64,000 nt of DNA from Bacteroidota bacterium (GTDB lineage Bacteria; Bacteroidota; Bacteroidia; UBA4408): assembly GCA_963169745.1 (NCBI GenBank), contig CAUJCU010000022.1:1-64000 (forward strand). The letters run 5' to 3'. The notes beneath the pieces are model-generated. The model saw nothing but the letters and a program-made list of their open reading frames with translations. It did not search any database and was not told the DNA's origin. Both the position numbers and the translations under genes were made by a program. Below, piece by piece: positions 1-64,000 of this stretch. The first letter of the stretch is position 1, and every line of letters starts with the position of its first letter.

Positions 1-480
1 AGCGGTGGTATCTAAACTTAGAGTTAGTTCGTAAATATTATTCCCAACCAAAATCATACTATCGGCTGTAGTACTAAATCCATTAAAGCTTCCTGCTAAA
101 AATACTCCTTGTGCCGAAACAGTTTGTTGCGCCATATTCACCTGAAAGGTAACATCTGCAAAACCGGGGAGAACGCAGTTACTGCACTCGTTAAAACATA
201 CGAAAGGTAAAACAGAATCATTATCCGGAACATGCAATACCCGATTGTAGCCACCAAAGCCATCATCAACACCACAAGTTGCATTTACACTCTCAAAGGT
301 GCTGCCATTTACAAATTTATAATTGATGGTAGCGGTGGTATCTAAACTTAGGGTTAGTTCGTAAATATTATTCCCAACCAAAATCATACTATCGGCTGTT
401 GCACTAAATCCATTAAAGCTCCCTGCTAAAAATACCCCTTGTGCCGAAACAGTTTGCTGCGCCATATTCACCTGAAAGGT
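1..480. repeat. Tandem near-identical 150-bp segments, 330-bp period
   Basis: Bases 1-150 match 331-480 with only about seven differences, then diverge abruptly at about 151/481. Both copies encode the same part of the glycan-binding-like module of the secreted protein. The sharp boundary and high identity suggest recent duplication or gene conversion. More copies may lie beyond the window edge. Confidence 0.85.
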
Positions 481-1287
481 AATTTGTGCATTTCCAATCG
501 GAGCGGCTAAAACAGTATATTCATAGTTTGCTCCACTATTGGTTTCTTGTTTTAAGGTAATTAAGTCATAATCTATGCCTCCAGGTTGTATCACAACAAC
601 CGTGCTCAAGGCATAATATTTTACCTGTGTGCCTGCTGCCTGACCAGGTATTGTGGCTATTCCTGCCAAATCGTTAGTGTTTAAAAAAACAACTTCGGCT
701 GTATTAGAGTTAGCCCAATTATCAACAGTATATCTGATGTATAATTTTTCCTGTGGGTTACGTGGCCTATCAATATTTACCGTAACCTGAACCGGGGTAT
801 TAATTGGTACAGCTTGGGCTACGGGTAACTGAGTTACTGCACCTGTTGCTATAAAAGAAACAGGAGCAGTATCCGTTTCCATAATAATGGCTGATGTGTT
901 GGAATAGCCATTATTTTTTATTCTTGTGGTATAAAACTTACCACTCACCGTACTTGAAGTCAGAAAAGTGTTTCCGGGATCGTAAGAAGGTGTATTTCCA
1001 TAAAAAACAAAGGGTGTAATGGTGTTAAAGTTACAAGTTCCGCTATTGTTCCACTTATTGTAATAACTGTCGGCTTCTATTATAAATTCATCATCAGATG
1101 AAGTAGCTTCTACCGTTATAGAGGGATACCCATTAATATCATTGACAAAGGGATATCCACCTGCCGACCAATTATTCAGAAACTCTGCATGAAATACAAA
1201 ATTTTGTGCTCTCAAAGGCACTGTTAAAAACAGGAAAGCGAAAGCAAAAAATGATAAAAGAGAAAAATTGTGTAATTTAGTTTTCAT
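1..1287 (-). CDS. Secreted repeat protein with CBM/E-set-like modules (C-terminus outside window)
   Basis: The frame opens with ATG at 1285-1287 and stays open for 429 codons to the window edge, so the C-terminus is missing. A Sec signal peptide is clear (MKTKLHNFSLLSFFAFAFLF, then LTVPLRAQ). An unassigned beta-rich region of about 240 residues follows. After it come 110-residue modules starting with VTFQVNMAQQTVSAQGVFLA and containing GSFNGF, which resemble the starch-binding/E-set modules common in Bacteroidota secreted proteins. The second module carries paired cysteines (CFNECSNC). The modules repeat with a 330-bp period and are nearly identical in DNA between 1-150 and 331-480. Surface or extracellular glycan binding is inferred. 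A T9SS sorting domain is expected beyond the edge but not seen. Confidence 0.8.
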   Translation of the reverse strand, partial: MKTKLHNFSLLSFFAFAFLFLTVPLRAQNFVFHAEFLNNWSAGGYPFVNDINGYPSITVEATSSDDEFIIEADSYYNKWNNSGTCNFNTITPFVFYGNTPSYDPGNTFLTSSTVSGKFYTTRIKNNGYSNTSAIIMETDTAPVSFIATGAVTQLPVAQAVPINTPVQVTVNIDRPRNPQEKLYIRYTVDNWANSNTAEVVFLNTNDLAGIATIPGQAAGTQVKYYALSTVVVIQPGGIDYDLITLKQETNSGANYEYTVLAAPIGNAQITFQVNMAQQTVSAQGVFLAGSFNGFSATADSMILVGNNIYELTLSLDTTATINYKFVNGSTFESVNATCGVDDGFGGYNRVLHVPDNDSVLPFVCFNECSNCVLPGFADVTFQVNMAQQTVSAQGVFLAGSFNGFSTTADSMILVGNNIYELTLSLDTTA

Positions 1288-1307
1288 GAATTAATATTTT
1301 AAAGTGT

Positions 1308-1315
1308 CAAATATA
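1308..1315 (-). promoter_or_regulatory. Candidate -7 box TATATTTG
   Basis: On the minus strand this reads TATATTTG, an exact match to the Bacteroidota TAnnTTTG box, about 20 bp before the ATG of the secreted repeat protein. No clear TTG -33 element is seen. Confidence 0.4.
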
Positions 1316-1576
1316 CGGGGGTAAAAACAGAAAATACATAAACACTTAACCAAAAAAAGCCGAAAAGCCGCAATACCATTATAAAAAAGCCGAAAAGGTA
1401 AAAAAGCCCAAAATAAACAGAAAGTACATTTTACTACCATTTAGGGTTAATTTAATGCCCGAACCGTTACCTTTTATACCACATTACTACCATTGGTAAC
1501 GCAAAAGCCTATTAAAACTACTATTGCAGCCATTTAATTACACCTTTTTACTAATTTACACTTATTGCATTAAAAA

Positions 1577-1606
1577 CGCCTGTAACGCTTAATTACAGGC
1601 GCTTTT
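1577..1606 (+). terminator. Hairpin followed by short T run
   Basis: CGCCTGTAA (1577-1585) pairs perfectly with TTACAGGCG (1593-1601) around a 7-nt loop, followed by CTTTT. It has the form of an intrinsic terminator, but no intact gene lies upstream on this strand, so it may be a relic. Confidence 0.4.
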
Positions 1607-1762
1607 AATTAAATACTTGCAACTGGCCTTTGTGTGGGTTTTGGCAGGGCCTAAAAACACGGTAAAAGTGTTAAAATTGGGGTAAATGTGCCACTTTTAG
1701 TGCCAAAAATAACGCAATTACTCCCCCTCAAACTACCAAATTTTAGTTAAAATAGTGTTAAA

Positions 1763-2056
1763 TTGATACTCAGCAAGGACACTCCTGAGACATTTTTTTA
1801 CATTGACCCTCCCTATGTTGGAGCGCATCAAGGGCATTACGGAGGCTATACTCAGGAGCATTTTGAAAACTTGCTTCAGGTGCTGGCAAAACTAAAGGGT
1901 AAGTTCTTACTTAGCAGCTACCCAAATGAAACGCTCAGTAAGTTTAAAAAGCAGTACAAATGGCACAGTGCTGATAAGGAAATGCAGCTCTCAGTCTCAC
2001 GTGATAGCAACAAAAGGAAGATTGAGTGCCTGACAGCTAACTTTGCGATTAAATAG
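1763..2056 (+). pseudogene. C-terminal fragment of D12-class N6-adenine DNA methyltransferase
   Basis: This 97-aa open frame begins only a few residues before the catalytic DPPY motif (TFFYIDPPYVG, residues 10-20) and continues as the normal C-terminal part of a Dam/D12-class N6-adenine methyltransferase. The N-terminal FxGG S-adenosylmethionine motif and the target-recognition region are absent. An in-frame stop lies at 1748-1750. The only start available is a TTG. A working enzyme needs the missing half, so I read this as a decayed remnant, probably of a phage or mobile element. A promoterless small protein cannot be fully excluded. Confidence 0.75.
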
Positions 2057-2072
2057 TATTTAAATGGAGTTT

Positions 2073-2118
2073 AAAGTCCAAGTGTGTGGATTTCTGCATA
2101 CTTGGACTTTCTGTTTTA
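2073..2118 (+). terminator. Hairpin after methyltransferase fragment
   Basis: AAAGTCCAAG (2073-2082) pairs perfectly with CTTGGACTTT (2101-2110), followed by CTGTTTT. It lies 16 bp after the stop of the methyltransferase remnant and probably ended its transcript. Confidence 0.6.
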
Positions 2119-2206
2119 AAAAGTTGTACCTTTGGATTTCACGATTATAAATATACACTTTAAAATATTCTGAATGTGTATTTTAAAAAATTACACCAAC
2201 TTTTTT

Positions 2207-3097
2207 TTATTTTGTAAAAAAGGGAGAAACTACTAACTCTTTACTTCCTTTGGTGTATTGATAAAACCCACTGCCACTTTTTACTCCTAAATGTCCGGCT
2301 GTTACCATGTTTATTAGTAGCGGACTTGGGGCATACTTATCCTTACCTAAACCATCATGCAGCACACGCATAATAAACAGGCAAACGTCTAAGCCAATAA
2401 AATCGGCTAATTGCAACGGCCCCATAGGGTGCGCCATTCCTAATTTCATAACGGTGTCAATCTCTTTTACTCCGGCTACACCTTCTTGCAAAGCAATAAT
2501 GGCTTCGTTAATCATTGGCATTAAAATACGGTTCGAAACAAAACCCGGATAATCATTAACTTCTGTTGGAATTTTATGGAGTTTTTCTGACAGATGCATT
2601 ATGGCTTGAGTTGTTGCATCTGAAGTGGCGTAACCTCTTATTACCTCAACCAACTTCATTACCGGAACAGGATTCATAAAGTGCATCCCAATAACTTTGT
2701 CTGTTCTTTTGGTTTGTGCAGCTATTCGTGTTATCGATATGCTTGATGTGTTACTCGCCAAAATTGTATGAGGCTTGCAAAGCGTATCTAAATCTCTAAA
2801 AATTTTAAACTTTATTTCAGGATTTTCTGTAGCAGCTTCAATAACCAAATCGGCATGGGTAACCCCTTTTGATAAATCGGTATAGGTTTGTAAGTTTTGA
2901 AGTGTTTGTTCCTTTTCTGCCTTGGTAATAATTTCTTTGGCAACCATACGATCCAGATTTTGAGTAATAGTGGCTATGGCTTTATCCAGAGCTTCTTGTG
3001 AAATGTCAACCAAACTAACTTTATAATTATGCTGTGCAAATACATGAGCTATTCCGTTGCCCATAGTTCCAGAGCCTATTACAGTAATGTTTTCCAT
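2207..3097 (-). CDS. hbd: 3-hydroxybutyryl-CoA / 3-hydroxyacyl-CoA dehydrogenase
   Basis: NAD-dependent oxidation of 3-hydroxyacyl-CoA to 3-ketoacyl-CoA (or the reverse) in the cytoplasm, as in fatty acid degradation or butyrate metabolism. The 296-aa length is typical of stand-alone enzymes without a hydratase domain. The N-terminal Rossmann motif GSGTMG is at residues 8-13. The catalytic His139 sits in GMHFMNPVPV, with Glu151 just after it in MKLVEVI. The C-terminal helical domain contains the usual DYPGFVSNRILMPMINEA segment. It stands alone on the minus strand, convergent with the methyltransferase remnant. Substrate chain length cannot be read from the sequence. Confidence 0.93.
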   Translation of the reverse strand: MENITVIGSGTMGNGIAHVFAQHNYKVSLVDISQEALDKAIATITQNLDRMVAKEIITKAEKEQTLQNLQTYTDLSKGVTHADLVIEAATENPEIKFKIFRDLDTLCKPHTILASNTSSISITRIAAQTKRTDKVIGMHFMNPVPVMKLVEVIRGYATSDATTQAIMHLSEKLHKIPTEVNDYPGFVSNRILMPMINEAIIALQEGVAGVKEIDTVMKLGMAHPMGPLQLADFIGLDVCLFIMRVLHDGLGKDKYAPSPLLINMVTAGHLGVKSGSGFYQYTKGSKELVVSPFFTK

Positions 3098-3288
3098 ACT
3101 TTATTATATTAAGTTATTCATTATAAAGGGGGGCGAAATTAATATTTCTGATAAGATTTTTCTGATTTTTTGGATAAATGTACTTTTTTAGTCTCTAAAA
3201 AAGGCTGATTTCCAGTTGATAGTTATTCTTTTTTAATCGTAATAAGCAACAATTTTTTATTTGGTTATGTTAATTGGTAATACTCTTT

Positions 3289-3936
3289 TTATTGTTTTGC
3301 ATACCAACATATACAAATCACATAGCCTTGAAAAAAAACAAAATGTCCTTTTACCTCCCATAATTCGTTATCTGCTATCAACACACCTGTTAGTGATCCT
3401 GAATCATTTTCTTTTATTTCTTTTAGTATTATATGGTCTTTAAAAATTAGATTTTTCCTTCCATGGAGTTTGTACACAGCTTCCTTAAAACACCATAAGA
3501 GATGATAAAAGAAAGGCTCATTTTCAACGGACATGCACGGTTGTAAAAAAGACTCTTCAAGCGATGTGAATTTATGTTTTACCTTAGCAATATCTCTCGA
3601 CAGTTGCTCAATGTCAACTCCTACTGCGGCTGTATTATGAATAGCCATAAGGACATAGTCACCGGAATGCGTTATCGAAATTCCTCCCCAAGCCCTACAA
3701 TGCGGTTTTCCATACGCATCGTAATAAACCGAAACCGGTGCACCATAAAAAAAAGCAGCCAATAAACGAGCCGATAGCCATTGTTTTTTAACCTTTTCGT
3801 GATGTAATTTTTCATAATCGTTTGTTTCGGATGAGCTTAGTTGGCTCATAGCCAATAATTCATCAAGGCTTTCGCTCATAAGCCAAAATCCTATCCTGAT
3901 GTCATTATTTATTTTATAAACAGACGATAAAGGCAT
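3289..3936 (-). CDS. 4'-phosphopantetheinyl transferase superfamily protein
   Basis: Transfers 4'-phosphopantetheine from CoA to a serine of acyl or peptidyl carrier proteins. The family magnesium-binding pattern is present: GVDIE (Asp108, Glu110) and WCFKEAVYKLHGR (Glu152, with Lys151). SITHSGDYV near residue 90 is also typical. At 215 aa it is closer to the Sfp/EntD type than to the shorter AcpS type. FabD is encoded about 1.3 kb away on the other strand, but no polyketide or peptide synthetase is visible, so the natural carrier-protein target is unknown. Confidence 0.85.
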   Translation of the reverse strand: MPLSSVYKINNDIRIGFWLMSESLDELLAMSQLSSSETNDYEKLHHEKVKKQWLSARLLAAFFYGAPVSVYYDAYGKPHCRAWGGISITHSGDYVLMAIHNTAAVGVDIEQLSRDIAKVKHKFTSLEESFLQPCMSVENEPFFYHLLWCFKEAVYKLHGRKNLIFKDHIILKEIKENDSGSLTGVLIADNELWEVKGHFVFFQGYVICICWYAKQ

Positions 3937-4096
3937 ATTGAGAATTTAATCTGCAAAAGACGCAATTTTTTTAGTTCATATAAACATATCGTTTTTTCAA
4001 AAAAAATATTCATCTTTGTATTTCATTGGGTTCACTAAGTAAAGTTTAATACCCGGTATAAATATATTCAAATCAGGAAAATAATTTTTTATCGTT

Positions 4097-5137
4097 ATGA
4101 CAATGAGTACTTTCAAAAAAAATATAACCATAGCCTTGTTGCTGTTAGGGTCTAGTCTAACTATTTGCCAGGCACAAGAGCATTTATACCCCTTTGAAGA
4201 AAAAGGGAAGTATGGCTATATTGATCAAAACGGCAAGGTTGTAATTAATGGTAAATATTCTTTTGCCGATCAGTTTTACGAAGGTATGGCTGTTATAAAA
4301 GAAAATGGGAAAAAAGGCTACATTGACCAAAGTGGGAAAGTAGTTGTGGCCCCGCAATTTGATGAAGCCTATAAATTTAAAGAAGGTTTTGCAGTGGTAA
4401 AAAAAGAAGGGAAATGGAAATATATTGACAAGACCGGAAAAATTGTTATTGAGTCAAATGCTGATTATACATATAATTTTTATGATGGTACTGCCCGTTT
4501 TCAAAAAGGATTAAAATTTGGTTATATTGATAAAACCGGAAAAGAAATTTTACCACCTACATTTGAAGCAGCTTATGACTTTAGTGAAGGCTTGGCCCGT
4601 GTGAAAACAGGTAACTTTAAAACCGGTAAGTGGGGCTATATTGATCGTTCTGGAAAAATGGTAATACCAGCCAACTATGATGATGCTTTTGAATTTAAAG
4701 ATGGAATGGCAAATGTGCGTGTTGGGAATGAAGCTAGAGGTAAATATGGTTTTATTGATAAAGCAGGAAAGTGGGTTATTGAAGCCCAGTTTGATAAAGC
4801 GAATCAGTTTAGCGAAGGGTTGGCCAGCATTAGAGTAGGTGATTTTAAAACAGGCAAGTGGGGCTATATTGACAAAACAGGAAAAATAATAATTAACCCT
4901 AAATTTGATCAAGCCATGCCATTCTCTGAAGGGTTAGCATCAGTGAAAGTAGGGCAAGGCCGCGAAGGTTTTTGGAAATACATTGATAAAAATGGAAAAG
5001 TAGTTATTGATAAAGACTTTTCTTTCCCCTCAGATTTTAAAAATGATCGTGCCTTTGTAAAAATAGGAACCCTGAAATCAGGCATGTCTGCCTATATAGA
5101 CAAGAAGGGAACTTTTATATGGCAAGGTTCTAAATAA
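4097..5137 (+). CDS. Exported WG-repeat protein
   Basis: A Sec signal peptide (hydrophobic IALLLLGSSLTI, cleavage after QAQ) is followed by eight complete WG-type repeats of about 34-38 residues and a partial ninth. Each repeat has the pattern G-x-YIDxxGKxxI followed by F-x-EGxAxV. WG repeats are beta-rich modules of poorly known function found in bacterial surface and periplasmic proteins. No sorting domain or membrane anchor is visible, so the protein is probably periplasmic or released. ATG at 4097 and ATG at 4103 are both possible starts. It appears monocistronic and ends at a strong terminator. Confidence 0.88.
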   Translation: MTMSTFKKNITIALLLLGSSLTICQAQEHLYPFEEKGKYGYIDQNGKVVINGKYSFADQFYEGMAVIKENGKKGYIDQSGKVVVAPQFDEAYKFKEGFAVVKKEGKWKYIDKTGKIVIESNADYTYNFYDGTARFQKGLKFGYIDKTGKEILPPTFEAAYDFSEGLARVKTGNFKTGKWGYIDRSGKMVIPANYDDAFEFKDGMANVRVGNEARGKYGFIDKAGKWVIEAQFDKANQFSEGLASIRVGDFKTGKWGYIDKTGKIIINPKFDQAMPFSEGLASVKVGQGREGFWKYIDKNGKVVIDKDFSFPSDFKNDRAFVKIGTLKSGMSAYIDKKGTFIWQGSK

Positions 5138-5157
5138 ATTCTTTTATTTAACCATTT

Positions 5158-5188
5158 AAGGAGGACTTTGTAAAGCCTCCTTTTTTTT
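5158..5188 (+). terminator. Intrinsic terminator after WG-repeat gene
   Basis: AAGGAGG (5158-5164) pairs with CCTCCTT (5176-5182), extended by CTTT/AAAG inside the stem, and is followed by a run of eight or more T. Confidence 0.85.
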
Positions 5189-5216
5189 CACTTTTCAACT
5201 AAAATAGCTCATCTTA

Positions 5217-6095
5217 ATGAATGCATATTTATTTCCGGGTCAGGGGTCTCAGTTCTCAGGAATGGCAAGAGATTTATACAACAACAGTACTATCGTACAA
5301 GATTTATTGCATGAAGCCAACAGTATTTTGGGGTTTGATATCTTACAAATAATGTTTGAAGGAACAGATGAACAGCTCAAACAAACCAACGTTACGCAGC
5401 CCGCTGTATTTCTTCACTCTGTAGCGGTTATTAAAAACATGGGCGAAACCTTTAAGCCCAATATGGTTGCCGGCCATTCTTTAGGTGAGTTTTCGGCTTT
5501 AGTCGCCAATAATTGTTTACTCTTTCAAGATGCCTTAAGGTTAGTGGCAAGACGTGCTGCTGCCATGCAAAAAGCATGTGAAATACAGCCCAGCACTATG
5601 GCTGCCGTTTTAGGTTTAGAAGATAAAGTTGTGGAAGAAATTTGTCTTTCCATTACCTCTGATGTAGTTGTAGCGGCTAATTATAATTGCCCCGGACAAT
5701 TAGTTATTTCAGGAAGTATTGAAGGGGTTCATAAAGCTTGCGAAATGCTAAAAAGTGCCGGTGCTAAAAGAGCCTTGGTTTTACAAGTTGGGGGGGCATT
5801 TCACTCTCCACTAATGATGCCGGCTCAAAAAGAATTAGAGCAAGCCATAAATGAAACTCATTTTCATACTCCGGTGTGTCCTATATATCAAAATGTAAAC
5901 GCCCAAGCTGTTTCGGATTCAGAACAAATTAAAAAAAATTTAATTGCCCAACTTACTGCTCCTGTAAAATGGACACAAACTATAGAGCAAATGATTGCTG
6001 ATGGAGCTACTACATTTTTTGAAGCCGGCCCCGGAAAGGTGCTTCAAGGCCTAGTAAAAAAAGTAAATAAAGACATTGAGGCCACTTCGGCCTAA
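5217..6095 (+). CDS. fabD: Malonyl-CoA:ACP transacylase
   Basis: Loads malonyl groups from CoA onto acyl carrier protein for fatty acid synthesis. The 292-aa length fits FabD. The N-terminal FPGQGSQFSGM, the nucleophile elbow GHSLGE with Ser88, and the catalytic-His segment GGAFHSPLM near residue 196 are all present. It is followed after 15 bp by a LuxE-like gene on the same strand, so the two are probably cotranscribed. Other fab genes are not nearby. Confidence 0.94.
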   Translation: MNAYLFPGQGSQFSGMARDLYNNSTIVQDLLHEANSILGFDILQIMFEGTDEQLKQTNVTQPAVFLHSVAVIKNMGETFKPNMVAGHSLGEFSALVANNCLLFQDALRLVARRAAAMQKACEIQPSTMAAVLGLEDKVVEEICLSITSDVVVAANYNCPGQLVISGSIEGVHKACEMLKSAGAKRALVLQVGGAFHSPLMMPAQKELEQAINETHFHTPVCPIYQNVNAQAVSDSEQIKKNLIAQLTAPVKWTQTIEQMIADGATTFFEAGPGKVLQGLVKKVNKDIEATSA

Positions 6096-6110
6096 TGGCA
6101 AATCTCTAAA

Positions 6111-7106
6111 ATGGTGTCTTTCACAGCTCTCGAAAATCAAGTCTTTGACATACAAAATGAAAGTGACTTTGAAGCTGCTGCTTTGGCTGTTTTTCATTAT
6201 CAAGCCATACATAATGTCGTTTACAAAAAATATTTGAACCTCCTTAACATTCACCCATCAGATGTTAATCAAACAAACAAAATTCCCTTTCTCCCAATTG
6301 AGTTTTTTAAAAGTTTCCCGGTTGTAACAGGTCATTTCACCCCCGAAGTTGTTTTTACCTCAAGTGGTACAACTTCACAAAACACCAGTCGGCATTTGGT
6401 AAAAAGTTCGGCTGTTTATATTCGTAGTTTTCTAAACAGTTTTAGGCATTTTTACGGCTCTGAACAAGAATATGTCATTATTGCTTTGCTCCCTTCTTAT
6501 TTAGACCGAAAAGGATCCTCACTGATTTACATGACTGATTATCTTATTCGCTCCGGGAGTCACCACCTGAGTGGTTTTTATTCTCAAATTAATAAACATT
6601 TATTAGCTGTCCTAAAAACATTAAGTACACAAAGCCAAAAGAAAGTGATTTTATTAGGTGTTACCTTTGCCTTACTGCAACTGGCCGAGCAATACCCGCT
6701 TGATTTAAGCTCATTTATAGTAATGGAAACAGGAGGTATGAAAGGTCAAGCAAAAGAAATTACTCGTACTGAACTATATCAGATTTTACAACAAAAATTA
6801 AATATTAGTCATGTTCATTCAGAGTACGGAATGACTGAAATGCTCTCACAGGCTTACTCCAAAAATCAAGGTCATTTTTTTACCCCCAGTCATTTAAAAA
6901 TAATGATTCGTGATTTAAATGACCCTTTCACCCTTTTAGAAGCAGAAAAAAGTGGTGTCATTAATATTATAGATTTAGCAAATGTGCACTCGTGTGCATT
7001 TATTGCTACTCAAGATGCCGGAAAAATTCATCATGATTGTAGTTTTGAAGTGTTAGGTCGAGTAGATTACAGTGATATAAGAGGCTGTAACTTATTAATG
7101 GTTTAA
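6111..7106 (+). CDS. LuxE-like acyl-protein synthetase / AMP-forming acyl-activating enzyme
   Basis: 331 aa related to the LuxE acyl-protein synthetase family, which activates a carboxylate with ATP. The adenylate-forming P-loop-like motif SSGTT is at residues 84-88 (FTSSGTTSQNTSRH). The second diagnostic stretch, SEYGMTEMLSQAYS, corresponds to the YGxTE motif of the superfamily. No LuxC or LuxD partner is nearby, so bioluminescence is not suggested. The close downstream position to fabD hints at a role in acyl or fatty acid metabolism. The substrate is unknown. Confidence 0.75.
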   Translation: MVSFTALENQVFDIQNESDFEAAALAVFHYQAIHNVVYKKYLNLLNIHPSDVNQTNKIPFLPIEFFKSFPVVTGHFTPEVVFTSSGTTSQNTSRHLVKSSAVYIRSFLNSFRHFYGSEQEYVIIALLPSYLDRKGSSLIYMTDYLIRSGSHHLSGFYSQINKHLLAVLKTLSTQSQKKVILLGVTFALLQLAEQYPLDLSSFIVMETGGMKGQAKEITRTELYQILQQKLNISHVHSEYGMTEMLSQAYSKNQGHFFTPSHLKIMIRDLNDPFTLLEAEKSGVINIIDLANVHSCAFIATQDAGKIHHDCSFEVLGRVDYSDIRGCNLLMV

Positions 7107-7194
7107 TTGCAAAGAAGAAGCTGCTTTATTAAAATAAATACGTACTATTTGTTAGACATGACATACCGTTTAATTTTGCATTTTTGAAAATTAC

Positions 7195-7202
7195 TATATT
7201 TG
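7195..7202 (+). promoter_or_regulatory. Candidate -7 box TATATTTG
   Basis: Exact TAnnTTTG match, with a TTTG 16 bp upstream (7175-7178) as a short-spaced -33 candidate. It lies about 65-80 bp before the DUF4290 start. Confidence 0.4.
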
Positions 7203-7265
7203 TACTCGAAAAATACATTTCTGTTGTTTTGACAGATACACAAAAACTTTAAACACACATTCCTT

Positions 7266-7913
7266 TTGATTACAAACAACTTGTTGGAATACAACACAGA
7301 CTTACCGCCCCTTATTATTTCAGAATATGGACGCAATATTCAAAAAATGGTTGACTATGCCATTACGGTTGAAGATCGTGAAGAAAGAAATACTGTAGCC
7401 CGTGCAATAATTGATGTTATGGGGCAACTGAATCCTCACTTGCGCGATGTTAATGATTTTAAGCACAAACTATGGGATCATTTATTTGTAATTTCACGCT
7501 TTAAACTAGATGTTGACTCTCCTTACCCAAAACCAAGTCCTGAAACTTTTAAAACAAAGCCGCAAACGGTATCCTATCCTCGCAATCATATTCGTTATAA
7601 GCACTACGGACGTGTTGTTGAAGATATGATTGAAAAAGCCATTGAAATGGAATCAGGAGAAATGAAAGATGCTTTTGTAGAGGTAATTGCCAATATGATG
7701 AAAAGCTTTTATATAACCTGGAATAAGGACAATGTAAGCGATGAGGTGATATTGGAACAGTTAAAAACCTTATCAAAAGGTAAGCTTACTTTAAAAGAAG
7801 GAATTAAATTGCTCAATAGAAGCGATCTACAAACCCGCAATGTGCAGCAAGGGCATAACAACAATCAGGGGAATGGGAAAAAGAAAAAGAAATTTCACAA
7901 AAAGAAGTTTTAG
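7266..7913 (+). CDS. DUF4290 family protein
   Basis: 215-aa Bacteroidota-specific protein of unknown function, probably cytoplasmic, since there is no signal peptide or membrane segment. The family signature EYGRNIQKMVDYA is near the N-terminus. The C-terminus is a highly basic tail (GKKKKKFHKKKF) preceded by an Asn/Gln/Gly-rich linker, which could bind nucleic acid. There is no ATG. The frame opens with TTG at 7266, but TTG at 7284 would give (M)EYNTDLPP, closer to how I expect family members to begin, and may be the true start. Confidence 0.85.
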   Translation: MITNNLLEYNTDLPPLIISEYGRNIQKMVDYAITVEDREERNTVARAIIDVMGQLNPHLRDVNDFKHKLWDHLFVISRFKLDVDSPYPKPSPETFKTKPQTVSYPRNHIRYKHYGRVVEDMIEKAIEMESGEMKDAFVEVIANMMKSFYITWNKDNVSDEVILEQLKTLSKGKLTLKEGIKLLNRSDLQTRNVQQGHNNNQGNGKKKKKFHKKKF

Positions 7914-7963
7914 GGTTGTATTTCTCATTGAATTACTTATGATAAATTAATACTCTGAAACCC

Positions 7964-8455
7964 ATGGAAAAGCACAGTTATAAACTTAATTACTTAAGCT
8001 ATAGCTCAGTTGATGAGCTTAATGAGGCTGACCGAGAGTTAATGAAAGCAGCAAGAAAAGCGGCACACATGGCCTATGCCCCCTATTCAAAATTTAGTGT
8101 AGGAAGTGCTCTATTACTTGAAAATGGAGTTGTAGTTACAGGAAATAACCAAGAGAATGCCGCCTATCCATCAGGTATTTGCGCTGAGCGTGTTGCTGTG
8201 TTTTATGCTTCATCACAATACCCCGGTGTAAAAGTACTTAAAATAGCTGTAACAGCCTTTTCTAATGTATTTGTTGTAAACTCACCTGTAGCTCCTTGTG
8301 GGGCTTGCCGTCAAGTGCTGTCAGAATACGAAAAACTCTACCGTTCAGATATTGAAGTATTGCTGCAGGGACAAGAAGGTAAGATTTACCGAATAAAAAA
8401 CGTCAGTAGCCTTTTACCTCTCGCCTTTACAAGTGATGATCTGCCACAAGAGTAG
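7964..8455 (+). CDS. cdd: Cytidine deaminase
   Basis: Hydrolytic deamination of cytidine/deoxycytidine to uridine/deoxyuridine in pyrimidine salvage. The zinc site of the homotetrameric class is complete: CAE (Cys73, catalytic Glu75) in PSGICAERVAVF, and PCGAC (Cys112, Cys115). The substrate-contact segment AYAPYSKFSVGSALL precedes it. 163 aa is slightly long because of an N-terminal extension of about 25 residues. It lies 50 bp after the DUF4290 gene on the same strand. Confidence 0.94.
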   Translation: MEKHSYKLNYLSYSSVDELNEADRELMKAARKAAHMAYAPYSKFSVGSALLLENGVVVTGNNQENAAYPSGICAERVAVFYASSQYPGVKVLKIAVTAFSNVFVVNSPVAPCGACRQVLSEYEKLYRSDIEVLLQGQEGKIYRIKNVSSLLPLAFTSDDLPQE

Positions 8456-8524
8456 AAATTGCTTATCAATGTAAGCCTCTTACCTTATTTATTGCGTTTA
8501 AAAGGTCTGTAGTTCTATATAATA

Positions 8525-11500
8525 TTATTCTGATTTTACCAGCTTATATGTTTGATACTGATTTTCTGAAATCAAACATACAAAGTAAATACCATTTTGT
8601 AGGGTATGGATATCGATTTGTTTACTTGCTCCCGGTGTGCTGTTGAATTGTTCAGCAAATACTTTTTTTCCGCTTATGTCCGTAATAAATAGTTGGTAGT
8701 TCCGTGCAGTTAATTCGCTCGAAAAAACAAGATTTACAAAGTTACTTCCGGGGTTAGGAAAAAGTGTAACGGAAGCTTCTTGTAAATTCTTTTTTACAGC
8801 ATTTACTACAGGCGTATAGAGTGTATGATTAAAACTGCGTAACAAACCGGTCTTTCCGGCTACATAGCCTTTATTATTTTTATAATAAACACGATTCAAA
8901 TCAGTATTTGAACCTATACTATAGCGGTTCCAAGTGTTGCCATTATTTTGAGAAGTATAAACTATTCCTTTGCTTCCCACAGCCCAAACACTATCACCAG
9001 AGCACGTAATGCTCTTAAAATTAATATCGGCTCCTGATAGTGCAACCGACCAAGAAGTTCCACCATTCTCTGTTTTTAAAATGTACCCAAAATCACCGGC
9101 AATAAAGCCATACAGTGAGTCTTTAAATGCCAAATCGTTATAATTGATGTTTAAAGGACTGCTAATTGGGGCCCAGCTATTGTTAGGTTGTTGTTTTAAA
9201 ATGGTTCCCTGCTCCCCAACAACCATGGTGACAAAATTATTTGAAGCCGCTTTATTTAATGTTTTAGAAGTGCCTGAGTTTTGAGTAACCCATTTAATAC
9301 CATTGTATTTAAAAATCTTTCCACTTCCACCCACAGCAATCATATTGGTATTGCTGATATATAAAAGATCTTTTAAACTAATACTGTTATTAAAACTAAC
9401 CGGAAGCCAAAAAAGCCCTTTATTGTTAGAACGTAAGCAAGTGCCATCTTCCAATGTAATATACCACATATTACCTTGAGTGCTAATGGAGTTTAACTGA
9501 ACAGTATTGCTATTGGTATAGGCTAGTGTCCATGTTTTTCCGGTATCGGCTGTAATCAAGCAGTTGCCATTTTTATAAATAGCACAACCATAACGATCTT
9601 GGTCAAAATCTATATCGGTTAATTCATTTTGATTGGGAACATTAAGCAGCATAGTGTTAAATAAATGCTCTGAAAACAAATAATTATTTTTAATTACAGT
9701 TCCAGTGCAACCGCTGGTATCTGTTACGGTAAGTTTTACCATATATTTACCCGCATTGTAAAAATTCAAAACCGGTGTGTAAGCTGTAGATGTACTTCCA
9801 TTACTGATATTCCAAAGAGATGATGTTAAAGCAGCAGATGTACTGGCCGGAATGAGTGTAACTTGTGCGTTTGGCAAAAGGGATAAGGTATTGCTGGCAC
9901 TAAAGTTGGCATTGGCTGATAGAATTTGGATATTGTTAACAACATTACTTAACATAGGTGGATTCGTAGAAACGACTCTTATGCTGTAATTACTCCCGGC
10001 TGCAGTTTGTTCGGGTATCGAAACTATTATACTTCCGCTGGTGTTACTGTTATTAATACCTCCTATATCGGTAAAATTACTAAATTGATTGGTACTTATT
10101 TGTACTCTAAAATTATTGCTGGCGTTAAAATTCCCGGTAATATTATAATCAAGAGTAAGTTGATTACCACTACAAATTGAACTCACAGAAGGTGCACTTA
10201 AAACAAGTTGATTTCCAACAGAAGAACAATTCATAATAGAAAAAACAGCATCACTTGCGTCATATATGGAAGTATCATTACCATGCTCAACTTTTATTTT
10301 AAAGTTATTTCCAACAACGTTAGGAACTTGCCATGTATAAACACTGTCATTCATAATGGAACTGATAAGAGTGTATGTAGTACCACCGTTGGTTGAATAG
10401 TACAAGTTAACATAGTCGCAGTTATTAGCACTCCACTTAACAGAAGCATAAGCATTCTTACAAAGACTTTCGCTTCCATTAGGCCATAATAATTGTAACG
10501 AAGGTTGCGACTTTATTATTTTAAAACCTGCGGCACTCACATCAGAAACTCCGGGGTTGTTAGCTACACTAATCTTAATCTTCGCATTGTTGGCAAAGGT
10601 ATCCGGAATCATCCAGTAATAAAAAGAAGGAATACTCGGTACATTTTGTGCTATAGTAAAATAAGTGAGCCCTCCATCTAAGCTATAAGCAATATTCAAA
10701 TTCGATAACGTATTGCATTGCCAGTCAATATAGCTGCCTTGATTGGAGATAAGCTGTTCGCCTCCGTTGGGCGACAATAAACTTAAGCTTACAGATGGAG
10801 TGGTTAAGCTAAATACATTATTGCTTTCATCAAACATAAAGATATTATCACTATTCGTTATTTTTATCTTATAGTTACTTCCGATAGTAGTCGGAGTAAG
10901 CCAGTTATAATAACCTGTGTTTACTTTATTACTGTCAATAATTTGCCACGTATTGCCCCCATTATCAGAGTAGTATAAGTTAACATGAGTTACTCCTAAA
11001 CTTTGCCATGTAATATATTGATTTAATGCAGTTCCCCATGTTTCACCTCCATTAGGTGCTGATAGGGAAATAAAGGATTGATCAGTTGAGAAGTTAATTG
11101 TATCGAAGTTAGCACTATTGACAGAATTGGTGATTCTTATTTTTCCATTGCTTATGTTATTTGCCGGAAAAGTCCAGTTATAATAATTAATTTGTGTGTT
11201 TATATTTCCTGCAATAGCAGTCCAAGTACTGCCTCCATCACTAGAGTAATCAATATTGATAAAATCAATACCTGAAGTAAGCCACTTAATTTGAATATGA
11301 CTTCCTACGGCAAAGGTGTTACCAGTACCCGGCTCTACTATCTCAAGTAGCGGATTATTTGCTGGTACAATTGTTAAATTGGCATCATTAACATCAAATA
11401 TAATGGGGTTTGTGGCATCTTCAACTTTATAGATTAAAGTGTTTGTTGATAAATAGGGAAGATTCCATAAATACGTGCCATTGTTTTGATAGTTTGCAAT

Positions 11501-13426
11501 TATGGGGAGCCAGGTTGTTCCACCATCAACAGAGTAGTTGATGTTTACATAGTTGCCGATTCCGCTGTTAGTCCAAGTGATTGGATACGAACTTCCCGAC
11601 AAATAATTAGTAGTGAAATTTCCTGATGTAACATGGATAGTTCCGGGTTGAATGTTAAAAAATGATGGAGACAATGACGAAAGTGAGGTATTGGCAGCGT
11701 TACTAATTTTAATGCGGCAACTTGTTGCTGTTAAACTGGGTGGAATATTCCAATAATATACCCCATTAGAAGCGGGAGCTAAAGCGGTAAGAAGATTATA
11801 CACAGTATCTCCATTAATACTAAGTTCTATTCTAACATTATTAATCATATAACTAAACCAAGTAATGGGATAAACGGTTCCACTCCCCAAAGGACCAGGG
11901 TTATTGGGGTTTAAAACAACAATAGCAGGACTATTGGCAATGATTTTAACAGCCCCGTCAGAAACATCAAAAACAGAAGGGTTATTCTGAAGACTAATTC
12001 TTATCTTACAAGAATCTGTAGGAAGGCAGTTTATTTGCCAAGCATAAAAACTAGTATTGGGCACATTCGAAGCTATAGGTTGCCATGAGACTCCAAAGTC
12101 TGTTGTGTATTCTAGCTTTAAAAGCTCATTATTAATTCCTGTGCTATTCCAATTTATAATTAATAAATCTCCGTAGTTCTGCATAGTACCCGAAGGAAAT
12201 CCGGTAAGGCTGATACTCGGGTTGATGATTGAAAAAGTAGCATCTGATTGATCGGTGATAGCAGCATTACTGTTATCGGTAACTCTTATTAAGGCGCTAA
12301 TTGAATTCACATTGGGAACATTCCAAGTGTATGTCCCGGCAGATGCCGGAACACTGGCTGCTATTAAATTCCAATTTTGTCCATTATTTATAGAATACTC
12401 TATCCTTACATCATTGATACTTACCGCCCACCACAATATGTTATATGTGGCGCCTAAGGCAATTTGTTCGCCTCCATTAGGTGAAGTAACAATAACTACA
12501 GGTGGAGGAATCGTTATGTTAAAAGGCATATCACTAATGTCGAACTGGTTGGAGTTAGCAACATCAGAAATCTTAATTAAAGCTTGAGATGTAGCGTACG
12601 CAGCCGTTCCGGCCCAATAATAATACCCAGAGCTTGCCGGAATACTGCTTTCTAAAACGGTCCAGTTTGCTCCCAAATCTAAAGATAATTCAATCTTAAT
12701 ATTATTAACTCCAGTAGATGTCCATGATATGGCTTGGGGATATCCTGCCGCCCAGGTTTCTCCTCCATTTGGCGCAATAAGATATAATGGCACGGATGGG
12801 GCATTAATTGTAAAAACAAAATCAGACTCATCAAAAAGTTGACTATTATATACATCTGATACTCGTATCTTACAATAGGTAGATGGAGTTGCCGGTACAG
12901 TCCAAAAATAATATTGAAAATTATAAATAGTATCGGCAATGGAGAGCCATGTTGCTCCATCGTTTATACTATACTCTACTTTTAGTATTTGAGACGTTTG
13001 ATAGCTGTTCCAAGTAATTTGAAAAGTAGTCCCTTCATTTAACACTTCAGCTCCGTTTGGTGCAGTCAAATTAATATATGGCCCTTCTAATATAGTAAAA
13101 ATAGCAGCGTTGGTTGAATAAATTATGGGTGATTGTAAGCTTGTAATCTTTATATAACAATTGGGCGACATGGTGCTGGGTACGGTCCAATGGTAACTCT
13201 GAAAAGAAGCCTCTACACTAGGTGCAATTACAGTATATGTAGCTCCACTATCAACAGAGTATTCAATCTTTACATAATCAACATTACTGTAGGCCCATTG
13301 AATTAACTTAACGCTTCCGGCAGCCCAATTTTCTCCTCCTGAAGGGGATAGTAAGTTTAGGCTTTGTGCCTGAGCCTGGGCAAAGCTTGTAAAAATAAAT
13401 AGTAATAGTAATGTTTTCTTTAACAT
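8525..13426 (-). CDS. Giant secreted repeat protein with T9SS type A sorting domain
   Basis: 1633 aa with a signal peptide (LLLLFIFTSFAQAQA). About eleven repeats of roughly 95 residues follow, with the pattern LxLxxPNGGExW...I.W.S..I..V.I.YS.DxGxxW..IA...YxW.VP....xxKIxI.D. These are beta-sandwich modules recalling fungal Ser/Thr-rich GPI-anchored (Kre9/Knh1) domains. Next come a PKD-like segment (LNFYNAGKYMVKLTVTD), a propeller region with Ycf48/BNR-like repeats (KTENGGTSWSVALS, SQNNGNTWNRY), and a C-terminal sorting domain starting LFPNPGSNFVNLVF. The sorting domain predicts T9SS export across the outer membrane. Adhesion or surface-layer function is inferred. Confidence 0.88.
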   Translation of the reverse strand: MLKKTLLLLFIFTSFAQAQAQSLNLLSPSGGENWAAGSVKLIQWAYSNVDYVKIEYSVDSGATYTVIAPSVEASFQSYHWTVPSTMSPNCYIKITSLQSPIIYSTNAAIFTILEGPYINLTAPNGAEVLNEGTTFQITWNSYQTSQILKVEYSINDGATWLSIADTIYNFQYYFWTVPATPSTYCKIRVSDVYNSQLFDESDFVFTINAPSVPLYLIAPNGGETWAAGYPQAISWTSTGVNNIKIELSLDLGANWTVLESSIPASSGYYYWAGTAAYATSQALIKISDVANSNQFDISDMPFNITIPPPVVIVTSPNGGEQIALGATYNILWWAVSINDVRIEYSINNGQNWNLIAASVPASAGTYTWNVPNVNSISALIRVTDNSNAAITDQSDATFSIINPSISLTGFPSGTMQNYGDLLIINWNSTGINNELLKLEYTTDFGVSWQPIASNVPNTSFYAWQINCLPTDSCKIRISLQNNPSVFDVSDGAVKIIANSPAIVVLNPNNPGPLGSGTVYPITWFSYMINNVRIELSINGDTVYNLLTALAPASNGVYYWNIPPSLTATSCRIKISNAANTSLSSLSPSFFNIQPGTIHVTSGNFTTNYLSGSSYPITWTNSGIGNYVNINYSVDGGTTWLPIIANYQNNGTYLWNLPYLSTNTLIYKVEDATNPIIFDVNDANLTIVPANNPLLEIVEPGTGNTFAVGSHIQIKWLTSGIDFINIDYSSDGGSTWTAIAGNINTQINYYNWTFPANNISNGKIRITNSVNSANFDTINFSTDQSFISLSAPNGGETWGTALNQYITWQSLGVTHVNLYYSDNGGNTWQIIDSNKVNTGYYNWLTPTTIGSNYKIKITNSDNIFMFDESNNVFSLTTPSVSLSLLSPNGGEQLISNQGSYIDWQCNTLSNLNIAYSLDGGLTYFTIAQNVPSIPSFYYWMIPDTFANNAKIKISVANNPGVSDVSAAGFKIIKSQPSLQLLWPNGSESLCKNAYASVKWSANNCDYVNLYYSTNGGTTYTLISSIMNDSVYTWQVPNVVGNNFKIKVEHGNDTSIYDASDAVFSIMNCSSVGNQLVLSAPSVSSICSGNQLTLDYNITGNFNASNNFRVQISTNQFSNFTDIGGINNSNTSGSIIVSIPEQTAAGSNYSIRVVSTNPPMLSNVVNNIQILSANANFSASNTLSLLPNAQVTLIPASTSAALTSSLWNISNGSTSTAYTPVLNFYNAGKYMVKLTVTDTSGCTGTVIKNNYLFSEHLFNTMLLNVPNQNELTDIDFDQDRYGCAIYKNGNCLITADTGKTWTLAYTNSNTVQLNSISTQGNMWYITLEDGTCLRSNNKGLFWLPVSFNNSISLKDLLYISNTNMIAVGGSGKIFKYNGIKWVTQNSGTSKTLNKAASNNFVTMVVGEQGTILKQQPNNSWAPISSPLNINYNDLAFKDSLYGFIAGDFGYILKTENGGTSWSVALSGADINFKSITCSGDSVWAVGSKGIVYTSQNNGNTWNRYSIGSNTDLNRVYYKNNKGYVAGKTGLLRSFNHTLYTPVVNAVKKNLQEASVTLFPNPGSNFVNLVFSSELTARNYQLFITDISGKKVFAEQFNSTPGASKQIDIHTLQNGIYFVCLISENQYQTYKLVKSE

Positions 13427-13448
13427 GGGAGTTCTCTTAATATGTTTA

Positions 13449-14819
13449 TTATTCCAGAATCAAAGCCTTTAAAATATCATGTTTGGTAATAATAAAAGTT
13501 TTATCTGTTTTAAAATCTCTTACCAACACAGCGGCATTATTTTGGGTTATCATTTTAGAAAGTGAATCAATTGGTGTACTAATATCAACAAAAGGAAAAG
13601 CAGCATCCATATACTCTGAAACCGGTTTTGATTTAATCTGAACATCCATCATTAAGGCATCAAAAATTCTATTCTCATGTATTGAGCCTATTATCCTTTT
13701 ATTATTCGTAATTGGAATTTGAGAAATATCCAAGCGATTCATTAAGGATAAAGCTTGTTCAATGGTATCATGAGTATCAAGTGTAACGAGTTCGCCTCCG
13801 GAATTAACATTTACCAAATCTTTAGCCGTTAACCCTGATTTATCAAAATAACCTTTGCTTCGCATCCATTCATCATTATACATTTTACCTAAATAGCGTG
13901 TTCCATGGTCATGAAATATAACAACTACTAAATCTTTTTCTGTAAGTTTATTCTGTAATTGTAGCAAACCAGCCATAGCAGCACCTGCACTATTCCCAGC
14001 AAAAATCCCTTCTTTTAAGGCTATTTCGCGAGTCATTAATGCAGCGTTTTTATCTGTTACTTTTTCAAATAAATCAATAACACTAAAATCTACATTAGCC
14101 GGTAAAAAATCTTCACCAATACCCTCAGTAATGTAAGGGTAAATCTCTTCTTTATCAAACACTCCGGTTTCTTTGTATTTTTTAAATACCGAACCATAAG
14201 TATCAATACCCCAAACTTTAATATTGGGGTTTTTTTCTTTTAAATATTTTCCCGTTCCGCTTATTGTGCCACCAGTCCCTACTCCTACCACCAAATGTGT
14301 AATTTTCCCATCTGTTTGCTCCCAAATTTCTGGTCCGGTTTGCTCATAATGCGCCTGTGAATTAGATGGATTGTCGTATTGATTGGGTTTCCATGAGTTT
14401 GGAATTTCCTTTTCAAGCCTAGAGGATACAGAATAGTACGAGCGAGAATCCTCTGGATCAACATCGGTAGGACAAACTATCACATCGGCTCCAAAAGCAC
14501 GAAGAGCATCGGCCTTTTCTTTACTTTGTTTATCAGTAGTTGTAAATACACATTTATAGCCTTTAATAATTGCTGCAATAGCCAATCCCATACCGGTATT
14601 GCCACTTGTTCCCTCAATAATAGTTCCGCCCGGTTTAAGTCGTCCGTCTTTTTCAGCATCTTCTATCATCTTAAGTGCCATACGGTCTTTTATAGAATTG
14701 CCCGGATTAAAGGTTTCTATCTTTGCCAAAACAGTGGCTTTACAATCTTTAGTCAAGTTATTGATTTTAACTAATGGTGTGTTTCCTATAGTTTCCAGTA
14801 TATTGTTATAAATCTTCAT
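13449..14819 (-). CDS. Pyridoxal-phosphate cystathionine beta-synthase with C-terminal CBS pair
   Basis: Condenses serine (or O-acetylserine) with homocysteine or sulfide, so transsulfuration or cysteine synthesis. The PLP lysine lies in NPGNSIKDRMALK (about Lys43), the phosphate/substrate loop is EGTSGNTGMG, and the glycine-rich PLP phosphate loop is GVGTGGTISGTGKY. After the fold II domain, residues from about 330 to 456 form two CBS domains that commonly bind adenosyl ligands. The full length is 456 aa. Cystathionine beta-synthase is preferred over plain cysteine synthase because of the CBS pair, but the acceptor is not proven. It has its own promoter box upstream. Confidence 0.9.
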   Translation of the reverse strand: MKIYNNILETIGNTPLVKINNLTKDCKATVLAKIETFNPGNSIKDRMALKMIEDAEKDGRLKPGGTIIEGTSGNTGMGLAIAAIIKGYKCVFTTTDKQSKEKADALRAFGADVIVCPTDVDPEDSRSYYSVSSRLEKEIPNSWKPNQYDNPSNSQAHYEQTGPEIWEQTDGKITHLVVGVGTGGTISGTGKYLKEKNPNIKVWGIDTYGSVFKKYKETGVFDKEEIYPYITEGIGEDFLPANVDFSVIDLFEKVTDKNAALMTREIALKEGIFAGNSAGAAMAGLLQLQNKLTEKDLVVVIFHDHGTRYLGKMYNDEWMRSKGYFDKSGLTAKDLVNVNSGGELVTLDTHDTIEQALSLMNRLDISQIPITNNKRIIGSIHENRIFDALMMDVQIKSKPVSEYMDAAFPFVDISTPIDSLSKMITQNNAAVLVRDFKTDKTFIITKHDILKALILE

Positions 14820-14836
14820 ACAATAAGGGTATGATA

Positions 14837-14844
14837 CAAATATA
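14837..14844 (-). promoter_or_regulatory. Promoter for cystathionine beta-synthase gene
   Basis: The minus strand reads TTTG-N21-TATATTTG (the -33 TTTG at 14866-14869), about 18 bp before the ATG. Both elements fit the Bacteroidota consensus. Confidence 0.5.
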
Positions 14845-14933
14845 AATAAAGCTTTGATAGGTAAACAAAAAATAATAAAAATATGTTATTGTTAAAAGTG
14901 AACGCTCCATATTGTTTTTTTTTGCAAAAAAGC

Positions 14934-14941
14934 TACTTTTG
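14934..14941 (+). promoter_or_regulatory. Promoter for M43 metalloprotease gene
   Basis: TACTTTTG matches TAnnTTTG exactly and is preceded by TTG 19 bp upstream (14912-14914). It lies 38 bp before the ATG. It is divergent from the cystathionine beta-synthase promoter. Confidence 0.5.
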
Positions 14942-14979
14942 TATAGACTAACTATAAATTAAAAGAAATATTAACCTGC

Positions 14980-16932
14980 ATGAAAAAAAATTACTTCCTC
15001 TTACTTTGTATGGTATTTCCCTTTTTAGGATTTACCCAAAATACTCATGGATCTTTAAAGGCCTCTATTAATCCCTCGGCCGTTGCTCAATTTTTAGGGT
15101 CTTCTGTAAAAGCTGATATTCCGCTTCAAAGAACTTGTGGCACCATGGACTATTTAGCAAAAATGAAAAGTGAAAATCCTTCACTTGAAAATGATATGGC
15201 CCAACAAGAGCAGCGTTTGCAAAATTTTATTACTCAAAATTATGATGCTCTAACACAACAAAAAGCAACATACACCATACCTGTTGTAGTACATGTTATT
15301 TATAAAAACCAAACCCAAAATATTAGTGATGCCCAGGTTGCCTCACAAATTACTGTGTTAAATAATGACTTTCAGAAGTTAAATAGTGATGTGAATCAAG
15401 TTCCCTCTGCTTGGACCAGCCTAGTAGCTGATGTAAGCATACAGTTTTGTTTAGCAACCAAAGACCCTCAGGGCAATGCAACTAATGGTATTACACGGAC
15501 TTCCACTCCATCCAATACCGTTTTTGACCCTAATTCAGAAAATATGAAACATACCAATACTGGAGGTAAAGATGCTTGGCCTACCGACCAATATTTGAAT
15601 ATTTGGGTATGCGATTTAGGCTCAGGCTTATTAGGGTATGCTCAGTTTCCTGGAACTGGTTCTGCCGCTACCGATGGAGTGGTAATTGGTTATTTTTGCT
15701 ATGGAACTACAGGCACTGCCCAATCACCATATAATTTAGGGCGTACCGCCACACACGAAGTTGGCCATTGGCTAGGCCTATACCATATTTGGGGTGATGA
15801 GCCCGCTTGTGCTCAAGATGATAATGTAACAGACACACCAAAACAAAAAGATAAAAATTATGGTTGTCCATCATTTCCGCAAGGAAGTAATGCTGATGGT
15901 GGCAGTTGTACAGGTAGTACTCCGGGATCTATGTTTATGAACTATATGGACTATGTAAACGATGCCTGCATGCACTTTTTTACAAATGGTCAAAAGGCTC
16001 GAGTTATTGCTGCTCTAACTCAGCAAAGAGCACCTCTATTAACCTCACAGGGCTGTTCAGGAAGCGTTCCGCCTAACCCAGGAAGCTGTGATAGCATTAC
16101 AAACGTATTGGCTTCACAACAACTACAATTATATGCTCCTTCCGATTTAGGAGTAGCAGGCGAGGGTTGGGTTTCGGGAACCAACAACTTTCTTGATAAA
16201 GCCAAAGCCGATAAATATACTGCTCCTGTCAATAATCAAATAAAAGGAATGTGGGTGTACATTGCAGCCCTATACAGCCCAGGTAACGGAAGTTCAACCG
16301 TAAGCTTTAAGGTTTGGAACAATAGTGGCACAGGTGGTTCTCCAGGTACTGCAATTGGATCACAAAATGTTACTACCTTAAACATTTATAACAATATTAT
16401 GGCAAGTCAAATGACTTATGCGCAATTTCCAAGTATGCTTACACACAATGGTACTTTCTATGCCGGTGTAGAATTTGACCCTACCAATGGTGACACTATA
16501 GGCATAGTAACTAATACTTATAACGAAGCTGCTAATACCGGATGGGAGCTCAACTCTGCGAATAATTGGATTCCATATAGCGATAATAACGTGGGTTGGG
16601 GTATTTCTATGTCGCATGTTATCATGCCGGTACTTTGTGCTCCAACAACTACTTCTTCTTTAAGCTACCCTCCCAATCAGTTTGATATGGAAATATTCCC
16701 TAATCCTGCCAATGATATGCTCTACATCAGTATTTCTAATGAAGTGGTTAATCACGAGTCGGTTGCTATTAAAGTGCTTAATTTATTAGGTCAAGAAGTC
16801 ATACACAAAAATGTGTTGGCAAATTCCAGTACATTAAATGTTGATTTAGCTGGCGTAGATCAAGGTATCTATATTTTACAAGTAACTCAAAACGACAAAG
16901 TAAGTATTAAGAAATTTCAGGTTACTCGTTAA
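14980..16932 (+). CDS. Secreted M43-family metalloprotease with T9SS type A sorting domain
   Basis: A signal peptide (YFLLLCMVFPFLGFTQ) and a propeptide-like region are followed by a cytophagalysin/ulilysin-type catalytic domain. The zinc motif HEVGHWLGLYH is at residues 259-269 (His259, Glu260, His263, His269). The Met-turn segment SMFMNYMDYVNDACMHFFT follows, as in family M43 (pappalysin group). A beta domain of about 200 residues and a C-terminal sorting domain (MEIFPNPANDMLYIS to FQVTR) complete 650 aa. Extracellular proteolysis is inferred. It ends at a strong terminator. Confidence 0.93.
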   Translation: MKKNYFLLLCMVFPFLGFTQNTHGSLKASINPSAVAQFLGSSVKADIPLQRTCGTMDYLAKMKSENPSLENDMAQQEQRLQNFITQNYDALTQQKATYTIPVVVHVIYKNQTQNISDAQVASQITVLNNDFQKLNSDVNQVPSAWTSLVADVSIQFCLATKDPQGNATNGITRTSTPSNTVFDPNSENMKHTNTGGKDAWPTDQYLNIWVCDLGSGLLGYAQFPGTGSAATDGVVIGYFCYGTTGTAQSPYNLGRTATHEVGHWLGLYHIWGDEPACAQDDNVTDTPKQKDKNYGCPSFPQGSNADGGSCTGSTPGSMFMNYMDYVNDACMHFFTNGQKARVIAALTQQRAPLLTSQGCSGSVPPNPGSCDSITNVLASQQLQLYAPSDLGVAGEGWVSGTNNFLDKAKADKYTAPVNNQIKGMWVYIAALYSPGNGSSTVSFKVWNNSGTGGSPGTAIGSQNVTTLNIYNNIMASQMTYAQFPSMLTHNGTFYAGVEFDPTNGDTIGIVTNTYNEAANTGWELNSANNWIPYSDNNVGWGISMSHVIMPVLCAPTTTSSLSYPPNQFDMEIFPNPANDMLYISISNEVVNHESVAIKVLNLLGQEVIHKNVLANSSTLNVDLAGVDQGIYILQVTQNDKVSIKKFQVTR

Positions 16933-16954
16933 TTTTTTCTAACTTTAAATCCTG

Positions 16955-16992
16955 CTAAAAGAGTCCGTAAAAACGGGCTCTTTTAGTTTTTT
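16955..16992 (+). terminator. Intrinsic terminator between metalloprotease and yjjG
   Basis: CTAAAAGAGTCCGT (16955-16968) pairs with ACGGGCTCTTTTAG (16973-16986) with one G-T pair, followed by a T run. The next ATG begins at 16993, immediately after the T run, so the downstream gene must be expressed by read-through or by a promoter overlapping the terminator. Confidence 0.85.
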
Positions 16993-17694
16993 ATGATGAA
17001 ATATAAGCATGTTTTTTTTGATTTAGACCATACCCTTTGGGATTTCGAAGCCAATTCACGAGAAGCTTTACACGAAATATTTACAGCACAGAATATACAG
17101 CACCTGCTGAGCTGTACCTTTGAACAATTTTTGGAAGTGTATTATTCCATTAATAATAATTTTTGGGAATTGTATAAACAAGGGAAAGTTTCACGAGAGA
17201 AGCTTCGTGACGGTCGTTTTATTGAAACTTTCAAACTTTTTAAATATCATCATACCGAATTACCCAAGCAAATAAGTAATTCCTATCTTAAAATAAGCCC
17301 CTATAAAAAGCAATTATTTGATGGGGCCTTTGCTGTTCTTAACTATTTGCAAAACAAAGGATATAATCTTCATATTATAACAAACGGCTTTAACGAAGTG
17401 CAATATATAAAACTTCATGAAAGTGGGTTACTCCCTTATTTTACAAGCATTACTACAAGTGAAATTGCCGGAGAAAACAAACCACATTTGGCTATTTTTG
17501 ACTATGCACTAAACTTAGCTAAAGCAACAGCAAACAACAGTATTATGATTGGCGATAATTTTGAAGCAGATATTGAAGGGGCCGTAAAAGCTGGTTTAGA
17601 CGCAATATGGTTTAATCCCGGAAAAATTACACAACAATCATCTCTTCGCTTTACCACTATTCATCATTTAGGGGAAATAGAAAAATGCTTGTAA
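16993..17694 (+). CDS. yjjG: HAD-family noncanonical pyrimidine nucleotidase, YjjG type
   Basis: Haloacid-dehalogenase-superfamily phosphatase acting on nucleoside monophosphates, notably noncanonical pyrimidine nucleotides in studied YjjG proteins. Motif I is FFDLDHTLWDFE (Asp10, Asp12). Motif II is IITNGFNE, a lysine lies in GENKPHLAIFDYAL, and motif IV is MIGDNFEADIEGAVKAG. The 233-aa length is typical. ATG at 16993 and at 16996 are both possible. It is convergent with the DUF1599 gene with only 8 bp between stops and no obvious terminator. Confidence 0.88.
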   Translation: MMKYKHVFFDLDHTLWDFEANSREALHEIFTAQNIQHLLSCTFEQFLEVYYSINNNFWELYKQGKVSREKLRDGRFIETFKLFKYHHTELPKQISNSYLKISPYKKQLFDGAFAVLNYLQNKGYNLHIITNGFNEVQYIKLHESGLLPYFTSITTSEIAGENKPHLAIFDYALNLAKATANNSIMIGDNFEADIEGAVKAGLDAIWFNPGKITQQSSLRFTTIHHLGEIEKCL

Positions 17695-17702
17695 CAATGG
17701 CT

Positions 17703-18254
17703 TTATACATGTTCTCGAATTAATATTAATGCAAAAATGGCATAATTAATCATGTCTAAATAATTGGCGTCTATTCCTTCAGATACCATTGTTTGTCCTT
17801 GATTGTCTTCAATTTGCTTGGTACGAAGTATTTTCATTAAAATTAAATCGGTAATGGAACTAATGCGCATATCTCTCCAAGCTTCGCCATAATCATGATT
17901 TTTATTACTCATTAAATCTTTAGCTTGCTTAATATACTTGTCATATAGAAACAGGGTTGTACTTTCATCTGTATGGCTCTCAGATGATACCCCAAGCTCA
18001 AGCTGTATAAGGCCAATAGCAGCATAGTTTACAATTCCTATAAATTCGGCATTAATACTTTCATCTACTTTTGAAATGCCCTTTTCTTGAATACTCCTAA
18101 TTCGCTGCGCTTTGATATACAACTGATCAGTAATAGAACTGTGCCTTAATATGCGCCATGCGGTACCATAATCTTTCATTTTCTTGAAAAATAATTCTCG
18201 GCATACAGCTATTTCTGTATCATATTGTTCTGATGTATTTGCTTTTGCTCTCAT
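17703..18254 (-). CDS. DUF1599 family protein with two repeats
   Basis: 183-aa cytoplasmic protein composed of two copies of the DUF1599 motif: DYGTAWRILRHSSITDQL in the first half and DYGEAWRDMRISSITDLI in the second. Each is followed by K-x-x-R-x-x-x-I. The family is mainly found in Bacteroidota and its function is not established. It sits next to folP (divergent) and near the MauE/thioredoxin gene, an association I recall in other Bacteroidota but could not check here. Confidence 0.88.
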   Translation of the reverse strand: MRAKANTSEQYDTEIAVCRELFFKKMKDYGTAWRILRHSSITDQLYIKAQRIRSIQEKGISKVDESINAEFIGIVNYAAIGLIQLELGVSSESHTDESTTLFLYDKYIKQAKDLMSNKNHDYGEAWRDMRISSITDLILMKILRTKQIEDNQGQTMVSEGIDANYLDMINYAIFALILIREHV

Positions 18255-18348
18255 AAATTTTGCAACTATGATGAATGGCTATTAATATGTATGAAATTCC
18301 TGATAATTGAACTACTTTTACTCCCATTGAAAATTTGATGCAAATTAA

Positions 18349-19209
18349 ATGATAAATAACATATCTGACTTCATTCCTCTTTCAATTAATGTAAAAGGCC
18401 GTCTTTTATTTTTTGAAAAACCTGCAGTAATGGGAGTTATCAACTTAACTTCAAATTCTTTTTATGACGGAAGTCGCTACCAAGGTGAATATGAAGTGTT
18501 ACAAATAACAGAAAGTATGATTGCTTCCGGAGCGGCTATCATTGATATTGGCGCAGCCAGCACAAAACCTGGGTCTGATTGGGTATCGGCAAATGAAGAA
18601 ATTCAAATCTTAAAACCCTATCTCAAAAGCCTTTTAAAACAATTTCCTGATTGTATTTTTTCTATTGATACCTATCATTCGTTAACAGCTATTATGGCTG
18701 TAGAGCATGGAGTTGCCCTAGTTAATGACATTTCAGCAGGTTTAATTGATACCAAAATGTTTCAAACTGTAGCGCAACTTGGGGTTCCCTATGTTATGAT
18801 GCACATGCAGGGTATGCCTAAAACCATGCAAGAAAACCCGGTTTATAACAACGTACTTACCGATATAATTGATTTCTTTACAGAACGAGTTGCTTCTGCT
18901 CGTAAAGCAGGTATTAAAGATATTATTATTGATCCGGGCTTTGGATTTGGTAAAAGTGTTGAACATAATTATACACTGCTGCATCATTTAGATGTATTTC
19001 ACATGTTTGGACTACCTGTACTATGCGGTTTATCACGTAAATCAATGATTAATAAAGTACTTCACACCAAGCCATCTGAAGCCTTAAATGGAACAAGCGT
19101 TTTAAACACACTCGCCTTGCTAAAAAACATACACCTATTGCGTGTGCATGATGTGCTTGAAGCCCAACAAGCAATAGATCTGGTAACTCGTTACAAGCTT
19201 AGGTCATGA
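18349..19209 (+). CDS. folP: Dihydropteroate synthase
   Basis: Joins 4-aminobenzoate and 6-hydroxymethyl-dihydropterin diphosphate in folate synthesis, and is the sulfonamide target. The first signature MGVINLTSNSFYDGS is at residues 28-42 and IIDIGAASTKPGS is the second. NDISAG, DPGFGFGKSVEHN and CGLSRKSMI further support the call. 286 aa is normal. The stop TGA overlaps the ATG of the following secreted metalloprotease (ATGA at 19206-19209), which suggests translational coupling. Confidence 0.95.
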   Translation: MINNISDFIPLSINVKGRLLFFEKPAVMGVINLTSNSFYDGSRYQGEYEVLQITESMIASGAAIIDIGAASTKPGSDWVSANEEIQILKPYLKSLLKQFPDCIFSIDTYHSLTAIMAVEHGVALVNDISAGLIDTKMFQTVAQLGVPYVMMHMQGMPKTMQENPVYNNVLTDIIDFFTERVASARKAGIKDIIIDPGFGFGKSVEHNYTLLHHLDVFHMFGLPVLCGLSRKSMINKVLHTKPSEALNGTSVLNTLALLKNIHLLRVHDVLEAQQAIDLVTRYKLRS

Positions 19210-20951
19210 TAAAAAAAACAATGGGTACAAATAGCTTTTTTTATACCTTTTTATTACTACTTTTTACTTTTCATGTGCAAGCACAATGCGGGTTGTATGA
19301 AATTTCTTTAGCCGAAAAAATCAATCAAAGTGACCTAATCATCGAAGGTCGGGTCATATCCCAAAGTGCTTTTAAATCGGTGAAAAGAAATACTATTTTT
19401 ACTCAAAATCACATTCAGGTTTTTAGTGTTTTTAAAGGACAGGCTCCAAACTATATTGATGTAATTACCATAGGTGGTACACTAGGAGAACAAATGGAAC
19501 GCTCAGAGTCACTCTTAAATTTACAAACCGAACAAACAGGATTATTTTTTTTAAATAGAGCTCAGGAAAACAACCACACCTATACCGTATATGCCTCTGC
19601 ACAAGGCTTTTTGGAATATCTGCCAGAAACCTCCGAAATAACCACGGTGTTTCATACCTACTCCAACAAAAAGCAAAATTTTTTTAACTTCCTTAAAGAT
19701 GCTTTTTCCCTTACACGAACCTTAGTATATGATTCATTAACATGGAATAACACAAGCTATGCAACACGTTCTAGTATGATAAATAATTTTTCTCCTACCC
19801 AAGTTAATGCTGGAGTTAATGAGCTAATTACCATAAACGGGTTCGGTTTTGGAGCAAGCCAAGGTGATGGAAAAGTGATGTTCAAAAATAGTAATAATGG
19901 AGGAAGCACAGAAGTAGAGGCCGAAGCCCCGCAATATATTTCATGGTCTGACACAAAAATTGTTGTAGCGGTTCCACAAAAAGCCGGCACCGGAAAAATA
20001 GCTGTTGTTTCAGGAGGATCACGCGCACAAAGCACCAACTCCTTACTGGTAAACTATGCCATAATAAATACCGGAAGTGCTGCACAAATATACCCCGTGC
20101 GCTTGGTAGCACACGATGATAATAAAGGCTATATCTGGCATATCAATCAAAATTTTTTAAATGATAGTCTAGCCTATAATAATTTTATGGTTGCATTTAA
20201 AAAATGGCGATGTAAAACTTATATCAACTGGACTATAGGGGCTAGTACTACCAACACCAATGCTGAACGTGATAAACTTAACGTGGTTTCATTTGATGAA
20301 AACAATGAATTACCCGCAGGTGTACTGGGTTTATGTTATTCGTATTATAATGGTTGCACCAATAATAAATGGTATTTAGACGAGCAAGATTTATTGTTTA
20401 AAAATAGTGACAAATGGCATTTCGGTAATCCGCCAATCGCTTTAAACAAGCTTGACTTTCAGTCGGTTGCCTTACATGAACTTGGGCACGCACATCAAAT
20501 AGCCCATGTAATTAATCCTTCTGATTTAATGCACTATGCCATTGCCAACGGAGTAATGAAACGCAGTATAGAACAAAATAATCTTGATGCAGCTCAATGG
20601 ACTATGGATTTAAGTACCTCTAGTGACTTTTGTGATCAGAAAAAAATGCAATTATTAGATAGCGACTTATGTGAAGACGAATATTTTGGATACTTTAATA
20701 ATGTGGTCTATCCCAATCCTTTTAATGATAATTTGTATATAGATGTATTTCTTGCTACGAATAGTGATCTAGAAATAAAACTATACGACATCAGCGGAAA
20801 ACTTCTTTATCAGTTTGCAGAGAGTAATGCTGCCAAAGGCTCTCATTCATTTAATCTGAATTCGAAGGAACGTACTTTAAGTTCCGGACTGTACTTATTA
20901 AAGATACAAAACGGAAATCAGCATATCGTAAAAAAAATTATATGCTATTAA
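19206..20951 (+). CDS. Secreted zincin metalloprotease with IPT/TIG domain and T9SS type A sorting domain
   Basis: A signal peptide (FFYTFLLLLFTFHVQAQ) is followed by an N-terminal beta region, an IPT/TIG-like domain (NNFSPTQVNAGVNELITING) and a metallopeptidase domain. The zinc motif HELGHAHQIAH is at residues 424-434 (His424, Glu425, His428, His434), with a Met-turn DLMHY. This fits the matrixin-like zincin pattern HExxHxxxxxH. The C-terminal sorting domain begins VVYPNPFNDNLYIDV. The product is 581 aa. The start overlaps folP by four bases; ATG at 19221 is an alternative. The last four bases overlap the convergent gene at 20948. Extracellular proteolysis is inferred. Confidence 0.88.
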   Translation: MIKKTMGTNSFFYTFLLLLFTFHVQAQCGLYEISLAEKINQSDLIIEGRVISQSAFKSVKRNTIFTQNHIQVFSVFKGQAPNYIDVITIGGTLGEQMERSESLLNLQTEQTGLFFLNRAQENNHTYTVYASAQGFLEYLPETSEITTVFHTYSNKKQNFFNFLKDAFSLTRTLVYDSLTWNNTSYATRSSMINNFSPTQVNAGVNELITINGFGFGASQGDGKVMFKNSNNGGSTEVEAEAPQYISWSDTKIVVAVPQKAGTGKIAVVSGGSRAQSTNSLLVNYAIINTGSAAQIYPVRLVAHDDNKGYIWHINQNFLNDSLAYNNFMVAFKKWRCKTYINWTIGASTTNTNAERDKLNVVSFDENNELPAGVLGLCYSYYNGCTNNKWYLDEQDLLFKNSDKWHFGNPPIALNKLDFQSVALHELGHAHQIAHVINPSDLMHYAIANGVMKRSIEQNNLDAAQWTMDLSTSSDFCDQKKMQLLDSDLCEDEYFGYFNNVVYPNPFNDNLYIDVFLATNSDLEIKLYDISGKLLYQFAESNAAKGSHSFNLNSKERTLSSGLYLLKIQNGNQHIVKKIICY

Positions 20952-21880
20952 TGATTCGTATCTCTATACCACTTCATTAAATCATCAGCTTCCAGCTCTG
21001 TATATTTTGTACGATTTTCAACCTTTGCATCTTTTACCCATAGTATAGAGGGTAAATTAAGGCCTGCATTATCTACAAACCCCTCTTTCAAACTCATAAA
21101 ACAATATGCAATATCTCTGGTTTTTGTTTCTTCCATAAAGTTCTTCAAGTCTGCTGAGTCGCCATTCAGAATGTAATATATTGGTAGCTCCGGATATTGT
21201 TCGTGAATAAGATTTAATTTATGAGTAGCTATTTTACAGTGTGGGCAGGTTAAACTTAAAAAAGCTATAACTCTCTTTCCTTGCCTCAAGTCAACCTTTG
21301 GCTTTTCTAATCTTTCATTGGCATAAAGCGCATCTAATTTTAAGGTATAATTAATTTCGTTGGTATCAGGCGGGTGCGTCTCATTTAATGGGTTTAAAAT
21401 AAAAGGAGTCATAAAAGAACCTATAATCAATACCCCTAAGAGTGTCTTGTTCGTGAAGTAGTTTTTCCCTTCAGGCAAAAATAATAAAACAGCGCATAAT
21501 CCCATAAGCACAATATTTTTAATAATAGACTCTAAGGGGGTCATTTTAATATAGGTGCCAAAACAACCGCAATTTCCGTTGTTCCCTTGTAGTATAATTA
21601 TAGCTAATAAGTAGAGTGTAAAAGCAATTAATAGTCCTAAAGTGGTTTTAGCAACCAAGCGGTTGTTCCCTTTAAAATTTAATATCAATAAAAGCCCTAA
21701 AAAGAACTCGAAAGCTAGAAAGAAACGAGCTATGTACGGGGCAGTTGTCCAGTTAGCAACTTTTATTTCAATAAATGAAAATTCAAAAAGCTCAATAGGA
21801 TAAAGTTTGGTATAGGCCGAAAATAAAAAAACTATACCCAGTAAAACAGAAATACTTCCTGCCAGAATATTTTTAATCAT
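20948..21880 (-). CDS. MauE/DoxX-like membrane protein with C-terminal thioredoxin-like domain
   Basis: 310 aa. The first half has four or five hydrophobic helices of the MauE/DoxX type (ILAGSISVLLGIVFLFSAY, and a conserved Gly/Cys segment NGNCGCFG near residue 105). A fifth helix near residue 150 leads to a periplasmic thioredoxin-like domain with a CPHC active site (SLTCPHCKIATHKL). This layout suggests a membrane-coupled thiol/disulfide relay. Known relatives are described only as BT_3928-like or MauE/DoxX family proteins. The electron partner is not visible. The gene is convergent with the zincin, overlapping by 4 bp. Confidence 0.8.
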   Translation of the reverse strand: MIKNILAGSISVLLGIVFLFSAYTKLYPIELFEFSFIEIKVANWTTAPYIARFFLAFEFFLGLLLILNFKGNNRLVAKTTLGLLIAFTLYLLAIIILQGNNGNCGCFGTYIKMTPLESIIKNIVLMGLCAVLLFLPEGKNYFTNKTLLGVLIIGSFMTPFILNPLNETHPPDTNEINYTLKLDALYANERLEKPKVDLRQGKRVIAFLSLTCPHCKIATHKLNLIHEQYPELPIYYILNGDSADLKNFMEETKTRDIAYCFMSLKEGFVDNAGLNLPSILWVKDAKVENRTKYTELEADDLMKWYRDTNH

Positions 21881-21893
21881 AGTTTTATGAAAT

Positions 21894-21930
21894 AAAAAAG
21901 GCTGCCTTACTACAAAGCAGCCTTTTAAAA
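21894..21930 (-). terminator. Intrinsic terminator after small lipoprotein gene
   Basis: AAAAGGCTGC pairs with GCAGCCTTTT around an 11-nt loop (21896-21926). Read on the minus strand it is followed by a T run. It separates the small lipoprotein gene from the MauE/thioredoxin gene. Confidence 0.8.
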
Positions 21931-21944
21931 AAGTAAATTAAAAA

Positions 21945-22163
21945 TTACTTAATTTTGCAACTAACGCTACTTCCAGCAGCAGATGCATTTCCTTTTTCGC
22001 AAGCTTCTTTTGCTTTTTTCTTAGTGTCTTTAATAGTTGAACTTGCAGTAGTAGTAAATCCTAATACAGTAGCAGTACACTCACAAGTGTATTCTTTCTT
22101 GCAAGAAGTCATGGTTGTAGCAACTAAGGCTAAAGCAGCAATTGATAATACAATTTTTTTCAT
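21945..22163 (-). CDS. Small Cys-containing lipoprotein of unknown function
   Basis: 72 aa from ATG at 22161-22163. The longer open frame to 22208 would place 15 extra residues before a perfect lipoprotein signal, so I chose the shorter form. The signal is MKKIVLSIAALALVATTMTS followed by the lipid-accepting Cys21. The mature part has YTCECTATV and a late Cys (SVSCKIK) with a Lys-rich middle. The pairs may form disulfides, consistent with periplasmic or surface location. Similar short Cys lipoproteins are common in Bacteroidota genomes without known function. It has a good promoter and its own terminator. Confidence 0.75.
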   Translation of the reverse strand: MKKIVLSIAALALVATTMTSCKKEYTCECTATVLGFTTTASSTIKDTKKKAKEACEKGNASAAGSSVSCKIK

Positions 22164-22197
22164 TTGGTTTTTTATTATTTTGATTAATACTTGATGG

Positions 22198-22205
22198 CAA
22201 AAATA
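22198..22205 (-). promoter_or_regulatory. Promoter for small lipoprotein gene
   Basis: The minus strand reads TTTG-N18-TATTTTTG (-33 TTTG at 22224-22227), a very good match to the Bacteroidota consensus, about 35 bp before the chosen ATG. It overlaps the longer ORF start, which supports the shorter reading. Confidence 0.6.
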
Positions 22206-22346
22206 CAAAAGTTTTGATTAATACAAACTTTTATCTCTTTTCTTTACTTAATGTTTTACTTTTATCCTATAATTTCTTCATGTTAATTTTCAAATACGTC
22301 CTACAGCATTTGCCCTTATCATGAAGCATAACACACATATTAGAAA

Positions 22347-23009
22347 TTAGTCATTCAAGTTCCGATTTAAAAAATCAATAAAAGGAAACAAGGCTATCCA
22401 TCTCTTTACGGCATCCTTAGCAAAAAATGTTGACTTAATATCCTGATTTTTTAATGGACAAATAGCAATTAAGCTCCTTAATTTTAAGTACACTATGCCC
22501 GGGTGACCTGCATCATATCCTTTTGGAGTCTTTTTTAAAGTACTGGTAATATCAATACTATTGTAATATCTTTTAAAATTCTTATTTTCAATAAGGGCTT
22601 TAAACTCTTCATAATTATAATCTATTTCTTGCCGTATTTTACTTAAAATATCTGGCGGTGGCTTATATACACCGCCACCTATAAAAGATGCATTAGGTTC
22701 AATATGAATATATAAGCCAGCTTTGGGCGACTTTTTCCCATATAAATTAACACTTGCCCCAAAATTAGTTTTATAAGGTGCTTTATTTGCTGTAAACCGA
22801 AGATCTCGGTTAATACGAAAAATACATTCTGAAGCCTCAAGCTTGGCGTATGCCGATCTTTTTTGCGAAATTCCAATTAATAACTCTTCTACTAAAGCTG
22901 TAAACTCAGCTTTTGCCTCTAAATAGTAATTTCTATTTGTGTTGAACCAATCTTTGTGATTGTTGTCCCTTAAATCAAGTAAAAAGTTTAGACTCTTCTG
23001 TAAGCTCAT
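22347..23009 (-). CDS. DUF2461 family protein
   Basis: 220-aa soluble protein of the DUF2461 (TIGR02453) family. Characteristic segments are LRDNNHKDWFNTNRNYY near the N-terminus, the basic IFRINRDLRFTANKAPYKTN, and the GLYIHIEPNASFIGGGVYKP beta segment. The biochemical function of the family is not established. It appears monocistronic. Confidence 0.88.
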   Translation of the reverse strand: MSLQKSLNFLLDLRDNNHKDWFNTNRNYYLEAKAEFTALVEELLIGISQKRSAYAKLEASECIFRINRDLRFTANKAPYKTNFGASVNLYGKKSPKAGLYIHIEPNASFIGGGVYKPPPDILSKIRQEIDYNYEEFKALIENKNFKRYYNSIDITSTLKKTPKGYDAGHPGIVYLKLRSLIAICPLKNQDIKSTFFAKDAVKRWIALFPFIDFLNRNLND

Positions 23010-23153
23010 AAAAACAAGAAAATTAAAGAGAAACGTTCTTTTTTTTCAAAATTTCAACTTCAAAGTTTCAAAAAAAAACAAACTTTTTCGTTCATTTATA
23101 ATAAAATAATTACTTTAGCCCACGTTTTAACAAAATTCAAATATTTTTCACCT

Positions 23154-25163
23154 ATGAGAATAAGTAAGTTTTTGTGTGTTGTAGCAGCATCAGTTTTGTT
23201 TTCAGTAAATGCTTTAGCACAGTCATCTAAAACAAAAAAAGCCGATGAGGCCTACAGTAACTGGCAATGGGGAAATGCCATTGAACTTTATAAAAAAGCG
23301 CTTACCCGAATTGAGAACAGAACTCAAAAAGCTGAAGCACTATTTAAATTGGCTGAATGTTACAAGCATATTAACGATATGAAAAATGCTGAAAACAACT
23401 ACGCCAAAGCTGTAAAAGCAAAATATCCTGACCCACGAGCACAATTGTTCGTTGCCGATTGCCAAAAGGCTCAAGAAAAATATACCGATGCTATCAACTC
23501 GTATAACGAATACAAGAAGCTTGTTCCTAGTGACCCACGAGGCGAAGATGGCGTAAAATCTTGTACAATTGCTCAAAAGTGGAAAGATAACCCTACCCGA
23601 CATGAAGTTACCAACTGCCCTTTTAATAGCAAATTAATGGACTTTGCACCAAACTATGCCGATAAAAAATACAACACCCTATGGTTCTCGTCCACAAGAG
23701 ATGGGGCCACCGGAAGTGGAAAAGATGGAACTACAGGTCAGTCTTTTTCAGATTTATATGAAGTAAAACGAGATAAAAAAGGAACTTGGAATACTCCTGC
23801 TCCTGCTGATAACATTATAAATACCGGTGAAAGCGAAGGGGCTATGGTATTTAACAAGAAAAAAGATGCTGTGTACTTTACACGTTGCCCAAATCAAACT
23901 AAAAAAACTTTAGGTTGTATGATTATGGTATCTGTAAAAAAAGGTAAAGGCTGGGGCCCGGCTGAAGAAATTGTACTATGTGCCGATTCTTTTACAGTTG
24001 GACATCCTGCCATAAGTGCTGATGAAACAACTTTATACTTTGCTTCAGATATGCCGGGTGGTTTAGGAGGAAAAGATTTGTGGAAAGTGAAATTAGACAA
24101 ACAGCGTAAACCAGTTGGTAATCCAGTAAATCTTGGCCCTATGATTAATACTGCCGGTGACGAAATGTTTCCTTATGCTACAGACCATGCGTTATATTTT
24201 GCCTCAAATGGCTTAATAGGAATGGGGGGCTTGGATAATTTTAAAGCCGATATTTCTGGCGATGGTTTTAGTGTTCCTGAAAACCTTAAATATCCTTTAA
24301 ACTCTGCTGCTGATGATTTTGGTATCTGTATTGAAGCTAAAAATGAGAATGGCTTTTTTACTTCCAGTCGCGCTGGTGGCAAAGGAATGGACGATATTTA
24401 TGAGTTCAGACTTCCTCCTGTATTATTTTCTTTAGCAGGTCAGGTAACTGAAATTGAAAGCGGTGAGCCTATCATTGGAGCTACAGTTAAGCTAATTGGC
24501 TCTGATGGCTCTAGTGTTGAATCCAAATCAGACGCAACAGGAAATTATCGTTTTGATTTTACTCCTGACGGAAAACGTTATGTAAATGCCAACATTTCTT
24601 ACACGGTATCCGGTACCATGGAAAAGCATTTATCCGACACAAAAGATTTTACTACCGTGGGTATAGAAGTACAAACAGATTTTACAAAAGATTTGAAACT
24701 GAAAGCTATTAAAAAAGAGCCTATTCGTTTGCCCGATATTTTATATGACTTAGCCGCATGGGATTTAAAACCTCAGTATCAGGACTCTTTAGCCGGATTG
24801 GTAAAGACTTTAAATCAAAATCCTAATTTAGTTATTGAATTGGGTTCTCATACCGACACCAGAGGAGATAACAAATCAAACGAAGTTTTAGCTCAAAAAC
24901 GTGCTCAGAGTGTTGTTGACTATCTGATCTCAAAAGGAATTGCCGGTGACAGACTAGTGGCAAAAGGATACGGTGAAAATCGTCCATTAATTAGTGACAA
25001 GCAAATAGCTGGTATGGCAAGCAACGAGGAGAAAGAAACAGCACATCAAAAAAACAGAAGAACAGAATTTAAAATTTTAAGAGAAGATTATGTTCCAAAA
25101 GAGGATCCTAACTCTAAATTGGCTCCTAAAATCCAGAATATTGAAGAAGAAGAAGAAGAATAA
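23154..25163 (+). CDS. PorE-like OmpA-family protein (TPR, PD40 propeller, CRD, OmpA)
   Basis: 669 aa with a signal peptide (FLCVVAASVLFSVNALAQ). TPR-like helices fill residues 25-150, and PD40/WD40-like blades residues 160-420 (SADETTLYFASDMPGGLGGK). A carboxypeptidase-regulatory-like beta domain follows near 425-515 (GQVTEIESGEPIIGATVKL), then an OmpA C-terminal peptidoglycan-binding domain (IELGSHTDTRGDNKSNEVLA) and a Glu-rich tail. Architecture and length match PorE, the T9SS component that binds peptidoglycan in Porphyromonas. A second paralogue lies at 51021-52931. Whether this copy is the T9SS PorE or a cargo-linked paralogue is undecided. Confidence 0.85.
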   Translation: MRISKFLCVVAASVLFSVNALAQSSKTKKADEAYSNWQWGNAIELYKKALTRIENRTQKAEALFKLAECYKHINDMKNAENNYAKAVKAKYPDPRAQLFVADCQKAQEKYTDAINSYNEYKKLVPSDPRGEDGVKSCTIAQKWKDNPTRHEVTNCPFNSKLMDFAPNYADKKYNTLWFSSTRDGATGSGKDGTTGQSFSDLYEVKRDKKGTWNTPAPADNIINTGESEGAMVFNKKKDAVYFTRCPNQTKKTLGCMIMVSVKKGKGWGPAEEIVLCADSFTVGHPAISADETTLYFASDMPGGLGGKDLWKVKLDKQRKPVGNPVNLGPMINTAGDEMFPYATDHALYFASNGLIGMGGLDNFKADISGDGFSVPENLKYPLNSAADDFGICIEAKNENGFFTSSRAGGKGMDDIYEFRLPPVLFSLAGQVTEIESGEPIIGATVKLIGSDGSSVESKSDATGNYRFDFTPDGKRYVNANISYTVSGTMEKHLSDTKDFTTVGIEVQTDFTKDLKLKAIKKEPIRLPDILYDLAAWDLKPQYQDSLAGLVKTLNQNPNLVIELGSHTDTRGDNKSNEVLAQKRAQSVVDYLISKGIAGDRLVAKGYGENRPLISDKQIAGMASNEEKETAHQKNRRTEFKILREDYVPKEDPNSKLAPKIQNIEEEEEE

Positions 25164-25180
25164 ATAAATTCAAAATAATA

Positions 25181-25216
25181 AAAATCCTGTGCTCTATTTT
25201 AAGCGCAGGATTTTTT
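25181..25216 (+). terminator. Intrinsic terminator after PorE-like gene
   Basis: AAAATCCTGTGCT (25181-25193) pairs with AGCGCAGGATTTT (25202-25214) with one mismatch, followed by T residues. The purM promoter box begins where the terminator ends. Confidence 0.8.
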
Positions 25217-25223
25217 ATTTTTG
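25216..25223 (+). promoter_or_regulatory. Candidate -7 box TATTTTTG before purM
   Basis: Exact TAnnTTTG match starting in the T run of the preceding terminator and ending 11 bp before the ATG, so the leader would be very short. No -33 TTG is visible. Confidence 0.35.
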
Positions 25224-25234
25224 TAACTTTCATC

Positions 25235-26434
25235 ATGAGCTCCCAAAAAAACACATCCAATTATCAAAAAAGAGGGGTATCTTCCGATAAAGAAGATGTT
25301 CATGCCGCCATAAAAAATATTGACAAAGGGCTTTTTCCCAGAGCCTTTTGTAAAGTAGTTCCTGACTTTTTAGGGAATGATGAAAACTATTGTGTTATTA
25401 TGCATGCCGATGGTGCCGGAACAAAATCATCATTAGCCTATCTGTACTGGCGCGAAACAGATGATATTTCTGTTTGGAAAGGAATTGCTCAAGATGCAGT
25501 AGTAATGAATACTGATGACTTACTTTGTGTTGGTGCTACAAAAAACATAATTCTGTCTTCAACCATTGGACGTAATAAAAATTTAATTCCGGCTCCAGTT
25601 ATTTCAACACTTATTAATGGTACCGAAGAACTGATTCAACAACTTAATAAATTAGGCTTAAATATCATAAGCTCAGGCGGTGAAACTGCAGACGTTGGTG
25701 ATTTAGTAAAAACAATAATTGTGGACTCAACAGTTGTGTGCCGTCTTAAAAGAGAGGATATCATTGATAATGCCCGCATTCAATCGGGGAATGTTATTGT
25801 GGGTTTGGCATCATTTGGTAAAGCCACCTATGAAAACACCTATAATGCCGGTATGGGGAGCAATGGACTAACCTCAGCACGACATGATATTTTTACTAAA
25901 GATTATGCCCAAAAATACCCCGAAAGCTTTGATAATGCACTAAGTCAAGATATTGTTTACAGTGGAAAATATAAACTGACCGATGAAATAAAGGTTAGTG
26001 AAACTGAAATAATGACGGTCGGAAAAATGGTACTTTCTCCTACCCGTACTTATGCTCCTGTTATAAATAAGGTACTTGAGCAATACCGTCATCATATTGA
26101 TGGAATGATACATTGTAGCGGAGGTGGTCAAACTAAAATTCTCCACTTCTTGGATAATCACTTAAAGGTAATTAAAGATAATCTTTTTGATACTCCCCCC
26201 TTGTTTCGAATGATACAAGAACAATCAAAAACTTCATGGCACGAAATGTATAAGGTATTTAATATGGGGCACCGTATGGAACTTTATGTTTCTCCCAATA
26301 TTGCTGATGATATTATCAAAATAGCACAATCGTTTCATATTGATGCTCAAATAATAGGCCATGTGCAAACCCGTTCTAATACTGATCCTAGACTTACTAT
26401 CAGCAGCGCTCATGGAACTTATACCTACAGTTGA
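25235..26434 (+). CDS. purM: Phosphoribosylformylglycinamidine cyclo-ligase (AIR synthase)
   Basis: ATP-dependent ring closure to aminoimidazole ribonucleotide in purine synthesis. The AIR-synthase fold is marked by HADGAGTKSSLAYLYW, QDAVVMNTDDLLCVGA, ISSGGETADVGDLV and a C-terminal domain with GMIHCSGGGQTKILHF and MGHRMELYV. The 399-aa length is longer than the roughly 345-aa enterobacterial enzyme, as I expect for the Bacteroidota form. It stands alone between a terminator and dnaB. ThiL or HypE are less likely because of length and motif order. Confidence 0.88.
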   Translation: MSSQKNTSNYQKRGVSSDKEDVHAAIKNIDKGLFPRAFCKVVPDFLGNDENYCVIMHADGAGTKSSLAYLYWRETDDISVWKGIAQDAVVMNTDDLLCVGATKNIILSSTIGRNKNLIPAPVISTLINGTEELIQQLNKLGLNIISSGGETADVGDLVKTIIVDSTVVCRLKREDIIDNARIQSGNVIVGLASFGKATYENTYNAGMGSNGLTSARHDIFTKDYAQKYPESFDNALSQDIVYSGKYKLTDEIKVSETEIMTVGKMVLSPTRTYAPVINKVLEQYRHHIDGMIHCSGGGQTKILHFLDNHLKVIKDNLFDTPPLFRMIQEQSKTSWHEMYKVFNMGHRMELYVSPNIADDIIKIAQSFHIDAQIIGHVQTRSNTDPRLTISSAHGTYTYS

Positions 26435-26613
26435 TATAAACAATCTTTTTCTTTTTTAATTAATTTGCTTATTCGTTTCTAATTTCTTAATTTTAAATCA
26501 ATAAGTCATAACCATCTTATTGAAAAATAAAGGGTTAAATAAATTAATCAGAAGTTAATAAAATTTTATTCTTTTAAGCATAAGTTCTAAAAATAGATCT
26601 CCTTTTTTATCCT

Positions 26614-26621
26614 TAATTTTG
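26614..26621 (+). promoter_or_regulatory. Candidate -7 box TAATTTTG directly before dnaB
   Basis: Exact TAnnTTTG match ending 4 bp before the ATG. If used, transcription would start at or within the first codons, giving a leaderless or nearly leaderless mRNA. No -33 TTG at the usual distance. Confidence 0.3.
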
Positions 26622-26625
26622 AAAC

Positions 26626-28170
26626 ATGGAAAACACATTAGAGAATAAGAAAAACAACTATATTAAACGAAATAAGAAAGCCAGCGATTTAAGTTTTAAT
26701 CCATTTGAAATTGGGAAACTGCCTCCACAAGCACCTGATTTGGAGGAAGCTGTTTTAGGGGCTCTTATGCTTGAAAAAAATGCACTTTCATCTGTTATTG
26801 ATTTATTAAAAGCAGATGCGTTTTATGTGGAGGCAAACAAACGTATTTATGATGCTATTCTCCAGTTGTGGAAAGATCGTCAAGCTGTAGATATATTAAC
26901 CGTAACAAACCAGCTTAAAAAAACCGGAGAGCTCGAAATTGTTGGTGGAGCCTACTATATATCAAAACTTACTAATCGTGTTGTTTCAAGTGCTAATATT
27001 GAATTTCATGCACGAATTGTGTTACAAAAATACATTCAGCGTATGCTCATTCAAACCAGTACCGAAACCATACGCAGTGCTTATGAGGACAGCACCGATG
27101 TACTTGAGTTATTGGATAAAGCAGAGTCAAGTCTATTTGCAATAGCCGAAAACAATATTAAAAAAAATTATGCTAAAATGAGTGACCTTATTGAAGAGGC
27201 CATTCAGCAAATTGAAAGTGCTAAATCGCAGGAAGATGGAATTAGCGGTATTCCTTCGGGCTTTACCGACTTAGACAAAGTTACCGCAGGATGGCAGCGT
27301 TCAGATTTAATTATTCTTGCTGCACGACCGGGTATGGGAAAAACAGCCTTTGTATTAGCTTTGGCGCGGAATGCTGCTATTGACTTTAATAAACCCGTGG
27401 CTTTTTTCTCACTCGAAATGAGCTCTGTGCAGTTAGTAACACGGCTTATTTCCGGTGAAACAGGCCTAAAAGCTGATAAGTTAAAACGTGGACAATTGGA
27501 AGCTCATGAATGGCAACAGCTCCATTCGAAAATTACAAAACTCTCCGAAGCTCCTATATTTATTGACGATACGCCTGCCTTAAACGTTTTTGATTTACGT
27601 GCTAAACTCAGACGCTTGAAATCAGAACAAAACATTGAAATGGCTGTTATTGACTACTTGCAATTAATGACTGCTGGAGGTGAAGGGAAAGGAACAAGAG
27701 AACAGGAAATTAGTACCATATCCCGTTCTTTAAAAGCAATAGCAAAGGAATTAAACATTCCGGTTATTGTACTCTCTCAATTGAATCGTCAAGTAGAAAC
27801 TCGTGGAGGGACTAACCATAACAAACGCCCTCAGTTAGGAGATCTGAGAGAATCAGGAGCTATTGAACAAGATGCCGATATGGTTATGTTTATATACCGT
27901 CCGGAATATTACAATATTACACAAGATGATAATAACCGTGATTTAAGAGGGTTGGCACAAATTATTATTTCCAAACACAGAAATGGGTCACTCGAAGATG
28001 TAGATCTTAAATTTGTTGCCGAAAATGCCAAATTTGAAGATTACTCGTACAATAGCTCCAACTTTACTGGGATTATTGAGCCTAATGATGATTTTATTGA
28101 TCGAGCTTCGGCACCAAGCATAACAGTAAGCTCACGAATGAATGATATGAATAACGAAGATTTATTTTAA
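26626..28170 (+). CDS. dnaB: Replicative DNA helicase DnaB
   Basis: Hexameric 5'-3' helicase of the replication fork. The N-terminal DnaB domain (LPPQAPDLEEAVLGALMLEK) spans residues 33-140, with a linker to the RecA-like C-terminal ATPase. Walker A is ARPGMGKTAF near residue 233, Walker B is MAVIDYLQLM, the SQLNRQVETR segment and the arginine-finger region SKHRNGSLEDV follow. 514 aa matches Bacteroidota DnaB and no intein interrupts the Walker motifs. The C-terminus has a disordered tail of about 40 residues. Confidence 0.96.
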   Translation: MENTLENKKNNYIKRNKKASDLSFNPFEIGKLPPQAPDLEEAVLGALMLEKNALSSVIDLLKADAFYVEANKRIYDAILQLWKDRQAVDILTVTNQLKKTGELEIVGGAYYISKLTNRVVSSANIEFHARIVLQKYIQRMLIQTSTETIRSAYEDSTDVLELLDKAESSLFAIAENNIKKNYAKMSDLIEEAIQQIESAKSQEDGISGIPSGFTDLDKVTAGWQRSDLIILAARPGMGKTAFVLALARNAAIDFNKPVAFFSLEMSSVQLVTRLISGETGLKADKLKRGQLEAHEWQQLHSKITKLSEAPIFIDDTPALNVFDLRAKLRRLKSEQNIEMAVIDYLQLMTAGGEGKGTREQEISTISRSLKAIAKELNIPVIVLSQLNRQVETRGGTNHNKRPQLGDLRESGAIEQDADMVMFIYRPEYYNITQDDNNRDLRGLAQIIISKHRNGSLEDVDLKFVAENAKFEDYSYNSSNFTGIIEPNDDFIDRASAPSITVSSRMNDMNNEDLF

Positions 28171-28240
28171 TTTTTTTAGTGTTTTATGGAATTTGTTGAT
28201 GACTTGCATCTATGTAGTGTAATCATTAAAAATCATCAAC

Positions 28241-31200
28241 ATGAAACGTTATCTTTTTCTTCTTGTAGCTACTTTTAGCTGCCTTCTTTTAGTAACCGGA
28301 CTAAACAAAGCCGGAATAAATTTTACTCCCGAAACAGAAAATGATTTTATTAAGTCATTAAAAAGTAGTTTTGAAAAGTTTTATCAAAAAATTCCTCAAG
28401 ACAGAGTTTATTTGCATCTTGATAAAACTTTTTATAGCCCGGGCGAAACCATTTGGTATAGTGCCTACCTGCGTCAAGCTGCAGATATGAAGGCATCGGC
28501 AGAAAGTGATATTATTGAAGTGCAGCTTATAGCACCCAATGGAAATGTAGCACAAAATTACAAGCTTGTTTGCCACAAAGGAAAGGCAGCCGGTGATTTT
28601 TCTCTCGCACCCAATACTCCTGGTGGCATGTATAAAATCAGGGCATTTAGTAACTGGCAAAAAAATGAACCCGACACGTTACTTTTTGAAAAAGAAATTT
28701 TGGTGCAAGATATCCTCGTTCCTCGTGTAAAAATGCAATTAGACTTTGATCGTAAAGCTTACGGCCCGGCAGATGAAGTAGTTGCTAAACTTTATTTTGA
28801 AGACAATAGTAATAAGGCATTAGCCCATCAATCTTTTAACTATATCGTACAAATTCAAGGAAAAGAAATACTCCGAAACACCGCTGAAGCAGACAGTGAA
28901 GGAAAAATGTATGTAAAATTTAAGTTGCCTAAAAAATTAGATAGTAATGACGGTCTATTACTCGTAACGCTTCAATATAACGGAAATACTGAAAGTATTT
29001 CGCGAAGTATTCCTGTAGTACTCAACAATATTAGTTTAAAATTTTATCCCGAGGGAGGCGATTTAATAAGTAAAATACCTAATAAAGTGGCCTTTCGCGC
29101 TCTAAATGAATTTGGAAAACCGGCCGATATTGAAGGTATTATTCTAGATAGTAAAGGAAATGAAGTAACTACGTTTAGTAGTTTTCATAATGGACTTGGA
29201 TCCTTTATTTTACCTTGTAAAGAAGATGAAAGATACATTGCAAAAATTAAACGTCCGGCTCAAATAGAACAAGAATATCAATTACCTGAAATGCTTGATC
29301 AAGGCTATGTTTTAAATTGTGTTGCACAAAATAAAGAATCAGTTGAATTAACTATACATAGTACCCGTGATGAAGAATTAGCTCTAGTGGCTATGCTTCG
29401 CGATAAAATTTATTATAGTACTGCCGTAAATACCCAAAACGGAATTGCTCATGTGGTTGTGCCTCTAAGCGCTATGCCTATGGGTGTTTGTCGCTTTACT
29501 TTGTTTGATAGTCAAAAAACGGAACGAGCAGAAAGACTAGTCTTTGTAAACCCCCATAAAAAATTAAACGTTCGTATTACTACTGATAAAGATAAATATT
29601 TACCGCGCGAAAAAGTAACAGCCCAAATCTTAGTTACTGATGATAACGGAATGCCAACACCTGCACAGCTTAGTTTAAGTGTAACCAACGATGAACTTTT
29701 AAGTTTTGCTGATGACAAACAAGGAAATATCTTATCACAACTCTATTTGGAGCAGGACATAAAAGGAAAACTTGATGAACCGGCATTTTATTTCTCAGGA
29801 ACCGAGAAAGCTGCACAAGCAATGGATTATGTTATGTTGACTTATGGCTGGCGCAGATTTAAATGGGAACCTATATTACAAAATCAAAACCCGTTTATTA
29901 ATTTTAAAGCAGAAAAAGCAGAAATAAGTGGAACAGTAGTGGATGCTCAAAGCCAAAAACCAATTGTTGGTGCTGTTATCACTATTGGGAAAAAACAAAT
30001 GCAAACCAATGGAAAAGGTTTTTTTAAAGCCAACGGTGTTGATATTACAGAAAAGCCTAAGTTAATAGTAAAAATGACCGAGTTTGTGACTTATGAACAA
30101 CCTCTCTTAAATTATGAAACAGGTAAAACAATTTATCTGCAAAACAAAAATTATAAAATTACCGAAGAAACGGCATTGATGGATGATATGCAGTTTAATA
30201 TGGGTGGTGCACCAGAAGCAAATAACTTTCAGTTAAGAAGAGAAGATCCCGGAAATATTTATAAAAATAAAAAACCATTAGCTAACAGAGCTGATAATCG
30301 AAAAGGGCAAAAGAACATTATTTTTCAAAAAGATGAACAGGTACAAATAAAAGGGAAAAAAGAGATGGGTGCTTTAGTTCCCATGCAGGCCATAGTTCCT
30401 GCTGGGAAAAACAAAATTGGTCGTGCTGAAAATTTAGAAATGGAAGATGAGTTAAACATACAGACTCCTATAGTAAGTTATTACAGAGCACGCCAGTTTG
30501 ATACCATTGATTACACTCAAATTAAAACAACAGTTAGAACAGATTTTCGTAATACAATATACTGGAATCCGGACATTGAAATTGACAGAACGGGGAAGAA
30601 AACTATAAGCTTTTACACTTGTGATGAGCTGGCTTCATTTAAAATCATTACGGAAGGAATTGGAACAAATGGAAATGGTGCTCATGCTGAGAAAAAAATA
30701 TTTACACAGCAGCCCTTGTCCCTCAGCCTCAAAGTACCACCCCACTTAATCCAAGACGATCAAGTAAGCATTCCCTTTATCTTAAAAAACAATACGAACA
30801 AATCGTTAAGCGGACGTTTGTCTGTGTTAGTACCAACATGGCTAACTGCTCTTGAAGAATTTCCTCAACAGCTTACATTAGCTTCACAAGAAAGCAAAAC
30901 AGTATTCTTAAAATACAAAATAGCTTCTACGCAGGATAGTGGAAAAATATCAGTAGCCTTTAACTGTGGTGATTTTAATGATATGATGGAGCAAAATATT
31001 CAAACAGAGGCAAAAGGATTCCCCGTTCAGGTAAGCTTTAGTGGAAAAGAAACAAATAAGGCCTATGAACTGCATGTTTCTAATTTAGTAAAAGGCTCTT
31101 TAATAGCTAGTGTAACTGCCTATCCGAGTATTGTTAGTGACCTGTTAAAGGGTGTAGAAAGTATTTTCAGAGAACCTACAGGTTGCTTTGAACAAACTTC

Positions 31201-32602
31201 TATGAGTAGTTACCCCAATATTTTAGTGAAAGATTATTTGAATACCATCAACGAGGATGATCCTAAAATAACACAACGAGCCAATAACCTTATTGAAAAG
31301 GGATACCAAAAATTAATTACGTTTGAAACAAAAGAAAAAGGGTATGAATGGTTTGGAGGAGCACCAGGCCATGAAGCATTAACTGCATACGGATTAATGC
31401 AGTTTAATGATATGAAAAAGGTTTACACCGGAGTAGATCAAAAAATGGTAGATCGTACAGCACAATGGCTTTTAGCCAGCCGTGACGGAAAAGGTGGTTA
31501 CAAAAGAAACAGCAAGGCCCTTGATAATTTTGGGGGAGCTGCAAAAAATATTACCGATGCTTACATTACCTATGCATTGGCCTGCGCCAATTTTGAAGAT
31601 ATTAAAGTAGAGTTAGATAATTTATATGACGAAGCTAAAAAATCAAATGACCCCTATATTATGGGCTTGGCGACTAATGCACTTTTTGCCTGGCATAAAG
31701 ATAAAAGAGCTTTATCCATACTCCAAAACTTAATGAAGAAACAAGAAGCAGATGGAAGCTTTATGGGAAGCAACCATTCTATTACACGCAGCTCCGGAAA
31801 AGCTTTGCGTGTGGAAACAACTTCGCTTGCTGTAATGGCTATGATTCAATCGGGTGAAATAAGTCAGAATTTAATCAATAATGCTGTTGACTTTCTTATT
31901 AAATCACGCAACGGGAATGGTGATTTTGGGAACACACAGGCCAGTATTATGGCTTTAAAAGCACTCACTGCTTATGCAAAATATGCCAAAAAAACGACCG
32001 AAGATGGGACTTTGGAACTATATGTTGATGGTAAGAAAGTTGCTGAAAAAGAATATAAAGCCGGAGAAAAAGATGCTATTGTTATTGCAGGAGTAGAAAA
32101 ATATTTAGGAGAAGGGAAAAGTAAACTAGAACTAAAATATAAAAACACACAAAGTCCATTACCATATTCTATTGCTGTATCGTGGCATACTGATTTACCT
32201 AATTCAGCTAAGGAGTGTTTGGTTGGGTTAGATGTTAAATTAGCAAATACTAAAGTAAAAGTTGGTGAAACAGTAAGGCTCAGAATGAAATTAGAGAACA
32301 AAACTCATGAAGGTTTACCCAATACTATGGTGGTACTTGGAATACCTGCGGGCTGTAGTGTGCAGCCTTGGCAGTTAAAAGAAATGACAGATAAAAAATG
32401 GATTGATTATTATGAAATTGAAGGAAACAGAATAAATATATACTACCGTCAAATGGCCCCTTCAGAAATTAAAGAGCTAAATTTTGATTTGAAAGCTGAA
32501 GTGCCGGGTGTTTATCAATCACCAGCCAGTTGCGCCTACCTGTATTATACCAATGAGTATAAAGTTTGGGAAGGACTACCTGAAATAGCCGTAATTCCTT
32601 AA
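28241..32602 (+). CDS. Alpha-2-macroglobulin family protein with intact thioester
   Basis: 1453 aa with an N-terminal hydrophobic signal (YLFLLVATFSCLLLVTGL). MG-like domains begin with KIPQDRVYLHLDKTFYSPGE, typical of bacterial A2M MG2. A carboxypeptidase-regulatory-like beta domain lies near residues 565-630 (ISGTVVDAQSQKPIVGAVI), followed by a disordered basic linker. The A2M domain starts about residue 760 (YWNPDIEIDRTGKK). The thioester motif is GCFEQ with Cys982, so the reactive Cys and Gln are kept although the usual glycine between them is Phe. The alpha-alpha toroid follows. Known bacterial homologues trap attacking proteases. No PBP1C partner gene is adjacent. Confidence 0.9.
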   Translation: MKRYLFLLVATFSCLLLVTGLNKAGINFTPETENDFIKSLKSSFEKFYQKIPQDRVYLHLDKTFYSPGETIWYSAYLRQAADMKASAESDIIEVQLIAPNGNVAQNYKLVCHKGKAAGDFSLAPNTPGGMYKIRAFSNWQKNEPDTLLFEKEILVQDILVPRVKMQLDFDRKAYGPADEVVAKLYFEDNSNKALAHQSFNYIVQIQGKEILRNTAEADSEGKMYVKFKLPKKLDSNDGLLLVTLQYNGNTESISRSIPVVLNNISLKFYPEGGDLISKIPNKVAFRALNEFGKPADIEGIILDSKGNEVTTFSSFHNGLGSFILPCKEDERYIAKIKRPAQIEQEYQLPEMLDQGYVLNCVAQNKESVELTIHSTRDEELALVAMLRDKIYYSTAVNTQNGIAHVVVPLSAMPMGVCRFTLFDSQKTERAERLVFVNPHKKLNVRITTDKDKYLPREKVTAQILVTDDNGMPTPAQLSLSVTNDELLSFADDKQGNILSQLYLEQDIKGKLDEPAFYFSGTEKAAQAMDYVMLTYGWRRFKWEPILQNQNPFINFKAEKAEISGTVVDAQSQKPIVGAVITIGKKQMQTNGKGFFKANGVDITEKPKLIVKMTEFVTYEQPLLNYETGKTIYLQNKNYKITEETALMDDMQFNMGGAPEANNFQLRREDPGNIYKNKKPLANRADNRKGQKNIIFQKDEQVQIKGKKEMGALVPMQAIVPAGKNKIGRAENLEMEDELNIQTPIVSYYRARQFDTIDYTQIKTTVRTDFRNTIYWNPDIEIDRTGKKTISFYTCDELASFKIITEGIGTNGNGAHAEKKIFTQQPLSLSLKVPPHLIQDDQVSIPFILKNNTNKSLSGRLSVLVPTWLTALEEFPQQLTLASQESKTVFLKYKIASTQDSGKISVAFNCGDFNDMMEQNIQTEAKGFPVQVSFSGKETNKAYELHVSNLVKGSLIASVTAYPSIVSDLLKGVESIFREPTGCFEQTSMSSYPNILVKDYLNTINEDDPKITQRANNLIEKGYQKLITFETKEKGYEWFGGAPGHEALTAYGLMQFNDMKKVYTGVDQKMVDRTAQWLLASRDGKGGYKRNSKALDNFGGAAKNITDAYITYALACANFEDIKVELDNLYDEAKKSNDPYIMGLATNALFAWHKDKRALSILQNLMKKQEADGSFMGSNHSITRSSGKALRVETTSLAVMAMIQSGEISQNLINNAVDFLIKSRNGNGDFGNTQASIMALKALTAYAKYAKKTTEDGTLELYVDGKKVAEKEYKAGEKDAIVIAGVEKYLGEGKSKLELKYKNTQSPLPYSIAVSWHTDLPNSAKECLVGLDVKLANTKVKVGETVRLRMKLENKTHEGLPNTMVVLGIPAGCSVQPWQLKEMTDKKWIDYYEIEGNRINIYYRQMAPSEIKELNFDLKAEVPGVYQSPASCAYLYYTNEYKVWEGLPEIAVIP

Positions 32603-32606
32603 ATAA

Positions 32607-32646
32607 AAAGAAGCCGTTAGATTTCTCTAACGGCTTCTTTTTTTAA
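32607..32646. terminator. Bidirectional terminator between A2M and yceI genes
   Basis: AAAGAAGCCGTTAGA (32607-32621) pairs perfectly with TCTAACGGCTTCTTT (32626-32640), flanked by A on the left and T on the right. It serves both convergent genes. Confidence 0.9.
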
Positions 32647-32657
32647 CCAAACCAAAC

Positions 32658-33245
32658 TTATTTTTTTTCAAGAGCGTACTCTAAGTTAATAACTATTTCT
32701 ACATCATCAGATACTACAGCCGTTGAACCCGACATGGTATTCCATTTTAAACCATACTCTAATCTTTTAATGGTTCCTGTTGCTTTAAATCCGGCCTTGG
32801 TATTACCCCAAGGGTCATTTTGTACCCCTCTGTGAACCACATCAAATTTTACCCTTTTGGTTACATCTCTAATGGTTAAATCTCCCTCTAAGATATATTT
32901 ATTTCCACTTGATTTTTTAAAGGATACTGCTTTAAATGTCATTTTAGGGAACTTTTCTGCATTAAAAAAATCATCACTTTTTAAATGCTTGTCACGCATA
33001 TCATTATCGGTGTTTATTGAGTTCACATCCACAGTAAATGTAATGGCCGCATCCGTAAAATCATCATTTTTTGAGCTCAGTGTGCCGTCAAACGATTTAA
33101 AACTACCTTCTACTTCAGATACCATTAAATGGGTTACTGAAAATTTCACACTTGAATGTGAGGGATCTAACTTCCAATTTTTTTGTGCCCATACTGAGAC
33201 ACTTAAAAGCATTGCAACAAGAGATAAGCTTAATTTTTCTTTCAT
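32658..33245 (-). CDS. YceI-family periplasmic lipid-binding protein
   Basis: 195 aa with a signal peptide (LSLVAMLLSVSVWAQ) and the YceI beta-barrel. The family N-terminus NWKLDPSHSSVKFSVTHLMV is followed by VEGSFKSFDGTL, NTDNDMRDKHLKSDDFFNAE and LTIRDVTKRVKFDV. YceI proteins bind isoprenoid-like or amphiphilic molecules in the periplasm. No neighbouring biosynthetic gene hints at the ligand here. Confidence 0.92.
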   Translation of the reverse strand: MKEKLSLSLVAMLLSVSVWAQKNWKLDPSHSSVKFSVTHLMVSEVEGSFKSFDGTLSSKNDDFTDAAITFTVDVNSINTDNDMRDKHLKSDDFFNAEKFPKMTFKAVSFKKSSGNKYILEGDLTIRDVTKRVKFDVVHRGVQNDPWGNTKAGFKATGTIKRLEYGLKWNTMSGSTAVVSDDVEIVINLEYALEKK

Positions 33246-33552
33246 AATTTATAGGTGTTAATTTGAGGCAAAGATGTAAGGAATAAGGAAATAAAAAGTT
33301 GACTTAGGTTAATATTTACAGGCTATATTTTTTTATTCTAGAGTAGTCAAAAAATATTTTCTTAGTATAAAATGAACACATATACACTTCAAAATCGTAT
33401 AGTAAAACATACATTCTGTCATAGGGCTGACATATTAGGGCTCCATTTTCTGAATAAGCTTCTTTGGCATACTAATTGTCACAAAAAAGCTAAACATTAA
33501 AATCTATATTAAAAAAACATCTAATTTTGTACCCGATAATACAATAATAATA
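33246..33552. other. 307-bp divergent intergenic region
   Basis: No coding frame. It separates the divergent yceI and Bax-inhibitor-1 genes and must hold both promoters. On the plus strand TAATTTTG (33522-33529) is a good -7 box. On the minus strand CATCTTTG (33275-33282) is a one-mismatch box for yceI. No further structure recognised. Confidence 0.6.
33522..33529 (+). promoter_or_regulatory. Candidate -7 box TAATTTTG before Bax-inhibitor-1 gene
   Basis: Exact TAnnTTTG match 23 bp before the ATG at 33553. No -33 TTG at the expected spacing. Confidence 0.4.
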
Positions 33553-34281
33553 ATGGAAAGTAATCAGTTTAATATTTCAGGAAATACGAATTATTCATAC
33601 TCCGATGCCAGTTCGCGCACATTTATGTCCAGTGTTTTTTCATGGATGTTTTTTGCCTTAATGGTAACCTCTATTGCAGCTTGGTGGTTTGCCAGTGAAC
33701 CGTCTTTACTACAAATGCTTATAGGCGAAACGGGCAAATTGTCGCTGCTAGGCTGGGTTGTTACGCTGGCACCATTAGGTTTTGTTATGCTTATGTCGTT
33801 TGCATTCAACAAATTATCCTATTCTACCTTGGTTATACTTTTTATTGTATATTCTGCCTTGGTTGGAGTTAGCTTTAGCTTTATTTTACTAGCCTACACC
33901 TTAAGCTCTATATTTACTACATTCGCAATAACTGCCGGAATGTTCGGCACTATGGCCTTTGTAGGATATACTACTAAAACTGATTTGACTTCGTTTGGGC
34001 GTATTATGTTTATGGGCTTAGTAGGAATAATAATAGCTTCATTAGTTAACTTCTTTATGCACAGCAGCACCTTAGATTATATTATTAGTTATGTGGGAGT
34101 GGCTGTGTTTACAGGCTTAACCGCTTATGATGTACAAAAAATAAAAATGATTGGACAAGGCACTGTTTATGGTTCTGAAAATAGCAAAAAGTTGTCAATA
34201 TTGGGTGCTTTAACACTCTATCTTGATTTTATTAACCTTTTCTTAATGTTACTTCGATTGTTTGGAAATAGAAGAGAGTAA
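33553..34281 (+). CDS. Bax inhibitor-1 / YccA family membrane protein
   Basis: 242-aa inner-membrane protein with about seven hydrophobic helices (SVFSWMFFALMVTSIAAWWF, YSTLVILFIVYSALVGVSFS and others). The family feature near the end, GLTAYDVQKIK, and the final LYLDFINLFLMLLRLFGNR are clear. Homologues (YccA, YetJ) are linked to ion leak or protease modulation. The short soluble N-terminus is Ser/Asn-rich. Monocistronic, ending in a bidirectional terminator. Confidence 0.92.
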   Translation: MESNQFNISGNTNYSYSDASSRTFMSSVFSWMFFALMVTSIAAWWFASEPSLLQMLIGETGKLSLLGWVVTLAPLGFVMLMSFAFNKLSYSTLVILFIVYSALVGVSFSFILLAYTLSSIFTTFAITAGMFGTMAFVGYTTKTDLTSFGRIMFMGLVGIIIASLVNFFMHSSTLDYIISYVGVAVFTGLTAYDVQKIKMIGQGTVYGSENSKKLSILGALTLYLDFINLFLMLLRLFGNRRE

Positions 34282-34302
34282 CTTATTATTAACTTACCTT
34301 AT

Positions 34303-34344
34303 AAAAAAAGCCTGTTTAAGTATTTCTTAAACAGGCTTTTTTTA
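34303..34344. terminator. Bidirectional terminator
   Basis: AAAAAAAGCCTGTTTAAG (34303-34320) pairs with CTTAAACAGGCTTTTTTT (34326-34343) around TATTT, a perfect long stem with A and T flanks for the two convergent genes. Confidence 0.9.
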
Positions 34345-34350
34345 TTGGTC

Positions 34351-34758
34351 TTACTTTTGTTTTTCTTCGTATTCTTTTCTCTTATACATCAGCCAACTTT
34401 TAGCATCTTCCAAATTAGTAAATATTTTTGTTGGACTATCCGGTTTATTAAAATTAATATAAAAATTACTGGATATTCGTGTGCCTAAGGTATTGACGCA
34501 AATTGCCTGAGCTATACAATATTTTTGAGTATCGGGGTCGGCTGCATATTCACGCACCTCGGCTGTCATATCAATATGCCCTAAGGCTACAATCAAAGTG
34601 CAATGCATTTCGTCACTGGTTAGCTCTAAAGTAGCTTTTCGGTGTTCTTTAGAATCTTGAAGAGTAATTTCACTACCCGGAAAAACCTCAATGTAGAGTA
34701 GTTTTTCGTTTCTGTGATAGGTAATTTTTGCTGTTTTTGTAAGTATTGTATCCCCCAA
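34351..34758 (-). CDS. Small protein of unknown function behind a G10 tract
   Basis: 135 aa, soluble, with no signal peptide. I do not recognise it with certainty. The beta-rich N-terminus followed by a helix (KIFTNLEDAKSWLMYKRKEY) recalls small STAS/SpoIIAA-like proteins of Bacteroidota, which is only a suggestion. No ATG precedes the conserved-looking part. The frame opens with TTG at 34756-34758. Ten G residues lie 5 bases upstream of that codon on the coding strand, where a ribosome-binding site would be. Length changes in the tract could alter translation. Confidence 0.6.
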   Translation of the reverse strand: MGDTILTKTAKITYHRNEKLLYIEVFPGSEITLQDSKEHRKATLELTSDEMHCTLIVALGHIDMTAEVREYAADPDTQKYCIAQAICVNTLGTRISSNFYINFNKPDSPTKIFTNLEDAKSWLMYKRKEYEEKQK

Positions 34759-35126
34759 TTTTGCCCCCCCCCCTAAAAAAATTAGTTAATATTTATATTG
34801 CTGCAAAGTAACGATTAAAAAATTTAACTCGGAGGCATTTTTCTTGCGTTTATCTAAAAAAAGACTCTTGATTTTGTTAAGAATCTTTTAAAATTGTTAA
34901 AAATTGATTTTTTAAAAGAAATCAAAAGAATGAAATGTTCTAATTTATAGAAATAAGGTCACTATATTAATACTTACATACGATTAATTTAGTTCCTTTT
35001 ATTATGTTAAGAGTAAATGTGGTTTTGTATTTTATTAGCGTACTAATAACTAAGGTCGCTATGTATTACTCTTTTTTTAGTTTTTAACCGGTAACGCAAG
35101 AGTGTTAAACAGAACAGATAAAAATA
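34759..35126. other. Intergenic region with a C10/G10 homopolymer
   Basis: No credible gene. At 34764-34773 there are ten consecutive C (G on the minus strand), adjacent to the start of the small unknown gene. A minus-strand TTACTTTG (34803-34810, one mismatch to the -7 consensus) could be its promoter. The remainder, 34860-35126, is AT-rich and featureless to my reading. Confidence 0.5.
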
Positions 35127-35153
35127 CAAAAAGCGAGTTATACTCGCTTTTTG
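35127..35153 (-). terminator. Terminator after tRNA-Phe
   Basis: CAAAAAGCGAGT and ACTCGCTTTTTG form a perfect 12-bp stem around a 3-nt loop, just downstream of tRNA-Phe on the minus strand, with the poly-T end of the stem acting as the T run. Confidence 0.8.
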
Positions 35154-35159
35154 TAGTAG

Positions 35160-35232
35160 TGGTACCTCCAGGAATCGAACCAGGGACACAAGGATTTTCA
35201 GTCCTTTGCTCTACCAACTGAGCTAAGGTACC
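35160..35232 (-). tRNA. tRNA-Phe (GAA)
   Basis: 73 nt on the minus strand. The acceptor stem GGTACCT pairs with AGGTACC, with discriminator A at 35160 and no encoded CCA. The D-arm AGCTCAGTTGGTAGAGC is standard. The anticodon stem AAGGA/TCCTT encloses the loop CTGAAAA with anticodon GAA. The T-arm contains GGTTCGATTCC. Confidence 0.96.
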
Positions 35233-35249
35233 CCGTTTTTTGTGGCTGG

Positions 35250-35257
35250 CAAAGGTA
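35250..35257 (-). promoter_or_regulatory. Promoter for tRNA-Phe
   Basis: The minus strand reads CAAAGGTA reversed, i.e. TACCTTTG, with TTTG 18 bp upstream (35276-35279). Both match the Bacteroidota consensus and lie 17 bp before the tRNA. Confidence 0.6.
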
Positions 35258-35411
35258 ATTCTTTTTTTCATTCTTCAAAAAATATACTCAGAAAAACCAA
35301 ATTCACAGTCTTTCAATTTAAAAATCAAATAATTATAATAACTAAACTGTTGCTAATCTAAATTGTAAAGTGGCTTTTTTCAGATTTTTTTTTGAAAACA
35401 ATTTTTTTAAC

Positions 35412-35419
35412 TACTTTTG
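35412..35419 (+). promoter_or_regulatory. Promoter for tRNA-Gln
   Basis: TTTG (35391-35394)-N17-TACTTTTG, a good consensus promoter 10 bp before the tRNA. Confidence 0.6.
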
Positions 35420-35429
35420 CAGCCCTTGA

Positions 35430-35500
35430 TGTCCGATGGTGTAATGGTAACACTCCAGATTTTGATTCTGTCATTCAAGGTTCGAATCCTTGTCGGACAA
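35430..35500 (+). tRNA. tRNA-Gln (TTG)
   Basis: 71 nt. The acceptor stem TGTCCGA pairs with TCGGACA, with discriminator A at 35500. The anticodon stem CAGA/TCTG encloses the loop TTTTGAT with anticodon TTG. The T-arm contains GGTTCGAATCC. CCA is not encoded. Confidence 0.95.
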
Positions 35501-35504
35501 CTTT

Positions 35505-35532
35505 AAAAGCCCTGAATATCAGGGCTTTTTTA
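35505..35532 (+). terminator. Terminator after tRNA-Gln
   Basis: AAAAGCCCTGA and TCAGGGCTTTT form a perfect stem around ATA, followed by further T. Confidence 0.88.
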
Positions 35533-35598
35533 TTAGAATAAAATTCAATTTATCACCTTTGCACACGTTAAATTTACTGCTGGTTTATTCTTTTTACT

Positions 35599-35606
35599 TA
35601 CTTTTG
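35599..35606 (+). promoter_or_regulatory. Candidate -7 box before small lipoprotein gene
   Basis: TACTTTTG exactly matches TAnnTTTG and ends 5 bp before the ATG at 35612, so any leader would be minimal. No -33 TTG seen at normal spacing. Confidence 0.35.
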
Positions 35607-35611
35607 TTCTG

Positions 35612-35782
35612 ATGAAGAAAATATTTTTATCCTCTATTGCACTATTTATGCTCCTTTCTGGAATAATTTCTTGTACTCCTCAACGAAAATCATACTTGCC
35701 ATACCGAAAAAAAAACAAATGTGGTTGTCCAGGCTATAGTATAAACTTGCAAAATACAGATTTGTTCAACAAACCTATTTAA
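35612..35782 (+). CDS. Small Cys-rich lipoprotein (56 aa)
   Basis: ATG at 35612 opens a 56-codon frame ending TAA at 35780-35782. The N-terminus is a lipoprotein signal: KK, hydrophobic IFLSSIALFMLLSGIIS, then the lipid-accepting Cys21. The mature 36 residues are strongly basic at first (RKSYLPYRKKNK), then contain CGCPGYS, and end LFNKPI. The clean lipobox, the promoter box and the position after a tRNA terminator argue that it is a real gene. Function unknown. The CxC pair could bind metal or form a disulfide; this is inference. Confidence 0.6.
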   Translation: MKKIFLSSIALFMLLSGIISCTPQRKSYLPYRKKNKCGCPGYSINLQNTDLFNKPI

Positions 35783-35855
35783 ACAAATAAAAATCAGCTC
35801 CGTTTACTTTTTTTCTAAATAGTATCTCATTTATAATAAAACTTTGTAAGTTTAT

Positions 35856-35863
35856 TAGCTTTG
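35856..35863 (+). promoter_or_regulatory. Candidate -7 box before acyltransferase gene
   Basis: TAGCTTTG matches TAnnTTTG, 5 bp before the ATG at 35869. No -33 TTG at consensus spacing. Confidence 0.35.
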
Positions 35864-35868
35864 TACAC

Positions 35869-36747
35869 ATGACATTACTTTCCTATATGCTATATTACGG
35901 AGTAATTTATCCGCTGTCGAAACTACCTTTTAGTGTACTCTATAAGCTTGCTGATTTCATTTATATTTTAATTTACCGTGTTTTCGGTTATCGAAAAAAG
36001 GTTGTTTTAGCAAACTTGCGAAATTCCTTCCCCGAAAAGTCTGAAAAAGAAATACAGTTAATCTCAGCCGCCTTTTATCGCCATTTTTGTAGAATTGTTG
36101 TAGAAAGTATTAAAGCCTTTACTATGAGTTCACAAACTCTACAAAAACACTTTATCGCTACAAATACTGAAATTTTAGATAAGTATTACCAACAAAAACG
36201 GAGTGTTATTTTGGTTACAGGGCATTATGGCAACTGGGAGTGGGCGGCAATTTCTTTACCTTTACAAAGCAAATTCAAAACCATAGGCCTTTTCCAACCT
36301 TTAAAAAATAAGTTTCTCGATCTAAAAATGAAAGAAACTCGAGGAAAATATGGTCTTCTCTTAATTCCACCCAAAGAAACAGGAGAATATTTTTTAAAAA
36401 ATAAAAACGATTTGGTTGCCTATGGCTTTGTAGCTGACCAATCACCTTCTAATCCCGATAAAGGAATTTGGCTCCATTTTTTAAATCAGCCCACTAGTGT
36501 CTTGGGTGGTACTGAGAAGTACGCTAAACTTTATAATTGTGTTGTTATATACGGGCAAATTGAAAGTATAAAAAAAGGATTTTACACTATTACTTATCGA
36601 GTGCTTTGCGAAAATCCCCAACAAACCAGTGAGGGTGAAATTACATCCATGCACACACGCGTTCTGGAAGAGCACATTAAGAAAAAGCCTGAATACTGGC
36701 TATGGACTCATCGTAGATGGAAACATAAACCTAAAGTTACTTCGTAA
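35869..36747 (+). CDS. LpxL/HtrB-family lipid A biosynthesis acyltransferase
   Basis: Transfers a secondary acyl chain in lipid A or a related lipid at the inner membrane. The 292-aa length, N-terminal hydrophobic anchor and HxxxxE catalytic motif (His119, Glu124 in TGHYGNWEW) are typical. The segment ADQSPSNPDKGIWLHFL and a C-terminal WLWTHRRWKHKP fit the family. It is followed after 14 bp by rarA on the same strand. The exact acyl donor and site are not deducible. Confidence 0.9.
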   Translation: MTLLSYMLYYGVIYPLSKLPFSVLYKLADFIYILIYRVFGYRKKVVLANLRNSFPEKSEKEIQLISAAFYRHFCRIVVESIKAFTMSSQTLQKHFIATNTEILDKYYQQKRSVILVTGHYGNWEWAAISLPLQSKFKTIGLFQPLKNKFLDLKMKETRGKYGLLLIPPKETGEYFLKNKNDLVAYGFVADQSPSNPDKGIWLHFLNQPTSVLGGTEKYAKLYNCVVIYGQIESIKKGFYTITYRVLCENPQQTSEGEITSMHTRVLEEHIKKKPEYWLWTHRRWKHKPKVTS

Positions 36748-36761
36748 TTACAAAATTTATA

Positions 36762-38042
36762 ATGAATAAAAACAAAGTTCCTTTAGCCGAATACTTAAGA
36801 CCAAAGAGTTTAAACGAATATATTGGTCAAACTCATTTAGTTGGAGAGCAGGCTATATTACGTAAGGCTATTGAAAGCGGGCACTTGTACTCCATGATTT
36901 TATGGGGGCCACCAGGGGTAGGAAAAACTACACTGGCCGGATTATTTGCACAGGTTCAAGGACGTGACTTTTTTACCCTAAGTGCTGTAAATAGTGGTGT
37001 AAAAGATATTCGGGAGGTGATTGAGAAAGCACAAATTCAATTCAATTTTACAGGGAAAAGCCCTATATTGTTTATTGACGAAATTCACCGTTTCAGTAAA
37101 TCGCAGCAAGACTCCCTTTTAAATGCTGTTGAAAAAGGAATTATTATTCTTATTGGAGCTACTACAGAAAATCCTTCTTTTGAAGTAATATCTCCTTTAT
37201 TATCACGGTGTCAAGTGTACGTATTGCATCTTTTAAGTGTTGAGGAATTAATACTCTTGGTTAATCGTGCCGTATTATCAGACTTTTTTGAAGGAAAAAA
37301 AATTCATATTTTAGAATATGAGGCTCTTATTCAAGTGTCGGGAGGTGATGCACGCAAACTTTTAGGAGCCCTCGAAGTTATTGCTAATCATATATCGGGA
37401 AACGAGATAAACATCAGCAATAGTATGGTGCATGAAATAATTCAACAACGTTTGTTGACGTATGACAAGAAAGGAGAAAATCATTACGACATCATTTCTG
37501 CTTTTATCAAATCAATACGAGGAAGTGACCCCAATGCGGCAGTTTACTGGTTAGCCCGAATGATAGAATCAGGTGAAGATTTGCTTTTTATTGCCCGAAG
37601 AATGGTAATTCTTTCTTCGGAAGATATTGGGAATGCTAATCCAACAGCACTTATTATGGCTCTTAACTGTTTTGAAGCCGTAAATAAAATAGGCTTTCCT
37701 GAAAGTCGTATCATATTATCACAAACTGTAATTTATTTAGCTGCATCGCCTAAAAGCAATAGTAGTTACTTAGCAATTGATGATGCTTTGGCCTTAGTTA
37801 AGGCTACTGGAAACTTACCGGTTCCATTGCATTTGCGAAATGCCCCTACTTCATTAATGAAGAATTTGAATTATGGGAAAGATTATAAATATGCCCATAC
37901 ACACCCAAATAATTTTATACCATTAGATTTTATGCCAGAGTCGCTTTCGGGAAAGAAAATTTATGAACCGGGTAAAAATACACGTGAAAATGAAATGCGA
38001 AATTATTTAAAGCGTTGTTGGAGTGAGAAATATGAGTATTGA
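36762..38042 (+). CDS. rarA: Replication-associated recombination protein A (AAA ATPase)
   Basis: RarA/MgsA AAA+ ATPase acting at stalled replication forks. The N-terminus PLAEYLRPKSLNEYIGQTHL, Walker A GPPGVGKTT (residues 49-57), Walker B/DEIH in FIDEIHRFSKSQQD, and sensor 1 GATTENPSFEV are all present. The C-terminal MgsA domain carries SIRGSDPNAAVYWLARMIES and EDIGNANPTAL. 426 aa is normal. Probably cotranscribed with the acyltransferase. Confidence 0.95.
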   Translation: MNKNKVPLAEYLRPKSLNEYIGQTHLVGEQAILRKAIESGHLYSMILWGPPGVGKTTLAGLFAQVQGRDFFTLSAVNSGVKDIREVIEKAQIQFNFTGKSPILFIDEIHRFSKSQQDSLLNAVEKGIIILIGATTENPSFEVISPLLSRCQVYVLHLLSVEELILLVNRAVLSDFFEGKKIHILEYEALIQVSGGDARKLLGALEVIANHISGNEINISNSMVHEIIQQRLLTYDKKGENHYDIISAFIKSIRGSDPNAAVYWLARMIESGEDLLFIARRMVILSSEDIGNANPTALIMALNCFEAVNKIGFPESRIILSQTVIYLAASPKSNSSYLAIDDALALVKATGNLPVPLHLRNAPTSLMKNLNYGKDYKYAHTHPNNFIPLDFMPESLSGKKIYEPGKNTRENEMRNYLKRCWSEKYEY

Positions 38043-38137
38043 ACGATATTCATATATTAAGTACTTGTATGGTAAGGGTATAAAAACTTATTTAAGCTTT
38101 AACATAGTATGATGTTCGTGAAGATTTGCTATTTAAA

Positions 38138-38153
38138 CCTGATTTTTGTCAGG
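38138..38153. promoter_or_regulatory. Candidate Crp/Fnr-type operator 1 upstream of nirK
   Basis: CCTGA-N6-TCAGG, a perfect 5-bp inverted repeat with the TGA-N6-TCA core and spacing of Crp/Fnr-family sites. Its centre is about 84 bp before the proposed nirK transcription start. Confidence 0.45.
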
Positions 38154-38181
38154 AAAATATATGTTAACAATCATTTTTACA

Positions 38182-38197
38182 CCTGAAATATATCATT
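38182..38197. promoter_or_regulatory. Candidate Crp/Fnr-type operator 2 upstream of nirK
   Basis: CCTGA-N6-TCATT, again with a TGA-N6-TCA core. Its centre at 38189.5 lies about 41 bp before a start expected near 38230, the position of an activator site at class II promoters. Confidence 0.4.
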
Positions 38198-38218
38198 GCC
38201 TGCTCCATAAAAATGCTG

Positions 38219-38226
38219 TCTATTTG
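38219..38226 (+). promoter_or_regulatory. Weak -7 box before nirK
   Basis: TCTATTTG differs by one base from TAnnTTTG and has no -33 TTG, as expected for a promoter that needs an activator. The ATG of nirK is 58 bp downstream. Confidence 0.35.
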
Positions 38227-38283
38227 TAGCAATGAAAATGAAGAAAATTTTCTTTTATTAATTAATCTTAAAAAATAAAACTT

Positions 38284-39363
38284 ATGAAAAAGCAGTTCTT
38301 TTTATCAACCTTAGGTTTTGCAGCAATTTTTGCATTAACCTCTTGCAACCAGGGAAACAACCCAAGCAATACAACTAGTAGTAATTCAGGAAGTAGTTCT
38401 TCGGGTACTGTTACTGTAGTAGATGCTGAAAAAATTGTAGCTGAGGGCCAATTTGAAGAAGCCAAACTTACGGCTCCTCCTAATGTACCGCCTCCTATTG
38501 GAAACAGAAAAGCAAAAAAACTTATTGTTCGTATGGAAACAATTGAAAAAGTTGGTGAGCTTGCAGATGGTACCGACTATACATTCTGGACTTTTGACGG
38601 AACTGTACCGGGAAGTTTTATCAGAGCCCGAGTTGGTGATGATATTGAGTTTCACTTAAAAAACAATGCCAACAGTACTGTAGCCCATAATATTGATTTA
38701 CATGCTGTAAATGGCCCCGGAGGTGGAGCTGCTGCATCAAATGCAGCACCTGGTAAAGAAGCTGTTTTCTCTTTTAAAGCATTAAATCCAGGTCTTTATG
38801 TGTATCATTGTGCTACAGCTCCTGTTCCTGAGCATATTGCCAATGGTATGTATGGTTTAATTTTAATTGAGCCAGAAGGTGGATTACCTCCGGTAGATAA
38901 GGAGTTTTATATTATGCAGGGTGACTTTTACACCAAAGGAAAAAATGGAGCTAAAGGGTTACAGCAGTTTGATATTGAAAAAGGGATAGCCGAACATCCA
39001 GACTATATTGTTTTTAATGGTAGCACCCGCTCCTTACTTGGAAACAATGCTTTACAAGTTAAAACCGGAGAAAAAGTAAGAATTTATTTTGGAGTTGGAG
39101 GACCTAATATTACTTCATCATTCCATATTATTGGTGAAATATTCGATAAAGTATATGTTGAAGGTGGTAGTACCATAAACGAGCATGTTCAAACTACTTT
39201 AGTTCCTGCTGGAGGTTCTGCAATTGTTGAGTTTACACCTACAGTTCCGGGTGATTTAGTTATCGTTGACCACTCTTTATTTAGAGCGTTCCATAAAGGT
39301 ACTATCGGAAAAATAAAAGTTACCGGTCCTGAAAATCCGAATGTTTTTAAAGCACATAAATAA
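38284..39363 (+). CDS. nirK: Copper-containing nitrite reductase, class II, lipoprotein form
   Basis: Reduces nitrite to nitric oxide in the periplasm. All copper ligands are present: type 1 His135, Cys176, His184, Met189; type 2 His140, His175, His330; and the catalytic pair Asp138 and His281. The C-to-H spacing of eight in [15 protein letters not shown] is that of class II NirK. An N-terminal lipoprotein signal ends LTSC (Cys21), followed by a Ser/Asn/Gly linker, so the enzyme is membrane-anchored. It heads a four-gene plus-strand cluster with a SUMF1-fold lipoprotein, SCO chaperone and porin. Two Crp/Fnr-like sites precede it. Confidence 0.95.
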
Positions 39364-39399
39364 AAACAACTTACTTAGCTGTTTAATTAAATAATCTTC

Positions 39400-40227
39400 A
39401 TGAGAAGTCTTGTAACTGTCATATTATCTGTTCTGCTTTTATCCTGCAACAAAGTTACGGATACACTGATTCCACAATCAGGCAACTGGGTGGACACTGT
39501 TTATCCAATAGTTTCAGAGAAAAAAATGCAACTTATAGATGCTGGCAGTTATAAGACTTTTTTTGGAAAGGACTCTGGAAGTTTCGTACAAGTTAAATCA
39601 TTCTATCTTGACGAGACACCAGTTACCAATAAAGAGTACCTCAGCTTTTTGAAAAAAAACCCTCAATGGACACGAAGTCAGGTTTTACGATTATTAGCAG
39701 ATACCGGATACTTACACAATTGGCAAGGAGATTATGAAATGCCGGCTAATGCCGCACCCGATGCTCCTGTAACTAATATTTCGTGGTATGCCGCCCGTGC
39801 TTATGCCAAGAGTGTTGGTAAAAGATTACCCACTATTGATGAATGGGAATTTGTAGGAGCAGCCGATCAGGTTTCAAAAAATGCTAGCGATAAACCCGAA
39901 TTTGTTGACTATATTGTAAAATCATTACTAAAACGAATGATGTATTTAAAACCTGTTAAACAGGAAGCTGCTAACTTTTATGGGATTTATGACATGTATG
40001 GTATGGTATGGGAGTGGACAGAAGATTTTAGTGCTGTAATGATAACAGGAGATTCTAGAGATGACAAAAACGCTAATGAGGGCTTGTTTTGTGCAGGGTC
40101 GGCAGCAACAACTCAAGATTTGAAAAATTATGCTGCTTTTGCTCGTTTTGCCATGAGGGGAAGTGTTAGAGCAAACTACTGTATAAATAATTTAGGCTTT
40201 AGATGTGCAAAAAATATTGTTGAATAA
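39400..40227 (+). CDS. SUMF1/FGE-fold lipoprotein of the nirK cluster
   Basis: 275 aa with a short lipoprotein signal (LVTVILSVLLLSC). The formylglycine-generating-enzyme fold is shown by SFYLDETPVTNKEYLSFLKK, APVTNISWYAARAYAKSVGK, RLPTIDEWEFVGAA, DMYGMVWEWTEDF and the C-terminal MRGSVRANYCINNLGFRCAK. True FGE sulfatase-activating cysteines are not evident and no sulfatase is nearby, so a GldK- or NirV-like accessory role is more likely. It follows nirK by 36 bp; SUMF1-fold NirV proteins are known neighbours of nirK in other bacteria. A role in NirK maturation or anchoring is inferred. Confidence 0.8.
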   Translation: MRSLVTVILSVLLLSCNKVTDTLIPQSGNWVDTVYPIVSEKKMQLIDAGSYKTFFGKDSGSFVQVKSFYLDETPVTNKEYLSFLKKNPQWTRSQVLRLLADTGYLHNWQGDYEMPANAAPDAPVTNISWYAARAYAKSVGKRLPTIDEWEFVGAADQVSKNASDKPEFVDYIVKSLLKRMMYLKPVKQEAANFYGIYDMYGMVWEWTEDFSAVMITGDSRDDKNANEGLFCAGSAATTQDLKNYAAFARFAMRGSVRANYCINNLGFRCAKNIVE

Positions 40228-40239
40228 TCTAATTACACT

Positions 40240-40812
40240 ATGCTAAAAAAATCTATTTTATTTGTATGCGCTTCTTTGATGTGGATTTCATGTAATTCTA
40301 AGAAAGAAACTATTATTCCTCCCGATTCTGTTTATAATTTAAAATCAGAATGGGAAAATCAACATGGAAAGAAAATGTTTCTAGCTGATTTAAAGGATAA
40401 GACTGTTGTTTTGGTTATGATATACACCAGTTGCCAAACAGCTTGCCCTATACTTACAGCACAAATGGGGCAAATAGCAAAAAGAGTTGGCCCTGTTGAT
40501 CCTGAGAAAGTAAAATACGTATTGGTGTCAATAGACCCCGAACATGACGACCCTAAGAGAATGCGAGAATATTTAAAAACCAATAAATTTACCGGAAAAG
40601 AGTGGCTTTTTTTACGAGGTTCCGAAGATCATACGCGAGAGTTAGCCAATGCTTTGGCTGTAAAATATAAAGAAATTTCACCTATTGATTTCTCACACTC
40701 CAATATTATTACAGTATTTAATAAAAACGGCACTATGGCCTTTCAAAAAGAAGGATTGGCAATAGATGTAGATGGCACTGTTGAAGAAGTAAAAAAACAA
40801 CTTACTAAATAA
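40240..40812 (+). CDS. SCO1/SenC-family copper chaperone
   Basis: 190-aa lipoprotein (ILFVCASLMWISC) with a thioredoxin-like fold. The copper-binding CxxxC is at Cys65 and Cys69 (YTSCQTACPILTAQM), and the third ligand His lies in DFSHSN near residue 151. SCO proteins deliver copper to CuA sites or act as thiol reductants. In this cluster it probably supplies copper to NirK, although oxidase assembly is an alternative. It starts 12 bp after the SUMF1-like gene. Confidence 0.92.
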   Translation: MLKKSILFVCASLMWISCNSKKETIIPPDSVYNLKSEWENQHGKKMFLADLKDKTVVLVMIYTSCQTACPILTAQMGQIAKRVGPVDPEKVKYVLVSIDPEHDDPKRMREYLKTNKFTGKEWLFLRGSEDHTRELANALAVKYKEISPIDFSHSNIITVFNKNGTMAFQKEGLAIDVDGTVEEVKKQLTK

Positions 40813-40925
40813 CTTAGCAACACAAGTAAGCTAAAACAGAAGCCTTAAAAGGGCAAAAATCTCTAAGATTATTAAAGGCACTCATTGGTGTCTTTTTCAA
40901 AGTTCTAATTTAAAATCTAATAGAA

Positions 40926-42209
40926 ATGAAAATAAGAATATTATTTATCATGGCTTATATGAGCCTGATATGCAACAGCTATGCCCAAGTAGATAGCTTA
41001 AAAATAAATTTTGACTTACGCAGCAAAGGCGAACTAGATAACGGAGTAAAAACACTTATTCCTGAAAAAAAACTTCCTGAAACCATGATATATTCACGCT
41101 CACGAATGGGGATAGATTATTATTATGATAAACTGCAAGTCTATTTTTCTGCACAAGACATAAGATTATGGGGCGAAACAGGCAGTAATAACGGAAAAAA
41201 TCAACTTTTTACTTTAAGTGAAGCTTGGGCTAAATACCAATTAGCTCCAAAATTTTCATTAAAGGTTGGAAGACAAGAACTCTCTTATGATAATGAACGC
41301 TTGGTAGGTGGCTTGGACTGGAGTATGGCCTCCCGTAGGTTTGATGCTCTAAAAGCAGTATGGAAACCGGGGGCAAAATCTCTTATTGAGGTAGTGGGAT
41401 CATACCATAACGATGCAGACAAATCAAATGACAGTATTCGCAAAACTATATATGGAATAAGCGATGCCGGTGAAACTACAAAAGCTATGCAGTTGTTGTA
41501 TTATCAGTTTAAAGGTGAAAATAAGTTTCAGTTTTCTGTAATTGCAATGAATAATATTTTACAAAATCCATCAGGAAAATATTATGATATGATTACTGCA
41601 GGAGTAAACCTGAAAAAACATTTTAACACTATTGGTTTTTGGGCCTCAGGGTATTATCAAGCGGGAGAAAACACTGCCGGACAAACTAAAGCAGCTTACC
41701 AATTTTCAGGAAATATAGATTTTATGATGCATCCGAAATTTAATGCCGTGTTGGGAACAGAGTGGCTTTCGGGCAAAAACTATACAACACCTAAAAATAA
41801 AAATTGGTCTTTTAGCCCGTTATACGGAACAAATCATGCATTTAACGGGCACATGGATTATTTCTTCTCAGGAAACTATTTTAACAGTTTTGGGCTCAAT
41901 GATTACTATTTAAAAACAAATACCAAAATTGCTCCTAACTGGTCATTAATTGCTAATATTCACGCCTTTACAACCAATGGCAAATTGGGGAAAAATGCAC
42001 AAGGCGAAAACCTATCACCCTATTTAGGAACCGAGCTTGATTTGCTTATCGTACAAAAGGTAGGGAAAATGGTAACACTAAATTGGGGACACTCCTTTAT
42101 GTTTGCTGATAAAAGTATGAAGTTTATTAAAGGGGTAAGCAATCCACAAGATATACAATTTTGGTCATGGATTGCCATAAAAGTAATTCCGCAATTTAGA
42201 GTAAAGTAA
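40926..42209 (+). CDS. Alginate-export-type outer-membrane porin
   Basis: 427 aa with a signal peptide (ILFIMAYMSLICNSYAQ) and a predicted beta-barrel of alternating strands. DLRSKGELDNGVKTL, SRMGIDYYYDKLQVYFSAQD and SLKVGRQELSYDNERLVGGL are typical of alginate-export (AlgE-like) porins. It ends with an aromatic/basic C-terminal strand (AIKVIPQFRVK). It follows the SCO gene by 113 bp and may be cotranscribed. Diffusion of nitrite or another anion through the outer membrane is a guess from context. Confidence 0.82.
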   Translation: MKIRILFIMAYMSLICNSYAQVDSLKINFDLRSKGELDNGVKTLIPEKKLPETMIYSRSRMGIDYYYDKLQVYFSAQDIRLWGETGSNNGKNQLFTLSEAWAKYQLAPKFSLKVGRQELSYDNERLVGGLDWSMASRRFDALKAVWKPGAKSLIEVVGSYHNDADKSNDSIRKTIYGISDAGETTKAMQLLYYQFKGENKFQFSVIAMNNILQNPSGKYYDMITAGVNLKKHFNTIGFWASGYYQAGENTAGQTKAAYQFSGNIDFMMHPKFNAVLGTEWLSGKNYTTPKNKNWSFSPLYGTNHAFNGHMDYFFSGNYFNSFGLNDYYLKTNTKIAPNWSLIANIHAFTTNGKLGKNAQGENLSPYLGTELDLLIVQKVGKMVTLNWGHSFMFADKSMKFIKGVSNPQDIQFWSWIAIKVIPQFRVK

Positions 42210-42299
42210 ACTTTGTGTCTTATGTTTAAGTGATTTTACACCAAAAACTACAACCTCAAATATTCGATATTAAGCTTTCATAGTTTGTGTAAAGGGTTT

Positions 42300-44054
42300 T
42301 TAGTCTTGAGGGTTCATCGTAATTCCAAGTTCCTTTAGTTGCTCTATAGAAATTGAAGACGGACTATCAATCATCACATCACGTCCGCTATTATTTTTTG
42401 GGAAAGCAATAAAATCGCGAATTACATCGGCTCCGCCAAAAAGAGCACAAAGACGGTCAAAACCAAATGCAATACCACCATGTGGTGGGGCGCCATACTC
42501 AAACGCTTGCATTAAAAAGCCAAATTGTTTCTCGGCCTCTTCTCTTGAAAAGCCGAGTAAATCAAACATTTTTGCCTGAATATCTTTTTTTGCTATTCTG
42601 ATAGACCCCCCACCTACCTCAACACCATTAATTACCAAATCATAAGCGTTGGCTCTTACTTTCTCTGGGGCACACTCAAGCAAAGAAACATCTTCGGGTT
42701 TAGGTGATGTAAAAGGATGATGCATGGCGTGCCAACGCTTTGTTTCTTCGTTCCATTCCACTAAAGGAAAATCAACCACCCAATGGCACGCAAATGTATT
42801 TTTATTACGTAAACCTAAACGTGTTCCCATTTCTAATCTTAATTCTGACATCGCTTTTCTGGTTTTATGAGTTTCTCCGGCTAAAATCAGCATTAAGTCT
42901 CCGGGCTGTGCCTGCATGGCCTGTGCCCATTTTTGTAATTCTTCAGGACTGAAAAACTTATCAACCGATGATTTTATTACTCCATCATCCTGAAACCGGG
43001 CATAAACTAAGCCCGAAGCCCCCAACTGAGGACGCTTCACAAACTCCGTTAGCTCATCTAATTGTTTGCGGGTGTAAGAAGCAGCGCCTTGAACGCATAT
43101 ACCCAATACCAATTGAGCCTCATCAAAAACTTTAAATCCTTTGTTTTTAACCCAGTCATTAAGTTCTATAAAAGTCATTTCAAAGCGAATATCCGGCTTA
43201 TCATTACCGTAGTATTTCATAGCATGTTGATAGGTCATGCGCGGTAATGTGCCAATATCAATATTCATAACCCTATTAAACAAGTGTTTAATAAGCCCCT
43301 CAAACGTGTTTAGAATATCTTCTTGCTCCACAAAAGCCATTTCGCAATCTATTTGTGTAAACTCGGGCTGACGGTCGGCCCGGAGATCTTCATCGCGAAA
43401 GCATTTCACAATTTGATAGTACCGATCAAAACCACCCACCATAAGCAGTTGTTTAAAAGTTTGTGGTGATTGAGGAAGAGCGTAAAATTCACCTTTATTC
43501 ATCCGTGAGGGAACTACAAAGTCTCTCGCTCCTTCAGGAGTAGATTTTATAAGTACCGGAGTTTCTACTTCCAGAAAAAGTTTTTTATCTAAATAATTTC
43601 TAGTTTCAATAGCCATACGATGACGCAATTCCAAATTTTTACGTACCGGATTTCTGCGCAAGTCTAAATAGCGGTATTTCATACGTAAATCATCGCCTCC
43701 ATCGGTGTCATCTTCAATTGTAAATGGAGGTGTAACTGAAGCATTTAGAAGCTCTAAATGTTCTGGATGTATTTCTATCTCTCCCGTTAAAATTTTATCG
43801 TTACTAGAGTAACGCTCTACTACTTTTCCTTTAACACGTATTACATATTCACGTCCTAAGCTGCGAGCCAGTGTAACATGATCGGCTTTTGTGTGCTCTG
43901 TTTCAATGGTAATTTGAGTAATCCCATAACGGTCACGCAAATCAATCCACAGCAAAGAGCCTTTATCGCGGATGCCTTGAACCCATCCACTTAGAATAAC
44001 TGTTTGACCAACATGATTTTTTCTTAATTCTCCGCAAGTATGTGTACGCAACAT
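42300..44054 (-). CDS. aspS: Aspartyl-tRNA synthetase
   Basis: Charges tRNA-Asp in translation; class II synthetase. The N-terminal OB-fold anticodon-binding domain ([20 protein letters not shown] to about residue 110) is followed by motif 1, motif 2 ([18 protein letters not shown]), the bacterial GAD insertion domain (about 285-410) and motif 3 ([18 protein letters not shown]). 584 aa is the bacterial size. Whether it is discriminating toward tRNA-Asn is not deduced. Confidence 0.97.
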
Positions 44055-44095
44055 AATTAGTTAGTTTGGTATAAATTGGTTATTGAAAAGGTCAA

Positions 44096-44103
44096 CAAAA
44101 TTA
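44096..44103 (-). promoter_or_regulatory. Candidate -7 box before aspS
   Basis: The minus strand reads TAATTTTG, an exact match, about 42 bp before the aspS ATG. No -33 TTG seen. Confidence 0.4.
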
Positions 44104-44212
44104 CACTATATTTAAAAGTCTTTCTAGTTTTCGATTATTTCTTTTTTATTTTATTATTTAAATTATTGAGCTATGGAGTTGCTGTTTTAAAAAATAAAGT
44201 AAGAATTATCAT

Positions 44213-44220
44213 TAATTTTG
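44213..44220 (+). promoter_or_regulatory. Candidate -7 box before DUF4271 gene
   Basis: TAATTTTG matches TAnnTTTG and overlaps the TTG at 44218 that opens the longest frame, which argues that the real start is ATG at 44242, 21 bp downstream. Confidence 0.4.
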
Positions 44221-44241
44221 CTGCACACTTTTTTTAAATTT

Positions 44242-45270
44242 ATGACCCCACAGGCGGCTGTTCACGATTCAACATGGGATTCTGAAAAGGATACGAATGT
44301 TCGTGCCGGCTTACTATCAAAACTTGTTCAACAAAATAAAAATAAGATCCTTGAACAGGGTGCGAAAAATCAATCTGATTCGATTGTTTTGCATCATTCC
44401 CAAAAAAATAATTTATTTACAGTTCCTTTTCAAACGCGTATAAACAGAGACTCTTTAAGACTAGAGCAAAAAAAAATAACGCTGCCTTACGACACCTTAC
44501 CCAAAGACTGGGGTCTTCATTCTTATAGTACGGTTCATGTTAATGATAGTATGAAACTACCTAATTATATACCGGGTATTTTTAATAATCATTTGCTTAC
44601 CCCCAATGGTTTGACAGTAAAAACAAAGGCTGTTAGTCAACAAAACTGGATGGCCGGATTATTTATTGGAATAATATTTTTAATAGCCCTTTTACGCGTA
44701 TTTTATCAAAGAAAATTTTCACTCTTTTTAAGTGCTTTTTTTAGTAAAAGATTTTCGCATCAAATTGTACGAGAAGAAAATGCGCTTACCCAAACTACTT
44801 CCTTGATAATGACAATAGTGTTTATGGTGTCTTTGTCTTTATTTTTATTTTATACGGTTCTTTATTATAAGTTACCTGTTTTGAACTTGATTTCGTGGCA
44901 AGGATATTTACTAACATTAGCCGCTTGTATTGCTTTTTACTCCATAAAAACAATAGTTCACAGAGCTGGAGGTTTAATTTTAAATATACGGAAAGAAATT
45001 GAAGAGTATATTTTCAACCAATTTTTAGTCATTCAGGTAATAGGGCTAATTCTTGCCCCCATCTGTATATTATATAGTTACAGCACCTTAATTCCAAAGG
45101 AATACCTCATTTTTGCCGGATTTACAACACTTTTGGCTAGCTTCATAATACGACTAAGTAAGAGTAAAAATATAGCCAATGTAAACAGCTTTTCACCTAT
45201 GTATATTTTTTTATATCTTTGCACCTTTGAAATTTTACCCTTAATTATTATCATAAAATTAATTGTTTAG
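44242..45270 (+). CDS. DUF4271 integral membrane protein
   Basis: 342 aa from ATG at 44242. The frame is open from a TTG at 44218, but that codon lies inside a promoter-like box. The first 140 residues are polar and probably periplasmic or disordered. Six or seven hydrophobic helices follow from about residue 145 (WMAGLFIGIIFLIALLRVF, TTSLIMTIVFMVSLSLFLFY, LILAPICILYSYSTL). DUF4271 is a Bacteroidota family of unknown function, and I recall it next to hemD in related genomes, as here. Function unknown. Confidence 0.85.
   Translation: MTPQAAVHDSTWDSEKDTNVRAGLLSKLVQQNKNKILEQGAKNQSDSIVLHHSQKNNLFTVPFQTRINRDSLRLEQKKITLPYDTLPKDWGLHSYSTVHVNDSMKLPNYIPGIFNNHLLTPNGLTVKTKAVSQQNWMAGLFIGIIFLIALLRVFYQRKFSLFLSAFFSKRFSHQIVREENALTQTTSLIMTIVFMVSLSLFLFYTVLYYKLPVLNLISWQGYLLTLAACIAFYSIKTIVHRAGGLILNIRKEIEEYIFNQFLVIQVIGLILAPICILYSYSTLIPKEYLIFAGFTTLLASFIIRLSKSKNIANVNSFSPMYIFLYLCTFEILPLIIIIKLIV
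45214..45221 (+). promoter_or_regulatory. Candidate -7 box before hemD
   Basis: TATCTTTG matches TAnnTTTG within the 3' end of the DUF4271 gene, 105 bp before the hemD start. No clear -33 TTG. Confidence 0.3.
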
Positions 45271-45325
45271 GTAATTATTTACCGATATATCTTGATAAGT
45301 ATTAATTTATTAACTGAAAGGAAAG

Positions 45326-46441
45326 TTGAAGGCTAAAAATATATTGGTTAAGGCAAAGGATAAAGAAAAATTAAATCCTAAAAAAGTGGCTCCTGCAAAA
45401 AAGAAGAAAACGCCTACTTCTACAAAGAAAGTTGCTGCTAAAGCAGCACCTAAAGTAGTTACTAAAAAGGTTTCAAAAGCATCTCCAAAAGCTGTGGCTA
45501 AAACTGTTGTAAAACCTGCATCAAAAAGTGCAAAGCTGGTAAAGAAAGTTGCTGTCAAACAAAAAAATGTTGAAATAGGTAAAAAAACTCCAACTGTTTC
45601 TAAAACTACAACTCAAGCACCAGAGAGCAAGTCTAATATTGCAAAAACTGAGCCGGTAAAGAACAAATACACGGCACAGCCTACTCCTAGAAATAAAGTA
45701 AAAAGTGTTTTGGTTACCCAACCTAAACCCGAAGGAAATAAATCACCTTATTTTGATTTAGCAAAAAAGTGTGGTATCAAGATAGATTTCAGAGAGTTTA
45801 TACATGTGGAGGGTGTTCCAGCGAGTGAATTTAGACGTGACCGTATCAACATCTTAGATTACTCAGCTGTAATTTTTACCAGCAGAAATGCAGTTGATCA
45901 TTATTTTAGAATATGTCAGGAAATGCGCATTACTGTTCCCGAAAGCATGAAGTATTTTTGTATTACCGAATCAACAGCCTACTATCTACAAAAATATGTA
46001 ATATACAGAAAGCGAAAAATCTTTCACGGGAAACAAAGTTTTGCTGATATGATGGATGTGATAAAAAAGCACAAAGATGACAAGTACTTACTCCCTTGTA
46101 CCGATATCCATAACGTAGAGGGTTTGGAGCTTCTTGAAAAAGCTAAAATAAATCACTCCAAAGCTATTATTTACAAAACAGTTTGTAGTGACCTTAGTGA
46201 TTTGGCTAATGTAAATTATGATGTAATTGTATTTTTCAGCCCTTCAGGAATCAAGTCTTTATTTCAAAATTTTCCAAATTTTAAGCAAAACCTTACCCGT
46301 ATTTCTGCTTTTGGAGCCACAACAGCTAAAGCTGTAGAAGATGCTAATTTATATGTAGATATTAAAGCTCCAACCCCACAAGCACCGAGTATGATAATGG
46401 CTTTGGAACAGTATATTACAGCAGTTAATAAAGGGAAATAA
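45326..46441 (+). CDS. hemD: Uroporphyrinogen-III synthase with Lys/Ala-rich N-terminal tail
   Basis: The last 250 residues form a HemD domain that closes and inverts the hydroxymethylbilane ring in haem synthesis: SVLVTQPKPEGNKSPYFDLA, AVIFTSRNAVDHYF, YLLPCTDIHNVEGLELLEKA, VIVFFSPSGIKSLF, ISAFGATTAKAVEDA. Bacteroidota HemD proteins normally begin at that first segment. Here about 110 residues precede it, rich in Lys, Ala, Thr, Val and Pro (KKVAPAKKKKTPTSTKKVAA), like a histone H1 or AlgP tail. The start is TTG at 45326, preceded by the good ribosome-binding sequence GAAAGGAAAG. The tail may bind nucleic acid or polyanions. Confidence 0.85.
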   Translation: MKAKNILVKAKDKEKLNPKKVAPAKKKKTPTSTKKVAAKAAPKVVTKKVSKASPKAVAKTVVKPASKSAKLVKKVAVKQKNVEIGKKTPTVSKTTTQAPESKSNIAKTEPVKNKYTAQPTPRNKVKSVLVTQPKPEGNKSPYFDLAKKCGIKIDFREFIHVEGVPASEFRRDRINILDYSAVIFTSRNAVDHYFRICQEMRITVPESMKYFCITESTAYYLQKYVIYRKRKIFHGKQSFADMMDVIKKHKDDKYLLPCTDIHNVEGLELLEKAKINHSKAIIYKTVCSDLSDLANVNYDVIVFFSPSGIKSLFQNFPNFKQNLTRISAFGATTAKAVEDANLYVDIKAPTPQAPSMIMALEQYITAVNKGK

Positions 46442-46463
46442 ATAATTTTACCCGCCTCGGGAA

Positions 46464-46874
46464 ATGAAAAACACTCTTACTAAAGCCGAGCGCTTATGCA
46501 GTAAAAAGTGGAAAGAAGAATTGCATAATTCAGGAACCTCGTTTCGTATTTATCCTTTAAAAGTAGCTTACCTGGAACATCATTTTGAAACAGCATCGCC
46601 TGTTTCTGTTTTATTTTCAGTTCCCAAACATTTATTTAAGCTGGCACACGATCGTAATTTATTAAAGAGAAGAATGCGTGAAGCTTATCGAAAAAACAAG
46701 CACTCTTTAGTACAGCTATGCTGTGAACACCAAAAAAAACTCTTTATTGCTTTCTATTTTTCTGTAAAGAAAGAAGAATCGTACCAAGTAATTGAAAAAA
46801 GTGCAATAAAAAGTATGAGTAGAATAGAGAAAATAGTTTCTACCCCAAACAATACACATCCAGATGACAAATAA
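46464..46874 (+). CDS. rnpA: Ribonuclease P protein component
   Basis: Protein subunit that helps RNase P RNA mature tRNA 5' ends. 136 aa with a basic N-terminus (TLTKAERLCSKKWKEELH) and the family signature RNLLKRRMREAYRKNK near residues 66-81. It follows hemD by 22 bp and overlaps the start of the permease gene by 11 bp in another frame. It is not next to rpmH here. Confidence 0.92.
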   Translation: MKNTLTKAERLCSKKWKEELHNSGTSFRIYPLKVAYLEHHFETASPVSVLFSVPKHLFKLAHDRNLLKRRMREAYRKNKHSLVQLCCEHQKKLFIAFYFSVKKEESYQVIEKSAIKSMSRIEKIVSTPNNTHPDDK

Positions 46875-48183
46875 AACTTCGGGCGACAAGATTAATCTTT
46901 TTACCGCTACATCTATTGTTGTTGCCAATATGGTAGGTACAGGGGTTTTTACCAGCCTGGGGTTTCAGGCTGCAGGCTTACATCAAGGTTATACCATCAT
47001 GGTATTATGGGTAGCTGGCGCTATAGTTGCCCTTACCGGGGCATTGTGTTATGGCGAATTGGGAAGTATGTTTCCACAATCAGGAGGAGAATATAATTAT
47101 TTAAGTAAAATATACCATCCCACTTTAGGCTTTGCTGCCGGGTGGGTATCAATTACAGTTGGTTTTGCTGCACCTGTAGCTGCTGCTGCTATGGCTTTAG
47201 GAGTATACTTTCAAAGTGTATTTGCTTGGGCCAATGCCACTGCATTGGCTGCCCTTGTAGTGGTTATAATTAGTATTATACAATCGTTTAGCTTAAAAAC
47301 TGGTGGGCGCTTTCAAAACTATACCACCAGTATAAAAATATTAGCAATTGTGTTTATTATTGTTTTTGGAATTAATAGTGAGCCTTCGGGTGATATGCCT
47401 ATGCACTATTCAAGTAGTGTTTGGCCCGAAATTTTTAGTCCGGCTTTTGCCAGTTCCTTCTTTTTTGTTTCATTGGCGTACTCCGGTTGGAATGCTGCCG
47501 GGTACATTGCTTCCGAAATAAAAAACCCACAAGTAAATTTACCCCGTTCCCTCTTCTTAGGAACCGCATTAGTAGCTTTTTTATACGTTATACTTAATTA
47601 TATTTTCCTTTATGTTACTCCGGTATCAGTATTGCAAAACGAAAATGGTCCTGTTGTTGATATTGCCGGAGTTGCCGCACACTATATTTTTGGTGAAAAA
47701 GGAGGAAAAATTATGAGTTTAATAATTTCATTTTTATTGATTTCTACAATAAGTGCTATGATTATGGCCGGCCCTAGAGTAAGTCAAAGTATGGGAAATG
47801 ATCATAAAATTTTTAGTTTTTTTAGCTATGCCAACAGTAAAGGAATACCGCTTATAGCAATAGGTGTACAGTGCTTAATTTCTTTATTTTTTATTTTTAC
47901 AGCAACGTTTTCGCAAGTGGTTATTTACATTGCTTTTACACTTAACTTATTTACTTTTTTAAGTGTACTTGGCATTTTTATAATGCGTTTTAAAAGCCCC
48001 GACCATCCCCGCCACTACAAAACTTGGGCTTACCCTTTTGTTCCTATAGTATTTTTAGCAATTACTGCCTGGCTTATTTACTTTGGATTTCAATCTAACC
48101 CAATAGAAAGTTTGTATGGCTTACTAACTGCACTTAGCGGAATTCCCTTATGGCTATTGGGACGTAAAAAAGGAATTGATTAG
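46864..48183 (+). CDS. APC-family amino acid permease
   Basis: 439-aa inner-membrane transporter with about twelve hydrophobic helices. The first-helix motif VANMVGTGVFTSLGFQAAG is the unwound substrate-binding segment of the APC superfamily. GALCYGELGSMFPQSGGEYN and SFFFVSLAYSGWNAAGYIAS are likewise characteristic. The substrate cannot be assigned, though a neutral amino acid is likely. It overlaps rnpA, so it is probably cotranscribed with hemD and rnpA. Confidence 0.9.
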   Translation: MTNKTSGDKINLFTATSIVVANMVGTGVFTSLGFQAAGLHQGYTIMVLWVAGAIVALTGALCYGELGSMFPQSGGEYNYLSKIYHPTLGFAAGWVSITVGFAAPVAAAAMALGVYFQSVFAWANATALAALVVVIISIIQSFSLKTGGRFQNYTTSIKILAIVFIIVFGINSEPSGDMPMHYSSSVWPEIFSPAFASSFFFVSLAYSGWNAAGYIASEIKNPQVNLPRSLFLGTALVAFLYVILNYIFLYVTPVSVLQNENGPVVDIAGVAAHYIFGEKGGKIMSLIISFLLISTISAMIMAGPRVSQSMGNDHKIFSFFSYANSKGIPLIAIGVQCLISLFFIFTATFSQVVIYIAFTLNLFTFLSVLGIFIMRFKSPDHPRHYKTWAYPFVPIVFLAITAWLIYFGFQSNPIESLYGLLTALSGIPLWLLGRKKGID

Positions 48184-48202
48184 TGTGTTTTTTTGTCCCT
48201 GA

Positions 48203-48592
48203 TCAAAAATTAATGTTGTCGTGATTGTTCCGGCTAATCATCTTTGTAATAACTTTTTGAAATGCTCTGTAAATTATCATTTCTGTAACAACACGTACAT
48301 AACTTTTTTCTCTGTACTCCTGTAATTTTTTATGTAGTAATTTTTCACTGATATCTACTTTATACAAAACCCGAGCAAATCGTGATGGATTCTTTTGCAA
48401 TATTTCAAACAAAAAAGGCTCAATGAATTCAAACAATTGCTGATAAGCCCGGTCAGGGTCTCCTTCAAAGTGCAGTTCTTCTTCATCAATACCAGCATCT
48501 TTTTTTAGCTGGTTAAATGTTTCTGCTATTACAAGCAATCGCTTTTCATACGGTGTTTGCAATAATATCTTATGTGTTGCAGAATAGCTCAA
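48203..48592 (-). CDS. Conserved-looking protein of unknown function
   Basis: 129 aa, soluble and predicted mostly helical (LLVIAETFNQLKKDAG, AYQQLFEFIEPFLFEI, VTEMIIYRAFQKVITKM). I do not recognise a family. The start is TTG at 48592, 42 bp after the gldED stop on the same strand, so it is likely the last gene of the adhesin-gliding block. No signal peptide or membrane segment. Confidence 0.6.
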   Translation of the reverse strand: MSYSATHKILLQTPYEKRLLVIAETFNQLKKDAGIDEEELHFEGDPDRAYQQLFEFIEPFLFEILQKNPSRFARVLYKVDISEKLLHKKLQEYREKSYVRVVTEMIIYRAFQKVITKMISRNNHDNINF

Positions 48593-48634
48593 TAGATTAA
48601 GGTTATAATTATTTAATCAGAAAACATGAGATGT

Positions 48635-50575
48635 TTAATGATTCCAGCTAAAGGTTTCAATCATTCTATCCATATCTTGGTTTATAAAATTGAGAACAGG
48701 TGCAATGGAATCAGCATTGGGACTTGCACTAAAATATAAAGCACAGCGTACAAAATAACGAGTGCTGTCAGTCACATAAAACTGTGTTTGTGAGGCACTA
48801 TTGCCAGATAAGCTATATTTTAAACCATATACTTTTTTGTCTTGATAAAAAATAGGAAACTCTTCAATACCATCGGCTTTTACAGTATGTTTATAGGCTA
48901 ATGTTCGTGAATTGTTTAATTGATCAACCAAATCGTTATGATTCTGTATAGGATTAAAACTTAAATGGATGGTTGCATGGTATTGAGGATAATAAATATT
49001 ATACCAGCATGTTTCTTTTAGTTTACCCATATATGGTTTTACCTGAGCCTGTTGTGAGTATTCAAATGTGTATGGGCAAGCTTCTTTAAAAGATTGATAG
49101 GTGTGCATAGGCATGTCTATTCTAAAATACCCTCTTGGTTTTGGGGTAAACTCGTTCTGGCATGATTGAAGTGTGAATAGAAATGGTAAGCTAAGTAGTA
49201 TTAGTAACAAGGGTATTATTTTTCCAGACTCTTTAGGAGGAGTATTCGGGCTCTGATGAGAAATGGTTAGCTTAATTCTTTTTATTCTTCGTTTATCTAC
49301 CGACTCAATAGTAAACATATAATTCCCGAAAGAAATTTTTTCGTTTTTACTTGGGATTTTACCGCTTCTTTCAAGAATAAAACCGGCCAGAGTATCTGAT
49401 TCGCCTTTGTGTTCTTCAAACTCGCTACCGTCTATTTCTAATATTCGATATAAGTCGTTAAGTAAAATTTTTGCTTCAAAAATGTAATTTTGATTATCTA
49501 GTTTTGAATACACGAGCTCATCCTCATCAAACTCATCATTTATTTCGCCAATTATCTCTTCTATTACATCTTCAAGCGTAACTATTCCGCTAGTACCTCC
49601 ATATTCATCAACAGCAATAGCTAAGTGAATTTTCTTACTTTGAAATTCCTTCATTAAGTCATCAATTTTTTTGCTTTCGGGAACAAAGAAAGCGGGGCGA
49701 ATGATACTTTGCCATTTAAAATCACTCTCTTTATTGAGGTGCGCTATTAAATCTTTTATATACAAAACCCCCACAATGTTATCGAGCGAATCACGATAAA
49801 TTGGGACTCTAGAAAATCCATGTTTCAGAATAAGTTCAATTATTTCTTTAAAAGATGTACTTTCTTCAAAGGCCACTACATCAATACGCGCTTTCATAAT
49901 TTGGCTTACTTCGGTATTTCCGAACTCTACAATACCTTGTAGTATTTTTCGCTCTTCATCAGGAGTATTTTCTTTTGATGTTAATTCCAAAGCCTGCGAA
50001 AGCTGATCTACAGATAAATCGGGGGCTTTTGAGGTAATACGTTTATCAAATGCGTTAGCAATTAACACTAAAACATAAACAAATGGGGCCAATAGTTTTT
50101 GAATTATTTCAAATGCTGAAACGAGTCTTATAGCCAACTTTTCGGGTTTTTGTGAGGCATATATTTTGGGTATAACCTCTCCAACTAATAAAATAATAAA
50201 GGTAACAATTACTACTTCTATCAGAAAGCCCATAAAAGGGTTTGAACTAAAATTAAAAAGTTCATCAAACAATATCTCAGAAATTACAACAACTCCAATA
50301 TTTATCAAATTATGGCTCATAACAATTGTTGCAATCAACCTTTTAGGTTTGTCTAAAAGTTGAATCACTCGTGCCGCTTTTTTATCGGTTCCGGTTCTTA
50401 ATTGTTCAAAATGTACAGGGGTTAATGAAAAGAAAGCAACTTCAGCCGTAGCAATAATTGCCGAGAGTGTTAACAAAAGTCCAATAGTTAATAATTCAAC
50501 TACCGATTGTGTTCCAATACCATAAAAGATAAATCCAGTTACTGTGCCCCAAGGGCAACTGACCCAACCGTCCAA
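48635..50575 (-). CDS. gldE-gldD: GldE-GldD fusion: CNNM/CorC-type membrane protein joined to gliding lipoprotein
   Basis: One uninterrupted 646-codon frame contains two normally separate proteins. Residues 1-450 are GldE: DUF21/CNNM helices (LLTIGLLLTLSAIIATAEVA, residues 25-200), a CBS pair (about 215-340) and a CorC/HlyC transporter-associated domain ending RRIKRIKLTI. Residues 456-646 are a full GldD: hydrophobic LLLILLSLPFLFTLQS, a lipobox Cys472, then RGYFRIDMPMHTYQSF, as expected for mature GldD. Flavobacterium encodes gldE and gldD as adjacent genes after ssb, as here, and both are needed for gliding or T9SS function. A TTG at 49210 could restart GldD alone. GldE starts with TTG at 50575. 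Confidence 0.88.
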   Translation of the reverse strand: MDGWVSCPWGTVTGFIFYGIGTQSVVELLTIGLLLTLSAIIATAEVAFFSLTPVHFEQLRTGTDKKAARVIQLLDKPKRLIATIVMSHNLINIGVVVISEILFDELFNFSSNPFMGFLIEVVIVTFIILLVGEVIPKIYASQKPEKLAIRLVSAFEIIQKLLAPFVYVLVLIANAFDKRITSKAPDLSVDQLSQALELTSKENTPDEERKILQGIVEFGNTEVSQIMKARIDVVAFEESTSFKEIIELILKHGFSRVPIYRDSLDNIVGVLYIKDLIAHLNKESDFKWQSIIRPAFFVPESKKIDDLMKEFQSKKIHLAIAVDEYGGTSGIVTLEDVIEEIIGEINDEFDEDELVYSKLDNQNYIFEAKILLNDLYRILEIDGSEFEEHKGESDTLAGFILERSGKIPSKNEKISFGNYMFTIESVDKRRIKRIKLTISHQSPNTPPKESGKIIPLLLILLSLPFLFTLQSCQNEFTPKPRGYFRIDMPMHTYQSFKEACPYTFEYSQQAQVKPYMGKLKETCWYNIYYPQYHATIHLSFNPIQNHNDLVDQLNNSRTLAYKHTVKADGIEEFPIFYQDKKVYGLKYSLSGNSASQTQFYVTDSTRYFVRCALYFSASPNADSIAPVLNFINQDMDRMIETFSWNH

Positions 50576-50610
50576 GTTTGTTTTTATTTAGTGATTATTG
50601 TTCTGTGGCA

Positions 50611-51012
50611 TCAGAATGGTGTATCGGGTGCTGTGGCAGGAGTACCTGAAGTGTTCGGATTATTCCCTTCTTCTCGTTTATTAGACAAGATATGAATACT
50701 ATCGCCATATATTTCGGTAGTATATCGTTTGTTTTTATCTTTATCCTCCCAAGCTCTGGTTCTTAATTTACCTTCTATAAAAACGGTAGCTCCTTTTTTT
50801 AGGTATTTTTCAGCATATTCAGCTTGGCTTCTCCATAATACAATATTATGCCACTCTGTTTGCTCCATTCGGTTGCCATTTTTATCCTTATATACCTCTG
50901 TTGTAGCAAGTGGAAAAGTAGCTATTGTTGCTCCTCCTTCTAAGTGCCTTATTTCAGGGTCCTTACCTAAGTTACCTGCTAATATTACTTTGTTTACACC
51001 CAAAGATGCCAT
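50611..51012 (-). CDS. ssb: Single-stranded DNA-binding protein
   Basis: 133 aa with the OB-fold N-terminus (VNKVILAGNLGKDPEIRHLE), the segment EWHNIVLWRSQAEYAEKYLK, and a short disordered tail ending DTPF, close to the usual acidic DDIPF tip that recruits partner proteins. It binds ssDNA in replication and repair. The ATG lies 8 bp after the stop of the PorE-like gene and 35 bp before gldE. The ssb-gldE-gldD order is the one known from Flavobacterium. Confidence 0.94.
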   Translation of the reverse strand: MASLGVNKVILAGNLGKDPEIRHLEGGATIATFPLATTEVYKDKNGNRMEQTEWHNIVLWRSQAEYAEKYLKKGATVFIEGKLRTRAWEDKDKNKRYTTEIYGDSIHILSNKREEGNNPNTSGTPATAPDTPF

Positions 51013-51020
51013 GATGGTTT

Positions 51021-52931
51021 CTATTTATCAATTTCAATTACCTTAAACTCTGTTCTTCTGTTTGCCTGGTATTCTTCATCAGAACAAGGCACCCCATCTA
51101 CGCATTTATTAACTGGTTGGCTTTCGCCATAGCCTTTGCTTTTAATTCTGTTGGCTTTAATTCCTTTAGACACTAAATAGTTTTTGGCACTCTTTGCTCT
51201 CTTAAAGGACAATTCTTGATTATAAGCATCTGTTCCTCTTGAGTCCGTATGTGACCCTAGTTCAATGGTAATTTTTGGATTGTCTTTCAATTTCTTAACT
51301 ACGTTATTAAGTGGCTCTATGGCGTCTTGCCTAATATTCCACTTGTCATAATCATAAAAAATGGGTCTAACCCCATCTTTATCAGGAGCGTCAATTACAA
51401 TAGGTTGTCCTTTAACTAATTCTTCTAAAATAAAATCTTTGGTAATATCTCCTACTTGATTTACCGTACTAACATCTTCAGACTGGCTAAAGAAACCGTC
51501 TTTGGCCACTGTAATTTCAAAGTCTGTATTCGGTGCCAATAAATAACTATAGCTTCCATCATCTGCAGAGAAAATTGTATCTGTTGTATTTCTAGCCTTA
51601 TCCAAAATTTCAATACGTGCACCAGCAACAGGTTGATTATCTTTTTTGCTTAAAATTTTTCCTAAGATATTAACTTTAGATGCTTGTAAGATAAATTCAT
51701 AAATTTTATCAGCACCTTGTCTATTACTGCTTAAATATCCGGTTTTATTATCGGGATAAATCATAAAGCCAAAATCATCTCTGGCGCTGTTAATAGGGTA
51801 ATTCAAATTTTCAGGGGCTAAAAAAGAATTTCCCTGTTTGGTACTTCTAAAAATATCAAGTCCTCCTAAATTGGTATGTCCTGTTGAAGAAAAATATAGG
51901 TTTCCAAGGCTGTCCACAAAAGGATACATTTCATTTCCGGGTGTATTAATTGTTTCTCCTAAGTTTTTAGGTTGTGACCAATTTCCGTTTTCCCATTTGG
52001 TTTCATATAAATCTGTACCTCCTATACCTCCTGGCATGTCTGAAATAAAGTACATTGTTTTGCTGTCGGCAGATAAAGCAGGGTGCCCGGTTGAATATGC
52101 TTTATTATTATAGGGAAACTCTGCGCCCTTACCATAAACACCGTTTACAATAGTGTCTTTGCTTATTTTTAAGTTAATTACATTTTCAAGTAATTCTTCT
52201 TTTGACATACCATCGGTATTACTTGCAGTGTAATATACCGCATTCCCATCTTTAGTATAGGCAGCAGAAGCGGTATGCAGTTTGTTTTTATTGATGTTTC
52301 CACTAAGCTTTTCGGGATTGGAATATGAACCGTTTTTGTCTTTTTTAGTAAAATAGAGTTTATAATAGGCCTTTCCCGTTTGTGGCACTTTGTTCTTCCC
52401 TTTTCCATCCATATTCGCACTAATTACCAACCCGTCTTTGTATTGTACAGGCCCATAAAATTCGGTAACATTTCCAATTTTTGCATTCGTTACAGTATAT
52501 CTTGCAGTATCTTTCATAAACAAGCCTGTATTTTCGCATGAATTTAAAATGCTTTTAGCCAATTTATCTGATGGATTTGTTTTAAGATAAGCTTTCAAAT
52601 ACTCCGATGCATCGTTATACTTTTTGTTGGCAATAAGCATTTGTGCATAATAAAACTGGTCTATGGGCTCTGCATTTGTTTGGCTTACAACTTTAGCGTA
52701 TGCATCCAGCCCTTTTTTAACATCGTTGGTAAGGCGATAGGCATTAGCCAATTTTTTTTGGGCTACAATATTTGATTTTTTTGCTACTGCCTTTTCATAA
52801 TTTTTCACGGCCTTAACATATTGGAGTTGTTCCATTTTTTTATCGCCTAAACTCATGTACATTTTAGTACAACTGCTTAAGGCGAACATGGCAAACAAAA
52901 CTAAGCAAGAGGTGGTAATATTTTTCTTCAT
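51021..52931 (-). CDS. PorE-like OmpA-family lipoprotein
   Basis: 636 aa with a lipoprotein signal (TTSCLVLFAMFALSSC, Cys21). TPR-like helices (residues 30-125), PD40 propeller blades (about 140-410, with KTMYFISDMPGGIGGTDLYE), a carboxypeptidase-regulatory-like domain (KILSKKDNQPVAGARIEIL) and an OmpA peptidoglycan-binding domain (IELGSHTDSRGTDAYNQELS) follow. This is the PorE architecture and the second copy in the window. It lies directly after PorP/SprF and the giant adhesin, so it is likely the peptidoglycan-anchoring partner of that secretion or adhesion unit. Confidence 0.88.
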   Translation of the reverse strand: MKKNITTSCLVLFAMFALSSCTKMYMSLGDKKMEQLQYVKAVKNYEKAVAKKSNIVAQKKLANAYRLTNDVKKGLDAYAKVVSQTNAEPIDQFYYAQMLIANKKYNDASEYLKAYLKTNPSDKLAKSILNSCENTGLFMKDTARYTVTNAKIGNVTEFYGPVQYKDGLVISANMDGKGKNKVPQTGKAYYKLYFTKKDKNGSYSNPEKLSGNINKNKLHTASAAYTKDGNAVYYTASNTDGMSKEELLENVINLKISKDTIVNGVYGKGAEFPYNNKAYSTGHPALSADSKTMYFISDMPGGIGGTDLYETKWENGNWSQPKNLGETINTPGNEMYPFVDSLGNLYFSSTGHTNLGGLDIFRSTKQGNSFLAPENLNYPINSARDDFGFMIYPDNKTGYLSSNRQGADKIYEFILQASKVNILGKILSKKDNQPVAGARIEILDKARNTTDTIFSADDGSYSYLLAPNTDFEITVAKDGFFSQSEDVSTVNQVGDITKDFILEELVKGQPIVIDAPDKDGVRPIFYDYDKWNIRQDAIEPLNNVVKKLKDNPKITIELGSHTDSRGTDAYNQELSFKRAKSAKNYLVSKGIKANRIKSKGYGESQPVNKCVDGVPCSDEEYQANRRTEFKVIEIDK

Positions 52932-52977
52932 TTTACAGGTTTCTTAGGTATAATAGTGCTCCTTTTCTTTTATATGA

Positions 52978-53898
52978 TTAAAAATAACGTGGGTTTTTAC
53001 TTTTCATTATATCATGACCCAAATCTATTCCAATCATAATTTCATGTGATCCTGAGGAATATCGTTTAATTGCGGTGGTACTGTAATCGTAAGCATAGCC
53101 TACCCGGAACATTGGATTTATTTGATACTCTATCATTCCGATAATTGCATCATTTGTACGGTAAGAGCCTCCAATCCAAAACACATCATTTATGAGCAAA
53201 TTGCAGTTGATATCAGCCTGAAGAGGAGCAGCTTTCTGGTATTTTAGTAAAACCGATGGTTTTAATTTTAACATATTGTTTAAATCAAAAACATAACCTG
53301 CTGTAACAAAGTAATGTCTTCTAACATCTGATGATTTGTTTAAATCAAGGCTAAAATTTCTATTTGGGTCGTATGCAATAAGCGTAGGAATAGAAACTCC
53401 TGCATAGTATTTTTTGGCATAATAATAAACTCCTGTTCCAAACTTAGGCAAAATGGCGCTTTTGATATTGGTAGCAAAGGCCTCATCTCCTCCTACTACA
53501 GTATTTATACTTTGTAGATTGCTGGAAACAACTGACACACCACCTCTTAACCCAAGTGCTAATTTTCCTTTACCTAGTTTTAAATGATAACTATAATTAC
53601 CCATTATATCGTTTTGAGTTGTTGGGCCTATTTTATCATTGGCAAAAATAAGTCCCCAACCCATGGTTCGGTTATTAAGAGGTCCATCAATGCCAATAAT
53701 GTTGGTTTTAGGTGCCCCGTCCCACCCTGTCCACTGATTTCGATGCAGCAAGGTGGCTGTTGTAAATTTATGACTGCCTGAATATGCCGGATTTAAAAAT
53801 AATCCGTTAAACATATACTGACTAAGCATAACGTCTTGCTGAGCTTTTAAACTAAAGCCCGAAAAAATCAGGGATGCTATAATGATTAGCTTTTTCAT
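52978..53898 (-). CDS. PorP/SprF-family outer-membrane protein
   Basis: 306 aa from ATG at 53896-53898; the frame is open further, from a TTG at 53919, but only the shorter form gives a normal signal peptide (MKKLIIIASLIFSGFSLKAQ). The family start QQDVMLSQYMFNGLFLNPAY is diagnostic, with GWGLIFANDKIGPT, GSYRTNDAIIGMIEYQINPM and the end SHEIMIGIDLGHDI. PorP/SprF proteins are 14-stranded barrels that handle T9SS type B cargo, typically encoded right after an SprB-like adhesin, as here. Confidence 0.92.
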   Translation of the reverse strand: MKKLIIIASLIFSGFSLKAQQDVMLSQYMFNGLFLNPAYSGSHKFTTATLLHRNQWTGWDGAPKTNIIGIDGPLNNRTMGWGLIFANDKIGPTTQNDIMGNYSYHLKLGKGKLALGLRGGVSVVSSNLQSINTVVGGDEAFATNIKSAILPKFGTGVYYYAKKYYAGVSIPTLIAYDPNRNFSLDLNKSSDVRRHYFVTAGYVFDLNNMLKLKPSVLLKYQKAAPLQADINCNLLINDVFWIGGSYRTNDAIIGMIEYQINPMFRVGYAYDYSTTAIKRYSSGSHEIMIGIDLGHDIMKSKNPRYF

Positions 53899-53932
53899 TT
53901 GATATATATTTCGGTTCAATACTATTTAATTA

Positions 53933-56900
53933 TTATTTGCGTCTTAACTCTATCCAACGGTTCTCATCGATCTTACCACATTCTGGAGAGTCGGCAGTAA
54001 GAACAATAAAATAAGTTCCTACCGGTAAATCTTCTCCGTTTTTACCCCATCCTTTCCAATCATTTTTGTACGGACCATTACTGTTATAAACTTCGTTACC
54101 CCATCGGTTAAATATGGTAATGTTGTTATCAGCATAAGCTTTTAAACCCGGAATAACCAATTCGTCATTTACTCCATTTCCGTCAGGCGAGAAACCACGA
54201 GGCATTTTTTCAAGAACAGATGGTGGCTCAATGAGGGTTGTAGAATCTGCCGCAGTACAGCCGTAAGCGTCTGTTACCGTTACTTTGTAAACATTGTCTT
54301 CTCCTCCTTTCAATCCGTCTATTATTGCAGTAGTCGCTCCATTCGACCAACTGTAAATATAGGGTTCCTGCCCATTGCTTACTGTAGCTGTTATCTCGCC
54401 ATCAGAACCTTTCGGACAACGAATGTTGTATTCACTTTCGTACATTTTGGCGGTTAAGGATATTTCCATATTACTCTCTCCTTGTGCTATCCAAACTGAG
54501 TCGGAAGTAGCCTTACAGCCATAAGCGTTTTGAGAAGTTACCGCAAATAAGCCCGGTGCTGTAACGGTAAGCACAGAGGAATGGCTTCCGGTACTCCATA
54601 AGAAATTACTGCCACCTGTTGCTGTTAATTCAACCGAACCTCCTGTTCCACAGGCTAACTGACCACTTACACTAATAACCGGAGGTTGAGCAGCAGGAGC
54701 CGGGGAAACTTGAATATCTTGAGCTGTTGTGGTACAACCATTAGCTCCGGTAACTGTTACTGTATAAAATCCGGCTGTATCTACAGTAATAGACTGTGTG
54801 GTATCCATAAGAACAACTTGATTGTTGATGATTTGTGACCACTGATATGAAGCATTAGGATTTACAGTAAGTATTAAAGAATCACCCTGACACAATTGTG
54901 GGGAATTGCTTAAAGTAATAATTGCTGTAGGGTTAAATAGGGTTGTTACCACCACCGTATCTGTGCCGGCAAAGCATCCGTTAGCGTTTGTTACATTTAA
55001 TATATAAGTTCCAGAACTAAACACTGTTATGTTTTGCTGATTTGACCCGTTGTTCCATAGATTACCGGTAGGGCTGTTTGAAGATAAAACAACTGAGCTG
55101 CCTAAACAGAAAGTAGTTGGCCCGCTTGCAGTTATCTGAGCAGGAGTTCCGGAACCGGGTAAGATATTTACGGTAACCGGTGTTGCTTCAGAAGTACAAC
55201 CATTAGCAGCAGTTATTTGAACAGAGTAAGTTCCGGATTGATTTACTACAATAGACTGGCTTGTTTCTCCATTGGGACTCCAGAGATATGAACTTCCGTT
55301 GCTTGCTGTTAATATTACTGAGTCGCCCTGACAGAAAGTTAAAGGACCATTTGCCGAAATAATTGCTTGAGCCGGTGGAGTTAAAATGTTTACATCAACA
55401 GGTGCCGAAGTAAATGTACCACAAGAGTTAGTGATGGTAACTGTTACTGTAGTTAAACCTATTGCAGAGACTTCAATAGTTTGTGTTGTGTCACCATTAG
55501 ACCATAAATAGGTTGCACCCTGATTTTGAGCATCTAAAGTTACACTTCCTCCACATTGCGTATAGGGTCCTCCAAGATCAACAAACGGAGGGTTTTCTAC
55601 CAAAACATCAATTGGTAATGAAGTGGCTGAGCATCCTAAAGCGTCATATACCGTTACTGTATAAGAGCCTGTAGAATTAACATAAGTTGATGTTGCAGTA
55701 TCTCCATTACTCCATACATAAGTATTTGGGGAGCCACCATTAGGGGTATTTGAAAGCATTTGAATACGATCTATTCCAAAATCATTTCCACCCGAAGCAT
55801 TATTCATACTATGTAAAGAAACCACAGCAGATGTATTGGAACCTGCAGTCCACGTTTCGGTAAATGGAACCCAATTATTTACTTGATTAGGGCAATTCCA
55901 AACACTGCCTACATCCACTCCATCTATTCTTAATTGAATTTGACCTGAATTATTATTGGCAACCATAGAAGCCAAAAAAGCTGAGATTGAATACGTTTCA
56001 TTAGGAACCACAGTTACTGTTTGTTGCCAAATAAATTGTCCGGCATTAGAAGAACCATTAACACAAAGGAAATTATCTCCAATACCGCCATATCCAACTC
56101 CTTGGAAAGAAGGGTGATTTAAACTAGCGTTTGGTGTAACAAATATGGTTCCTTCAGGTTGTAGGTTAGATTGATAGGTATATTGTGTGTTAAAATTACT
56201 ATTTCCGGCATCAAAATCGCCATTAACAATAATATCATCTTGAACAATATTACCTCCTCCTGTTACAACTTCAAGTTGAACAGAATCACCAGAACAGAAC
56301 GTTGTTGGTCCATTTGCTTGAATGGTCGGGGTATCAGGGAGCGGATTTATCGTAATTTGAATGGTGTCGCTCGTTACACTATTGCATTGATTACTCACTA
56401 TAACAAAAAGAGTAGCATTACTTGTAATACTAGCTGTTTGCCCTTGTGGAATTTGGTTATTTCCACTAAGATCTGTCCAAATATAATTAGCACCCGCTTG
56501 AAAACCTGCATCAACATTAACAGAACCTCCGCACTGAACTATATCTGTTCCTAAAGTAACTTGTTGAATGTTGTTTAAAACAGTAACCGTAATGGGTTGC
56601 GAGCTTGCAGTACAACCATTCCCATTGTCAACAGCAACTGAATAAACTCCAGACTGAGTTACGGTAATGGATGCTGATGTTTGATTGCCAGGAGACCACG
56701 TAATGTTATTGGTAACATCTGAAGTTAACTGAACAGAAGAACCTTGGCAGATAGTTGTTGGCCCATTAGCGGTAATTATTGGCGTTTGTGCAGCAGGTGC
56801 TATTAAAACCTGAGCCGTATCACTTATGACAGTTCCGCAAGAATTGGTTACCTGAACCCAATAGTCACCACTCTGTGTTACTTGAATACTTGGTGTTGTT

Positions 56901-59900
56901 TGAGCATTACTCCATAGGTAACTAGCACTATTACCCGCATTGCCGGCATTTAAGGCAACCGACCCGCCACATTGTGTATATGGTCCGCCTAAGGTAATAG
57001 GGGCTGCAATTGGTGCATCAACCTGTATAGTAATTGGTAATGATGTAGCAGAACATCCTAAAGAATCTGAAACACTTACTGTGATTGTTGCAGAAGAATC
57101 AACTGTAATTGATTGTGTAATTTCTCCATTGTATGACCATACATTATTGTTGGCACTACTAGAAGTTAAAATAACATTGGCTCCTTGACAAAACGTTAGT
57201 GGTCCGTTAGCAGAAATTATTGGTGTTACTGGAAGTGGGTTAATATTTACAACAGCCGTATCGCTTGTTTCACTTCCACAACTGTTGCTCACTTGAACCC
57301 AATAAGTGCCATCTTGAGTAACAGTAATAGTTTGTGAAGTTTGCCCGTTATTCCACAAATAAATAGCACCTGAACCAGCATTTCCAGCATCTAAAGTTAC
57401 AAAGCCACCACATTGTGTATATGGGCCACCTAAAGAAGGAGTAGAAAGCGGAGTGCCAACCTGTACTGTAATTGTGTTAGAAACAGCAGTACAGCCATTG
57501 GCATCAGTATAGGTAGCAAAGTAGCTTCCTGAGCTAGTAACCGTAATAGAAGAAGAGGTTTGATTATTAGACCAAACAATGTTATTTGGAATATTAGAGT
57601 TGAGGTCAACAGAACCACCTTGACAGAATATGGTGCTTCCCGATGCTGAAATAACAGGAGCATTTGGAGCGGTAAACAATGTTACATTAGCAGTGGTGCT
57701 TGAAATACTTCCGCACGAATTTGTCATTTGAACAGAATAATCACCTGAGGTAGTAACAGTAATCGTTTGAGAGGTTTCTCCATTACTCCATAAGTAACTA
57801 ACTCCATTATTAGCATTTCCGGCATCTAAAATTACAACACCCCCACATTGATTATATGGGCCACCTAAATTAGTAGCAGTAGGAGGAGTTTGAACAGTTA
57901 CAGTAATTGTGTTTGATGTAGCACTACAACCATTTGCAGCAATATAGTTTACAAAATAATTACCCGATTGTCCAACAGTAATACTTTGAGTGGTGTCACC
58001 GGTATTCCATAAATAGCTGGGCTTAGGTGAGCTGGTTAAAGTAATCGAATCACCGATACATAAAGTGGTTACTCCGCTTGCTGAAATAACCGGGGCAGTT
58101 GGTACAGCGTTAATTTGTACCACTGCGCTTGAGGATTGAACGCTACCACAAGAATTTGCAATTGTAACAAAATAAGTACCACTTTGCTGAACTGTTAAAG
58201 TTTGTGTAGTAGCATTTGTGTTCCATAGGTAAATGGTTCCCGGAGTAGCATTTCCAGCGTCTAAAGTTATACTTCCACCACATTGATTATAAGGACCCCC
58301 TAAATTTGGGGCAACTGGTTGATCTTGTACTGTAACAGTAATAGGTTGAGATGTGGCACTGCAATTATTTCCATTATTAAAAATAACATAATAGGAGCCA
58401 CTTTGAGTAACTGTTATTGTTTGGGTTGTTTCTCCGGTATTCCAAACTATATCATTAGCCACATTTGCACTTAGAATTAAAGAACCTCCGGTACAAAATG
58501 TTGTTTGCCCTAATGCAGTTATAACTGGGGCAGGCGGATTTGGGTTTATTGTTACTTCGGCATTATTACTTTGAACAGAACCGCAAGAGTTGGTTACAAT
58601 AACATTATAATTGCCAGATTGATTTATAGTAATTGCTGGTGTTGTGGCACCGTTGTTCCACAAATAAGATGTACTTCCATTAAAGATTCCTGCGTTTAGT
58701 TGAATTGAGCCTCCACATTGCACATAAGGTCCACCCAAATTAGGTGCTATTAAAGGAATGTCTTGAGTGGTTGAAACCGGTACTGAAGTAGCGGTACAAC
58801 CATTAATGTCTGTGAATATTACCGTATAAGTTCCACTGTTTGAAACCACAATAGATGGTGTAGTGGCTCCTGTTGACCAAGTGTTTCCATTAGCTTCTGA
58901 AGAGCTAAGAACTACAGATGATCCCTGACAAAATGCTAATGGCCCTGATGCCGTTATTATAGGCACTGTTGGCAGTGGATGGATTGTAATGTTTACGGCA
59001 TTACTAGTTACTGAGCCACAAGCATTGCTGACTTCAACAGAATAAACACCAGAGGCGGATACTGTAATAGATTGGGTGGTTGCACCATTACTCCAAAGAT
59101 AAGTTGCTCCTGGATTTCCAGCATTTAAGGTTACCGAGCCTCCACATTGTGTTATGTTATTCCCTATATTTACTTGTGTAATAGGATTATCGATAGTTAC
59201 AGCGACAATATTGGAAGCAGCAGTACATCCATTAACATCAGTAATGGTAGTAAAATAATTACCCGACACACTTACATTAATAGTCGAAGTAGTTTCGCCT
59301 GTGTTCCAAAGATTTCCAGCCACAGCACTTGAGGTTAAGGTTTGGCTTGTTCCATTGCATAGAACTAAAGGGCCTGATGGACTAACTGTAGGTGCTACCG
59401 GTGTATTGTTAATTGTAACGGTAATCGTATTACTTGTTACACTACCACAAGAATTTGTAACTATAACCGAAACCGAAGCAGAAGAACTAAGTGAAATACT
59501 TTGGGTTGTTTCTCCTGTACTCCATAAATAAGTTGCCCCTGGATTTCCTGCATTTAAAGTTACAGTGCCTCCACATTGCGTAATATCTGAACCTAAGTTA
59601 ACTACCGGCATAGATTCAATAGTAACTAATGTTGGATTGGATGTACTAGAACAGCCATTGTTAGCCGTTACAGTAACACTATAGGCCCCCGATTGGTTCA
59701 CACTAATTTGGGTAGTGTCGGTTATGTTATCACTCCATAAATAGGTAGAATTCTGCATCATAGGAGTTTCTAAAACTACGCTGCCACCGCATTGAACTAT
59801 GGGTCCGGCAGGAGTAATAATTGGTTGTGGCGGTGACGGAAGTTCAATTACAGTAACAATGTTTGAAGTACTGGTACAGCCATTAGAATCTGTTGCTGTA

Positions 59901-62900
59901 ACAAAATAAGAACCGGCATCACTAACCGTAATTGAAGGTGTTGTTTCACTATTTGGCGACCATACAAGCCCTGAGCTTATTGACGAAGTAAGTACAACTG
60001 AGCTATTATCGCATATTTGTACTGTTCCACTAGGGCTAACCGTTACCGGTGAATTCACGTAATTGGTTACAAGAAATGGTGCAGAAGTGGATGTACAACC
60101 ATTAGGCCCGGTAACAGTTACTGTATATATACCTGAAGTAGTAACATTTATAGTTTGCGTAGTTTCACCATTAGGCGACCATAAAAAGCCGCTTCCATTA
60201 GATGCTGCTAATTGGGTAGAGCCTCCTAAGCAGAATTGATTATTCCCTGATATTTGAGCAATTCCGGGATTATTAACTACTACATCAATGATATTAGATT
60301 GAGCAGAACAACCATTTGAATCTGTAACTGTAACGCTGTAATTCCCCGATAAGGAAATTGTTATATCCGGAGTAATGAAACCATTACTCCATACAATATT
60401 ATTGGCGATATTGGAGCTTAACACTACTGATTCGCCAATACAGAAAGTAGTTGGTCCATTGGCGGTAACTACAGGTGCAGTTGGTTCAGGTAAAACTGTA
60501 ATAAGAACTGGGTCAGAAACTGCCGTACAGCCTTCAGAATTAGTAACTGTAACAACATAAGATCCTGATGAATTAGCTATAATAGAACTCGTTGTTTGTC
60601 CCCCAGGAGTCCATAAGTTATTCATATTACTACTGCTATACAAGGTAACACTTTGACCTTGACAGAATGTTGTGGCACCAAATACATTAATAGAAGGCTG
60701 AGCCGGATTGGCATTTACAACAACATCTACAGGCAATGATACTGCGGTACAAGAATTGGCATCTGTAAGCATTGCTGTGTAACTGCCCGTATTTGTTACC
60801 GTTATAGATTGGGCAACAATATTTCCGGGATTCCAAGTAATACTACCCATAGAAGAAGTTACAGAAAGCACCACTGAATCTCCTTCACAAAAGGTTGTAG
60901 CTCCGATAGCTGAGACTACCGGTGGGGCAACCTGAGGCAACATATTTACAATAACAGGAAGTGAGGTTGCAAAACAGCCATTAGCGTCAGTAAAAGTAAC
61001 AGAGTACGTTCCGGCTTGTGTAACCGTTATACTTTCAGTGGTTTCGTTGTTAGGAGACCATACGTTTCCACTGGCATAACTAGACGTAAGTGTTACTGAT
61101 GATCCAACACAAATATCTAAAGATCCGGAGGCTGTAATTACAGGATCCGGAGGTGATGTAGGCACAATAGATACCTGAAGCGGTGCAGAAGTTCCACTGC
61201 AACCATTAGCATCGGTTACTGTAAGGGTAACGGTTTGAGCAGAACTAACAGTAATAGTTTGAGTAGTTTCTCCGGTACTCCAAAGGTTACCAGTTGAAGA
61301 GCTAGAGGTTAAATTTACACTAGACCCTTGGCAGATTACAGTTGACCCACTAGGTGTTATTACCGGAATAGGTAGCGGAAGTGCCGTAACAGTAACACTA
61401 TTGGATTGGGCAGTACAGCCATTATTATCGGTAATTGTAACACTGTAAGAACCTGATGTGTGGGCCGTCATAGAAATTGTGGTATCTAATCCCGGAGCCC
61501 ATTGATATGAGGCATAATCCGGAGAAGTGCTTGAGCTTAAAACAACACTATCGCCTTGACAAAAAGTTGTACTTCCAATAGCAGAAACTACTGGCTGAAG
61601 AGCTGCTTGGTATTTAGTGATATGCACCGGAACTCGTACTGGACTTTCACAATCTGGGGTATAATCAACCACCCAAAAAGTAGTATCACTACTAACCGTA
61701 GCAGTAAAAAGATTAGAGCCTTCCAAGAGGATATTTCCTCCAACAGCTGCATCATACCAACGATAATTAGTAGCTCCTGATGCCACAATAGTTATTGTCT
61801 GGGTTCCACAAACAAATTGATCTTGCACTACAGGACCACTATACTCTACGGCACCAATATCATACGCAGAGCCATAGTTCGCTCTAACAAAACCTCTTTG
61901 ATCAGTAGCAGGTGCGCCTACATTAGTCCCGGCATTAATTGCTCCACTACACGCAAGAAGTAGAACAGTAGGTGTAACCCCTCCATTATTTTGTAGTTGG
62001 TTGCTTATTACTTTATTGGTTTGTAATCCTAAAACATTTCCTGTGGTGTTTCCGGTAAAATTCATTCCCAATGCATTATCCACCAAATTATGTCCATTGC
62101 TCGAAAACAAATTACCAAATACAGCTGAAGCGCCATTAACTGCGGTATTTCCGGTAATAATTGTGTTGTTGGCCTCCACATTTCCTAAGTTGACGTAAAT
62201 ACCTCCACCAACATCATCAGCAGTATCATACGCAAAAGTACAATTCTTAATTACGACAGTACCTATAGTCGCTTTGTCTAAACCTCCACCAATTGCCGCA
62301 CGGTTACCAAAAACAGTTGAGTTGGTCATATTTAGTGACCCAAAATTCATATAAATTCCACCACCTAAACCAGCTAAGTTAGTGTTATAATCAATGGTAC
62401 TTTTATTAATTGTTACATTCGCATTGTTCGTGCAAATTCCACCACCTAAGCCATTGTTCACAAAATTTTTAGTTATCCTACATTTATTTATAGTAAGGTT
62501 GGTGTTTTCAACATAAACGCCACCTCCAGTTAAACTAGATCCTTTTGTAATTACCAGGTTGTTCATTTCAGCAGTAAGAGCTAACAGGCCCACTGGTTTA
62601 AAAGTTAGCACCGAGAAACCAGCGCCTGAAATGTTTCTTTCAATGGTCAATCCATTATTGCTGGGCCCATTTAGGATAACATGATTTCGAATATCCGTAA
62701 GTGCCGAATCGAGTACAATAGTTCCCGAAAGCCCTGTTAAGTCAATTATATGTGGAGTTGTTGGTGTTGCTGAAGCGTCAAAATTGGCTGCAACAACAGC
62801 TGCTCTTAATGAACCCGGACCGTTGTCGTTGGTATTGGTAACATTAAAATTAGTTGCAGATAAAGAATTGGAAAAACCAAGTATTGACAGGGTAGAAACA

Positions 62901-62974
62901 ACTATCCACTTGCTGATAGAACCAACTGTATTTCGCTTTACAGATTTGGTTTTGCGTAAATCATTTAACATCAT
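53933..62974 (-). CDS. Giant Ig-repeat adhesin with T9SS type B (CHU_C) sorting domain
   Basis: 3013 aa from ATG at 62974; the open frame extends to a TTG at 63007 that lies in a promoter box. A signal region (WIVVSTLSILGFSNSLSA) is followed by a right-handed beta-helix (residues 50-390, CSLREA-like NTNDNGPGSLRAAVVAANFD), about 31 Ig-like repeats of 70-80 residues and one SprB-like repeat (YSWSNGATTAIIDGLKGGED). The C-terminus is a gliding-motility-associated CHU_C domain (PRGFSPDGNGVNDELVI to ENRWIELRRK). A galactose-binding-like jelly-roll is nested inside one repeat. It heads the minus-strand block with PorP/SprF and PorE-like genes. Surface adhesion or gliding is inferred. Confidence 0.92.
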   Translation of the reverse strand: MMLNDLRKTKSVKRNTVGSISKWIVVSTLSILGFSNSLSATNFNVTNTNDNGPGSLRAAVVAANFDASATPTTPHIIDLTGLSGTIVLDSALTDIRNHVILNGPSNNGLTIERNISGAGFSVLTFKPVGLLALTAEMNNLVITKGSSLTGGGVYVENTNLTINKCRITKNFVNNGLGGGICTNNANVTINKSTIDYNTNLAGLGGGIYMNFGSLNMTNSTVFGNRAAIGGGLDKATIGTVVIKNCTFAYDTADDVGGGIYVNLGNVEANNTIITGNTAVNGASAVFGNLFSSNGHNLVDNALGMNFTGNTTGNVLGLQTNKVISNQLQNNGGVTPTVLLLACSGAINAGTNVGAPATDQRGFVRANYGSAYDIGAVEYSGPVVQDQFVCGTQTITIVASGATNYRWYDAAVGGNILLEGSNLFTATVSSDTTFWVVDYTPDCESPVRVPVHITKYQAALQPVVSAIGSTTFCQGDSVVLSSSTSPDYASYQWAPGLDTTISMTAHTSGSYSVTITDNNGCTAQSNSVTVTALPLPIPVITPSGSTVICQGSSVNLTSSSSTGNLWSTGETTQTITVSSAQTVTLTVTDANGCSGTSAPLQVSIVPTSPPDPVITASGSLDICVGSSVTLTSSYASGNVWSPNNETTESITVTQAGTYSVTFTDANGCFATSLPVIVNMLPQVAPPVVSAIGATTFCEGDSVVLSVTSSMGSITWNPGNIVAQSITVTNTGSYTAMLTDANSCTAVSLPVDVVVNANPAQPSINVFGATTFCQGQSVTLYSSSNMNNLWTPGGQTTSSIIANSSGSYVVTVTNSEGCTAVSDPVLITVLPEPTAPVVTANGPTTFCIGESVVLSSNIANNIVWSNGFITPDITISLSGNYSVTVTDSNGCSAQSNIIDVVVNNPGIAQISGNNQFCLGGSTQLAASNGSGFLWSPNGETTQTINVTTSGIYTVTVTGPNGCTSTSAPFLVTNYVNSPVTVSPSGTVQICDNSSVVLTSSISSGLVWSPNSETTPSITVSDAGSYFVTATDSNGCTSTSNIVTVIELPSPPQPIITPAGPIVQCGGSVVLETPMMQNSTYLWSDNITDTTQISVNQSGAYSVTVTANNGCSSTSNPTLVTIESMPVVNLGSDITQCGGTVTLNAGNPGATYLWSTGETTQSISLSSSASVSVIVTNSCGSVTSNTITVTINNTPVAPTVSPSGPLVLCNGTSQTLTSSAVAGNLWNTGETTSTINVSVSGNYFTTITDVNGCTAASNIVAVTIDNPITQVNIGNNITQCGGSVTLNAGNPGATYLWSNGATTQSITVSASGVYSVEVSNACGSVTSNAVNITIHPLPTVPIITASGPLAFCQGSSVVLSSSEANGNTWSTGATTPSIVVSNSGTYTVIFTDINGCTATSVPVSTTQDIPLIAPNLGGPYVQCGGSIQLNAGIFNGSTSYLWNNGATTPAITINQSGNYNVIVTNSCGSVQSNNAEVTINPNPPAPVITALGQTTFCTGGSLILSANVANDIVWNTGETTQTITVTQSGSYYVIFNNGNNCSATSQPITVTVQDQPVAPNLGGPYNQCGGSITLDAGNATPGTIYLWNTNATTQTLTVQQSGTYFVTIANSCGSVQSSSAVVQINAVPTAPVISASGVTTLCIGDSITLTSSPKPSYLWNTGDTTQSITVGQSGNYFVNYIAANGCSATSNTITVTVQTPPTATNLGGPYNQCGGVVILDAGNANNGVSYLWSNGETSQTITVTTSGDYSVQMTNSCGSISSTTANVTLFTAPNAPVISASGSTIFCQGGSVDLNSNIPNNIVWSNNQTSSSITVTSSGSYFATYTDANGCTAVSNTITVQVGTPLSTPSLGGPYTQCGGFVTLDAGNAGSGAIYLWNNGQTSQTITVTQDGTYWVQVSNSCGSETSDTAVVNINPLPVTPIISANGPLTFCQGANVILTSSSANNNVWSYNGEITQSITVDSSATITVSVSDSLGCSATSLPITIQVDAPIAAPITLGGPYTQCGGSVALNAGNAGNSASYLWSNAQTTPSIQVTQSGDYWVQVTNSCGTVISDTAQVLIAPAAQTPIITANGPTTICQGSSVQLTSDVTNNITWSPGNQTSASITVTQSGVYSVAVDNGNGCTASSQPITVTVLNNIQQVTLGTDIVQCGGSVNVDAGFQAGANYIWTDLSGNNQIPQGQTASITSNATLFVIVSNQCNSVTSDTIQITINPLPDTPTIQANGPTTFCSGDSVQLEVVTGGGNIVQDDIIVNGDFDAGNSNFNTQYTYQSNLQPEGTIFVTPNASLNHPSFQGVGYGGIGDNFLCVNGSSNAGQFIWQQTVTVVPNETYSISAFLASMVANNNSGQIQLRIDGVDVGSVWNCPNQVNNWVPFTETWTAGSNTSAVVSLHSMNNASGGNDFGIDRIQMLSNTPNGGSPNTYVWSNGDTATSTYVNSTGSYTVTVYDALGCSATSLPIDVLVENPPFVDLGGPYTQCGGSVTLDAQNQGATYLWSNGDTTQTIEVSAIGLTTVTVTITNSCGTFTSAPVDVNILTPPAQAIISANGPLTFCQGDSVILTASNGSSYLWSPNGETSQSIVVNQSGTYSVQITAANGCTSEATPVTVNILPGSGTPAQITASGPTTFCLGSSVVLSSNSPTGNLWNNGSNQQNITVFSSGTYILNVTNANGCFAGTDTVVVTTLFNPTAIITLSNSPQLCQGDSLILTVNPNASYQWSQIINNQVVLMDTTQSITVDTAGFYTVTVTGANGCTTTAQDIQVSPAPAAQPPVISVSGQLACGTGGSVELTATGGSNFLWSTGSHSSVLTVTAPGLFAVTSQNAYGCKATSDSVWIAQGESNMEISLTAKMYESEYNIRCPKGSDGEITATVSNGQEPYIYSWSNGATTAIIDGLKGGEDNVYKVTVTDAYGCTAADSTTLIEPPSVLEKMPRGFSPDGNGVNDELVIPGLKAYADNNITIFNRWGNEVYNSNGPYKNDWKGWGKNGEDLPVGTYFIVLTADSPECGKIDENRWIELRRK
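55165..59620 (-). repeat. Nine alternating A/B Ig-repeat pairs in the adhesin
   Basis: Two repeat classes alternate without exception for 18 units. Class B has LGGPYxQCGGSVTLDAGN and ends xNSCGSV. Class A has ISAxGPTTFCQGxSVxL and ends NGCSATS. The unit of duplication is therefore a pair of about 145 residues (about 440 bp). Boundaries are approximate. Confidence 0.85.
55735..56255 (-). other. Jelly-roll-like domain nested in an Ig repeat of the adhesin
   Basis: Between LEVVTGGG and PNTYVWSNGD, the two halves of one class A repeat, lie about 170 foreign residues. They begin VNGDFDAGNSNFNTQYTY and contain GDNFLCVNGSSNAGQFIWQQ, TVVPNETYSISAFLAS and GGNDFGIDRIQM. This pattern matches galactose-binding-like modules seen in other secreted proteins. 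Boundaries are approximate. Confidence 0.75.
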
Positions 62975-63003
62975 TATCTCGTGTATAAGAGGTATTATTT
63001 GCT

Positions 63004-63011
63004 GCAAATTT
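63004..63011 (-). promoter_or_regulatory. Candidate -7 box before the adhesin block
   Basis: The minus strand reads TAAATTTG, an exact TAnnTTTG match, 29 bp before the chosen ATG. No -33 TTG seen. It could drive the whole adhesin-to-gldED block. Confidence 0.4.
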
Positions 63012-63186
63012 ATCTTATTTTTTTATTCTTCATACTTTTTTGTTAAGAAATTGGTATTTGTTAAACTAAAACCCTGTTTTTGTTTATTGTCTAATCATAA
63101 GTTAGTTCGTTTTATTTTTTAAACTGCGAACTTTAGTTCTATTTTTTATTACATTCGTAGCCTAAAATATTAAAATTAACGTGCAT

Positions 63187-64000
63187 ATGAATCAGGAAAA
63201 GATAGTTGTTATTGTTCCTACTGATTTCTCAAAGGTAGCTGATAATGCTGTTGAACACGCTATTGGTTTATGCCAATCAATTGCAAACTCAGAATTGGTG
63301 TTGCTCCATATTATTGGTAAGGAAAAAGAAAAAGAAGCTGCTGAGCAAAAGTTGAAAGATCAGGCTCAAGACATAATAAAAAAGACCAACTTAGAAGTTC
63401 TATATAAAACTCGGTTGGGCAATATTTTTGATGATATAGGAGCAGTAGCCAGTGAATTAAAAGCCAAACTAATTGTTATGGGAACACATGGTGTTAAGGG
63501 CATGCAATACTTAACCGGGAGTTATGCCGTTAAAGTAATTACACACAGCCCTATTCCATTTATCGTAGTTCAAGAAAGAGGGTTTAGAAAAGGTTATAAT
63601 AACATTGTTCTGCCTTTTGACTTATCTAAAGACAGCAAACAAAAACTCTCCTTAGCTATTAGTATAGCTAAAGTGTTTGACAGTAAGATTCATATTGTAT
63701 TTCCTCATCAAACTGATCCCTTTTTACTCAATACAGTTAAAAACAATGTAACCTTAGCAAAGAACGAACTAAAAGCCAACAATTTAGATTTTGATGTTCA
63801 TGAATTAGAAGATTCAGGAAACTTTGTAAAACAATTTTTAAGTTATGCTGCTTCAATAGATGCCGATTTAATTGCTGTTGTAAATAGCCAAGAAATGGGA
63901 TTTCCCGAAATTTTAGCAGGTACTGATGAGCGTCAAGTTATAACCAATGAGGCTCAAATTCCGACTATGATTGTAAACCCTATTAAATCAATTTACGGAG
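63187..64000 (+). CDS. Tandem universal stress protein (3' end outside window)
   Basis: 271 codons from ATG at 63187 to the window edge, probably within a few residues of complete for a tandem UspA protein. The first Usp domain has VPTDFSKVADNAVEHAIGL and the nucleotide loop GTHGVKGMQYLTGSYAVKV. The second (NNIVLPFDLSKDSKQKLSLA) lacks a clear glycine-rich ATP loop (it has NSQEMGFPEILAGTDERQVI). Such proteins respond to stress or energy limitation. A GTG at 63181 is an alternative start. Divergent from the adhesin block. Confidence 0.88.
   Translation, partial: MNQEKIVVIVPTDFSKVADNAVEHAIGLCQSIANSELVLLHIIGKEKEKEAAEQKLKDQAQDIIKKTNLEVLYKTRLGNIFDDIGAVASELKAKLIVMGTHGVKGMQYLTGSYAVKVITHSPIPFIVVQERGFRKGYNNIVLPFDLSKDSKQKLSLAISIAKVFDSKIHIVFPHQTDPFLLNTVKNNVTLAKNELKANNLDFDVHELEDSGNFVKQFLSYAASIDADLIAVVNSQEMGFPEILAGTDERQVITNEAQIPTMIVNPIKSIYG

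Follow-up and report, generated by a model that had tools for sequence, protein, structure and literature searches.

In the window, that is, the whole stretch of 64,000 nucleotides that was analysed, gldE and gldD are fused into a single open reading frame, the product of which, judged from its sequence, is quite probably a polyprotein in which an internal lipoprotein signal would export GldD, and Lgt and LspA would lipidate and cut the chain at Cys472. The fusion is genuine, is conserved and has arisen convergently. An earlier note on this DNA had read the frame as GldE followed by a linker, a hydrophobic stretch, the lipobox LQSC (Cys472) and GldD, and its coordinates are borne out by Pfam and NCBIfam. 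The features of the locus are:

50611..51012, minus strand: ssb, the upstream neighbour in the order ssb-gldE-gldD (TIGR00621)
48635..50575, minus strand: GldE-GldD fusion ORF, 646 aa from a TTG start
49955..50479, minus strand: CNNM (DUF21) transmembrane domain of GldE, residues 33-207 (Pfam PF01595; hydrophobic segments; helices in the model)
49556..49909, minus strand: CBS pair of GldE, about residues 223-340, the end being approximate (Pfam PF00571, two stretches)
49262..49504, minus strand: CorC_HlyC domain of GldE, residues 358-438 (Pfam PF03471)
49220..49261, minus strand: linker of 14 residues, 439-452, SHQSPNTPPKESGK, within a low-confidence stretch of the model (440-485, pLDDT <50)
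49172..49219, minus strand: hydrophobic core of the putative internal signal, residues 453-468 (KD 2.1-2.7, as strong as in separate GldD signal peptides)
49208..49210, minus strand: in-frame TTG, the codon of Leu456, proposed as a restart in the earlier note; not conserved
49160..49171, minus strand: lipobox LQSC, residues 469-472, including Cys472; the Cys is invariant in 30/30 fused loci
48638..49162, minus strand: GldD lipoprotein domain, residues 472-646, with a predicted Mog1/PsbP-like fold (TIGR03512, PF25593; AF2 pLDDT 92; Foldseek/VIA)

The frame extends over 650 codons from stop to stop, uninterrupted by a stop or a break, and its Pfam domains occur in the order CNNM, two CBS, CorC_HlyC and GldD_lipo. 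Its N-terminal part matches the full GldE model of NCBIfam above the curated cut-off (TIGR03520; residues 32-438, 557 bits against 376, model positions 2-407 of 408), and its C-terminal part exceeds the curated cut-offs of both full GldD models (TIGR03512, residues 465-645, 225 bits against 120; PF25593, GldD_lipo of Pfam, 217 bits against 27). In this GldD, the lipobox Cys of LQSC follows a hydrophobic signal (hydrophobic peak 2.70), but the signal is internal, beginning at residue 453, and lacks an ATG start, whereas a signal at the protein's own N-terminus is usual in the family; this usual feature lies outside the cut-offs of the family models, and membership is assigned by score and lipobox. 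The apparent start of GldE is the TTG at 50575; this start region (TTG, Leu-Asp-Gly-Ser-Val-Ser) is conserved within the genus, and relatives retain the TTG-Asp context (LDGSVS/LDDS).

The locus shares its protein families, gene order, domains, lipobox and upstream ssb with Flavobacterium and most Bacteroidia, in which, however, gldE and gldD are separate, each gene has its own start and gldE its own stop, the two usually overlapping; here there is one frame and the GldD signal is internal. A single frame comprising an integral membrane protein, an internal signal and an exported protein has the layout of the cytochrome b/c1 polyprotein FbcH of Bradyrhizobium japonicum, a single gene product that reportedly consists of a membrane protein followed, after an internal signal, by a periplasmic protein and is cut in two. 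FbcH is said to differ in that signal peptidase I makes the cut, the second product is a haem protein and cleavage has been shown, whereas the fusion carries a lipobox for Lgt/LspA and its cleavage would be of the lipoprotein type. The magnesium transporters CorB/CNNM (PMC8242095) have the CNNM membrane domain, the CBS pair and the CorC domain in the same order but no C-terminal lipoprotein, and their likeness to GldE here is one of domain layout. No description of a GldE-GldD fusion or of a lipobox polyprotein was found in the open literature searched, subscription papers being outside that search, and this absence does not prove that the fusion is unreported.

PorE-like and PorP/SprF-family genes are located further upstream, beyond ssb. 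The gene at 51021-52931 (minus strand), which adjoins both a PorP/SprF-family gene and ssb-gldE-gldD, encodes a TPR/PD40/OmpA lipoprotein that scores 443 bits with the CHU_0125 OmpA family (cut-off 620) and 384 bits with PorE (cut-off 600). Directly downstream of the fusion, a 129-aa ORF at 48203-48592 (minus strand) has no match in Pfam or NCBIfam. Elsewhere in the window, the gene at 45326-46441 (plus strand), upstream of rnpA, encodes a uroporphyrinogen-III synthase-like protein with a Lys/Ala-rich N-terminal extension of ~150 residues.

The earlier note had proposed that related genomes be checked for the fusion, and had feared that all close relatives would carry separate genes, with an assembly error here; instead, the fusion recurs in the genus, in the family and in other families. 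Each of the three further species sampled in the genus carries it as a full-length, stop-free frame at 64-69% identity (4/4 with the window's own). Within the family, two other genera (G004 and G006) are fused and G005 has two separate ORFs; the fusion is also present in G010, of another family, and in G034, of a third, and most other relatives have two separate ORFs. Its distribution ranges from fixed to patchy, depending on the group: all six genomes of the genus of G034 are fused, as is G075, and the proportion is 8/11 in the family of G257, 3/8 among genomes having a GldD in the family of G114, 5/34 in the family of G312 and 2/7 in the family of G010, where the two are mutually identical in GldD. 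Class-wide, in a sample that over-represents the relatives of the window, approximately 25 of ~240 genomes with a listed frame length are fused among the matches listed, and the fused frame occurs in none of the 80 more distant genomes counted within those ~240. In total, 30 distinct fused loci are distributed over six families of the class. Wherever a per-genome tally of GldD is given for a fused genome, no GldD besides the fused copy was found, and a second, separate copy was looked for in the source genome and not found. The source genome is a draft of 24 contigs, in which an assembly error or a sequencing frameshift might be suspected, but such an origin is exceedingly improbable: the frame has no stop or break, both domains are intact, and the artefact was rejected because separately assembled genomes from the genus, the family and five further families carry the fusion as well.

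The 226 loci collected yielded 162 distinct gldE and gldD pairs, including the 30 fused ones, and gene trees were built on the two domains with the junction left out. At least 13 changes between the fused and separate states are needed on the gene tree, and well-supported branches alone force 9 (FastTree) or 11 (IQ-TREE) of them; these counts are undirected, and some changes may be fissions. In the genus of G010, one fused lineage is nested among lineages with separate genes and 80-90% GldD identity, and the fusion is therefore recent there. Among separate pairs, the GldD ATG precedes the end of the gldE stop codon in 96/127, of which 29 have the form ATGA; this overlap suggests that translational coupling may be the ancestral state, and the separate pairs are probably coupled. 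Because the separate genes mostly overlap, we infer from the junction alignments that a single indel can fuse them easily.

The possible readings of the junction differ in what they predict: internal initiation should keep a start codon, tethering should lose the lipobox, and processing at the lipobox should keep the lipobox while making the start dispensable. A lipobox Cys with Gly, Ala or Ser at -1 is found in 30/30 fused loci, and the hydrophobic peak is 2.53 in fused versus 2.54 in separate GldD. An ATG located at -32 to -14 from the Cys is present in 6/30 fused versus 122/132 separate loci (Fisher p 1.7e-15), and an ATG in the same window with a Lys/Arg-containing n-region, that is, a usable GldD start, in 2/30 versus 119/132. 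Because the loci are related, a sign test on independent pairs was added: among 11 phylogenetically independent pairs, loss of the ATG tracks fusion in about 10 and opposes it in about 0.1 (median p 0.002). With the lipobox Cys always kept and the GldD start codon mostly gone, the sequences strongly favour the option of internal-lipobox processing that the earlier note had put forward.

It is very unlikely that the gldE stop was merely lost and that most GldD still arises as a separate protein initiated at the TTG at 49210 or at another internal codon. The overlap and probable coupling of the separate genes would suit such initiation, as would the ATG, GTG or TTG of some kind that occurs in the start window of 21/30 fused loci and the ATG retained at -23 in G006, but the fall in plausible ATG codons, which tracks fusion in independent pairs, argues against it, as does the lack of any ATG, GTG or TTG from the end of CorC to position -12 in several loci (e.g., L002, L039, L127, L185 and L187). 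The restart at TTG 49210 suggested in the earlier note was rejected, since this codon aligns to Ala/Ser codons in the three sampled congeners and the resulting signal would have no positively charged n-region. Non-canonical or SD-independent internal starts would be compatible with the sequence. In the fused frame of L006 (G006), the plausible ATG at -23 is accompanied by a Lys-containing n-region (MGSKENGFLGTL...); this locus is possibly an intermediate between the separate and fused states, and the lineage may still make GldD separately.

Permanent tethering, in which the hydrophobic segment would be an additional transmembrane helix of GldE and GldD would stay attached, uncut, as a periplasmic membrane-anchored domain, is unlikely. 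The segment has the length and the hydrophobicity that a transmembrane helix requires, and recurrence of the fusion would fit a benefit from tethering; this option of the earlier note is still compatible with the data. However, a tether needs no lipobox and does not explain why the Cys with Gly, Ala or Ser at -1 is kept in every case across many origins, and the genes for LspA and Lgt are present. The dN/dS of the junction is 0.18-0.77 in the four fused pairs with unsaturated junction dS, versus 0.03-0.11 in the domains where dS is unsaturated. Such fast change is typical of signal peptides but could also be read as that of a loosely constrained spacer; the lipobox Cys never changes although the surrounding residues change fast.

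When modelled alone, GldD is predicted with high confidence (AF2 pLDDT 92) to adopt a Mog1/PsbP-like fold, matching PsbP/CyanoP in Foldseek and Mog1p, LpqN and DcrB in VIA-align (Z 8-11), and a PDB sequence search with GldD returned no significant relative. Identity to these proteins is roughly 4-12%; the shared fold shows no shared function, and the predicted fold says little about the function of GldD. In the AF2 model of the whole fusion, the GldE domains and the GldD domain are parted by the low-confidence stretch at 440-485 (pLDDT <50). Because the pTM of this model is 0.32 and only three alignment rows cover GldD, no contact between GldE and GldD is claimed.

In the model that we infer for topology, lipidation, cleavage, the fate of the signal helix and a role in the type IX secretion/gliding apparatus, translation of the polyprotein would have a single start, at gldE, and GldE would be inserted via its CNNM membrane domain while the CBS and CorC domains remain cytoplasmic. 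GldD would then cross the inner membrane by means of the stretch 453-468, acting as an internal lipoprotein signal in N-in/C-out orientation, after which Lgt would lipidate Cys472 and LspA would cut before it. Cleavage would yield GldE, its C-terminus extended by the used signal helix, and a normal GldD anchored by its lipid, in a 1:1 ratio. Because the CBS and CorC domains are cytosolic in CorB/CNNM proteins (PMC8242095), the hydrophobic stretch would run from inside to outside, which is the orientation of a lipoprotein signal; in 23/30 fused loci the flank ahead of the hydrophobic core has a more positive net charge than the flank that follows the Cys, which agrees with such a predicted orientation. 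Both enzymes are encoded in the genome (LspA at G000:C2:283519-284067 and Lgt at G000:C24, about 64555-65634). It is likely that the fusions represent a repeatedly evolved polyprotein in which a CNNM protein of the inner membrane is separated from a lipoprotein of type IX secretion and gliding by Lgt and LspA rather than by a dedicated protease.

Colonies of a gldD mutant of Flavobacterium psychrophilum no longer spread, many T9SS cargo proteins are missing from its secreted proteins, and GldJ is not detected at its surface (PMC5682007). GldE has been reported, by similarity, to be missing in some gliding flavobacteria (PMC5714932), and GldE and GldD are therefore not strictly obligate partners. 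The fusion shows that the two proteins tolerate synthesis as a single polypeptide in a fixed 1:1 ratio. The proposal of the earlier note that they act as one unit is suggested by the fusion but unproven, because a single indel can fuse the mostly overlapping genes, and it goes too far, because some genomes (e.g., G009 and G028) encode GldD at a distance from GldE and cleavage would part the products again.

If the proposed model is true, LspA would process polyproteins and accept a multi-pass membrane protein of ~450 residues ahead of its signal. Cleavage of the fusion by LspA would make lipoprotein maturation a way of resolving polyproteins and would mean that the signal of a lipoprotein can lie away from the N-terminus, in which case predictors that check only N-termini may miss such lipoproteins. 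Repeated fusion also sets the ratio of GldE to GldD and provides a genetic handle on whether these two proteins cooperate.
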